A DNA stretch of 40,120 nucleotides from a virus. Positions 1 through 40,120 of this stretch are shown here, piece by piece. Numbering within the stretch: position 1 is the first letter of the stretch; the number at the start of each line of letters is the position of its first letter. A model generated the notes under the pieces. That model was given only the letters and a program-made list of their open reading frames with translations. It did not search any database and was not told the origin of the DNA. The DNA is taken from the IMG/VR virus record IMGVR_UViG_3300029319_000138, positions 1 to 40,120 of that record; one strand, written 5' to 3'. The position numbers and the translations under genes were made by a program.

Positions 1-1
1 C

Positions 2-1186
2 GATCACACACTTTCTTTTGAGAATGGTTCCTCCATCCAGTCTAAGGCTTCGGGTAAGCAGTCGGGTCGTTCTATCTCAGCTTCTTTGCTCATCCTAGAT
101 GAAGCTGCATTTATTGAGCACATTGATACTATTTGGGCTGCTGTGGGTCCAACTACTTCTACTGGTGGCCGTGTAGTGTGCCTCTCTACGGTCAACGGTA
201 TTGGTAACTGGTTTCACAAAATGTATACTCAGGCTATGGAGGGTGACAATGGATTTCACCCAATTGATATCAAATGGCAAGAGCATCCTGAGTACAAGAG
301 ACAAAAAGGGTTTGATTGGTTGTACGAACAGATGGAAGCCTGCAATCCCCCGATTATTGTTGATAAGTGGGAGGAGCAAACCAGACGTAAGCACAGTTAC
401 AAAGAGTGGTTACAAGAATACGAGGCCAGCTTTTTAGGCACTGGTGAAACTTATATCGAAGGTGAGATCTTACGCAACTTGAAAGAAAACTGTAGTCAGG
501 ACTACTGGATCAAGTACAACAATAGAATGCGTGTATGGGAGGATCCTCAGCCGAACCATGAATATGTTCTTGCTGCCGACCCTTCAATTGGTCGTGAGCG
601 AGATTACTCAGCCTTCCATATCATTGACATCTATAATGGTAAACAGGTTGCCGAGTTTTACTCCAACAGGACACCAATCAACGAATTCGCCAAGATCATA
701 GCAGATGAGGCTAGGCTTTACAACACTGCGTTTGTGTGTCCCGAAAGAAATGGCATCGGTAACAACCTAATTTACTTCCTTCAGCAGGAACTTGAGTACG
801 AGAATTTGGTGATGGACGACAAGCGAGAGATCGGAATTATGATTACCCAGAAAAATAAGGAGAATTTATTAGCCGACCTTGAGCACAATATTAGGTCAGG
901 TAAAGTTTTAATTAACTCTGACAGGCTGGTTAATGAGCTTTTAACATTCATTATTGACTCGGATACTGGTCGGATTAAGCCTGATACTAACTGTCATGAC
1001 GATTTAATTATGTCCTTTGCCGCTGCAATTAAGATTTTTAATAACTTAAGAGGAAATTCCTTCATAGAAAAGTCGGAAGATGACACTTATATGCCACCAG
1101 CCATCCGTAACGCTCATACATATAAATTGAAGACATCTGCGGATGAATTAACCCAAGAGAACATTGAATGGTTGATAAGAAATTAA
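2..1186 (+). CDS. terL: Phage terminase large subunit, C-terminal two thirds (partial, starts before window)
   Basis: This is the DNA-packaging motor ATPase and headful nuclease that docks on the portal. The reading frame is open from base 2, so the true start lies upstream; the TTG at 86 is only an internal codon. The visible 394 residues begin just before the Walker B motif LLILDEAAFI (acidic pair at residues 33-34). The RNase H-like nuclease follows, with Asp193 in AADPSIG, Glu248 in CPERNG and Asp333 in HDDLIM. The spacings of 55 and 85 residues are close to the 57 and 84 between D401, E458 and D542 of T4 gp17. The Walker A half is missing only because of the window edge. Its end overlaps the portal gene start by 19 bases, which suggests coupled translation. 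Confidence 0.95.
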   Translation, partial: DHTLSFENGSSIQSKASGKQSGRSISASLLILDEAAFIEHIDTIWAAVGPTTSTGGRVVCLSTVNGIGNWFHKMYTQAMEGDNGFHPIDIKWQEHPEYKRQKGFDWLYEQMEACNPPIIVDKWEEQTRRKHSYKEWLQEYEASFLGTGETYIEGEILRNLKENCSQDYWIKYNNRMRVWEDPQPNHEYVLAADPSIGRERDYSAFHIIDIYNGKQVAEFYSNRTPINEFAKIIADEARLYNTAFVCPERNGIGNNLIYFLQQELEYENLVMDDKREIGIMITQKNKENLLADLEHNIRSGKVLINSDRLVNELLTFIIDSDTGRIKPDTNCHDDLIMSFAAAIKIFNNLRGNSFIEKSEDDTYMPPAIRNAHTYKLKTSADELTQENIEWLIRN

Positions 1187-2955
1187 GAGAAGGCGGTGAG
1201 GGATATACGCAGTTCGCTGACCCACAACAACCTTATAATAAACCTTATGGTCTGATTGGTCGATTCTTTAAAAAGTTCTTTTCGAGGGAGGTAGAGGATC
1301 ACCAGAAAAACATGTATCAGGACCCTATGACCAAGAGGGTCGTAGACCTACCTAAACCTCTTCAGGGCGACACTGTCCAATCTAAAGAAGTTATTAAAGT
1401 ACCTTCAGAGTTCGGACATAAAACTTCCTACTACCCGGTCATGCCTCAGATCGAGTTTGACCGCAAAAGAAGGTATAAAGAATACGAGGATATGGATGGG
1501 TATCCTGAGATTTCCTCTGCATTTGATATTTACAGCGATGATTGTACTCAGGAAAATATCGATGGAACTCCCTGGAATATTGTAACTGATGATGAGATGA
1601 CCAAGAATGAGGTCGAATACATGTTTGATCAGACAAACATGATTCGTTACCTGTGGGACATCTCCAGAAACGTTGTTAAGTATGGTGACATCTTCCTTGA
1701 GACGATTGTTGATCTTAACAACATCAAGCGTGGTATTCAGCGAATTAAGATCCTCAACCCTAACTTTATCTTCCGCGTTGAGGACGAGTTTGGTTACTTA
1801 AAACAATTCCTTCAAGAAGTACCACAAAAGAACGACTGGACTACTTACGGATCGGTCGGCCCCTACCTGGATGAGGCTAAGATGATTAATCTCGATCCAG
1901 GTCAGATTGTCCACTTTAGACTGCACACCTCTGATCCGACTCACTACCCTTACGGTAAGTCGGTTGCAGCGGCTGCTAGGGTGACATACAAGAGTCTTAA
2001 GATGATGGAAGATGCGATGCTCATCTACCGTCTGGTGAGAGCGCCTGAGCGTCGTATATTCTACATTGATACTGGTTCGTTACCTGCTTCTAAGGCTGAG
2101 ATGCACATTAAGAAGCAGATGGATAAGTTTAAGAAGCGTAAGAGCTACAACTCGCAAACGGGTAACATTGAAGAGAACTTCAATGCTCTTGCTGCTGATG
2201 AGGACTTCTACATCGCTGTTAACGGTAAGGGCACTGGCACAAAGATTGATACGCTGCCGGGTGCTGAGAATCTTGGTGAGGTTGACGATGTTAAATACTT
2301 CAGAGATAAGCTGCTTGCTGCTCTCAAGATTCCGAAGGATTACATTGTCGAGAAAGATCAATCGCCTGAGCGTAAGGCCAACCTGTCGCAACTTGATGTT
2401 AAGTTTGCCAGAGTTATCACCAGAATCCAAAAGTCGATTGAGCTTGGCTTAGAGACTATTGCTAAGAGACACTTGATGCTCAAGGGTTTCCCAACAAGTC
2501 TTATTGATAAACTTAAAATTAAACTACCTGCTCCCTCGGATATGGCTCTCAAGAGAATGCTTGATACCGATGAGCAGAAGGCAAGAGTGGTTCAGGCAGT
2601 GAAAGGTCTTGGTATTTTCCCGATAGAGAAGATCTACAAGGACTACTACCAGATGTCTGACAATGAGATTGAGGAGGCTAAGAAAGGTCTTGAGGAGGAT
2701 CAGAAAGACCCCGTATTCGGCGCAGCGATGGGTGGTATGCCTCCTCCAGGTGGGGCTCCTTTGGGCGTTCCTCCAGGTGAACCCATGGAATCGGCTGAAA
2801 ATGTGCCTCCAACAGCGGCTGAATCCTTGGACTATAACTCTATGAAGGCATTAGCTATCGAATCGGGTTGTGATGATGAGCTTATTAAGCTTCTGGAAGA
2901 TATGGGTGCGAAAGAGCATTTTAATAAAATAACGCCTAAAGACGGCTCTAAATAA
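1168..2955 (+). CDS. 20: Portal vertex protein (T4 gp20-like)
   Basis: This is the dodecameric portal at the packaging and neck vertex of the capsid. At 595 aa it is slightly longer than T4 gp20 (524 aa). Family-type stretches include ISSAFDIYSDDCT in the N-terminal third, the long VRAPERRIFYIDTG segment near residue 300, and LLAALKIPKDYIVEKD leading into the stem and clip helices. The C-terminus has a Pro/Gly-rich stretch (GGMPPPGGAPLGVPPGEP) and then a short acidic helix. The ATG at 1168 lies inside the terminase gene, and the frame has no better start upstream. The terminase-portal order is typical of tailed phages. Assignment rests on sequence style and position, not on a database search. 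Confidence 0.88.
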   Translation: MVDKKLREGGEGYTQFADPQQPYNKPYGLIGRFFKKFFSREVEDHQKNMYQDPMTKRVVDLPKPLQGDTVQSKEVIKVPSEFGHKTSYYPVMPQIEFDRKRRYKEYEDMDGYPEISSAFDIYSDDCTQENIDGTPWNIVTDDEMTKNEVEYMFDQTNMIRYLWDISRNVVKYGDIFLETIVDLNNIKRGIQRIKILNPNFIFRVEDEFGYLKQFLQEVPQKNDWTTYGSVGPYLDEAKMINLDPGQIVHFRLHTSDPTHYPYGKSVAAAARVTYKSLKMMEDAMLIYRLVRAPERRIFYIDTGSLPASKAEMHIKKQMDKFKKRKSYNSQTGNIEENFNALAADEDFYIAVNGKGTGTKIDTLPGAENLGEVDDVKYFRDKLLAALKIPKDYIVEKDQSPERKANLSQLDVKFARVITRIQKSIELGLETIAKRHLMLKGFPTSLIDKLKIKLPAPSDMALKRMLDTDEQKARVVQAVKGLGIFPIEKIYKDYYQMSDNEIEEAKKGLEEDQKDPVFGAAMGGMPPPGGAPLGVPPGEPMESAENVPPTAAESLDYNSMKALAIESGCDDELIKLLEDMGAKEHFNKITPKDGSK

Positions 2956-2977
2956 TTTTGTAACAAGTGTATTTAAT

Positions 2978-4666
2978 ATGTTAACGAATCTGATTGAAAA
3001 TCGTGGAAAAGAGTTCAGTAACCTTATCAAGATTGGTGATTACTTAGCTCGTACTTTGAGAGAGAACGTTGAATTGTTCTCTGTTGAAGATGGTGTTGCA
3101 ACATACCTGACCGAGAATGGGTCGGTAGTTAGCGGTAAGTATTCCTTTAAGCCAACCTTAAAACTTTCTAAGATTGTTGTTGAGGATGCTGATATTCTTG
3201 AGAATCAGAAAGCATTTGAGGAAGCCACTGATAAAAGAGTGATGAACGTCCTCTCCAACTTGATGGAAGATGACTATCAAACTGCTGAAGGTTCGTTTGA
3301 CAAGATTCTGTCGATGTACGAGACTAAGCTTACTTACGAAAGAATCAAAGATAGAATTCAAGAAAAGACAGAAAGATTTGGTGAGTCCACGAAGATTATC
3401 TCGTCTAACGAGTTTCAGCGTGTTAATGAAATCAGAGATCAACTGGTAACTTTCCTCAAGGAGAACGAGGAGTTGTTGCAATCCACCGGGATGAAGACTG
3501 GGATGAAGCTTATCAACCTCGTCTCGACTAGCTTTGATCTGCCAAAGAGAACTATCGACCAGATTCAAGAGGCTGGTGAAGTTGAAGTTAAGTTTATTGG
3601 AAAGACTAACCTTTACGAGCATCTTTGCAGAAAAGAGCTTATCCAGAAAGAACTTTTAGAGGCGAAGCAAAACTTTGAAAACATTTGGGTAAACACTGAC
3701 AGTGTTCAGGATCTGGCTTCCATGATCTTTGAGAGTGACACTGATAATGTTACGCATCAAGTTGCTCAGGTTATCTCGGACGCTCCTTACTTAGCCCTGG
3801 CTACTCGGAAGCAGATCAATAGCTTACTCAGCAACACACTCTCCATGAATGAGGTAAAGGTAACCCAGAAAGATCTGAATAAGTTCGCTGGCATCATTTA
3901 CGAGATGAAGAAGCCTGTCAAGCAGTATGTCCTTGACGTTCTTAACGAGAAGTATGGTATCGATGTCCGTAAGCTTGATGAGGTTCCGACTTTCAAGACG
4001 TTGGCTCTTACCGAGAGTGAGATCATCACTCAAATTGCCAAGCACGCTTCCACTGGCTCAATCATTGAGAAAACTCTTTCTGAGTTTGTAAACTCGCTTA
4101 CAACTAAAAATGGCGCAGAAGCCATCGACCTCGCTGTTTTCCTCGAAGAGCTTTTCCAGGATGCGGGTCACGGCGAGACATTAAATGAGGCGAGCCTCAT
4201 GGATTACATGGACTTCACTAAGGTCGCTGATGATCTTGGTAAGATCGGCCAAGTGCTGAAGATGCTTGTTCCCGCTGTTGAAAACGCAGCCGAAGAGTTA
4301 AAAGACGAGGCTGACGAAGAGGCTGCTGAGGGCGCGGAGGAGACAGACAGTGAGGATCCATTGGGCACTCCTGATGAGCTAGATAGTGGCGCTGAAGTTC
4401 CAATGGGTAAGCCCAATATGGATGCTGAAGAGGCTGCGGAAGAAGTAAGGGACGAGAAAGAGGAAGAGGAAGAGGAAGACACCGCCAAGCCTGAGGAGCA
4501 GGAGTCAGAAGAAGACGAGAAAGAAGGCGAGAAAGAAGACGAGATGGATCAGGATGATTTAACATCGCTTCTCTCTAAGCTTGAAGACCTCTTGTCGGAT
4601 ATCAAGCCCGACGATGATGAAGAGGACGAAGAGGAAAAAGAAGACCCTGAGCAATACAAGACGTAA
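2978..4666 (+). CDS. Acidic head-associated protein, candidate prohead core/scaffold
   Basis: I do not recognise this 562-aa protein by family. Residues 1-440 are mostly predicted helical with many Lys, Glu and Leu, and contain charged helical stretches such as VNEIRDQLVTFLKENEELL. From about residue 445 to the end it becomes an extremely acidic, low-complexity tail of Glu, Asp and Ala broken by a few Gly/Pro turns. It sits directly behind the portal, where T4-like phages usually keep prohead core genes, and acidic helical proteins are typical of head scaffolds. A core or scaffold role is therefore inferred. No protease motif was seen. Its ATG follows a 22-base gap with no clear Shine-Dalgarno sequence. 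Confidence 0.6.
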   Translation: MLTNLIENRGKEFSNLIKIGDYLARTLRENVELFSVEDGVATYLTENGSVVSGKYSFKPTLKLSKIVVEDADILENQKAFEEATDKRVMNVLSNLMEDDYQTAEGSFDKILSMYETKLTYERIKDRIQEKTERFGESTKIISSNEFQRVNEIRDQLVTFLKENEELLQSTGMKTGMKLINLVSTSFDLPKRTIDQIQEAGEVEVKFIGKTNLYEHLCRKELIQKELLEAKQNFENIWVNTDSVQDLASMIFESDTDNVTHQVAQVISDAPYLALATRKQINSLLSNTLSMNEVKVTQKDLNKFAGIIYEMKKPVKQYVLDVLNEKYGIDVRKLDEVPTFKTLALTESEIITQIAKHASTGSIIEKTLSEFVNSLTTKNGAEAIDLAVFLEELFQDAGHGETLNEASLMDYMDFTKVADDLGKIGQVLKMLVPAVENAAEELKDEADEEAAEGAEETDSEDPLGTPDELDSGAEVPMGKPNMDAEEAAEEVRDEKEEEEEEDTAKPEEQESEEDEKEGEKEDEMDQDDLTSLLSKLEDLLSDIKPDDDEEDEEEKEDPEQYKT

Positions 4667-4670
4667 GGAG
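4665..4670 (+). promoter_or_regulatory. Strong ribosome binding site AAGGAG
   Basis: AAGGAG overlaps the TAA stop of the upstream acidic gene and lies six bases before the ATG at 4677. It fixes the start of the fibre-like gene and is stronger than most other sites in the window, suggesting high expression or independence from upstream translation. Confidence 0.7.
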
Positions 4671-4676
4671 ATTTAA

Positions 4677-6557
4677 ATGGGTTACAATAAGAGACCGCTT
4701 GTTCTCGGTTTCAATGACAACACACTAATCCCATCGGGTCTTGTTGAGGTCATACTCAACTTAAGCGATAATGGTGACGTTTGCAATACGCAACCGTCAA
4801 ATCATCAGGTTCTTGCCTGGACTGGGACTGAGTGGTGCGGGTCAAGTATCCAGTTCCCTGCTGGTGGGGGCGGTAGTTTCTCATGCGGAGATCTTAATAG
4901 CTGTGACCTAAGTGCCTTATCCAATGTTTGTAGTGATAGCCCTGCCACTAATGCGGTGCTAGCCTGGAATGGGTCTAACTGGTGCCCATCGTCATTACCT
5001 AATAAAGTCCCACCGCCGTTGCCTACCGGAACCGCAGGAGATATCCTGGTCGTTAAGGAGGGTGAGACAGCTTTTGCAACTTCGTTAGCTTCTGCAACAC
5101 TGATTACAAACGCAATAGCTGATCAAAACATTGTTGTTGATGGTGATTTAACAGCTTATGTTGCAAAAAATCAATCAAGTAGCGATGGTGAGGTGTTAGT
5201 TTCTAGAGGCTCAGGTGGTTTCACGGGCAAGGTTGCATCCGGCACCCTATTCGATGAGGGGATAGCTGATAAAAACATTGTTGTTGATGGTGACTTAACA
5301 GCTTATGCAGCTAAAGGTTCTGGTAATACATTCACACAAACCAATGTTTTCCAAGGTGAGACACAGCTAGGTACAACTACAACAAAAGTTGATACAGATG
5401 GTAATTTAACGGTTGACGGTAATATCGATCTTACTGGAACTGGTCACAAGCTCACAATTGATGATACCATAATAGATCAAGATAAGGCTGTTCTAGCAAA
5501 CGTGAGCGACAACTCGGTTATGATCTCCAATGACGTGTCCGCTGCATCGAGTGTTTCAGGTGTCTCAGGGAGCCTTGTCTACTTTAGTGGAACAGATCCA
5601 AGACCCATGTTAACAGGCATTCCGACCATAATGCAAGAGGCTAGTGTTAGGGTTGAGGATAAGACGTTAGCGGATCTAAGTGATGCTCAGTATAGTGGTG
5701 ATACACCAACTGATGGTCAAGCCTTAATTTGGCAGGGTGATGCCGCAGGTTATTGGCAAAATCAATCGGTCAAGTCACTCGTTGGTAACATACAATCATC
5801 TCAAGGAGCGAATGGTACAACTGTTATAAAAAATGTGCCATCTGTTCCTCCTGGGAAGACGGGTGATGGCGACATAACTGCAAATACACTATTATTTTTC
5901 TCAGGAACAGATGCATCATCAACCGATACCCTTACCTTAAGCACTGATGGTAGGAATCTGATCGAGAGTGGTAGTGCTACCAACGTATCCGCCAATGATA
6001 TCGATCTTGTAAACGGGTCTATAACAACAGCCCCTACTACGGGAAACCATATAGCAAATAAGACCTACGTAGATGGGGTTAATAACACTCAGCATAATCG
6101 TCTCTTTGCTGTTGGGACTAAGACAGACAGCATTGCAAACACTCAGGTATATCTAGGGTGGGAGTTTGATGTTGCAAATGCGTTGTCAGTCTCTGATAGT
6201 GGAGGCGTCATCACTCTTGGGGGAACTGGGGATACCGAGATTACATTCGGTGAGGCTGGAGATTACATGATTGATTGCACTGCTCGATGCAATGCTGATA
6301 ACCGAGTCGAATTGTTTGTGAAGGCAGAGTATTATGACGCTACGGGCGATTCTCCAGCTTTCACGGCGTATAATAGACTTCAAAACAGTAACTACGCTGC
6401 GAGAGATACCGATCAAAATACAGGTGGCACCACTTTAAGTTTACTACTTAGCCTTAATCAGAATGATAAGCTCAGGTTTCAAGCAGAAGGTGACGCTGAT
6501 GGAACTGCTGTATTACTTATTAACGGAACGTTCCTTAGGATTGTGAAGTTAGCCTAA
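4677..6557 (+). CDS. Trimeric fibre-like structural protein with C1q/TNF-like tip
   Basis: This is a 626-aa virion fibre candidate of unknown site (head or tail). The N-terminal third has motifs of the phage-fibre type 'G-Q-V-L-x-W-x-G-x-x-W': VLAWTGTEWC, VLAWNGSNWC and later ALIWQGDAAGYW. A 27-residue unit containing IVVDGDLTAY occurs twice about 49 residues apart. The middle is beta-rich, with a TDGNLTVDGNIDLTG stretch and a NHIANKTYVD motif typical of shaft-to-tip transitions. The last 140 residues alternate hydrophobic strands (ITFGEAGDYMIDCTARC, LSLLLSLNQNDKLRFQAEG) and end in LRIVKLA, as in C1q/TNF-like jelly-roll trimer tips. There is no signal peptide. Its 3' end overlaps the convergent minus-strand gene by nine bases. 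Confidence 0.7.
   Translation: MGYNKRPLVLGFNDNTLIPSGLVEVILNLSDNGDVCNTQPSNHQVLAWTGTEWCGSSIQFPAGGGGSFSCGDLNSCDLSALSNVCSDSPATNAVLAWNGSNWCPSSLPNKVPPPLPTGTAGDILVVKEGETAFATSLASATLITNAIADQNIVVDGDLTAYVAKNQSSSDGEVLVSRGSGGFTGKVASGTLFDEGIADKNIVVDGDLTAYAAKGSGNTFTQTNVFQGETQLGTTTTKVDTDGNLTVDGNIDLTGTGHKLTIDDTIIDQDKAVLANVSDNSVMISNDVSAASSVSGVSGSLVYFSGTDPRPMLTGIPTIMQEASVRVEDKTLADLSDAQYSGDTPTDGQALIWQGDAAGYWQNQSVKSLVGNIQSSQGANGTTVIKNVPSVPPGKTGDGDITANTLLFFSGTDASSTDTLTLSTDGRNLIESGSATNVSANDIDLVNGSITTAPTTGNHIANKTYVDGVNNTQHNRLFAVGTKTDSIANTQVYLGWEFDVANALSVSDSGGVITLGGTGDTEITFGEAGDYMIDCTARCNADNRVELFVKAEYYDATGDSPAFTAYNRLQNSNYAARDTDQNTGGTTLSLLLSLNQNDKLRFQAEGDADGTAVLLINGTFLRIVKLA
5115..5307 (+). repeat. Direct repeat pair inside the fibre-like gene
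   Basis: Two 46-base copies at 5115-5160 and 5262-5307 differ at only two positions and keep the same reading frame, with a period of 147 bases. They encode IADQNIVVDGDLTAY and IADKNIVVDGDLTAY. The protein similarity extends upstream (ASATL and ASGTL) where the DNA has diverged. Confidence 0.85.
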
Positions 6558-6794
6558 GAGCATATCACCACGCTTAAGCGAGTTGAACAGGCGAGTGTAG
6601 AACAATTCACGAAGAGAATCTAATTCTCTCATTACGCTTGTCAGATTTCTAAGGGTGTTCTCGTTTATCTTCTTCTCGTCTTTGATGGCTTTAAGAACAT
6701 CAATGCAGCTATCGATCATATTTTGCTGATCTTTCGTAACCTTGTTGATTGTATCAACTTGTGCTTCTTTCGTAATAATCTCAGAATCGGACAT
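6549..6794 (-). CDS. Small coiled-coil protein, possible UvsW accessory
   Basis: This 81-aa protein is read after the helicase gene; its ATG lies inside the helicase 3' end (14-base overlap), indicating coupled translation. The sequence is almost wholly helical and charged, with heptad-like spacing in INKVTKDQQNMIDSCIDVLKAI and LTSVMRELDSLRELFYTRLF. T4 has a small helical protein, UvsW.1, in the same position behind uvsW. The position matches, but homology at sequence level is not established here. No DNA-binding or catalytic motif is visible. Its 3' end overlaps the plus-strand fibre gene by nine bases. Confidence 0.6.
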   Translation of the reverse strand: MSDSEIITKEAQVDTINKVTKDQQNMIDSCIDVLKAIKDEKKINENTLRNLTSVMRELDSLRELFYTRLFNSLKRGDMLLG

Positions 6795-8166
6795 TGTGCA
6801 CCTCGAACTTTAGTCTCTTATAGTGTTGTATTCTTTGCTTTGAGTGGTTTTCCAGATAAGGTATGCGATCATAGAAGTCGTAGAAATACATCTTATCCTT
6901 ACCGTCTGCTTTACGAATACCTCTCCCTAATCCCTGTAAGGTTGGAACCTCACCTGATAAACCTCTAGCGTTGATCATGTGAGTAATCTCATCAATGCTG
7001 ATACCAGTCTGCATAACGTTTGTGCCGATGATTGTAGCAGCTTTATCGTCCTTTACAAACTTGTTGATGATATCGTATCTACTATCGATATCATCCTTAC
7101 CCTCGATAGTGTAACAATTATCAACCCTTTCTTGTAAGTTCTCAATGTGCTGCAAGTTCTTCACGAGAATTAGAATCTTCGCCTTAGGGTTAGACTGGTA
7201 TATCTTTGATACAATTGTCTTAATCTTGTCGTTACGCCTGTCACAGTTTACCACGTATTGGTCGTAAATATCAAGATAGGATAATCCGTTTTCCACAGAC
7301 GATACGGGCGTGTTATCCACGACCTGAATAATTGGTTTGGCGAGTGCTCCATCCTTGATTAGATCTTCTGCTGTGCGGGTGGTGTAGACAGGGCCGAAAG
7401 CGCCCTCTAGAACCATCCTGGCGTTGATATCCTTTGCCTTCTCCCTTGGAGGGGTAGCAGTAAATGCAAGCCTGTAGGAGGCGTTAGGGAAGCTCTCAAT
7501 GGCTGCTATGGTCGTCTCACCCTTACAGAACTGGTGGGCCTCGTCAACCATAAGGAGTTCTGTTTCGTGTAGGTGCGTGTCAATTATACGCTCAATACTT
7601 TGAACTGTGGATAACATCACCTTACCAGGAACATAACCTTCTCCCGAGTTATAACCAAGGTCTCGAATACCACACTTCTTAAAAAACTCGTAAGTTTGGT
7701 TTAGGATGCCTTTCTCTCTAAAAAGCACAACTGCCGTGATATCTTTTTCGTGCTGTAAAGCTGCTATACATCCAGCCATAATCAGAGTCTTACCTGACCC
7801 GGTAGGACTGTCCACGATAGATCGACGCTTCTTAAGGCATTGGTATATTGCTTTCTCTTGATATTCACGATATTCAAAATTACCGACTGAGGGGATATAA
7901 GGCTCTTGCTCTTCGAGTCTGTTCCCCCACTCAATATCTGTAACCCCTATCTCTTTCAGGTCGGCTACAATGCGTCTGAGAAGGCCAGTCCTAAACTTTC
8001 CGTTAGCTGTAAAATAACGCTTCTTTCCGTCCCAACGCCTCTTTTTGTAAGCTTGCGAGTATTCGTGCCCAGGGACAGGGAAAGAGTATTTCTCCTTTAG
8101 TGCCGAAATTATCTTTGGATTGTCGGTTTCTAACGTGGACGTTAAGTTACCTACTACTATTCGCAT
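6781..8166 (-). CDS. uvsW: Superfamily 2 DNA helicase, UvsW-like
   Basis: This is an ATP-dependent branched-DNA/RNA-DNA helicase of the T4 recombination and late-replication pathway. It has 461 aa against 503 in T4. Helicase motifs appear in order: Walker A SPTGSGKT (residues 120-127), DEAH box MVDEAHQF (208-211), TAT box AFTATPP (near 235), and motif VI GLGRGIRKADGK near the C-terminus. The first ~90 residues carry a basic patch, YKKRRWDGKKRYF, as expected of the UvsW N-terminal DNA-binding domain. It is transcribed opposite to the flanking virion genes and lies directly upstream of a gp26-like gene in divergent orientation. T4 also keeps uvsW near genes 25, 26 and 51. No Shine-Dalgarno sequence precedes the start. 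Confidence 0.92.
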   Translation of the reverse strand: MRIVVGNLTSTLETDNPKIISALKEKYSFPVPGHEYSQAYKKRRWDGKKRYFTANGKFRTGLLRRIVADLKEIGVTDIEWGNRLEEQEPYIPSVGNFEYREYQEKAIYQCLKKRRSIVDSPTGSGKTLIMAGCIAALQHEKDITAVVLFREKGILNQTYEFFKKCGIRDLGYNSGEGYVPGKVMLSTVQSIERIIDTHLHETELLMVDEAHQFCKGETTIAAIESFPNASYRLAFTATPPREKAKDINARMVLEGAFGPVYTTRTAEDLIKDGALAKPIIQVVDNTPVSSVENGLSYLDIYDQYVVNCDRRNDKIKTIVSKIYQSNPKAKILILVKNLQHIENLQERVDNCYTIEGKDDIDSRYDIINKFVKDDKAATIIGTNVMQTGISIDEITHMINARGLSGEVPTLQGLGRGIRKADGKDKMYFYDFYDRIPYLENHSKQRIQHYKRLKFEVHNVRF

Positions 8167-8170
8167 ATAC

Positions 8171-8186
8171 TATAATAGTAATTATA
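8171..8186. promoter_or_regulatory. Candidate divergent promoter pair between uvsW-like and gp26-like genes
   Basis: The 36-base intergenic gap holds TATAAT on the plus strand (8171-8176) and TATAAT on the minus strand (8186-8181). Either could be a -10 box or a relaxed late promoter. No convincing -35 box was seen. The minus-strand leader would be only a few bases long. Confidence 0.35.
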
Positions 8187-8202
8187 GCATTAAAGGTGTA
8201 AT

Positions 8203-8958
8203 ATGAGTAAAAATAAACAAATCGTAGGGAACGCAGGAGACCCAAGAGAGGACGCTTTAAATAGCCTATTTGGAGAAACCCAGGAGGATGGGATATCTAT
8301 TACTGAGCTACCCTCAAGGGGTAAATTTTATGAGGGGTTTCAGGGAGTTGAGGTTGATGCTCTTACCTTTTTAGATGAGCAGAAGATACTTAACTCCAAA
8401 GATGGTAACGTCGATATTGTTTCCAAACTTCTTGATAAATCCATAAAAGGGGTAAACGTAGACGACCTTCTGGCTATGGATAAAATGTATCTCTTAATGA
8501 AGGTGCGGGAGGTTTCCTACGGTGATAATTACGAGTTCAATATTACTTGCCCAGGATGTGGTTCTGAGATCAAGACATCTTTAACACTTTCAGAGCACTT
8601 AAACATGACTCAGGTTCCTGAAGATTTCGAAGACCCTCGTGAGATTGAACTTCCTAAGCTCAAGGTCAAGGCTCAGGTCCGATTCCCTCGGAGTCGTGAG
8701 GAGGTCTTCTTGAAGGACTCTGAGAGCGTATATCAAAATCTCTACAGGTTTGTGGTCTCCATAGACGGGAATATTGATCCGGTATTTATTTCGAAGGCTC
8801 TGAAGCGTATGCATATTATGGACATCAAGAAGCTTGTGAGCGAGATCAACAAGGCCGAATATGGCGTAAACCCCAGGTTCATCTTCGAATGCCCTGAATG
8901 CACCCACACGGAGACAATGGCAATCCCGATGGATGTCAGTTTTTTTTCAGTGAGCTAA
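8203..8958 (+). CDS. 26: Baseplate hub/assembly protein, gp26-like, with zinc ribbon
   Basis: This 251-aa protein matches the gp26-type hub family by pattern: ITELPSRGKFY near residue 32, a helical block ending in MKVREVSYGDNY, and then a zinc ribbon made of CPGC (Cys116, Cys119) and CPEC (Cys230, Cys233). T4 gp26 is a little shorter (208 aa). AGGTG precedes the ATG by four bases. The last codons run through eight T residues at 8940-8947, and the zero-frame stop follows nine bases after the slippery heptamer. A second product of about 303 aa is expected if ribosomes slip to -1. T4 gene 26 is followed by 51, the same order as here. A chaperone-like role in hub/tape-measure assembly is inferred. 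Confidence 0.8.
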   Translation: MSKNKQIVGNAGDPREDALNSLFGETQEDGISITELPSRGKFYEGFQGVEVDALTFLDEQKILNSKDGNVDIVSKLLDKSIKGVNVDDLLAMDKMYLLMKVREVSYGDNYEFNITCPGCGSEIKTSLTLSEHLNMTQVPEDFEDPREIELPKLKVKAQVRFPRSREEVFLKDSESVYQNLYRFVVSIDGNIDPVFISKALKRMHIMDIKKLVSEINKAEYGVNPRFIFECPECTHTETMAIPMDVSFFSVS

Positions 8959-9113
8959 CTAACAGTTTATCCTCAGAGGATCTTCTTTATCAAGCGTATA
9001 TATTAGTAAATAAGGTAGGCTTGTCATACTCGGACGTAAAAGCCATGAATCAGAAAGAAAGGTTGTCTTTCATTAGTTTTTACACCGAAGAGATAAAGAA
9101 GCTGGAGAGTTAG
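8898..9113 (+). CDS. gp51-like hub assembly segment, probably made as a -1 frameshift extension of gp26-like
   Basis: The open frame runs from 8898, but the ATG there lies deep inside the zinc-ribbon codons and gives a meaningless leader (MHPHGDNGNPDGC). The protein-like part starts exactly after the slippery run at about 8946. It contains 55 residues: a helix around SSEDLLYQAYILVNKVG, then the pattern LSYSDVKAMNQKERL, then SFISFYTEEIKKL. This 'G-hydrophobic-S-x-x-D-h-x-x-M-x-x-x-E-R-h' arrangement resembles the downstream parts of tail assembly chaperone pairs in other phages. Its location after gene 26 matches T4 gene 51, although T4 gp51 is much longer. No Shine-Dalgarno sequence or credible separate start was found, so expression as a fusion is favoured. 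Confidence 0.6.
   Translation: MHPHGDNGNPDGCQFFFSELTNSLSSEDLLYQAYILVNKVGLSYSDVKAMNQKERLSFISFYTEEIKKLES
8940..8946 (+). promoter_or_regulatory. Programmed -1 ribosomal frameshift site (T_TTT_TTT)
   Basis: The heptamer T TTT TTT fits X_XXY_YYZ exactly in the zero frame of the gp26-like gene (codons Phe247, Phe248). The stop TAA is at 8956-8958. A -1 slip reads on through 55 further codons to TAG at 9111-9113. An inverted repeat, ATCCTCAGAGGAT (8969-8981), lies 22 bases downstream and could be a weak stimulator. Confidence 0.7.
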
Positions 9114-9114
9114 C

Positions 9115-10059
9115 ATGAAAATTAACGGAAACGAAGTTACAACACGACACGAAAGACCTACAGTTCTGGGTCCGACCGCTCTTTTGCTGTATTTCATAAA
9201 CGACGGGCAATACACGGACCCACACTCGATTAGTGGGGTTTCTATTTTTGCTGCTTCGGATAATCAAAGCCCTAGCTCCGTGATAACTTCGGACGGTGAA
9301 ATTAAAAACAGTGTCAGCGCCAGTGTCCTCATGCACTTTTCCAACAGTGCTGCCCTGACGACGGACGATGCTTTTAATTCCACGTATTACAGAGCCAACT
9401 CAGACTCGTCAGGTATTTACAAATTGGACACCGGGAAGTATGCCTGTGTGTTAAATGCTCCAGCCGTAGTCCCAAATGGTATATTTAATCTCTCAGGGAC
9501 TAACACTATAAATAATCGAGTTTCCTCCACAGGGGATTATATTGATGTTTGGACGGTGAAGAGGGTTGCAGGCTCTGATCTCGATACAATTGTAAACGAG
9601 TTCACCTTAACTGAGGATAGATTCTTCGGAGTCACCGAGCCTTTACTGTTCCGTGTGGCTACGAGATTGGAGAACAATTACTTGGTTTTAGGATCGAAGA
9701 CAGATCTTAAGTTTACTAATGAGTTCACTCTTGAGAATGCAAATATCGATCGCAGCATTGTAAACCTCTTCAAGCAGTCTTTAGTGACTGATCCAATGAT
9801 TGAGATTTTCAAAAAGAATCAAGATCGTAACCTGGATGCTAGAGTTGAGGTTTCAGGATACTCTGCGACATCCGGTTTAGTCGATACTACCTCAGAGGAT
9901 ACGGTGGTCTTTACTTTTGACACTGATTCCCTTAAGACCCACCCCAAGCTTTTGGATGGTACTTTAGGATCGATGACAGGCACCTATGTTGCTAGACTCA
10001 AGTTTAATGCCTTGAATCAGACCATCATATCAAATGATATGGCCTTTATCATACGCTAG
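9115..10059 (+). CDS. Beta-rich phage protein of unknown function, probably virion or hub associated
   Basis: I do not recognise this 314-aa protein. It starts one base after the gp51-like stop, with GGAGAG ten bases upstream of the ATG, so it belongs to the same transcription unit. The sequence is Thr/Ser/Asn-rich and alternates short strands, without transmembrane segments, coiled coils or a signal peptide. The C-terminal third (VVFTFDTDSLKTHP, GTYVARLKFNALNQ, ISNDMAFIIR) reads like an immunoglobulin-like or beta-sandwich domain. A middle helix, NIDRSIVNLFKQSLV, separates two beta-rich halves. The context suggests a baseplate hub or tail role. Its 3' end overlaps the convergent primase gene by 30 bases. 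Confidence 0.6.
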   Translation: MKINGNEVTTRHERPTVLGPTALLLYFINDGQYTDPHSISGVSIFAASDNQSPSSVITSDGEIKNSVSASVLMHFSNSAALTTDDAFNSTYYRANSDSSGIYKLDTGKYACVLNAPAVVPNGIFNLSGTNTINNRVSSTGDYIDVWTVKRVAGSDLDTIVNEFTLTEDRFFGVTEPLLFRVATRLENNYLVLGSKTDLKFTNEFTLENANIDRSIVNLFKQSLVTDPMIEIFKKNQDRNLDARVEVSGYSATSGLVDTTSEDTVVFTFDTDSLKTHPKLLDGTLGSMTGTYVARLKFNALNQTIISNDMAFIIR

Positions 10060-10986
10060 GTAGGTTAGGTGAAGTTCATCTAGCTTGCCAGTCTTCTCAG
10101 CCTCCGACTTAAGAAAGTCCCCACCCTTCTTGATAAGGATCTCATTCCAGTCTTTGAAGGGTTCAGGAGGCACGACAGTATACAAGTCATCCCTGCGAAT
10201 CCAGTGAGCGAGATTCATGAACTTCTTGCGACCTGTGATGCCAGGACCATCGCTATCAAAGGCACACACGAGAGGACCGGCGTATTGGCTGAGTTGAAGC
10301 ATCTGCTCACGGCTCGTAAAGCAGCTTAGAGTCGTCGTAGCGTTTAACCCTACCGCCTGTAGGCTAAGGCAGTCAAAGACGCCCTCAGTAATGTATAGAG
10401 GCTCCTGAGAGCCATAATCGAAGGGGTATAGGACCTGAGAACTCTTCAGGTTCTTGCAGTTAAGATACTTGGGTTGCTCATCGCCAAGAGCACGGGCCTG
10501 GAAGTAGAAGAGCTTCCCATTGCGGTTAGTGAATGGGATAATCAACCTACCCTTATACTTACCGTCCGTTGCTACATAAAACTTAAAATTACCCACACCA
10601 CGAGACTGAGCAAATGGATGATCCTCCACAACCTTGAAGTTCTCAACCTCATCGAGGTCGGAATCAATTTGATTAGGATCGAACTCTTCGAGGGGGCGAC
10701 GACCCTTGTAGCCTGCCATGAAGTCCTCGAAGACAAACTTCTCGTAAGCCTCTCGGTAACTGCACTTCTCCAAGATGGCGTATAGCTTAAGGAAGTTACC
10801 TACCTCGCCAGTCTTGAAGCACCTCCACAGACCAGTTTCTGTGTTGATGGACATGTGACGCTTGTAGTCATTATCCACAAAGATAGATGGAACTACTAGT
10901 TCTGTATCGTCACTCTGAAGTCTATAATTAGACTGGAACTTATCCAGACAGTATTTTCTAATGAAGGAATCAGAGCCCATGTTCAT
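10030..10986 (-). CDS. DNA primase, TOPRIM type (gp61-like)
   Basis: This enzyme makes RNA primers for lagging-strand synthesis. I take the start at 10986 (MNMGSDSF) or 10980 (MGSDSF); the open frame reaches 11055, but that part overlaps the nuclease gene and looks non-coding. The product is 318 aa, against 342 in T4 gp61. TOPRIM residues are clear: PLYITEGVFD (Glu at 201) and CAFDSDGPG (Asp244, Asp246), followed by FKDWNEILIKKGG, the 'K-D-x-N-x-x-L' close of primases. Residues 37-66 (VDNDYKRHMSINTETGLW, then RCFKTGEVGNFL) align in style with the CHC2 zinc-binding domain, but only one of the expected cysteines (Cys56) remains. The gene is divergent from the nuclease, with start codons practically coincident. 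Confidence 0.82.
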   Translation of the reverse strand: MNMGSDSFIRKYCLDKFQSNYRLQSDDTELVVPSIFVDNDYKRHMSINTETGLWRCFKTGEVGNFLKLYAILEKCSYREAYEKFVFEDFMAGYKGRRPLEEFDPNQIDSDLDEVENFKVVEDHPFAQSRGVGNFKFYVATDGKYKGRLIIPFTNRNGKLFYFQARALGDEQPKYLNCKNLKSSQVLYPFDYGSQEPLYITEGVFDCLSLQAVGLNATTTLSCFTSREQMLQLSQYAGPLVCAFDSDGPGITGRKKFMNLAHWIRRDDLYTVVPPEPFKDWNEILIKKGGDFLKSEAEKTGKLDELHLTYLAYDKGHII

Positions 10987-11764
10987 AAATAGTATTAGTG
11001 CCTCTAAGAGTGACATCATAGACCAGTGCCTGTGGAAATACAGACTGAAATACATCTTGAAGCTGCCGGGATTCGGCTCGAAGAATGAGGATGCTTTGAA
11101 CTTCGGGTCTTTTATTCACAAGATATTTGAACTGGGCTACAAAGAGAAGGACATCAAGTCCTTGTTGAAGATTGCGGAGCAGGAACGTGCGACCTACAAG
11201 GTCCCCTTCCATGAGAATGAAAGGATGAAGTCCTGCTTAGAAAACTTCATTATTTGGAATCAAGGCCTAGGTGAGACTATGTCCACCGAGCAGGTTGTAA
11301 ACGTTCCGATGGATGAGAAGCACGACATCAATTTTGTCGGTGTCATTGACCGTGTAATCAAGGGGAATGATGGGGGTTATCTTGTTATCGACTACAAGAC
11401 ATCCAAGAGGGAGAAGAAGAAAAAGACTCTGATGGATGACAACCAACTAAAAGGTTATGCGTGGGCAATTCACAAGCTTTATGACGTTCCCTACAACAAG
11501 ATTTACTGCGCTCATTACTACCCAGTGACTGGTAACTTCGTTGCTGTGAAGTTTAGTAAGTTCCAGATCGATCGCTGGAAGAAGCAGCAGATTGAAAAGG
11601 TGTGGCGCATTCGCAAGAAGAAGAAGGATGAGTTCTGGGCTCAGGAGAATATCTTCTGCGACTGGTGCGAATACAAGGATGCTTGTCCTAAGTTCAACTC
11701 AGAGTCGGTTGTCTGCCAGCGGATCGATGAGCAGAAAGAACTTAAAAAAGCACAAAAGTCTTGA
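10979..11764 (+). CDS. PD-(D/E)XK nuclease with predicted 4Fe-4S cluster (Cas4/RecB-like)
   Basis: This is a probable DNA exonuclease for recombination or end processing. Numbering from the ATG at 10979 gives 261 aa; an in-frame ATG at 10961 would add six residues. The order matches Cas4/AddB-type nucleases: N-terminal SASKSDIIDQCLWKYR with Cys17, GSFIHKIFE with His47, GVIDRV with Asp124, VIDYKTSK with Asp138 and Lys140, and NQLKGYAWAI with Gln156 and Tyr160. The cysteines Cys227, Cys230 and Cys236 (FCDWCEYKDACP) complete the cluster with Cys17. The C-terminus is Lys-rich. No cas1 or cas2 is nearby, so a CRISPR role is not implied. It faces the primase and ends by overlapping the convergent 54-aa gene. 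Confidence 0.85.
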   Translation: MFINSISASKSDIIDQCLWKYRLKYILKLPGFGSKNEDALNFGSFIHKIFELGYKEKDIKSLLKIAEQERATYKVPFHENERMKSCLENFIIWNQGLGETMSTEQVVNVPMDEKHDINFVGVIDRVIKGNDGGYLVIDYKTSKREKKKKTLMDDNQLKGYAWAIHKLYDVPYNKIYCAHYYPVTGNFVAVKFSKFQIDRWKKQQIEKVWRIRKKKKDEFWAQENIFCDWCEYKDACPKFNSESVVCQRIDEQKELKKAQKS

Positions 11765-11906
11765 TGACTCCGTAGATTACAAATCCGTAAATAATCTTTC
11801 CGAAGAGACCTATCTCTTCCCAGTCCTCACCTGGATCAGAGTTGTATTTTTTAATCTGATCTGCTCTGAAGTGGGCGTTGACAATTTGGTCTTCTAGATT
11901 TTTCAT
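11742..11906 (-). CDS. Small membrane protein (54 aa), coupled to upstream gene
   Basis: This short gene starts at an ATG that overlaps the stop of the upstream minus-strand gene in the sequence ATGA, a classic coupling signal, which is the main reason to accept it. The product is 54 aa. The first 32 residues are charged (MKNLEDQIVNAHFRADQIKK, then YNSDPGEDWEE). Residues 33-54 (IGLFGKIIYGFVIYGVIKTF, then VLF... to the end) are hydrophobic and would span the membrane once, with the acidic N-terminus probably in the cytoplasm. It fills what would otherwise be a 140-base gap and overlaps the end of the nuclease gene tail to tail. Function unknown. Confidence 0.6.
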   Translation of the reverse strand: MKNLEDQIVNAHFRADQIKKYNSDPGEDWEEIGLFGKIIYGFVIYGVIKTFVLF

Positions 11907-12193
11907 AGGTCTTTGATTTTTCCCTTAATTATAGGGAAGTAGATCTCGTAGTCAATATCATTCAGGAAAGATATTATAACTTCTTCGTTAAAGCCAGAGT
12001 CAACGACTAAGAACTTATACACAGTTTGTATCTTTAAAGGCTTTCGTGTGTCAAGCGATTTCAAGAGTCTTAGCTGGTAAAGACTAGGTAATCTTTTACC
12101 ATATTTAAAGCTCCATTTATCCACAAAATCACTAGAGAAAGTAAAGTTCAGTAGATCAATGGTTTCAACTAAATCCTCTTCTAACGTATTCAT
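11903..12193 (-). CDS. Small phage protein of unknown function
   Basis: This is a 96-aa protein that I do not recognise. It is predicted mostly helical: MNTLEEDLVETIDLLNFTF, a basic-aromatic middle (VDKWSFKYGKRLPSLYQLRL), and a C-terminal part ending in FPIIKGKIKDL. There are no cysteines, membrane segments or catalytic motifs. It is divergent from the large tail operon, and its start codon lies five bases from the TATAAATA box of that operon. Its stop overlaps the start of the 54-aa membrane gene (ATGA), so the two form a small minus-strand operon. Small regulators or replication accessories occupy such sites in T4-like phages, but no specific match is claimed. Confidence 0.6.
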   Translation of the reverse strand: MNTLEEDLVETIDLLNFTFSSDFVDKWSFKYGKRLPSLYQLRLLKSLDTRKPLKIQTVYKFLVVDSGFNEEVIISFLNDIDYEIYFPIIKGKIKDL

Positions 12194-12197
12194 ATCT

Positions 12198-12205
12198 TAT
12201 AAATA
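12198..12205 (+). promoter_or_regulatory. T4-type late promoter box TATAAATA
   Basis: An exact TATAAATA, the T4 late promoter -10 consensus, lies in the 73-base divergent gap, 61 bases upstream of the first gene of the 26.8 kb tail operon. Transcription would start near 12211. Two other exact copies on this strand (15202, 19704) lie inside genes, so placement is what supports this one. Confidence 0.6.
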
Positions 12206-12211
12206 GTTATA

Positions 12212-12221
12212 GGGGATCCCC
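12212..12221. other. Perfect palindrome GGGGATCCCC at predicted late transcript start
   Basis: This 10-base palindrome begins six bases after the TATAAATA box, so it would form the extreme 5' end of the late transcript. The rest of the leader (12222-12266) is AT-rich, with no clear Shine-Dalgarno sequence before the ATG at 12267. Confidence 0.4.
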
Positions 12222-12266
12222 ATCCTCGAAAAACACTAAATATTTGATATTTACTAAATTATTACA

Positions 12267-12656
12267 ATGGAACGAGAGATAGATGCAACTCTGATTCAGA
12301 ATCTAGAGGACTTTGATTATACGTTGACTGAAACATCCTACCTGGGCCTAAAGCCAGGAGATATTGTCCAGCTTACTTATGCAGGCTCACTAAGGTATGG
12401 TTTAGTAGTTTCGTCGAGGAGGACTTCGGACGGGATGTTTCTTTCCTCAAGGAACAATACACTGCTTAATTTTGTGCAGGCAGGGACATTATCTGAGGCA
12501 ATGTTTTCTTTGATGGTAAATAATCTATACAAGAATGAGACTGCTTGTAACTACAATTCCCGAGAAATAATTGGAGCTTTCCTGGGTAAGAGGAACTTTA
12601 GAACCTTCAACGTGGCTAAGATTAGAAATATACTTAAGGTTAATGTAGAGAAATGA
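12267..12656 (+). CDS. Small SH3/KOW-like protein, first gene of tail operon
   Basis: This 129-aa protein is not recognised by family. The centre reads as a small beta-barrel: LKPGDIVQLTYAGSLRYG, then LVVSSRRTSDGMFLSSRN and NTLLNFVQ, like SH3 or KOW folds that start with 'G-D-h-V'. The C-terminal half is helical and basic (GAFLGKRNFRTFNVAKI). There is no membrane segment. Its stop overlaps the start of the tape-measure-like gene (ATGA at 12653), suggesting matched expression and perhaps a tail-assembly role. In T4 the corresponding neighbour of gene 29 is gene 28, but similarity to gp28 is not claimed. Confidence 0.6.
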   Translation: MEREIDATLIQNLEDFDYTLTETSYLGLKPGDIVQLTYAGSLRYGLVVSSRRTSDGMFLSSRNNTLLNFVQAGTLSEAMFSLMVNNLYKNETACNYNSREIIGAFLGKRNFRTFNVAKIRNILKVNVEK

Positions 12657-14338
12657 CATCAAGAGAAGACGTACGGAACGAACTCCTCGATACCCAGAAT
12701 AGATTGGCCACAAATTTAAACAGGTCAATTATTAGGTTAAATTCAAATTTACAAAATTTTGTAAATCCTCTCACTCGACTTAGTGAATCCATAAACCGAT
12801 TAGATAAGACCAATGTCGCTGCTCTTAAGGTCGGTGTCACAAATGAAAAGTTATCTAAGTCTGTAGAGAAAAATAGTAATCTTCTTTCAAGGAATTTAAC
12901 TAGTCTCAACGAGCTTAGGCTCGCAGTTATCGATGGCTTTGGTCGAGGTGTTAGGGTTCAAACGGATGCACTAGACAACCTTACAACCGAAATAGTTGCG
13001 ACCGGCCAGGATGTTACTGCCTTAAATAAGCTTAATTCTGATCTAGTATTATTCACAGGTAACAACATACAGTCTCTTGATAACGCTGCAAGAGTGAATA
13101 AAGAGGTAAGTGATGCTTACGGTGTTAGTAACGACAAGCTCATAAACACCTTAAATTCTTTAAGAGATACCTTGCAGACCGCATCGTTCTTTGGCTCTAA
13201 TGCTGTAGACTCTTTGGGTGAGGTCGCACAGCAGCTTGTAGGTCGTGCTGGAGGAACAGATATCACTAGTGCTCTTGCAACTCTCAACAGGATTCTTGTA
13301 GGAGGTTTAGAGACTGAGAGGACTGCTCAGTTGCTAGGAGCAACCGGAGCCCGTCAAACTCTTGCCGGTGGTGGTAGATTGACTCTTCAACAAGTCTTAC
13401 CAATCTTAGATCAGTTGGAGGCGAGAAGAGATCAACTTGGAGGTGGTAGGTTTGGTTTGGACATCCTGTCACAAACTCTTGGACTCAGCAAAACTCAGAC
13501 TACTGAACTGCTTAACTTGGCTGAAATTGCAAGGCAAGATTTCAAAGTGCAGGATGAGTTAAAGAAGACAACAGACGAAACCTACAACAGCATCGAGAAT
13601 ATTAATAAGAGAGCACAAAACTTCTACGATAACACTGCCATGGGTATGTTAGGGCAGTTGGGTTCAATCAACACTAACCTTTTATTCTTTATGCAGCAGG
13701 CCGTCATGGCTGGCGGCGTCGCCGGTTCTTTACTTGGAGGATCTCGTAGGAGACGGAGGATGACCCCCAGAGAAGAGTTTGACTCACTATTTGAACCTAC
13801 TAGAAGGGGAAACCCCATGACCCGTGAATATATGTCTCTGGGATCAACCCCAAATGCAAGATTTAGAAATTATATAAAGAGAGGCGTGGGTGGCACGGGT
13901 GCTGCGGTCGGTGCCGGTGCTTTATTGGGTTCAGTCCTCCCTCCCAGCATTGGCGGTGTTGATACCGGGGGAGCCATTCAGGGAATGCAGTATGGAGCCA
14001 TGGCAGGAAGCTTTATCCCTGGAGTTGGAACTTTGGTGGGTGGTGGTATAGGTGCAGTTCTAGGCTTAATTGCATCTAACACAGGGAAGAGTGCTGAAGA
14101 GTTAGCCGCACAACGTAGAGCAGCCGATGAAGAGCGACAGAGAAGACGAGCAGAAGAAGCTGCTAGAGATATGAGTAGGCTCGACTTCTTAGCAGGATAC
14201 ATAAGATCGAGAGGGGGTTCTTTCATGACAGACCCTGAAATGAAGTCTCTGTTTGAAGCTATCAAGACAGCGGTTGAGAAAACTGCTAGAAACGCTCCCA
14301 CAGGATCAAACCTCTCGGCAACAAGGAGAGGTCCATAA
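12653..14338 (+). CDS. Tape measure protein candidate (T4 gp29-like role)
   Basis: The product has 561 aa, close to T4 gp29 (590 aa). Residues 1-300 are helical with heptad-like Leu/Ile/Asn spacing (LNRSIIRLNSNLQNFVNPL, INRLDKTNVAALKVG), suggesting a long coiled coil. Around residues 340-380 is a short hydrophobic segment followed by a basic SRRRRRM patch. From about 405 to 480 comes a Gly/Ala-rich segment (GTGAAVGAGALLGSVLPP, GVGTLVGGGIGAVLGLIA) like the membrane-active parts of tape measures. The end is Arg/Glu-rich. It directly precedes a tube-initiator gene, as gene 29 precedes 48 in T4. Tail-length control is inferred from architecture and position. Confidence 0.65.
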   Translation: MTSREDVRNELLDTQNRLATNLNRSIIRLNSNLQNFVNPLTRLSESINRLDKTNVAALKVGVTNEKLSKSVEKNSNLLSRNLTSLNELRLAVIDGFGRGVRVQTDALDNLTTEIVATGQDVTALNKLNSDLVLFTGNNIQSLDNAARVNKEVSDAYGVSNDKLINTLNSLRDTLQTASFFGSNAVDSLGEVAQQLVGRAGGTDITSALATLNRILVGGLETERTAQLLGATGARQTLAGGGRLTLQQVLPILDQLEARRDQLGGGRFGLDILSQTLGLSKTQTTELLNLAEIARQDFKVQDELKKTTDETYNSIENINKRAQNFYDNTAMGMLGQLGSINTNLLFFMQQAVMAGGVAGSLLGGSRRRRRMTPREEFDSLFEPTRRGNPMTREYMSLGSTPNARFRNYIKRGVGGTGAAVGAGALLGSVLPPSIGGVDTGGAIQGMQYGAMAGSFIPGVGTLVGGGIGAVLGLIASNTGKSAEELAAQRRAADEERQRRRAEEAARDMSRLDFLAGYIRSRGGSFMTDPEMKSLFEAIKTAVEKTARNAPTGSNLSATRRGP

Positions 14339-15466
14339 ATGGTTTTATTCATTCCTAAAACACCGAAGCTCGGAGGTGGTTTCGATGGTAAGCTTCGAAA
14401 GAATCCTAGGAAGCTAGCTCAGAGATCTCACTTAGCAATTGAGTTTCCACAAGCAAAGGGGAGAGTCATTAGAACTTTCATCCCCTTTCTTGAGAATCCA
14501 AGCATTTCTGAGAAAGGAAAAGCTAACTTAAACAGTTATAACCTAGTTGGACGGGCAGGTCAACTCTTTTCGTATGGAGGAGCAGAATCAAGGTCTCTGT
14601 CTGTGAGCTTTCAAATAACGCTCGCTCACTTGATGGAGATGGAAGAGGAGCTTGACGGAAGGTTCAAACAACTTTTCAGAGTTTTCTTCTCTGAAAGAAG
14701 TGCTGCTCAAAATGCTTTCAATTTAGCTAATGAAGCAGGATCGGAGGCTTTCCGTAATGAACTAGAAGACACATTTGCTGGAAATTCTTTGGGTGCAACC
14801 ATAGCAGCCGCAGACGCTATAGAAGAATCCATGAGTAACTCATTCTCTGAGGGTTTAAATGTATCTGATAGGATTCCTAACTTGGAATCCACGGACCAAG
14901 ATCACGCTGATATACACAGGAAGTATTACAGAGGATTAATTGGACAATTGACACAGGCTAATCTCTCTGATGATCTCCAGGCTATCTCATTAGGTGGGTT
15001 AAACGATTGGTTGGGATTAGAAAGCAGTAGCGACAGCGTAGCGAGGGTAAACAAAGTATTAAACTTGTTTATATTCTACGTAAATTTAATCAGAGGCTCA
15101 GTTTTAAATAATTCTAGAAACCCCGTGTATGGGCCTCCCATTCTTCGATTATCTCATGGCACTATGTACAACAATGTTCCATGTCTTCTTAGGTCCTATA
15201 ATATAAATATTGAAAATGATGCAGGGTATGATGTTCAAACGGTGACTCCAAAAAGAGTTACTATAAGCTTAGACTTAGTAGAAACTCGTGCTGGGAACTT
15301 TGGAGAGTTTAAAGCTGGCGATACCTTTGACGGAGATAACCTTACGGGTTGGGAATCAGTGATAGAAACGAATAATATCGATCCTTACAACGGTGAAATA
15401 CTTGGCGGGGATAATGACGACAGAGATACTTTATCTACACAAGCTAGGAAGGGGCAACTGCTTTGA
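14339..15466 (+). CDS. Baseplate tail-tube initiator (gp48/gp54-like)
   Basis: This 375-aa protein has two tube-like beta regions separated by a helical insert. The first runs through HLAIEFPQAKGRVIRTFIPF and ESRSLSVSFQITL. The second contains NPVYGPPILRLSHGTMYNNV, CLLRSYNIN and VTPKRVTISLDLVET, the 'Y-G-P-P-x-h-x-L' and 'P-K-x-x-x-h-S-L' signatures of tube-initiator and hub proteins. T4 gp48 has 364 aa and gp54 about 320. AAGGAG (14322-14327) precedes the ATG, which overlaps the tape-measure stop region by two bases of context only. It would cap the hub and nucleate the tail tube. Whether it stands for gp48, gp54 or both cannot be settled here; only one such gene is seen. Confidence 0.7.
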   Translation: MVLFIPKTPKLGGGFDGKLRKNPRKLAQRSHLAIEFPQAKGRVIRTFIPFLENPSISEKGKANLNSYNLVGRAGQLFSYGGAESRSLSVSFQITLAHLMEMEEELDGRFKQLFRVFFSERSAAQNAFNLANEAGSEAFRNELEDTFAGNSLGATIAAADAIEESMSNSFSEGLNVSDRIPNLESTDQDHADIHRKYYRGLIGQLTQANLSDDLQAISLGGLNDWLGLESSSDSVARVNKVLNLFIFYVNLIRGSVLNNSRNPVYGPPILRLSHGTMYNNVPCLLRSYNINIENDAGYDVQTVTPKRVTISLDLVETRAGNFGEFKAGDTFDGDNLTGWESVIETNNIDPYNGEILGGDNDDRDTLSTQARKGQLL

Positions 15467-15753
15467 TATACAAGAATCATTTATCACTAGGGTATCAAGC
15501 CGTAGATCATAAAAATAAAACCGTGATTACATCCTGTGGCTCACAAAGTTTTAAGATCTCCATGGATGAACTTCAAAAACTTCCTGCTAGGGTCGGTGTG
15601 ATACCTCCAGGGTTTGAGCATAGGGCAGATAAAATTGCAGACCTGTTTTATGAGAGTCCTGAATTAGACTGGCTTGTTTGTTGGACAAACAACATATCTG
15701 ATCCGTTTCAACAACTTAACGTAGGTGATCGAATTAGGATACTTGCGATATGA
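15463..15753 (+). CDS. 53: LysM-like baseplate wedge protein (gp53-like)
   Basis: The product has 96 aa, shorter than T4 gp53 (196 aa). The C-terminal half carries the hallmark of baseplate LysM proteins: LFYESPELDWLVCWTNNI, then DPFQQLNVGDRIRIL, where the 'W-h-I/V-x-x-x-N' and 'P-h-x-x-L-x-x-G-x-x-h-x-I' elements form the small alpha/beta fold that clamps wedges. The start is a TTG (15463-15465) overlapping the upstream TGA stop, with AAGGGG upstream; no ATG is available in a useful place. It overlaps the next gene by the ATGA motif. A wedge-binding structural role follows from the family; no cell-wall binding need be assumed. Confidence 0.72.
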   Translation: MIYKNHLSLGYQAVDHKNKTVITSCGSQSFKISMDELQKLPARVGVIPPGFEHRADKIADLFYESPELDWLVCWTNNISDPFQQLNVGDRIRILAI

Positions 15754-18700
15754 CCAGTACAGTAGTAGTTACAGCCGACCGCCCGGAGGACTTTAGACTT
15801 CAGCGTCCTAACCCTACGTACAACATTGTTGTCACTAAAAATCCAATTGTGACTCAAAAACTCTTTTACGATAGGTTAGGTCGATCTAGCTTATCAGATC
15901 TTTTTGAAAGGCTTTCTGACTCTGAGAAAACAGAAACTTTAATTGTTTCTCCTATGAGGAATAATAACTTTGTAAGTTTTGATATCGACTTCCCAAAAGC
16001 TCAAGCTCAAAAGTATGCAGTCTTAAAACTTATTGAGACTACAGAACTCCTAGAGTATTTTCAGGTTTCTAAAAAAGGTTTAGAGGAGCTTATAAAGTTA
16101 AGAGCTAAAATTGAAAAGTCTCTTAAGGGAGTAGGGGCGGTAGTTGACTTTGCTTCAAACATTAAGCCTACCTTCTACATTTCTTTTGGTATGGGGGACG
16201 ATGTTAGGGAGTGGTCTGGGCCATACGTGGTAGAGCTTATAGATGCGAATATAACTTCCACCTCCGATAACGTTAGGCAGCTTGAGCTAATGTTCTCCCC
16301 TACAGTGGAGGGTCAAGCGGTCTTTACAAACAAAATATTTAACGATACTGAGTACGCACAAATAAGATCTATTTTTGATGGTGTATTGACAGGTGATGAG
16401 AAGGCAGACTTTACAAGTAATGACATCTTTGATCGATTACCGGAGGGTGAAGATGACATTCGAAGGATTGCGAGAGATGCAGTATCTTTAAAACCAAGTC
16501 TGGATGTAGGAGGGAATGGAACTAATTTTGGAGTAAGGAGAATTGCTAAAAAATTCTTATCCGAAAGATTCAACTTACCTCTTGATAATGTCTTATTCTT
16601 GACAGATGCTGATTGGGGATTTCTCGATAAGTTTAAACCTGACGAGGAGGAATACCAGACAAAGATCTCCAAGTATGGGATTAAGGTAGACAGTCCAATT
16701 CTACCTAATTCTAAACTTTCTAAAGAACAGAGAGATGAGAAATTTTCAGAGCTTAACAAGACAAAAGCTAAAATGGCTAAACAGATTGCAAACAATAATG
16801 CATCTATTCAACAGAAAGAGAAAGAGATTAATCAGATTGATTATAAAATTATAGCAGATTCTGAAATTGTAAAAGCCGCGTACAAGGCAGGAGACCACGG
16901 AAGTGGAACCTTTGAAGGTTACATAAGGAATAAGTATAGAATTACCCCGGATGGTAGAATTGTATCTCCAGGTAGACTCGATCCAATTCCTTCTAGAAGA
17001 TCAGAAATTATTCAAAAAAATAATTCCGATCTTGCAAAGTCCCTTAAAAAGGAAAAACAGAGAAAACAAGAGGAGGTACGTAATAAGAAAAAAGAAATAA
17101 AAATTGATGAAGAAAAACAGATAAAGGCTGGAGAGGAGCAATTAAGAATTGGCTACGTAGATAAGAAAATTGCTGACGCCTACAGAAACAATCAGGATTT
17201 CACTGTAGCTGCCCCAGTTCGTGATAGAGGTAAGATAAGGTTTACCATGAGCACGGATACCTCCCCGTCAAAGTCTCATGACTCTCAATTGAATGTGTTG
17301 CAGCCCTTGCATGATATGATCAAAGAAATTAAAAAGGGTAGTGATCTTACAACGCTAAGTGACTTTACATTAATAGAAGAAAACGATCATAGGATTTTAC
17401 GAGATTTACAGCAGAACGGGTTGATAGGGAGTTCAGACTCTCCCGTTATAATTTTTGGAAATCAAAGAATCATAAATGCCCTAGTATACCCTGGTCTCTT
17501 TGATAAGCCTAAAGAAGATTTAAAAGAAGATTTAATTTTTTATGAGATGGTTCAAATTGGTACTGAAGTCCCACTCCGAAACACTTTGAATCCTTATTTT
17601 TATAAGGGACGGAAGGTTGTTAAAGGGACTAATAGTGCGAAAGCGGGTCTTGGAGCACCTCCATTACCAAACCTTAAGGAATCAAGTGTGGGTTACACAG
17701 CAAAGGCTGAGAACCTTAAAGACGCAGTTCGTATCTTCAGTGTAAAATGGAAGGAGTATGCTCAGGACTTTAGAGATAATATGAGGGTAAGGTCTGATGG
17801 TCTTAAAACCTCATCGTTCCGTGAAAAGCCTAATTTTTATTCGTACGGCACTGAGGTGAATCTAGAGCTACAGAAATTAACTGACCCTTTAATATTCATG
17901 AGCAATGTTACAAATGCGAATGTTGAGTCGATCAGCTTCGATAGCAGTCCCTACAAAGCTGTGTTAATGAATGCGGGTCACGAGTCGGGTTATCGGCTTC
18001 TTCAAGAAAACGTTCAGACATCTTCATTGGTCAGTGATAATGAGATCTTCTCTCCAAGTTTAAATAAGATTATAGATCAAATGGCAAAGTCTTTTAATTC
18101 AACAGTGAGGGATAAACAACCTGCTGAATTCTTAAAAGAACTAAAGGAAGGTGATACAAGGAAATTAGTGCTGTCTATTGTTACTGAAAATAATAATCAA
18201 GACGATGTTGGAGGCACCAGTGTTAAGAGTTTATTAGACTTTGTTTTACTAAAGGCTGGAACACCGCCGACGTTTAAGAAAACAGTGGAACCCGGTAAGG
18301 TGGGTACTGCTGATGCCGACGTTTTAAGGAATATGAGTCAGTACATTATCAATGTACAACTTAAGACTCTTCCCTTCTTCAATACCATAATGAAGCCCGG
18401 TAGAGATTGTTTCCTGTTTGGACTTTCTAACAATGTAATAGGTTCTACCTCACTAAGAGACACCCCTGCCCCAGCTTTCTTTACAGGAGCCTACACTATA
18501 ATAAGCTATAAGCACAGCATAAGTCATGATGGGGCTTTCTCTGAGTTTGAATTAATTCCCAACGGCGCTGGGATTGGGACAATAAGTGGAGATATTTCCT
18601 TGCTGGAATTCTTTAATATCACACAGGAAGATATTGACGAAGAGCTTAAGAAGAAGAAGGAAGCGGCAGAGGCCGCTGCAAATGCGGCCAAAGCCGAAAA

Positions 18701-18758
18701 ACAAACAAAGAAATATGCCCAGCAGGCTACGAATCCTTTTCAGCAGGGGGCTAAATAG
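15750..18758 (+). CDS. 27: Baseplate hub protein, enlarged gp27-like with coiled-coil insertion
   Basis: The 1002-aa product is far longer than T4 gp27 (391 aa). N-terminal beta elements (YISFGMGDDVREWSGPYVVE, LIDANITSTSDNVRQLELMF) and the C-terminal PAPAFFTGAYTIISYKHSIS then HDGAFSEFELIP resemble the split hub domains of gp27 and Mu gp44, whose last strand normally ends in 'H-x-h-x-x-x-G-a-x-T/S-x-h-x-h'. Residues about 330-465 are Lys/Glu-rich and helical (IQQKEKEINQIDYKII, KKEKQRKQEEVRNKKKEIK), a likely long coiled coil absent from T4. A 40-residue Ala/Lys tail ends the protein. It precedes the spike gene, consistent with a trimeric hub that holds the spike. Confidence 0.68.
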   Translation: MTSTVVVTADRPEDFRLQRPNPTYNIVVTKNPIVTQKLFYDRLGRSSLSDLFERLSDSEKTETLIVSPMRNNNFVSFDIDFPKAQAQKYAVLKLIETTELLEYFQVSKKGLEELIKLRAKIEKSLKGVGAVVDFASNIKPTFYISFGMGDDVREWSGPYVVELIDANITSTSDNVRQLELMFSPTVEGQAVFTNKIFNDTEYAQIRSIFDGVLTGDEKADFTSNDIFDRLPEGEDDIRRIARDAVSLKPSLDVGGNGTNFGVRRIAKKFLSERFNLPLDNVLFLTDADWGFLDKFKPDEEEYQTKISKYGIKVDSPILPNSKLSKEQRDEKFSELNKTKAKMAKQIANNNASIQQKEKEINQIDYKIIADSEIVKAAYKAGDHGSGTFEGYIRNKYRITPDGRIVSPGRLDPIPSRRSEIIQKNNSDLAKSLKKEKQRKQEEVRNKKKEIKIDEEKQIKAGEEQLRIGYVDKKIADAYRNNQDFTVAAPVRDRGKIRFTMSTDTSPSKSHDSQLNVLQPLHDMIKEIKKGSDLTTLSDFTLIEENDHRILRDLQQNGLIGSSDSPVIIFGNQRIINALVYPGLFDKPKEDLKEDLIFYEMVQIGTEVPLRNTLNPYFYKGRKVVKGTNSAKAGLGAPPLPNLKESSVGYTAKAENLKDAVRIFSVKWKEYAQDFRDNMRVRSDGLKTSSFREKPNFYSYGTEVNLELQKLTDPLIFMSNVTNANVESISFDSSPYKAVLMNAGHESGYRLLQENVQTSSLVSDNEIFSPSLNKIIDQMAKSFNSTVRDKQPAEFLKELKEGDTRKLVLSIVTENNNQDDVGGTSVKSLLDFVLLKAGTPPTFKKTVEPGKVGTADADVLRNMSQYIINVQLKTLPFFNTIMKPGRDCFLFGLSNNVIGSTSLRDTPAPAFFTGAYTIISYKHSISHDGAFSEFELIPNGAGIGTISGDISLLEFFNITQEDIDEELKKKKEAAEAAANAAKAEKQTKKYAQQATNPFQQGAK

Positions 18759-18771
18759 GGTAATTTAAATT

Positions 18772-20004
18772 ATGGATATTCTAGTAGGGGAAGTTACTGA
18801 TAGTTCCAATTCTAATGGCAAACATGATGGGCAATTTTATGCAAAGTTTGTTATAGGGGGTACTGAAATTGAAAAGCCAGTGACCTACACATCTCCATAT
18901 TATCGAGTGAATATGGGAGGCTTTGTAGGGATTCCCGAACCACAAACTCAAATATTAGCATTCCATAATAAAAATCCGAAGAGAGAGGGCGAAAGCGAGT
19001 TTTACTACCACTCAACAATTGTTAAGGATAAGTCTACCCCTGGTCAGGAGTTGGATAATCCAACCTTCCAAGCCCTTAGAGATAACGACAACAAATCTAA
19101 AGTATACAGTGACCCCACTCAAAGCGAAGATGGGGACACTATCCCAGGGAAGCCGGTGACACAGGCTTTCACAAATCCAGTGGGAGCCGGTCTTTACATT
19201 ACTAGAAACTATGCGAAGGATAAAATCCTAAACGATGTAACGGTTAAGGCTCAAAATGATTGCGAAGTGAATGTCGGCGCTCTCGGTATTCAACTGAAAA
19301 ACGAAGAAGGGGACAATATTCTCTTGAATAGTACCACTTTAAATGATGGGTACGCTGCTAGATCGTTGAGTATAGTCACTAGAGGTAATCACGAATACAA
19401 GTGTACAAACGCTGATATTACCATGAAGATTCAGGATGGTGGTGATATTAATATTGAGAACAACTCAACGGGGATGTTTGGGACGTATGCGCTCCCTGAT
19501 GGTAGAATTGAAGCGCCCGCCGGAACTACACCTCAGTCGGGCAATGTAAGACTCAAAACAAGGTGGCGTGATATCATATTAGCAGCCCTTGGTTTAAGTA
19601 GTAAGATACATATAGTTACGAACAATGCAAAGCTTGTTTTAGATAGTGAGACTGGGAACATAGATATATTCTCACAGACAGGATCGCTAGGGACTCCTGG
19701 GAATATAAATATTCAAAGCGCGGGACTTATCAATATGGAAAGTGCATTGGGAATAAGTATGAAGTCGTTAGGACCCATTCAAATTGATTCGGGGACGACC
19801 ATTACAAATACTGCCACGGTTGAAATTAGTAATAACGCTTTGGCAAACAGTCTTAACGGTCTTCCTGTTAACACTATCAATCCACCAGTAGGCATCGGTG
19901 GCCAGCAGATCCCCTTCATCTCCTTCCCGCCGCCTGAGATAATCCCAGTGCCTCCACAAGCTGACGACTACAATGATGGCCTTCCAGGAGCAGGAGCAAC
20001 GTAA
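18772..20004 (+). CDS. 5: Central baseplate spike (gp5/VgrG-like) without lysozyme domain
   Basis: The product has 410 aa, against 575 for T4 gp5. Residues 1-90 look like the OB-fold: DILVGEVTDSSNSNGKHDGQ, then FYAKFVIGG, YYRVNMGGFVGIPEPQTQ and ILAF. Residues ~130-360 form short repeated strands, VTVKAQNDCEVNVGALGIQL, SETGNIDIFSQTG, NINIQSAGLINMESALGIS, as in the intertwined triple-stranded beta-helix. The tail is Pro-rich (PFISFPPPEIIPVPPQ). The T4-type lysozyme insert, with its Glu-Asp-Thr catalytic set, is absent; there is no space for it between OB and helix. It follows the gp27-like hub and overlaps the next start by one base (TAATG). Confidence 0.75.
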   Translation: MDILVGEVTDSSNSNGKHDGQFYAKFVIGGTEIEKPVTYTSPYYRVNMGGFVGIPEPQTQILAFHNKNPKREGESEFYYHSTIVKDKSTPGQELDNPTFQALRDNDNKSKVYSDPTQSEDGDTIPGKPVTQAFTNPVGAGLYITRNYAKDKILNDVTVKAQNDCEVNVGALGIQLKNEEGDNILLNSTTLNDGYAARSLSIVTRGNHEYKCTNADITMKIQDGGDINIENNSTGMFGTYALPDGRIEAPAGTTPQSGNVRLKTRWRDIILAALGLSSKIHIVTNNAKLVLDSETGNIDIFSQTGSLGTPGNINIQSAGLINMESALGISMKSLGPIQIDSGTTITNTATVEISNNALANSLNGLPVNTINPPVGIGGQQIPFISFPPPEIIPVPPQADDYNDGLPGAGAT

Positions 20005-22601
20005 TGGGATTTGACGCAAAAGCAGTACTAGGTGGTGGCGGAGACATATCAGATATCGCAGCCAACTTTGGTGTGCCTAGCTGTATGTTAGACTTAGTTT
20101 CTGATCTCAATATTTTAGGTCTGATACCGAGTCCGATTCTTTTTGCTATGCGTGAGGCTATGCGGAAAGGGAGAGAGCTTGCTGACGGCATAATAAAGAA
20201 GATTAATCAGACAATTAGAGATGAGCTAGGTATTTCACTCTTCCCTGATAGAGATGGATTTTTTGGATTCTTTTCGGACTCCTCTCGATTTGGTTTAGAT
20301 ATTATAAGTGGCATTACTGGAGCACTTGGGGCTTTCATTGGATTTGCTCAAGGTCTTGCAGGTCTAGCCTCAGAGATTGAAAGAAGGTACAGGGAGATTG
20401 AAGGGTGCCTCCAGAAATTTAAAGATTTCTTAGATAATAGCAATGCAGGGGCATCGGCAAGGAGAGAAGAGTTTGCGAACCTTGACCCTGCTGGATTCGA
20501 TGAGTACATCTCTCAGAACTTTGGAATACTAATACAACAGGCAGATACAGCCACGGAAGTAAGAGATGCTTTCGATGAAGGTATAGCTAACATTGACGCT
20601 ACCCTTGATGCTCGTTCTGCTGATCCTTCCTTAGAGCCGACAGAGGAAGAGGAAGTCATCGAATCGGTGTTTAGGTTAGAGTCTGGTCCTCCGAAGTCTC
20701 GTGCGGGCAAGTTTGTACTGTCTGTTGATGGTTTATACTACGACTCTCAAGCAAGCGGCATTGAGCCTGCACTTCTTGAACTCGCTGAAAGGGATGAAGA
20801 AGTTAGATTTGAAGCTGGTGGATTTGCTAATGGGGACCTTTGGAAGTTAGAATTTGATCCAAGCCTTGGCGGTCGAGGAGTTCCAACTACTTCCAATGAT
20901 CTTAGGTATTACTTTAACAGCATATTAGATCCTAACATTCAGGACAATTCCCCCTCGATTTCCAAATTCTACGAGCAAGACGAACTTCTTTTAACACTCG
21001 AAGGTCAGAAGGATAGGAAGATCTTTGATGTGTCTTCTGACATTCAAGACCTTATTGATAGTGGGTCCTCTATTGCGGTAGTTGATAACATGAGGCAAGT
21101 CATGATTTCTGAGGCTTCTCATTTTCAAGACAAAATCAACAAGCGCAAAAAGCAGATTGAATTAGCGGTAAAGGTTCCGGCTCTTCTCGGAAAAGGACCA
21201 TTATACAAGGTCGGGGAGATCCCAGTAAATGATTTCTCCTACTTAGCTGGATCTAATTTCTTATTAGATATTGAAGGGCAAAGAAATATTGTCCTTGATC
21301 AGGCTGATGTAACAGGCGTTGTATTACCCTTGGAAATCAAGTTTACTGAAAAGATAAACTCTACTGATGCTGTATTCCTTGATCACATTCTGTTGTCGAA
21401 TGTTGCTAGGGGTGAAACAATTGATGATGCAGCGGCCTCCTCAGCGCCCAGTGTCCAGATTAACACTAGAATTGCAGAAGAAGGTCTTTTTGCACTCTAT
21501 AATTACTTAACAGTTGAGACTGATGTTCCGTCTGGTGTTAACTTCGGTGTGAGAAACAGTAGTAAGCTTGGACGGGCATACAACTCTCAAATGGTGGGAG
21601 ATTCCTCAAGTATTTTTGACAAAGGTTTAGGTATACCCTTCCTGAGTGGCGTAGCTTACCCTGATTCAAACTTGAATTTTGCCCATAATGGAAGTTACAT
21701 TAAACTTCCTGAGAAGTCTGATTTCCAAGACTTCTTGTATAAACCTAAAGGTGCAACCTTTGAAACTTGGATACACACTCCTAATTTGAGAGATGTTACT
21801 GAGGGGTATACGAGTAATAACGCCTCCGGCTTGTACCGACTTATTTTAGCTAATGAGAACGTAGGTATATCCGAATCTAAACAACCTCAGCCCGATATTA
21901 GCAACATGTCATTTGATGGTGGTACCGGGATTGTACGAGGCGCAATCTTAGGATTTACTCGTGACAGAAGGTTTACATCTGGCTTAGATGCTAGCAATGA
22001 AGCCGATCAGAACGGTATAGCAGGACTTCAGCTTGTCCTAGCCCCAACTCAATCTTATGATTCTTCATCCGCAGGCTTCATAGCAAAACGGGATAACTGC
22101 AACAGAAGCTCCTGGTATGGTATGACTGTCCCAGTCTTCGAGAAGTTTAACGGAAAAACACTATCTAGTTGTAATAATGAATTCTCACAACTGTCGGTCT
22201 CAATTGATCCTCAGGAAAATAAGGTTAGCGTATATTTAGACGGTGTCAACCTAGCTACATCAAGTTATCAGGATACCTTCGGAACTGAGAGACTCAGAGA
22301 AACATACAAGGCCCCTTCCATAAAGCAAAACAATTCATTTGAGTATTCGGGCGGGCCGAGCCTTGATAGTTACTTTACGCCTTGGGTATTAGGCGGTGGA
22401 TACACTGATGGTATCGATGGTGGTCGAACTGGTGGAGCACCTGATGGCAACTTCATGGGGGGCAGGTTTGGAGGTCAGATAAGTGGCCTTCGTGGCTACA
22501 TTGGCTGCACTAGATTTTACTCAAGACCTCTTAGCGATGGTGAGATCCTAAATAACTATAATGCAACTCAAAAATTCTTTAAGAATATTGACCTGAGTTG
22601 A
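20004..22601 (+). CDS. Large virion protein with hydrophobic N-segment and C-terminal LamG-like domain
   Basis: This 865-aa protein has three parts. Residues 1-130 are helical, with a Gly-rich hydrophobic segment (98-123: LDIISGITGALGAFIGFAQG, then LAGLAS) that could enter a membrane or pack in an oligomer. Residues 150-560 are mixed, with an acidic region and a Lys-rich helix (FQDKINKRKKQIELAV). Residues ~570-865 look like a concanavalin-like/LamG jelly roll: GATFETWIHTPNLRD, LSVSIDPQENKVSVYLDGVN and the closing GYIGCTRFYSRPLSDGEILN, the typical 'G-x-h-R-h-Y-x-R-x-L-S-x-x-E-h' end. Such domains often bind carbohydrate. It sits between spike and gp25, so a baseplate or tip protein is likely; the exact function is unknown. 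Confidence 0.65.
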   Translation: MGFDAKAVLGGGGDISDIAANFGVPSCMLDLVSDLNILGLIPSPILFAMREAMRKGRELADGIIKKINQTIRDELGISLFPDRDGFFGFFSDSSRFGLDIISGITGALGAFIGFAQGLAGLASEIERRYREIEGCLQKFKDFLDNSNAGASARREEFANLDPAGFDEYISQNFGILIQQADTATEVRDAFDEGIANIDATLDARSADPSLEPTEEEEVIESVFRLESGPPKSRAGKFVLSVDGLYYDSQASGIEPALLELAERDEEVRFEAGGFANGDLWKLEFDPSLGGRGVPTTSNDLRYYFNSILDPNIQDNSPSISKFYEQDELLLTLEGQKDRKIFDVSSDIQDLIDSGSSIAVVDNMRQVMISEASHFQDKINKRKKQIELAVKVPALLGKGPLYKVGEIPVNDFSYLAGSNFLLDIEGQRNIVLDQADVTGVVLPLEIKFTEKINSTDAVFLDHILLSNVARGETIDDAAASSAPSVQINTRIAEEGLFALYNYLTVETDVPSGVNFGVRNSSKLGRAYNSQMVGDSSSIFDKGLGIPFLSGVAYPDSNLNFAHNGSYIKLPEKSDFQDFLYKPKGATFETWIHTPNLRDVTEGYTSNNASGLYRLILANENVGISESKQPQPDISNMSFDGGTGIVRGAILGFTRDRRFTSGLDASNEADQNGIAGLQLVLAPTQSYDSSSAGFIAKRDNCNRSSWYGMTVPVFEKFNGKTLSSCNNEFSQLSVSIDPQENKVSVYLDGVNLATSSYQDTFGTERLRETYKAPSIKQNNSFEYSGGPSLDSYFTPWVLGGGYTDGIDGGRTGGAPDGNFMGGRFGGQISGLRGYIGCTRFYSRPLSDGEILNNYNATQKFFKNIDLS

Positions 22602-22617
22602 TAGGGAACTAATTAAA

Positions 22618-23061
22618 ATGACAACCTCCTTAACAGTAAATCAGTATGGGCAAGTAGCACCTAAGAAAGTCCTGGACTCTACAGTTCTGAAATCTCCTAA
22701 GTTAACTGGATTAAACTACCCCATAGATACCTCTCCTAAAAATGGTTATTTTAGTAAGTCTTCGGATTTGAAGTTAGTTAAATCAAATCTAAATTCTTTG
22801 ATCAGGACCGAAAGGGGTGAGAGGTTCATGCGACCTGATTATGGTTGTAACTTAAGGAAGTTCTTAATGGAGCCTTTGGATGAGACTACTTTTTCTCTGA
22901 TAAAAGAAGAGGTTGTTATCGCTATACGTAGATACTTACGTACAGTCGCAATGAACAAGATTCAGGTCTTCGAGACACGGGGAGGCCAGTTAAAGGTCAA
23001 TCTATTCTGCGCTGTAAAGGATGCGACCTCTACGGCTTTCAATATTGGAGTTAGAATATAA
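22618..23061 (+). CDS. 25: Baseplate wedge protein gp25-like
   Basis: The product has 147 aa, close to T4 gp25 (132 aa). The core carries the family signature: VKSNLNSLIRTERGERFM, RPDYGCNLRKFLMEP and then a helix KEEVVIAIRRYLRT. The 'T-x-x-G-E-R-x-M-x-P-x-F/Y-G-x-x-L' motif is diagnostic of gp25 and its relatives in other contractile tails, where the protein links sheath and baseplate wedge. The first 40 residues are an extended, low-complexity lead. The stop overlaps the ATG of the gp6-like gene (TAATG). The gp25-gp6 pairing is the usual order in contractile systems. Confidence 0.9.
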   Translation: MTTSLTVNQYGQVAPKKVLDSTVLKSPKLTGLNYPIDTSPKNGYFSKSSDLKLVKSNLNSLIRTERGERFMRPDYGCNLRKFLMEPLDETTFSLIKEEVVIAIRRYLRTVAMNKIQVFETRGGQLKVNLFCAVKDATSTAFNIGVRI

Positions 23062-24680
23062 TGGTTTCTTTTTCAGGGACAGTTGAGTCAGACTTTTTAA
23101 AGTTAATACCTTCTAAGCTTGATAACAAGCAAAAACTTATAGATCATAGCTCTGCGGACTTTGAGACCTTAAGATCAAATCTTTTAAAGTATGTAAGGTC
23201 CACCTTCCCTTTGGATTACAACAACTTTGAAAGCTCTGACTTTGGCGTATTACTAATTGAGTTGATGGCAGCAGTTGGACATATCCAGTCTAACAAAGCA
23301 GATTACCTAGTCAATGAGAATTACATAGGGACTGCTAAAAGTAGGGATAGTGTAAAGAGACTTCTAGAGTTAATTGGAGTTCGCATGAAAGGCCCTATTT
23401 CGGCGGCAGCGAATGCTACGTTGACCTTTACACCTAATGCCTCTGTTCCGTCCCCAAGTTCACTGACACTTTCGCCTGCAAATAGAGTTATTACAATCAC
23501 TTCACCCCAGGATGGGGCAACTTTAAGCTATACCATATATAAAGTAAATTCTAACGGAACGGTGGATCTGACTGACTCGACTCAAAGTTTAGAGTTTGCT
23601 ACGACTGTTGATGGTGGTACGGTAACTATTACGGATGCCGTTCTTCTTGAGGGCGCTCTTGTATCCGAGGAGGGTATATTTAATTCACCTGAAGATGTGA
23701 AGACCATATCCTTAGCACAGGCTCCTTATGTTGAAAAAAGTGCTCAGGTTTATGTGACTGGAGATTCATCTACCGCAGGAGTTTACAAAGAAGAGGAGAA
23801 TATCTACTTTGCCTCAGGAAACGCAGACAAGATCTTCCAAATAACGACTGATGAGCAGTTCAGAGCCTCCATCCTTTTCGGGGACGATACAATTGGTAAG
23901 TCTCCGGCTTTAGGAGATCGATATGTTGTCACCTATCGTGTTGGTGGAGGTACGAGAGGTAATATAGATAAAGGAGCGATCAACGCTCAACTTACTGGGG
24001 ACTCTGAAGGAGAGGTAGGCGGCTCAGTCAGGAATGCAGATGTTCAAATAACCGTAGAGAACTCTAGCATGGGTACCGGGGGTCGTGACGCTGAGAGTAT
24101 TAGCCAAGCTAAAAGATATGCCCCCCTCTTTTTTAGAACTCAAGATAGGCTAGTCACCCTACAGGATTTTAAGGCATTTGCAAATACTTTTGCTTCGAAC
24201 TACGGGTCCACAGGCAAAGCTACTGCTTCTGTCAGGAGAGCATACTCCTCTGCTAATATTATCGATTTGTTCATTCTTGAGAGAGCGTCCGATTCTCAGC
24301 TTAGAAGGGCAACTCAGGAGTATAAACGTCAATTACTTGAGGCAGTGCAGTCCAAGAAAATGATTACAGACGAGGTTGTTGTCGTTGATGGTCTAGTTAG
24401 AACCTTGGACTTGGTCGTTACAATAACCCTTGATGAGGAGTTTAGAAGAAGGGAATCCAATATTCTCCAGGCCGCAAGGGCTTCAATAGTGAATTACATG
24501 AATATTGATAACACCGACTTTGCAGAGCCGTTCTCTCCTCAAGATTTAATTAGAGTTCTGCTAGATGATCAGCAAGAAATTAGATTTGCAGAAGTGAGTA
24601 ATGTAGACAAGCCGATTTCAGTAGGCTTTAATGAAATTATTCAACTGAATAACTTGGCTATTAAAGTAGAGTACATCTAA
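23061..24680 (+). CDS. 6: Baseplate wedge protein gp6-like (Baseplate_J family)
   Basis: The product has 539 aa, against 660 in T4. It opens with a helical region including YNNFESSDFGVLLIELMAAV and NYIGTAKSRDSVKRLLELIG, the 'D-h-x-x-L-h-E-x-h-A' and 'A-x-x-x-x-s-l-x-x-h-a/l' pattern of the gp6/gpJ wedge family. A beta-rich insertion follows at 110-250, then the core with VTYRVGGGTRGNIDKGAINA, a tight loop typical of gpJ, and AESISQAKRYAPLFFRTQDR with LVTLQDFKAF, a strong family marker. It would form the inner iris with gp25, gp53 and gp7. The stop overlaps the next gene by TAATG. Confidence 0.88.
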   Translation: MVSFSGTVESDFLKLIPSKLDNKQKLIDHSSADFETLRSNLLKYVRSTFPLDYNNFESSDFGVLLIELMAAVGHIQSNKADYLVNENYIGTAKSRDSVKRLLELIGVRMKGPISAAANATLTFTPNASVPSPSSLTLSPANRVITITSPQDGATLSYTIYKVNSNGTVDLTDSTQSLEFATTVDGGTVTITDAVLLEGALVSEEGIFNSPEDVKTISLAQAPYVEKSAQVYVTGDSSTAGVYKEEENIYFASGNADKIFQITTDEQFRASILFGDDTIGKSPALGDRYVVTYRVGGGTRGNIDKGAINAQLTGDSEGEVGGSVRNADVQITVENSSMGTGGRDAESISQAKRYAPLFFRTQDRLVTLQDFKAFANTFASNYGSTGKATASVRRAYSSANIIDLFILERASDSQLRRATQEYKRQLLEAVQSKKMITDEVVVVDGLVRTLDLVVTITLDEEFRRRESNILQAARASIVNYMNIDNTDFAEPFSPQDLIRVLLDDQQEIRFAEVSNVDKPISVGFNEIIQLNNLAIKVEYI

Positions 24681-27600
24681 TGTCGGGTAAGACTTACTTA
24701 AGGAATAAGAACTTCTTCAAAAGAAATTACTTTGAAGCTTTAAAGTATATCATTCCTGGTTACTTATACGAGGATGACGTATCTGGAACGCCAAAAGCTG
24801 CGGACCCCATTGATACAATTATAAACTCACATATCGATGTCGCTAACAATTTTGGAACTCTTTTTAATGTAAGCGCAATCAACGGTTCAATATCGCAGGA
24901 TATTCAGAATGTGAGTGGGGCTTCCCTTTATTTTGTAAAACAGAACAATCTAACTAACATTACCCCTCAACAGTTTGAGCAAAAAGTCTTAAGTGTTTTA
25001 GGTAAGGACTTCAAAGACTTTTCCGAGGAGAAAGACTTTGCAAGTTATGTTGATAACACTTTGCTGCCCGCTACGAGGTTAAATAATCCCGATACGTCTC
25101 TTTTATCCACGTTAGGCAACGGGTCTTCAATTCACAACTACCTTATATCCAACATGTCTTGGATGTATTTTTTGAATACAAGCGGGCCGCATTTTGATCC
25201 GTCCTCGACGGTACGAGATTTACTAGTCAGCAGCTTGTATGTGGGTAGTCCGGTAAGGACAAATGATGGTATTAACGCCTTATCAGAACACCTTTGGAAA
25301 AATGCTTCAAGTGCTTACTACCCCTCAGAACTCTTCGCTAGCTCGACCAGATCTGACTTGAGTGGAACTCAGCAACTTGAAAAGCTAAAAACTTGGAATG
25401 ACGTTATATACTCTCCATTATATGCTGATAATTCAGATTTCAGAGTCAGAGATAAATTCAAGACGTTTATAGATAGTAATCTAAAATCTTCTTCAAAGAT
25501 AGAGGACGGTCCTTTTGCTAGATTAATTAGAGCTTTGTCCTTCTTCGCATATGATAAGGATAATGATACCGAACAGATAGCCTCGCTCTACGATTTGGAC
25601 GATTGCCCAGATGACTACTTACCCTTAGTTGCTCAATTGATTGGGTGGGATTTGTTTGGAAGTGATGCCGAGAAGTGGAGGCTTCAACTTCGAAATGCTG
25701 TCAGTATTTACAAAACGATGGGCACTAAAAGGTCTGTTCAGAACACAGTAAATACTATCTTTCCGAAAAACGTTTTCCCTATTGAGAGTAAGTTAACTGA
25801 ACTTTGGGAATCCTACGTTCCTTATTTGATTTATTACGCTTTAGCTACGGAGTCTTCGAAGTTTAAAAGCTTCGACACTTGGACTCCTGATCAAGCTAAC
25901 AGTATGAAGGTTTACACATACTCTTCAAAGAGTATGGATGAGAATATTAGGTTAGCGGTTGATCAGATCATTTATGAGATTGTAGAACAATTCCCAGACA
26001 GATTCCAGAGAGATATTTGGGATAAAGAGTTTGATCTTACATTTAACTATAGAGGTAGGGACTTTGAAATTCCTCCCTTTGAAGAGTATCCTTATTATGT
26101 TAACACTGAGTTAGACGCTGATATGGTTACCTTCTTGTCAGATAGGTTGGCTTGCTTCGGCGTCAACAATGACTTTTGTCTTGACGTTAGTTCCTACATA
26201 ACCACAAACGCTTTAGATAAGGATGATGAGCCTAAATTAGGTTCGTGGTTAATATTTACATCGGGATATAACCAACCTCCGAATCTTGATAAGTTTATCA
26301 GAAATATTAATGATCAAAAATTTGAGTATGCTTCTTTGTGGTCTGGTAAATCATCCCACTTCAAATTAGTCCTTCAAGCATCTGATTATGACTTTACAAA
26401 GAAAAACTTAGATGAAGCTGACAGTGGGGATGCGGTAGCATTCGTAACTAAAGCTGTTGGTAAAACCGCGCCTGCTCACTCCATCCCTCTTATTTCTTTA
26501 GAGATTTCGGCTGCTCCTGACACGTTTGATTTTGAGGCAAGCTCAATCCCTTATGTGTATTTTGATCGTGAGGAAATAAAGGCCGGAGCAGGTACGAACT
26601 TGTTGACCTCCGGCATTTTCTTAAACAGTTATAAAAGGGGCGTTAACACTGGTGGTAGTGTGATAGGTAGATCGGCCACAAGAACTCTAGTGTCTCCTGA
26701 GATGGTTAATATCTCAGTTACTGGCCCAGTCCCTCGTAATACGTCTAGAAGAAGATCCTATGAAAAAGTAATGCCATTCAATGGGTATTACGATCGCACT
26801 GGTTTTAATATGCCAGTAGGTTTCGATATGGTATCCAGCCTCAGTGGTATTCCGTTAGGCTTGATTCCGAGTTCAATGACATATGTTCCAGTTAGTAGTC
26901 ATATTAACTTACCCCCAATATGGAATAAGTGCGAGGGTCTAAATTCTAATAATTCTTACTACGAGTATGCTGTAAGTTCGACTCAGAATACTAGGGGTCA
27001 AGCCTTAAGCTTTCAAACAAATACTGACCGATCAACAGACCGTGGCCAACTGCCAGGGATATATGCTGCCATGCATAGGATTGGTGAGGGTTCAAAATAT
27101 ATTCGAGCAGATCTTAAAGTTGGCGTTAACGCTTTAAAAAATGATAAAGAATCCTTAATCGCTGCTGGGAGTCCTGCAAGCTCTGTATCCGCAGTTCAGG
27201 ATAAGATAAACTCTTGGACTAGTGGCGTCACGCTATCTTACGCTAATAGTGCGACAAATGAAGCGAGCGCAGGCTACACATTCCCAAGAAACACTCAGGA
27301 CTTCTACAACTTTGAGTTTGGTAGAGATATTCATAAGCTTCACCACATTTACCAGGATAACTTTAGATGGCACAGGTTAAGTCGTGATGTTCAAGATCTT
27401 GATGGCCCAAACTTATTTTCTCACACGTTCGGACCCCTCTTGTATAATCATGACTTTGAGGAGTTAGGTATTTCAGAAGATGAGGTTTCTACATCATTTG
27501 CTAACCCAAGAAGATTAACATCTAATCTACCTCCTTTCACAGGGAATGGTTCCTTTGCAGCGTCCGCTAGCGGCGACATGTACGTGGGGACTCCCGAGAG

Positions 27601-28630
27601 GGTCTGTTCTGGTCTCATAGACGGAGTGGAGTTAGTTCTAACGTCTGGAGCTAAGGTAGATGGCTCATTCTCCGTCATTAGAGTTCCAGGATCTGACAGG
27701 GCTTCTTTTGAGGATCCGTTCCTGTTTGATAAGACTCTTCTGCTGATGAGGTCTGGAAATGAGGCAACTACAAGACTTAGGTTTGATGTTTCCAAGTATG
27801 CCGTCCCTAGTAATTACCCAATTGCTAATAACTTCTTATCGCCGGATCACGAGTTTAGTTTAGATCTGAGTGCGATTATATCGAGAGATTCAGGGACTAC
27901 TCTTGGAGGTAGGAGTATTCATGTGTGGTTACACACGAAGCCTGAGCAGGATAAGATGTGGACTTTTATGCCGGATGGCAGATGGGTTCAACACGATCAA
28001 CTTATTAGTCGCCAGGACCTTATTAGGAAATATTCTCACCGTAAACTTACGGAGTTAAGATCTAATGATCCTCAATCTACAAACTCAACTACGGAGTATG
28101 AATGTCTAGATCAGATAACTTCTAATAGAACTTCCCCGGTTGTTGGTTTGGGTGCTGAGGATTTGGACACCTTCAGCTTAACTTTTAATACAGTTAACCG
28201 AAATATTAGATTACCTAAAGATTACCAAGGAGAGTACGATCAGCTTCATAGATTAAATCAAAATTATGTGGTTGAAGTATTTATGACTCCAGGGGCTCAG
28301 AGTTCAGAGTTTATGCTTATTGATAAGGTAGAGATTCAAGATCTTACTTTGAAAAGTCTATCTGAAATTTTTGTAGCAGGGACTGACTCTGATCCTAAGT
28401 TTGAATTATCTAAAGGAGATATATTTGATATATTCAAACACTTTAACAATATCGCAGGCAAAAACGCAGCGACCGCGTACGCCAGCAGAGACAAGACTAA
28501 GACTGCGACTATAATGGAAGCAGAAGGTGGTTCAAGGATTGACTACCGATACGCTGGAGGCATGATTACTACGTCTCGAATATTTGGTAGCGGTGCGTTT
28601 AGCACGTTTGAAATAGAGCAGGTTCAATAA
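24680..28630 (+). CDS. Large baseplate wedge protein, gp7/gpI-like N-terminal part
   Basis: The 1316-aa product is somewhat larger than T4 gp7 (1032 aa). The first 130 residues are helical. Residues ~305-360 (LDDCPDDYLPLVAQLIGWDL, FGSDAEKWRLQLRNAVSIYK, TMGTKRSVQNTVNTIF) show the P2 gpI-type pattern 'L-x-x-h-A-x-x-h-G-x-D/W...R-x-h-x-x-A-h-x-h-x-x-x-x-G-T-x-x-s-h', which in T4 lies within gp7. After residue 450 come several beta-rich domains with no recognised family, including GRSIHVWLHTKPEQDKMWTF near 1078, which reads like a jelly-roll strand pair. It follows gp6, the usual wedge order. The extra domains may bind fibres. Confidence 0.7.
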   Translation: MSGKTYLRNKNFFKRNYFEALKYIIPGYLYEDDVSGTPKAADPIDTIINSHIDVANNFGTLFNVSAINGSISQDIQNVSGASLYFVKQNNLTNITPQQFEQKVLSVLGKDFKDFSEEKDFASYVDNTLLPATRLNNPDTSLLSTLGNGSSIHNYLISNMSWMYFLNTSGPHFDPSSTVRDLLVSSLYVGSPVRTNDGINALSEHLWKNASSAYYPSELFASSTRSDLSGTQQLEKLKTWNDVIYSPLYADNSDFRVRDKFKTFIDSNLKSSSKIEDGPFARLIRALSFFAYDKDNDTEQIASLYDLDDCPDDYLPLVAQLIGWDLFGSDAEKWRLQLRNAVSIYKTMGTKRSVQNTVNTIFPKNVFPIESKLTELWESYVPYLIYYALATESSKFKSFDTWTPDQANSMKVYTYSSKSMDENIRLAVDQIIYEIVEQFPDRFQRDIWDKEFDLTFNYRGRDFEIPPFEEYPYYVNTELDADMVTFLSDRLACFGVNNDFCLDVSSYITTNALDKDDEPKLGSWLIFTSGYNQPPNLDKFIRNINDQKFEYASLWSGKSSHFKLVLQASDYDFTKKNLDEADSGDAVAFVTKAVGKTAPAHSIPLISLEISAAPDTFDFEASSIPYVYFDREEIKAGAGTNLLTSGIFLNSYKRGVNTGGSVIGRSATRTLVSPEMVNISVTGPVPRNTSRRRSYEKVMPFNGYYDRTGFNMPVGFDMVSSLSGIPLGLIPSSMTYVPVSSHINLPPIWNKCEGLNSNNSYYEYAVSSTQNTRGQALSFQTNTDRSTDRGQLPGIYAAMHRIGEGSKYIRADLKVGVNALKNDKESLIAAGSPASSVSAVQDKINSWTSGVTLSYANSATNEASAGYTFPRNTQDFYNFEFGRDIHKLHHIYQDNFRWHRLSRDVQDLDGPNLFSHTFGPLLYNHDFEELGISEDEVSTSFANPRRLTSNLPPFTGNGSFAASASGDMYVGTPERVCSGLIDGVELVLTSGAKVDGSFSVIRVPGSDRASFEDPFLFDKTLLLMRSGNEATTRLRFDVSKYAVPSNYPIANNFLSPDHEFSLDLSAIISRDSGTTLGGRSIHVWLHTKPEQDKMWTFMPDGRWVQHDQLISRQDLIRKYSHRKLTELRSNDPQSTNSTTEYECLDQITSNRTSPVVGLGAEDLDTFSLTFNTVNRNIRLPKDYQGEYDQLHRLNQNYVVEVFMTPGAQSSEFMLIDKVEIQDLTLKSLSEIFVAGTDSDPKFELSKGDIFDIFKHFNNIAGKNAATAYASRDKTKTATIMEAEGGSRIDYRYAGGMITTSRIFGSGAFSTFEIEQVQ

Positions 28631-29703
28631 TGTTTACTCAGGGATTCGGAGAAATATTAACTGATGTTATGACAGTTAACCCAGCGATAGGGTCGCTACC
28701 TACCGCTAGCTCAATCCTGGACGCATCTAACTATACTTTCCAGGCTGTTACCCTTGGTAAAGATGCGGCAGGTTTTAATGGTTTCCATGCCCATAGAGTT
28801 CTCTCTTCCGTAGAAACCGTATCTTCTACGCTAGGAGCTAGTTCCTATGATGAGGGTAGGTTAGGAATTGTGAATTACGGAGGATCCTTAGCTGGTGGGG
28901 CTAGTTCTTACTATTTCTCAAGCACGTATTATAACTACTCAGGAACCTACGACTCGATGCCGAACTATCCGGCTATTACAGATACTCGTTTAGAGAGGGG
29001 GTCCACGAAGAGTTCTAATCTATCAGACCACCAGCACGCAAGCGCATTGCCAGATTTAGGACATTATCCTAATGCTGCTATTGACCCCTTGTTTAGCTCT
29101 GTATGGAATAAGGTTGGAGGCTTTGCGCCGTCCACCACCTACGAGTATGTATTCTACAACGGGAATGCCTCTTCATTTTCTGAGAATCTAGTTGGTAATT
29201 TTAACAAAAATGCAGTGATGGATAAGAATGGATATCTCACTCTTAATCCTAACGCTGCGTCCGCCGCATCCTTCCTGGGTAAAGCATCTAGGGAAGGCGC
29301 GGTATTAGTTTCGGGAACCTCCGACAATAACTCCATAGCTAAAGCTGCCTTACAGTTATCGCTAATTGTTAGTGGTGGTGACGCTGGGTCTCTTGCTGCA
29401 TTCGGAGGGGTTGAGCATTTAGGTGTCTATTGTCTTGACATGAAGGACATGCTCACATCTGGCTTATTACCTCCTTACGATTGGAATGCACTAAATAATA
29501 TTAGAAAATATAAGCTTGTTGCTAAGTTTACTTCAATAGTCAACGCCTTATATCACCGAGATTACCCTCAGGGACTTCTTGGCCTTCCCAAATTTTCAGG
29601 ATTTAGAATTTTAACAGAAAATGAGCACGAATCCGCCCCAGGCACTGAGGCATTCGCTGGAGCAGGTGGTCCTAAAATAAATTTAATGTTTAGCTTTAAG
29701 TAA
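28630..29703 (+). CDS. Structural protein of unknown function, possible gp8-position wedge/fibre connector
   Basis: The product is a 357-aa protein not recognised with confidence. It is rich in Ser, Gly, Ala and Tyr, with short strands and few helices. Features are GGSLAGGASSYYFSSTYYNY near residue 85, a His-rich turn SDHQHASALPDLGHYPNAAI near 130, and a C-terminus that closes with PKINLMFSFK. T4 gp8 (334 aa), which follows gp7 in T4, closes with a similar short hydrophobic strand, but that is weak support. The gene is joined to its neighbour by TAATG on the left and a one-base gap on the right, so it belongs with the wedge genes. Confidence 0.5.
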   Translation: MFTQGFGEILTDVMTVNPAIGSLPTASSILDASNYTFQAVTLGKDAAGFNGFHAHRVLSSVETVSSTLGASSYDEGRLGIVNYGGSLAGGASSYYFSSTYYNYSGTYDSMPNYPAITDTRLERGSTKSSNLSDHQHASALPDLGHYPNAAIDPLFSSVWNKVGGFAPSTTYEYVFYNGNASSFSENLVGNFNKNAVMDKNGYLTLNPNAASAASFLGKASREGAVLVSGTSDNNSIAKAALQLSLIVSGGDAGSLAAFGGVEHLGVYCLDMKDMLTSGLLPPYDWNALNNIRKYKLVAKFTSIVNALYHRDYPQGLLGLPKFSGFRILTENEHESAPGTEAFAGAGGPKINLMFSFK

Positions 29704-29704
29704 G

Positions 29705-30325
29705 ATGTATAAATCACTAGTAAATCAATTAGGTGTGAAGGGTCATTTAACGATTCATAAGGTTGTTGATGGTGAGGAGGAGCTTGTTTACGATCAGGAC
29801 AACGTAATCGTTTCTGGCTTTGGGTGGTCGTTAGCTCACCTTTACGGAAAGGTCGGATCGAATACGATAACAGATTATCAGATTGACCGTATAAAGCTTG
29901 GTGTTAGTGGCTACCAAGGGCTTCAAGTCAGCACTACTAGTGACTTGTCAGGGGCGTTATCCTCAACCACAGAATACCTTGGTCAAAACTCCGATAGCAA
30001 CCTAAACGTCGTATCTGGATATCGTTGGGAGGACAATGCTGTTGTTACAACTCCCCAGATATATGCGAAGATTCCCTTTAGTAAGGTTACTAAGGTGGAT
30101 GATAGGACAGTTAGGTATACTATCTTTATAGATGAAGACTCGTGTAACAACCTATCCAGGCCGGGAGTCTCTGAAGCTTCTCTCAATGAAATTGGATTAT
30201 TCATTAAAAATCCAAAGGCTGATAATATAGAGACCTCTATTCTCGCAGCCTATAGATACTTTAGTAACATTAGAAAAACATCGGATTTTGCTCTAGTGTT
30301 CAGATGGACAATATCATTCGGATAA
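29705..30325 (+). CDS. Fibre-adaptor-like structural protein
   Basis: This 206-aa protein resembles the N-terminal attachment domains of tail fibres. It starts with GHLTIHKVVDGEEELVYDQD, then NVIVSGFGWSLAHLYG, a layout seen in tail proteins that open with 'G-x-h-x-h...h-x-x-x-N-x-I-v'. A final block, EASLNEIGLFIKNP, followed by ILAAYRYFSNIRKTSDFALV and FRWTISFG, matches the common 'E-I-G-L-F...h-A...F-x-x-I-x-K-x-x-x-x-x-h-x-h-x-W-x-I-x-F' end. It lacks a long shaft, so it would be an adaptor between wedge and side fibre rather than a receptor-binding fibre itself. That role is inferred. Confidence 0.6.
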   Translation: MYKSLVNQLGVKGHLTIHKVVDGEEELVYDQDNVIVSGFGWSLAHLYGKVGSNTITDYQIDRIKLGVSGYQGLQVSTTSDLSGALSSTTEYLGQNSDSNLNVVSGYRWEDNAVVTTPQIYAKIPFSKVTKVDDRTVRYTIFIDEDSCNNLSRPGVSEASLNEIGLFIKNPKADNIETSILAAYRYFSNIRKTSDFALVFRWTISFG

Positions 30326-30326
30326 C

Positions 30327-33300
30327 ATGTTAAACCCAAGTGACGTATACGTAGAAGGTGGAGCTAATAACCTTTATGCCTGTTGGACTGACAAGGTTAC
30401 CAAGTATGACGCTAGCTCATTTTATAACTTTGAGCAGGACAATCTCCCGCTACACGATTTAGAGGAGAGAACCACTTTACTCTGGGAGAAGTTTGGACAT
30501 CCAACATCTGCTATCACAGGTATGTCCTTCATAGTATCTGCTGAGGCACAGTCTTCATGTAATCCTTTATACTTTAATTCTCTGAGTTCGTGTATCGATT
30601 CACTCCCCGAGTTTATCAACTACCCGATATTAGTTGAGGTGGCTAGTTTTGGGGAGCTAGGTCATTTAACTATATCTAACAAATCTTTTGGTCCTGAGGG
30701 GTCCTTAGAGATTATAAACAGACTCGCTTCATTTGGAAGCCCAATTACAATTGGAGGATCGACCTCTGCCTTGGACACAGCAAGGTATGATGCAGCATAC
30801 ACGGACTACAGTTTAGCCTCATCTATCGGCTCTAATTATATTTTCAATTCCATACTTACGGCCAGTGCTCAACTGCCTGTTGCGTTTAACGATGTTGCCT
30901 ACGCTAAACTTTTAACTAAGAACGCTAATGGTGCGGAAATTCCGGTTGCGTCGTCAACCTACCCATTTAAAGATGTTAGGTTTAAAAATCCTTACGTCTT
31001 TGTGAAGCATAATGAACCTCTGGATTCTGCTAACGGATTCTTTGGTAACCGTATGACGGCTGCTCTATCCAGCACGTTGTCACCCTTTAAGTTTGTGGGA
31101 GCAGCGGCTACAGCCTCAGCCATTCAGTTTAACCCTTTTGATAAAACTAGGACAACTGAAATGGACACTTATGATGTTAGCACATTTAGTCCTTTAACAA
31201 ATCCTCCGACTGAAATTAAAGGAGGCACCGCTAGAGACGAGAAGGGTCACGTTCCTTTTGTGTACTTCAACAGCTTACACTCAATCAAGGTTCATAATTG
31301 TGATGGGCCTATCTATATAAGAAATTTCAACGTAGATTGCAATCACGCTTACGACAATGGTATTGAGATTCAGAACTCCAAAGTTAATCTAGAGAGGTGT
31401 TCTGTATCCCGAGCAAACAAGGCTGGCTTGTACGCTTCAAACTCTCAAGTTGATTTGTTGAGAGGCTTTGTCGCCTACAGGAATTACAAGCTGGATGGGA
31501 CTACTAGGCAGGGGATACCTTTCCTAGAGAAACGTAGTGTTTACAAGCCTCAATCTCATTATGGGGCTGGCATATATGCTTCTGAATCAACCATTAACTT
31601 CAGGTCCACTTATAACAGAGATATAGAGCAAGACTCGTCTGCTTCAAGTCAATCTTACTATAGCACTTGGGCAGCATTCACGGGTCCCTCAGGCATACCA
31701 GTCCCTTCCATGAATGCGCTCTACTGTCTTTCTAGGAATGATATTGGTATTCACTCGATCAATTCTACGATAACTGGTGGATTGGGCGAGCAAGCCATGC
31801 CTGGGGACACGGCTAATACGAATCTCCTAGGAACTAATACTTGGTATAACGCTACTCAGTTATTCTGTGAGCTTAACACTGAAGCTGGTATTAGGATTAA
31901 GGATTCAGATCTTGAGTATCGAGGCAGGCTTATAACTAATGGAAACTACATGGGCCTGGACTCTAAGAACTCAAACGTAGTGGTGGATCAATTAACCTCA
32001 AACTTTAACCAATCAACGGGTATTAACTTGGAAGACTCAAAGATGGTTTATAATTATGGTTTGTGGCCCGGTTTCTACCATAATAATGCTGTGAATCCGA
32101 ACAACCTTCACATGTCTCAAGTTGCATGTGTTAAGAATGGCCAAGCTATCCGCAGTTCAAACTCTAAAATGGGTCCGCTATACACTAGCTCAATGCCTTC
32201 GTTGTATCAGATGGTTTATGTGTCGGGTAATTTTGGTGTGGGCGAATCTGGATTTAGCGAAGATGATAATGTTCAGAAAACTCTATTACCCGCTATCGAA
32301 GCTTGTAATAACTCCCACTTAGACCTTGTCCATACTCACGTTGATAGGACGGACTTAGACACTACGGTAAGTTTTAATCCTACTTATGGAGCAATGCTTA
32401 AATCCTCAGATAACTCTACAATTACATGTAGGGGATCTAAGAACTATGCTAATGTCTTATTAGGCCCTGGTTCAAGAGTTTCTCAAATCAAACAAGCTGC
32501 GGTGTTTGCAGGTGATAATTCTAAAGTTCTTTTTCAAGGGCCAACTGTTATAGCTCAAGTGGGGATTGACGCTTTAGCAGAGAGAAATTCCACCATTGAT
32601 TTCGGCCCTACTAGAGATTCAGATGGTCAACTGCTAGCGTCCTCCTTCAACTTAGAGGGGGATCCAGACAACCATACGATGGTGGAGTTACATTCTACTC
32701 GAACTTGCTTAGTTGCTAATGAAAAATCAACTATTAAAATGCAAGATCTCGGTAACTATAAAAATCATTATGATGCCAGTCCTGATGTTAGCGGGAGAGC
32801 GGGTGCCTATGATTATGTTTTAGCTGATAATTACTTAAACTCTGTCAGCAATGGGTGGATTCAACTCTACCCCAATGGCAACACGGACGACTCTGATGTT
32901 CCGAATGCAGTAACCTTAGCTGCGGCGAACAGTGCTGATCGTTACAAATTCAGGGCGGATTCAGGATCTCCTGAGACTCTTTACAGATACTTAGTTGCTC
33001 GATCCACGTTAGCGGGGACCGCTTCAGCCGTGACAACTGGAGGCATGTCGGTAAGAGCCGTGGGGGATAGCTTGATTGATGTGCAAAATGTTCACTTCCC
33101 TTGTGGGTGGGCTAATTCTTCCTCAGTCGCTTATGACTTTAATGGTGCTTCCCCTCTGCCGGGGGCTTTCTGTAGTAGACTTCACATCTGGAATGTGGCT
33201 GATACATCGCTCCTGAAGGCTTCTTATGTCTCAGTGTCGGGTGTCCACCCTGTTCAAGCTCCGTATCACGGGCCTTCGGGGACATGGGGCGCTTTATCAG

Positions 33301-33878
33301 GTGCTCCTGTTACAACTCCTGATACTAGTTCATTATCCATCCTAGATTACTACGGAGTAAACCAACAGCTTCCTGGGGACGTTAATCTAGGCAAATCTTC
33401 TATTCAAAACGTTGGACCCTTTAGGTTATACTTCTCCATTGATCCTGCGGCTAATTTCCTTAGTGCTGTGGATGTGAATAATAATAACGCTTGGAAGGGT
33501 ATTATTCCTCAGTTATTCTCGCAGGGGTATAGTTTCTCAGGAAACTTATTTGCTCAGGATAACTCTGATTACGGAGCCAGCGCAAACTATACTTCCTTGC
33601 TGAAGAGAGGCAATAATAATATATATGAAGCATCAGGGTACTACTACCCTTCACAGGTGATCTCAAACCCTAATACCATCCTGGCTGTATTAGATGATTC
33701 GGCTGCTAATATGTTTGCTAATGCTAAACATAACTCAGTGGATAAATCATTACTAGGTAAACGTGTTGAGGTATTCTACCCAATGAACACGTTCGGAGGA
33801 GACACCAACCAAACAGGGTTAGCTGGTGGCACGGGACTATTATCTATAAACAACTTTGATCTTAAGAAGGATAACTAA
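30327..33878 (+). CDS. Giant beta-helix appendage/tailspike-like protein
   Basis: The 1183-aa product begins with a short attachment module, FYNFEQDNLPLHDLEERTTL (residues 32-51), shared with the next protein. Residues ~318-815 are a series of short units of the type 'N-S-x-h-x-h' such as QNSKVNLERCSVSR, SNSQVDLLRGFVAY, ESTINFRSTY, KNSNVVVDQL, NNSHLDLVHTHV, DNSTITCRGSKNY and RNSTIDFGPT. These resemble the coils of right-handed parallel beta-helices in tailspikes and polysaccharide lyases. No catalytic residues can be assigned by eye. The C-terminal 350 residues are Ser/Asn-rich and of unknown fold. A peripheral fibre or capsule-binding spike is likely. Confidence 0.68.
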   Translation: MLNPSDVYVEGGANNLYACWTDKVTKYDASSFYNFEQDNLPLHDLEERTTLLWEKFGHPTSAITGMSFIVSAEAQSSCNPLYFNSLSSCIDSLPEFINYPILVEVASFGELGHLTISNKSFGPEGSLEIINRLASFGSPITIGGSTSALDTARYDAAYTDYSLASSIGSNYIFNSILTASAQLPVAFNDVAYAKLLTKNANGAEIPVASSTYPFKDVRFKNPYVFVKHNEPLDSANGFFGNRMTAALSSTLSPFKFVGAAATASAIQFNPFDKTRTTEMDTYDVSTFSPLTNPPTEIKGGTARDEKGHVPFVYFNSLHSIKVHNCDGPIYIRNFNVDCNHAYDNGIEIQNSKVNLERCSVSRANKAGLYASNSQVDLLRGFVAYRNYKLDGTTRQGIPFLEKRSVYKPQSHYGAGIYASESTINFRSTYNRDIEQDSSASSQSYYSTWAAFTGPSGIPVPSMNALYCLSRNDIGIHSINSTITGGLGEQAMPGDTANTNLLGTNTWYNATQLFCELNTEAGIRIKDSDLEYRGRLITNGNYMGLDSKNSNVVVDQLTSNFNQSTGINLEDSKMVYNYGLWPGFYHNNAVNPNNLHMSQVACVKNGQAIRSSNSKMGPLYTSSMPSLYQMVYVSGNFGVGESGFSEDDNVQKTLLPAIEACNNSHLDLVHTHVDRTDLDTTVSFNPTYGAMLKSSDNSTITCRGSKNYANVLLGPGSRVSQIKQAAVFAGDNSKVLFQGPTVIAQVGIDALAERNSTIDFGPTRDSDGQLLASSFNLEGDPDNHTMVELHSTRTCLVANEKSTIKMQDLGNYKNHYDASPDVSGRAGAYDYVLADNYLNSVSNGWIQLYPNGNTDDSDVPNAVTLAAANSADRYKFRADSGSPETLYRYLVARSTLAGTASAVTTGGMSVRAVGDSLIDVQNVHFPCGWANSSSVAYDFNGASPLPGAFCSRLHIWNVADTSLLKASYVSVSGVHPVQAPYHGPSGTWGALSGAPVTTPDTSSLSILDYYGVNQQLPGDVNLGKSSIQNVGPFRLYFSIDPAANFLSAVDVNNNNAWKGIIPQLFSQGYSFSGNLFAQDNSDYGASANYTSLLKRGNNNIYEASGYYYPSQVISNPNTILAVLDDSAANMFANAKHNSVDKSLLGKRVEVFYPMNTFGGDTNQTGLAGGTGLLSINNFDLKKDN

Positions 33879-36574
33879 TGACTAATGAAGTAACTTATTA
33901 CGATACAGATTTTTCATACATAAAGCCTGTTCGTCATTTCAAGTCCAACGACCCATACTACTATGAGGTTGATAATATACCAATTAAACAACTTGAAGAG
34001 AATACTAATTTCTTAAAAGATCAAGTTGATGGCTTACTTACAAGGGGTGAGAATAATCAAACTATTGAAATTGGTAGATCTGGATTTTCTGAGTTAAAAC
34101 CATTCGTGCTTGGTAACGATCGAGTTGTTCGTGTCAAACCCGGCAGATACACAAGTCGTATCAACAATGCCTTCGATCTAACACCTCTTCAAGTGGTTGA
34201 ACAGGTTTTTGGACTCACAAACACCACAACTGGTGATGACGGTGAGAGTGTCAACACTTTCCAAACAGGGACAGCTAATAACAGTTATGTCTCTGGCGTT
34301 TTGAATGAGTTTGCTAAAGGCACTGCTGGAACCGCTTACAACTTTAATGGTCTGGCTGAACGTGCGTTTGTATTCGCCATTGATAACGAGGATGGCATTA
34401 GTGTTGGGACTAATGACAAACTCAATGTAACGTCTGTCTTAGGCTATGGTGACGGTGCTACCAATTCGGATGATGAACCTCTTTACCCTAATTTTATTGG
34501 GGCTTTATATAAGAACACCACAAATGAAACTGTTAGAAACTTAACCCTCCTTAGGAATGTTTTTGGTGATGGCGCTGATGCTGGAGTGCAGCAGGGTAGG
34601 CTTGAGTCTGACTTCATCAAGAGATGGAGAGGGGCAATCAGAACGTCAATCGTAGACGTTTCCGAGGAACTTACTATTGAAGTTCCCGAGTTTGATGCAA
34701 CTGACTTTTCTTATACTGATGAGCAAGGGGCGGTGCAAGCACTCGATTCTAATCAGAGAATTGATTTAGTCTTTATATACTCTAAGGCCATTGATGAGAA
34801 TGGCACCACTATTCCAAAGTTTAATAGTCTTGGAGGTCCTGAAACCTTAACAGCACCCACCCTAGGTATTCTTAAAGGAGCCGGGGTTGGCCTTAGTAGA
34901 CAGACTGCTCTCGATAACTCCAATGCTAACGACAGAGTTAGTCTTCAAACTTTAGACGGCACGCCGATAATGCTCGCCAATCCTGGGGATGAGGGCGGTA
35001 CAACCACAGGATTTAGTACTTCTGCGGGTGGGGTTATCAGAGGCTCCTTCCCGTCGCCAGATGATTTAATGAACTTGGCTCCTGTTCTTTCCGAGAACTT
35101 AGAAAGCACAGCATTGCCTTTAATTGGTCAGACAATTCTTCCTATTGCCTACATCAGAGTTCGAAAAGGCTCTTTAACTGTTCAAGCCGACACTCTAATC
35201 AGTGACGATGTTATAGACATTCGACCTTTCTTTAGAACGACTGAATTAGCTTACAATGAGAGAGCGGGTATTGCTGCTGCCACTCCACAAGTTTCGATTG
35301 CAAACCCTGTTGTGTCCGAAGCTCACTTAGAGAAAGTTAGAGCAGAGATTTACACGGACTTGAGAAATAGAATCGGTAATGCCGTTCCTCCCTCACCTCC
35401 ACCAGATCCAAACACACCTCCACAGACAGCCGCTGGCAGTAGAGTTCTAGCAACTGGTATTGTTGCAGGGGGTATGAACTACGGTCCTGAGGGCGCTTTA
35501 ACTCGTCAGAGAACGGTTGATGGCCTCACTTTAAATGAGTTGAAGACTTCAGTCACGACAGAGTTTGGGTACCCTACTGACTCTGTTGACTTCTCCCCTA
35601 TGTGGGATAAGGCTATGTGGTATCAAAGAAACCCTGGGCAGTTTACTGGTGAGCGGGCGTTAGACTATGTTAATGTTGGATCAACATTGATGGCTCGACA
35701 CGGTAACCCTGATGCTTTCCGACTTCCTCCTTGGAATAAAGAAGCTGTTAACTCGATTACTGGTAGCAGATCTGACGATGATTACAATGGTAACTTAGGT
35801 AGTATGGGTGTGGGTAAACAATACCCAGTTCAGGACATGCAAATCGGGAATTATGAGAAGGAAAAAGTCGTTAGAAACAAAATGAATGAGATTTATTACG
35901 TTTCTAAACTGATTAAAATTACTAATAACCCCTTCTCTAATTATCACGTAAATGTAAACCTATTAAATTGTATTCCACTCTCTTGCATGTCAATTCAAAA
36001 TAAAGGAAACAGTCAAGCGCGCTCGGCTCAACCTACGGGTATTTGGGTTGTGAAGCACCCTAACTACTTTATTATTAATGTTGGGTGGGCTTGTGATGCT
36101 TTCACAGGCAGACATCTACAGGATAATGGGCCTAATGTCCACAGCGATATGAATATCATGCAGCAAGACAATACTGGAAAGCCTTGGAAGGATAGAAACA
36201 ACGCCAGAAACTTCACCGGGTTTATGCTCCCTCAATTCGATGCTGGTAAAGCTCCCTTAGCTGATCCTAACTCAGGTCCATCACCATTCACATTCTTTGA
36301 TAGTGTGTTACAGGATGATAAAATCATCGGATACGGCGGTGGTACCAATGATGGTGGAAATCGCTCGGAGACTTTCCTAAAAACTTTTAATAGATCAATA
36401 CAGGGTGAGACTGGGCCTAAGACTCAAGCTAAATTTTACAGCGGCATTACACCAATTCTCTATCCCTCTGTCTCCTTTGAGGTCGTTGGATTCGATGATT
36501 CCTTCTACAATAAAACTCACAGCGGCAATAACCTCTCTAATAGGTTTGGAGACTCTGTTATCAACTTAAGCTAA
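33878..36574 (+). CDS. Large baseplate-attached structural protein with shared N-terminal motif
   Basis: This 898-aa protein has an N-terminus (PYYYEVDNIPIKQLEENTNF at residues 26-45) that matches the module of the preceding protein, including 'D-N-h-P-h-x-x-L-E-E-x-T'. Residues 60-490 are beta-rich, with VRVKPGRYTSRINNAFDLTP, an acidic YTDEQGAVQAL segment and a DIRPFFRTTELAYNERAG strand. A Pro-rich linker, PPSPPPDPNTPPQ, occurs near 505. The rest (TVDGLTLNELKTSVTTEFGY, CIPLSCMSIQNKGNSQ, NYFIINVGWACDAFTGRHLQ) is a separate beta-rich domain. No known fold was recognised. The gene couples by TAATG on both sides. A side-appendage role is inferred. Confidence 0.6.
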   Translation: MTNEVTYYDTDFSYIKPVRHFKSNDPYYYEVDNIPIKQLEENTNFLKDQVDGLLTRGENNQTIEIGRSGFSELKPFVLGNDRVVRVKPGRYTSRINNAFDLTPLQVVEQVFGLTNTTTGDDGESVNTFQTGTANNSYVSGVLNEFAKGTAGTAYNFNGLAERAFVFAIDNEDGISVGTNDKLNVTSVLGYGDGATNSDDEPLYPNFIGALYKNTTNETVRNLTLLRNVFGDGADAGVQQGRLESDFIKRWRGAIRTSIVDVSEELTIEVPEFDATDFSYTDEQGAVQALDSNQRIDLVFIYSKAIDENGTTIPKFNSLGGPETLTAPTLGILKGAGVGLSRQTALDNSNANDRVSLQTLDGTPIMLANPGDEGGTTTGFSTSAGGVIRGSFPSPDDLMNLAPVLSENLESTALPLIGQTILPIAYIRVRKGSLTVQADTLISDDVIDIRPFFRTTELAYNERAGIAAATPQVSIANPVVSEAHLEKVRAEIYTDLRNRIGNAVPPSPPPDPNTPPQTAAGSRVLATGIVAGGMNYGPEGALTRQRTVDGLTLNELKTSVTTEFGYPTDSVDFSPMWDKAMWYQRNPGQFTGERALDYVNVGSTLMARHGNPDAFRLPPWNKEAVNSITGSRSDDDYNGNLGSMGVGKQYPVQDMQIGNYEKEKVVRNKMNEIYYVSKLIKITNNPFSNYHVNVNLLNCIPLSCMSIQNKGNSQARSAQPTGIWVVKHPNYFIINVGWACDAFTGRHLQDNGPNVHSDMNIMQQDNTGKPWKDRNNARNFTGFMLPQFDAGKAPLADPNSGPSPFTFFDSVLQDDKIIGYGGGTNDGGNRSETFLKTFNRSIQGETGPKTQAKFYSGITPILYPSVSFEVVGFDDSFYNKTHSGNNLSNRFGDSVINLS

Positions 36575-39081
36575 TGACTACTGTTAATGGGCTTATAATC
36601 AGCGACGGTTGTAGGCTGGGCATTAAGCCTGGGTTTCAGAATCCTGTCGGCGGTGGTCAAGGGGGCTCAACCCCTGTTGTACTAGTTCCATTTGATCCCA
36701 GTGCTGCTGAGGTTCCTTTTGAGCCGGGTGAAGAGCCCGGTGGTGGCGGAGGAGGAAGCGGTAGCCCAGGCGGTGGTGACCCTACAGTGACTAGTGAAGG
36801 AGATCCTGACCCCGAAGGTGGTGAAGGTGATCCGACTGGAGGAGGTAATCGTCCTGGTGGTGGTGGTATTGGCGGTGGTGGTGGCGGTGGAACTTCTATT
36901 CCTTTAGGTCGATTGCCCTCATTAGGGCGGGCTCCAAATCCTCCAAACGTTGATCCTGGAGGAGGTGGGATACCGACTGGTAGGTTGCCTTCATTGGGGC
37001 AGGCTACAAATCCTCCAAACTTTGACCCTGGAGTTCAAATTCCTGTTGGTCGATTGCCGTCTATAGGGCAGGCCCCAGAGCCTCCGAACGTTGATCCAGG
37101 AGGGGGTATTCCGATCGGGAGACTTCCTTTAATTCCTCAGGTAGAGGATCCGAATCAAGGTTATGTAAATACCACGTTAGGTCAAGCGAACTCCATTGCA
37201 CAGAATCAAGTATCAACCAACGGTGAAGAGATAGTAGTCAATCAAGCAATATCCAACATTATTGATCCAAATGCTACTACAATTTCAAATCCAATATACG
37301 ATCCTCAGAAAAACTTTTTCAAGCTAACTCCAAATCGAAATATTAAGGCTGTGCCAAATGGTTCTTATTTGAATGTATTCAGGGAGTTTGTTGCTGAGGA
37401 AGTATATGATATTTTCTTCTACCAAGAAGGTAAAACAAAAAGTTGGGATGAGAAGTCCATTCAGAATTTAACAGATGATAAGATTATATTCAGCTTGAAT
37501 GTAAATTTACTTGAAGCTTTTAATAATCTTAGAGACGCCACTGGTAAGCAAATTGGCATATCAACTTTTGCGAATGTCATAAGGAAGCACTTAGTTACTG
37601 GGACCTTAAATGAAATTAATACAGACTATTATCTGGATGCTTATAACACCCAGAAAAACAGTAAGTTTACCTCCTTCGTAAAGTCCGAAAGTGAAAGCTC
37701 TAATGAATTATTCTCATTGCTATACCTCCGTGAGCAGAGGTATGGTTTGGGATTCCCCAAAGACACCTTTCAGAATCAAATCGAGATGGGAAGGTTTAGA
37801 TTCCTTAATGAAGATTTGAAATTAAGTTTGAGAATTGACAGAACTGACGGCACTGTAAGTAAGCTCACAGTGCCTAATCAAGGGTTTCCTATTACTTACC
37901 TTAACCCTGTTGATGTCTCAACCACTCCTGCTGTCGGCTCTACTAACCTACTTAATATCGGGGATGGCGGCGGCTACTACATTCAGTCTAAGTTGATCGA
38001 CGGCGAAGGCAAGCCAGTAGTGCTTGATGGCCTTGTTAGCTCTACTTTCTACGCCCCTGTATCTGTTCGTTCTAGTTTACTAGATTTAGTTGATAGTGGC
38101 TTTCAGTATGAAATTACGGCTGACTCCTTAACGAACGAACATGAATTTGTTAGTGGAGACGCTGGTCCAAGCACTTTAACTCCTCTATACTTTGGCATTG
38201 AGTTAAGCTCTGCGGGGACCGTTGCTTTCAGTAAACCATCTGTTGAAGATTACTCAGCGACATACTTCAGAATGACTGATAGTGATGACATTCAAAAACA
38301 TTTAAACAATAATGCCCTAGCTGTTCCCCAAGTCTATCTTGATTATCGAGATCCTCTCTATCGATACATTTTAGATACTTCATCTTTCTCCCTCAAGGCA
38401 TCTGACATCAGTAATAAAGACTTTGTGGCTAATCCAACTTTATTGAGAGATGACAATTTTGTAAAGAACATACCGTTTGGGTTCGTGATTGTCCCTAGTC
38501 AGGGCTCTAACTTCAATCCATTCAATGGTAGGTCGAAAGTGTCATCCCTGGGGGAAAAAGTGACTAGGAAAATACTGCTCACACCCTCCCTTAATAGGGG
38601 TATAACTTCTAACGAGGGTGTCGGATTCGATTTCTACAATACTTACTTGGACGATGGATCAACCAGGATTGGGAGCTTTGAGGAAGAGAGCGTTCATAAT
38701 TTCGGATACAGGTATGATCCTAGCAAATTCCACAACACTTTTTATGTAAACGATAGCTTAGGTACAAGCTCTTCCCCAGTCTCGTCCTACGGAGCTTCTT
38801 ATCTCGTTAAGGATGTTTTAGACTACATTAAAGATACCTATGATCCTGAGTCTGTCGTTTGGTTCGATGTGTTCAGTAGGATGCCATTATCTAGAATCGG
38901 GGAGTTAATGTATGACCTTCATGATGGCTTCCTAGATCGTCTAAAGAATGGGTTTAGACATGGTATAAAGATAAAGAACGCTCAAAGGAATAATCTTAAT
39001 CCAGTCAGCTTGTTGACGGAGGATTCAAAGACAATTGTAGAATCAGCCACGAGACCGAATGTTAAGCTGATCGATCGATAA
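36574..39081 (+). CDS. Large appendage protein with Gly-rich linker and tandem PPN-DPG repeats
   Basis: The 835-aa product starts with a short ordered segment, LIISDGCRLGIKPGFQNPVG, followed by a Gly/Pro/Glu-rich linker of about 70 residues. From residue 109 come four imperfect repeats of 23-24 residues (GRLPSLGRAPNPPNVDPG, GRLPSLGQATNPPNFDPG, GRLPSIGQAPEPPNVDPG and a degenerate fourth). The remaining 630 residues are folded and unfamiliar; they include FREFVAEEVYDIFFYQEG, LREQRYGLGFPKDTFQNQ, and RMPLSRIGELMYDLHDGFLD near the end. The repeat region looks like a flexible spacer. It is the last gene of the tail operon. A tail fibre or appendage is likely, but no family was recognised. Confidence 0.58.
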   Translation: MTTVNGLIISDGCRLGIKPGFQNPVGGGQGGSTPVVLVPFDPSAAEVPFEPGEEPGGGGGGSGSPGGGDPTVTSEGDPDPEGGEGDPTGGGNRPGGGGIGGGGGGGTSIPLGRLPSLGRAPNPPNVDPGGGGIPTGRLPSLGQATNPPNFDPGVQIPVGRLPSIGQAPEPPNVDPGGGIPIGRLPLIPQVEDPNQGYVNTTLGQANSIAQNQVSTNGEEIVVNQAISNIIDPNATTISNPIYDPQKNFFKLTPNRNIKAVPNGSYLNVFREFVAEEVYDIFFYQEGKTKSWDEKSIQNLTDDKIIFSLNVNLLEAFNNLRDATGKQIGISTFANVIRKHLVTGTLNEINTDYYLDAYNTQKNSKFTSFVKSESESSNELFSLLYLREQRYGLGFPKDTFQNQIEMGRFRFLNEDLKLSLRIDRTDGTVSKLTVPNQGFPITYLNPVDVSTTPAVGSTNLLNIGDGGGYYIQSKLIDGEGKPVVLDGLVSSTFYAPVSVRSSLLDLVDSGFQYEITADSLTNEHEFVSGDAGPSTLTPLYFGIELSSAGTVAFSKPSVEDYSATYFRMTDSDDIQKHLNNNALAVPQVYLDYRDPLYRYILDTSSFSLKASDISNKDFVANPTLLRDDNFVKNIPFGFVIVPSQGSNFNPFNGRSKVSSLGEKVTRKILLTPSLNRGITSNEGVGFDFYNTYLDDGSTRIGSFEEESVHNFGYRYDPSKFHNTFYVNDSLGTSSSPVSSYGASYLVKDVLDYIKDTYDPESVVWFDVFSRMPLSRIGELMYDLHDGFLDRLKNGFRHGIKIKNAQRNNLNPVSLLTEDSKTIVESATRPNVKLIDR
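36898..37155 (+). repeat. Tandem in-frame repeats (72, 69, 69 bases plus a partial copy)
   Basis: Units begin at 36898, 36970, 37039 and 37108, each opening with an Ile-Pro codon pair followed by GRLP. The DNA has diverged at many third positions while the protein motif 'GRLPS-G-A--PPN-DPG' is kept, which suggests selection on the protein rather than a fresh expansion. Confidence 0.85.
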
Positions 39082-39094
39082 TTTTATTACTTTT

Positions 39095-39106
39095 ATTTAC
39101 GTAAAT
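39095..39106. promoter_or_regulatory. Palindrome ATTTACGTAAAT in gap before right-end gene block
   Basis: The 53-base gap 39082-39134 between the tail operon and the next genes is strongly AT-rich. It holds a perfect 12-base palindrome and then CAGGAG (39123-39128) as ribosome binding site for the ATG at 39135. The palindrome could be an operator or part of a promoter. No hairpin terminator and no TATAAATA were seen. Confidence 0.35.
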
Positions 39107-39134
39107 TTGATACATATACATACAGGAGTTTATT

Positions 39135-39518
39135 ATGCGCTACATTAATGTTGACGACGAATTTGTTGGCCAGATCCTGGCCGCTAACCAACTGGCCGAG
39201 TCGAAGGACCTGAATGAGTCCCAAGAGGTTGAAGTTGTTGAAGAGGCTTGTGAAGAAGGCCACGTTTGCCCGCTTTGTGAGTCGGAGTTAGATGGGCCGA
39301 TCTCGGAGCAGAACATGCAAGAGTGTGTTGACTTCATCCTTGGCACCATCAACGAAGCCCTTGAGCAAGATGGTGAGTACCTTGAAGAGTCGGAAGAAGA
39401 GCTTGACGAAGAATACGAAGTTGGCTCCGATGACGATAAGGATGAAGGCGATTCCCCCTCGAAGGACAAGAAGGACAAGAAGAAGAAGGACAAGAAGCAC
39501 GACGACGAAGATAAGTGA
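39135..39518 (+). CDS. Small acidic protein with CxxC, candidate prohead core component
   Basis: The product has 127 aa. The N-terminus, VDDEFVGQILAANQLAES, is shared in pattern with the next protein. The centre holds CEEGHVCPLCESE, a possible three- or four-ligand zinc site, and a helix ECVDFILGTINEALEQDGEY. From residue 80 it is almost all Glu and Asp, and it closes with a mixed Lys/Asp tail (SKDKKDKKKKDKKHDDEDK). Such a charge pattern suits a capsid-interior core protein, as with T4 gp67, but no homology is claimed. A good ribosome site (CAGGAG) and a preceding gap mark the start of a new unit. Confidence 0.55.
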   Translation: MRYINVDDEFVGQILAANQLAESKDLNESQEVEVVEEACEEGHVCPLCESELDGPISEQNMQECVDFILGTINEALEQDGEYLEESEEELDEEYEVGSDDDKDEGDSPSKDKKDKKKKDKKHDDEDK

Positions 39519-39529
39519 GGACATAAGTG

Positions 39530-39937
39530 ATGAGTGCTAGCACTAAGAATCTCTTAGCCCTTACTGAAGGCATCTTGTCGCAAACTCCTCCCGTGAAGGA
39601 GGTCGTTGCTAAAACTGATCCGATCATTGACGACGGCCTTAAAGCGGTCGTTGTCCCTGATGCGTTTGTTGATCAAATCGTTGGCTTTAACGGCGCTTTG
39701 AACGAGTCTTCCGATCCTGATAAGAAGCAAGAACTCATGCCTGAGTTTGAGCCTATCACTGAGGCTACAATTCTTAAAGAAAGGTTAGAGTCTTTGGTTG
39801 AGAATTTAAAGTCATTACTGAGAGAGGCCAAAGAGGTTATGGAAGAAATGACCACAACTGGCATGATTGGCGTGAACTTAGCTCCTGTAAAGAAAAATGG
39901 ATCTCGTAAGCGTAATAAAAGAAACAAGAGCGACTAA
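39530..39937 (+). CDS. Small helical protein, candidate prohead core component
   Basis: The product has 135 aa from the ATG at 39530; a GTG at 39527 would add one residue. GTGAGG lies nine bases upstream of the ATG. The N-terminal half has VVVPDAFVDQIVGFNGALNE, then SSD, parallel to the preceding protein. The second half is a helix with heptads (ILKERLESLVENLKSLLREA, KEVMEEMTTTG), and the end is a basic SRKRNKRNKSD tail. The arrangement of acidic helix and basic end fits a head core or nucleic-acid-contacting protein. Function is inferred from context only. The 3' end overlaps the next possible start by 41 bases. Confidence 0.5.
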   Translation: MSASTKNLLALTEGILSQTPPVKEVVAKTDPIIDDGLKAVVVPDAFVDQIVGFNGALNESSDPDKKQELMPEFEPITEATILKERLESLVENLKSLLREAKEVMEEMTTTGMIGVNLAPVKKNGSRKRNKRNKSD

Positions 39938-40120
39938 GGCTCAAGGCTCTACTGAAGGCAGAGCCAAGATGAAAAAGGGTGGGGCTAAGACTAAAGCGTC
40001 TAAGTCCCGCGTTAAGGTTTACGACTCTATCACGACTGCCTTGAAGAAAGGGTATGTGGGTCAGATCTTCTCTACTAAAAATTCTAATCGTCTTTACGTC
40101 ATTACCAAACGAAAGTGGGG
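39897..40120 (+). CDS. Basic phage protein, partial (runs off the window)
   Basis: The frame is open from ATG 39897 to the window end, giving 74 complete codons. The first 45 residues are very basic (KMKKGGAKTKASKSRVKV). Then comes a more ordered part, YDSITTALKKGYVGQIFS, followed by NSNRLYVITKRKW, that could be the start of a small beta-barrel. An internal ATG at 39969 would avoid the 41-base overlap with the upstream gene and is a real alternative start; neither has a strong Shine-Dalgarno sequence. A head-interior or DNA-contacting role is possible because of the charge and neighbours, but it is not shown. Confidence 0.5.
   Translation, partial: MDLVSVIKETRATKAQGSTEGRAKMKKGGAKTKASKSRVKVYDSITTALKKGYVGQIFSTKNSNRLYVITKRKW

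Follow-up and report, generated by a model that had tools for sequence, protein, structure and literature searches.

A probable programmed -1 frameshift at the end of a gp26-like gene in an uncultured relative of phage T4

Near the 3' end of a gp26-like gene in an uncultured T4-related virus, a run of eight Ts leads into two different reading frames. One of them stops after a few codons, and the other, shifted by -1, continues almost to the next gene. This arrangement raises the question of whether one protein is made from the gene or two and, if two, how the second frame is entered.

The answer favoured here is a programmed -1 ribosomal frameshift on the heptamer T_TTT_TTT, by which a short and a long form of the protein would be made and would act as a tail assembly chaperone pair. 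We give this reading a probability of roughly 0.87. The evidence comes from the conservation of the slip site, from selection on the second frame, and from the relation of the two forms to gp26 and gp51 of T4.

Layout of the Locus

The window is the whole stretch of DNA that was analysed, 40,120 bases in length. The gp26-like frame ends in the codons GTC AGT TTT TTT TCA GTG AGC TAA. The slippery heptamer forms part of a T8 run (8940-8947), which is the sole run of at least seven Ts on the + strand of the window. The next ATG is found at 9115. A preliminary description had placed the heptamer in the zero frame, nine bases 5' of the stop, and had followed it with a 55-codon -1 frame ending one base before the next gene. 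Both sets of coordinates hold on direct reading. The features are listed in Table 1.

Table 1. Features of the gp26-like locus in the window, and related extensions in other phages
Feature	Position	Strand	Remarks
gp26-like gene, short zero-frame product, 251 aa	8203-8958	+	PF12322 T4_baseplate / phrog_150 baseplate hub
Slippery heptamer T_TTT_TTT	8940-8946	+	Sequence read directly; zero-frame codons AGT TTT TTT
Invariant block TTTTTTTTCAGTGAGCTAAC, 20 nt	8940-8959	+	Slip site through zero-frame stop plus one base
Zero-frame stop TAA	8956-8958	+	Nine bases (8947-8955) between heptamer and stop
-1 frame extension, 55 codons plus stop (9111-9113)	8946-9113	+	C-terminal domain of putative long product; possible counterpart of T4 gp51 C-terminal extension
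Predicted long product, 303 aa	8203-9113	+	Frame 0 over 8203-8946, then frame -1 from 8946
+1 frame extension loci	L040 2493-2740, L041 2496-2760, L045 2517-2800		LIS04, SP-15, GXN1
Under-annotated extensions	L129 2205-2372, L132 2214-2430, L136 2208-2387		Aeromonas phage 65, D506, C48C1

The gp26-like protein matches PF12322 (E 7.7e-18; 65.4 bits against a curated cut-off of 24.5) and phrog_150 (E 2.5e-20), and carries two CxxC zinc-ribbon-like pairs. Its AlphaFold2 model has a mean pLDDT of 80.5. In this model residues 245-251 form a disordered tail, exactly at the slip, which fits a linker, as expected.

Structure searches with the model gave two kinds of match. In the PDB, the best match is the protein YqbN, which is not significant (E 0.62) and which we take to be an XkdN-like prophage tail chaperone. 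Among predicted viral structures, the matches are T4-type hub proteins or subunits (best E 3.3e-16). The extension is helical in a low-confidence model, and a fold search with the -1 ORF modelled alone was uninformative. The short and long forms have a common N-terminal body, as judged by sequence only.

Conservation of the Slip Site

Relatives of the locus were collected in two ways. A scan with gp26 gave 38 related loci, with the junction present in 36, and an independent scan with the extension as query gave 42 related IMG/VR contigs. The alignment set consists of 23 non-redundant sequences, in which the gp26 DNA has a mean pairwise identity of about 68%. No relative turned up when the phage collection was searched at the nucleotide level.

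Conservation of the heptamer and of the -1 phase, which the preliminary description had predicted for an alignment of homologues, is complete. All 36 relatives with a junction in the gp26 scan retain the T8 run in the same phase, along with the zero-frame ending FFSVS* and the -1 frame, and T8 is kept in 42 of 42 contigs from the extension scan. The whole block TTTTTTTTCAGTGAGCTAAC is identical in 41 of these 42 loci; the remaining one has a single A-to-C change that retains the zero-frame Ser. An assembly error was ruled out by the 42 contigs.

In the 23 non-redundant sequences, the invariant block is the longest such stretch of the locus, and the runner-up measures 6 nt. Of the third codon positions in gp26, 98.4% are variable. 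The codon before the slip ends in T without exception in the window's lineage, and the slip Phe codons are always TTT TTT; elsewhere in the gp26-like gene, Phe is encoded by TTT and TTC in a ratio of 150 to 117. At the protein level, the Phe pair of the slip site makes up two of only five invariant columns among 30 gp26 homologues. Going by these alignments, the conservation of the slip site is far beyond chance.

A conserved T run can also serve RNA polymerase. If the polymerase adds one U in T8, a share of the mRNAs will encode the long form in a single frame. Slippage on runs of T or A is known in bacteria. It is also the topic of a review (PMC5009743). The T8 run is a long homopolymer of invariant length, as this explanation would lead one to expect. 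Polymerase slippage, however, requires no codon phase, whereas tandem tRNA slippage needs a T ahead of the two Phe codons, and a T is always found there. Conservation also runs beyond the T run to the stop codon.

The cyanophage-type relatives also bear on the two explanations. They have T_TTT_TTC at the equivalent position in 81 of 81 loci, and no codon other than TCT, AGT or GGT precedes the slip. These relatives thus have six Ts followed by a C, which is short for polymerase slippage, yet they keep the same heptamer phase. Because of the phase requirement and of these relatives, the ribosome is favoured over the polymerase, and we consider transcriptional slippage improbable.

Selection on the Second Frame

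If the second frame is entered only by slippage, it should look like a coding sequence only past the slip. Single-base codon differences were counted pairwise over related sequences, so that the figures give the direction of selection and no probability: in the -1 frame past the overlap, synonymous and nonsynonymous differences number 3118:1065, compared with 766:3545 and 394:3945 in the other two frames, and 5' of the slip the -1 frame has the opposite pattern, 2167:28074. Stops in the -1 frame number 24-39 per sequence upstream of the slip, and there are none downstream.

By these counts, the -1 frame is under protein-level selection only past the slip. This agrees with the preliminary description, in which the frame was said to be nonsense upstream and selected only after the slip. 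The synonymous-rate bias that it proposed to look for in the downstream frame is present from the slip onward.

Alternatively, the -1 frame could be a small gene of its own, encoding a free gp51-like peptide. Translation of such a gene could start inside gp26, or by reinitiation past the gp26 stop. In the window an ATG at 8898, missed in the preliminary description, does open the -1 frame. Cyanophage annotations contain a free 56-aa gp51, and some distant Vibrio phages have a one-base stop-start overlap.

The window's ATG, however, occurs in 6 of 37 sequences and is thus not conserved, and 28 of the 37 lack any ATG, GTG or TTG in the stretch from the last -1 stop to the slip. The loci of the extension scan are similar, 34 of 42 having no -1 frame start before the slip. 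Several cyanophage-type relatives, such as L100, L103 and L116, lack the annotated ATG, and a separate gene would leave the silent-site invariance of the heptamer unexplained. The earliest starts after the slip fall within the conserved domain, mostly beyond its middle.

With so many loci that have no start before the slip, and with later starts falling inside the domain, independent initiation is not the general mechanism. A separate start for the second frame had been named in the preliminary description as a finding that would speak against the shift, and no conserved one was found among the 37 sequences. A start at 8898 was ruled out as a general mechanism, since this ATG is not conserved. 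We regard separate translation as very improbable. In the cyanophage-type loci L104 and L107, a -1 frame stop lies just 5' of the heptamer.

Chance or error, with the second frame being left over, a pseudogene or the product of a sequencing slip in the T run, has a negligible probability: homopolymers are error-prone and the window is a virus fragment, but the same T8 and phase recur in 42 contigs, and the second frame is stop-free and under clear purifying selection.

Proposed Mechanism

The programmed -1 shift put forward in the preliminary description, giving a pair of gp26 and gp26 with an extension, is therefore retained: the heptamer and its phase are conserved, selection on the second frame begins at the slip, and there is no conserved independent start. 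The signal, its conservation and the selection on the second frame can be seen directly in the aligned sequences. From them we infer slippage on the ribosome and a certain efficiency of it.

Tandem slippage would occur on T_TTT_TTT, near the 3' end of the gp26-like gene, the ribosome moving back by one base. The majority of ribosomes would read on to the zero-frame stop and make the short form of 251 aa. A minority would make the long form of 303 aa, with a helical C-terminal extension. The two products would presumably be made in a fixed ratio. Together they would be the tail assembly chaperone pair of a T4-related contractile phage, as gpG and gpGT are in lambda; many short and few long forms would coat the tape measure protein, and the extension would recruit tube subunits. 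The chaperone role is suggested by membership of the family.

Many frameshift sites, though not all, are assisted by a hairpin or pseudoknot 3' of the slip or by a Shine-Dalgarno-like element 5' of it. Single-sequence folding of the RNA 3' of the slip gave no signal of pseudoknot-free structure (z -1.59 to +1.10). Alignment folding downstream of the slip likewise gave no structural signal, with two covarying pairs. Upstream, no strong Shine-Dalgarno-like stimulator was seen.

Directly 3' of the T8 run there are 12 near-invariant bases. Judging from codon reading, double coding largely accounts for their invariance. By the genetic code, C8955T and A8957G would each leave the coding of both frames unchanged (codons read by hand), and neither is seen in the alignments; for this reason double coding does not seem to account for all of it. 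The block CAGTGAGCTAAC may be a linear stimulator of slippage.

Relation to T4 gp26 and gp51

Both T4 gp26 and T4 gp51 match full-length PF12322 (8.8e-64 and 3.9e-52, respectively), and they match each other by blastp (1.7e-6). On these matches the two are paralogues, gp51 consisting of a full-length PF12322 body and a C-terminal extension of about 50 residues. A sequence search of the PDB gave no relative of T4 gp51.

The family phrog_150 has 282 positions. T4 gp26 covers positions 14-235 and the zero-frame product of the window 24-234; T4 gp51 covers 13-280 and the fused product 24-281. By this pattern of coverage, gp26 is the likely T4 counterpart of the short form and gp51 that of the long form.

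By sequence alone, the case for homology between the extension and that of T4 gp51 is weak; position, length and the fused-profile match carry most of it. Adding the extension raises the fused-profile score by 0.2-11.8 bits in 17 sequences, and this gain, only about 5 bits, is higher than that of 1006 out of 1020 shuffles. When the extension was scanned by itself against gp51 families, the matches were not significant, nor was a profile-profile comparison of the two extension families.

T4 differs from the window in that the two forms come from two divergent paralogous genes instead of a shift. The end of T4 gp26, LKEFFELL, still has both Phe residues of the slip site. Genes 26 and 51 are adjacent hub genes, as the preliminary description stated, but they are divergently oriented, so that T4 does not use the shift. 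The same description joined gp26 to a gp51-like protein. The pair of gp26 and a fusion is supported, whereas the downstream frame is not a whole gp51 and would be a counterpart of the gp51 C-terminal extension only.

Each of seven contigs yielded only one PF12322 gene; since these contigs are fragments, the lack of a second such gene is no proof of absence.

It can be imagined that the shift is ancestral for the gp26/gp51 pair in T4-related phages, that T4 resolved it by duplication into a short and a long paralogue, and that the 12 near-invariant bases are a linear, structure-free stimulator in the window's lineage. We think this combined scenario rather unlikely.

Relatives in Other Phages

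Slip sites of the same type are found in more distant phages. The heptamer at the end of gp26 reads T_TTT_TTT in phages pf16 and C48C1. It reads T_TTT_TTC in Aeromonas phage 65, Stenotrophomonas phage Yut3 and Vibrio phage ValKK3, and in all of these phages a -1 extension comes after it.

The canonical heptamer is absent in three Vibrio phages, BX-1, D506 and 207E48.1. The annotations of BX-1 (L131, 2244) and 207E48.1 (L135, 2226) have a one-base stop-start overlap, TAATG, between the gp26-like gene and the small next gene. These two phages may use reinitiation in place of the shift.

The gp26-like genes of Listeria phage LIS04, Bacillus phage SP-15 and Streptococcus phage GXN1 are followed by an extension in the +1 frame. 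A motif, NCC CGA TT, is common to all three near the zero-frame stop, and a +1 shift at the CGA codon is possible.

The annotations of Aeromonas phage 65, Vibrio phage D506 and phage C48C1 give the gp51-like extension only as an ORF of 26 to 34 residues, which is shorter than the -1 frame. The present reading suggests that annotation errors account for the free gp51 genes listed in cyanophages and for those that are shortened or missing in other phages.

Gene Neighbourhood

The genes of the window include terminase, portal and baseplate wedge genes, a gp25-like gene among the latter, with helicase, primase and exonuclease genes set among them. The gp26 region is flanked by a gene for a UvsW-like helicase (6781-8166, - strand) and a primase-like gene (10030-11055, - strand). 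In T4, uvsW is likewise close to genes 25, 26 and 51. The gene directly 3' of the pair (9115-10059) encodes 314 aa of no recognised family. A weak tape-measure/lysin match is found at 12653-14338.

The gp26-like gene of phages SP-15, LIS04 and BRock comes after the tail tube gene (labelled "tail protein" in BRock) and before a large gene, for which the label is tape measure in LIS04, endolysin in BRock and putative tail protein in SP-15. This is the classical position of a chaperone gene.

Comparison with Known Systems

T4 gp51 and gp26 are listed as hub assembly chaperones; assembly requires gp51, which is not part of the particle (PMC3004832). In the same review, from 2010, gp51 is described as essential and of unknown function. 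Two later papers (PMC10885494, PMC12846349) credit Vladimirov, Gautam and Davidson (2022, Virology 566:9) with identifying the tail assembly chaperones of T4-like phages, so the window's pair would belong to a known kind of system. PMC10885494 adds that some T4-like phages have a short gene and a longer fused gene in place of frameshifting.

The cyanophage-type gp26-gp51 locus, as in Synechococcus phage Bellamy and its relatives, has the same plan, the heptamer ending gp26 and a -1 frame of about 60 codons following it. It differs in the heptamer, T_TTT_TTC, and in a zero-frame stop one codon later. Its extension is far closer to known gp51 families (phrog_634, E 1.6e-25) and is annotated as a free gene.

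In the chaperones of the Vandenendeviridae and Andersonviridae, as in phage Adele, a -1 shift takes place on a T-rich GTTTTT motif that ends the short chaperone gene (PMC12846349). These belong to another phage group, and the likeness considered here is in slip motif and position.

The comparison with the tail assembly chaperone pairs of lambda, P2 and Mu, already drawn in the preliminary description, is the best reading of the locus. In lambda, the tape measure is bound by gpG and its -1 product gpGT, which also recruit the tube subunits; both are absent from the virion (PMC5009743). On the pattern of lambda, P2, Mu and other long-tailed phages, the locus would yield a short protein together with a less abundant longer one built on the same body. 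A -1 shift close to where the first frame ends would give the longer one its C-terminal domain, and a role in tail assembly would be shared. In the window the body belongs to the T4 gp26 type (PF12322) and showed no relation to lambda gpG, and the slip site is T_TTT_TTT. A further difference is that no tube or tape-measure gene was recognised immediately beside the pair in the window.

Frameshifted tail chaperone pairs are already known from other tailed phages, and the site in the window is a well-supported further case. It lies in an uncultured T4-related lineage and is tied to gp26 and gp51 of T4. It thereby makes a prediction testable, namely that T4 gp51 is the long form of such a pair and that its C-terminal extension is the part absent from gp26.
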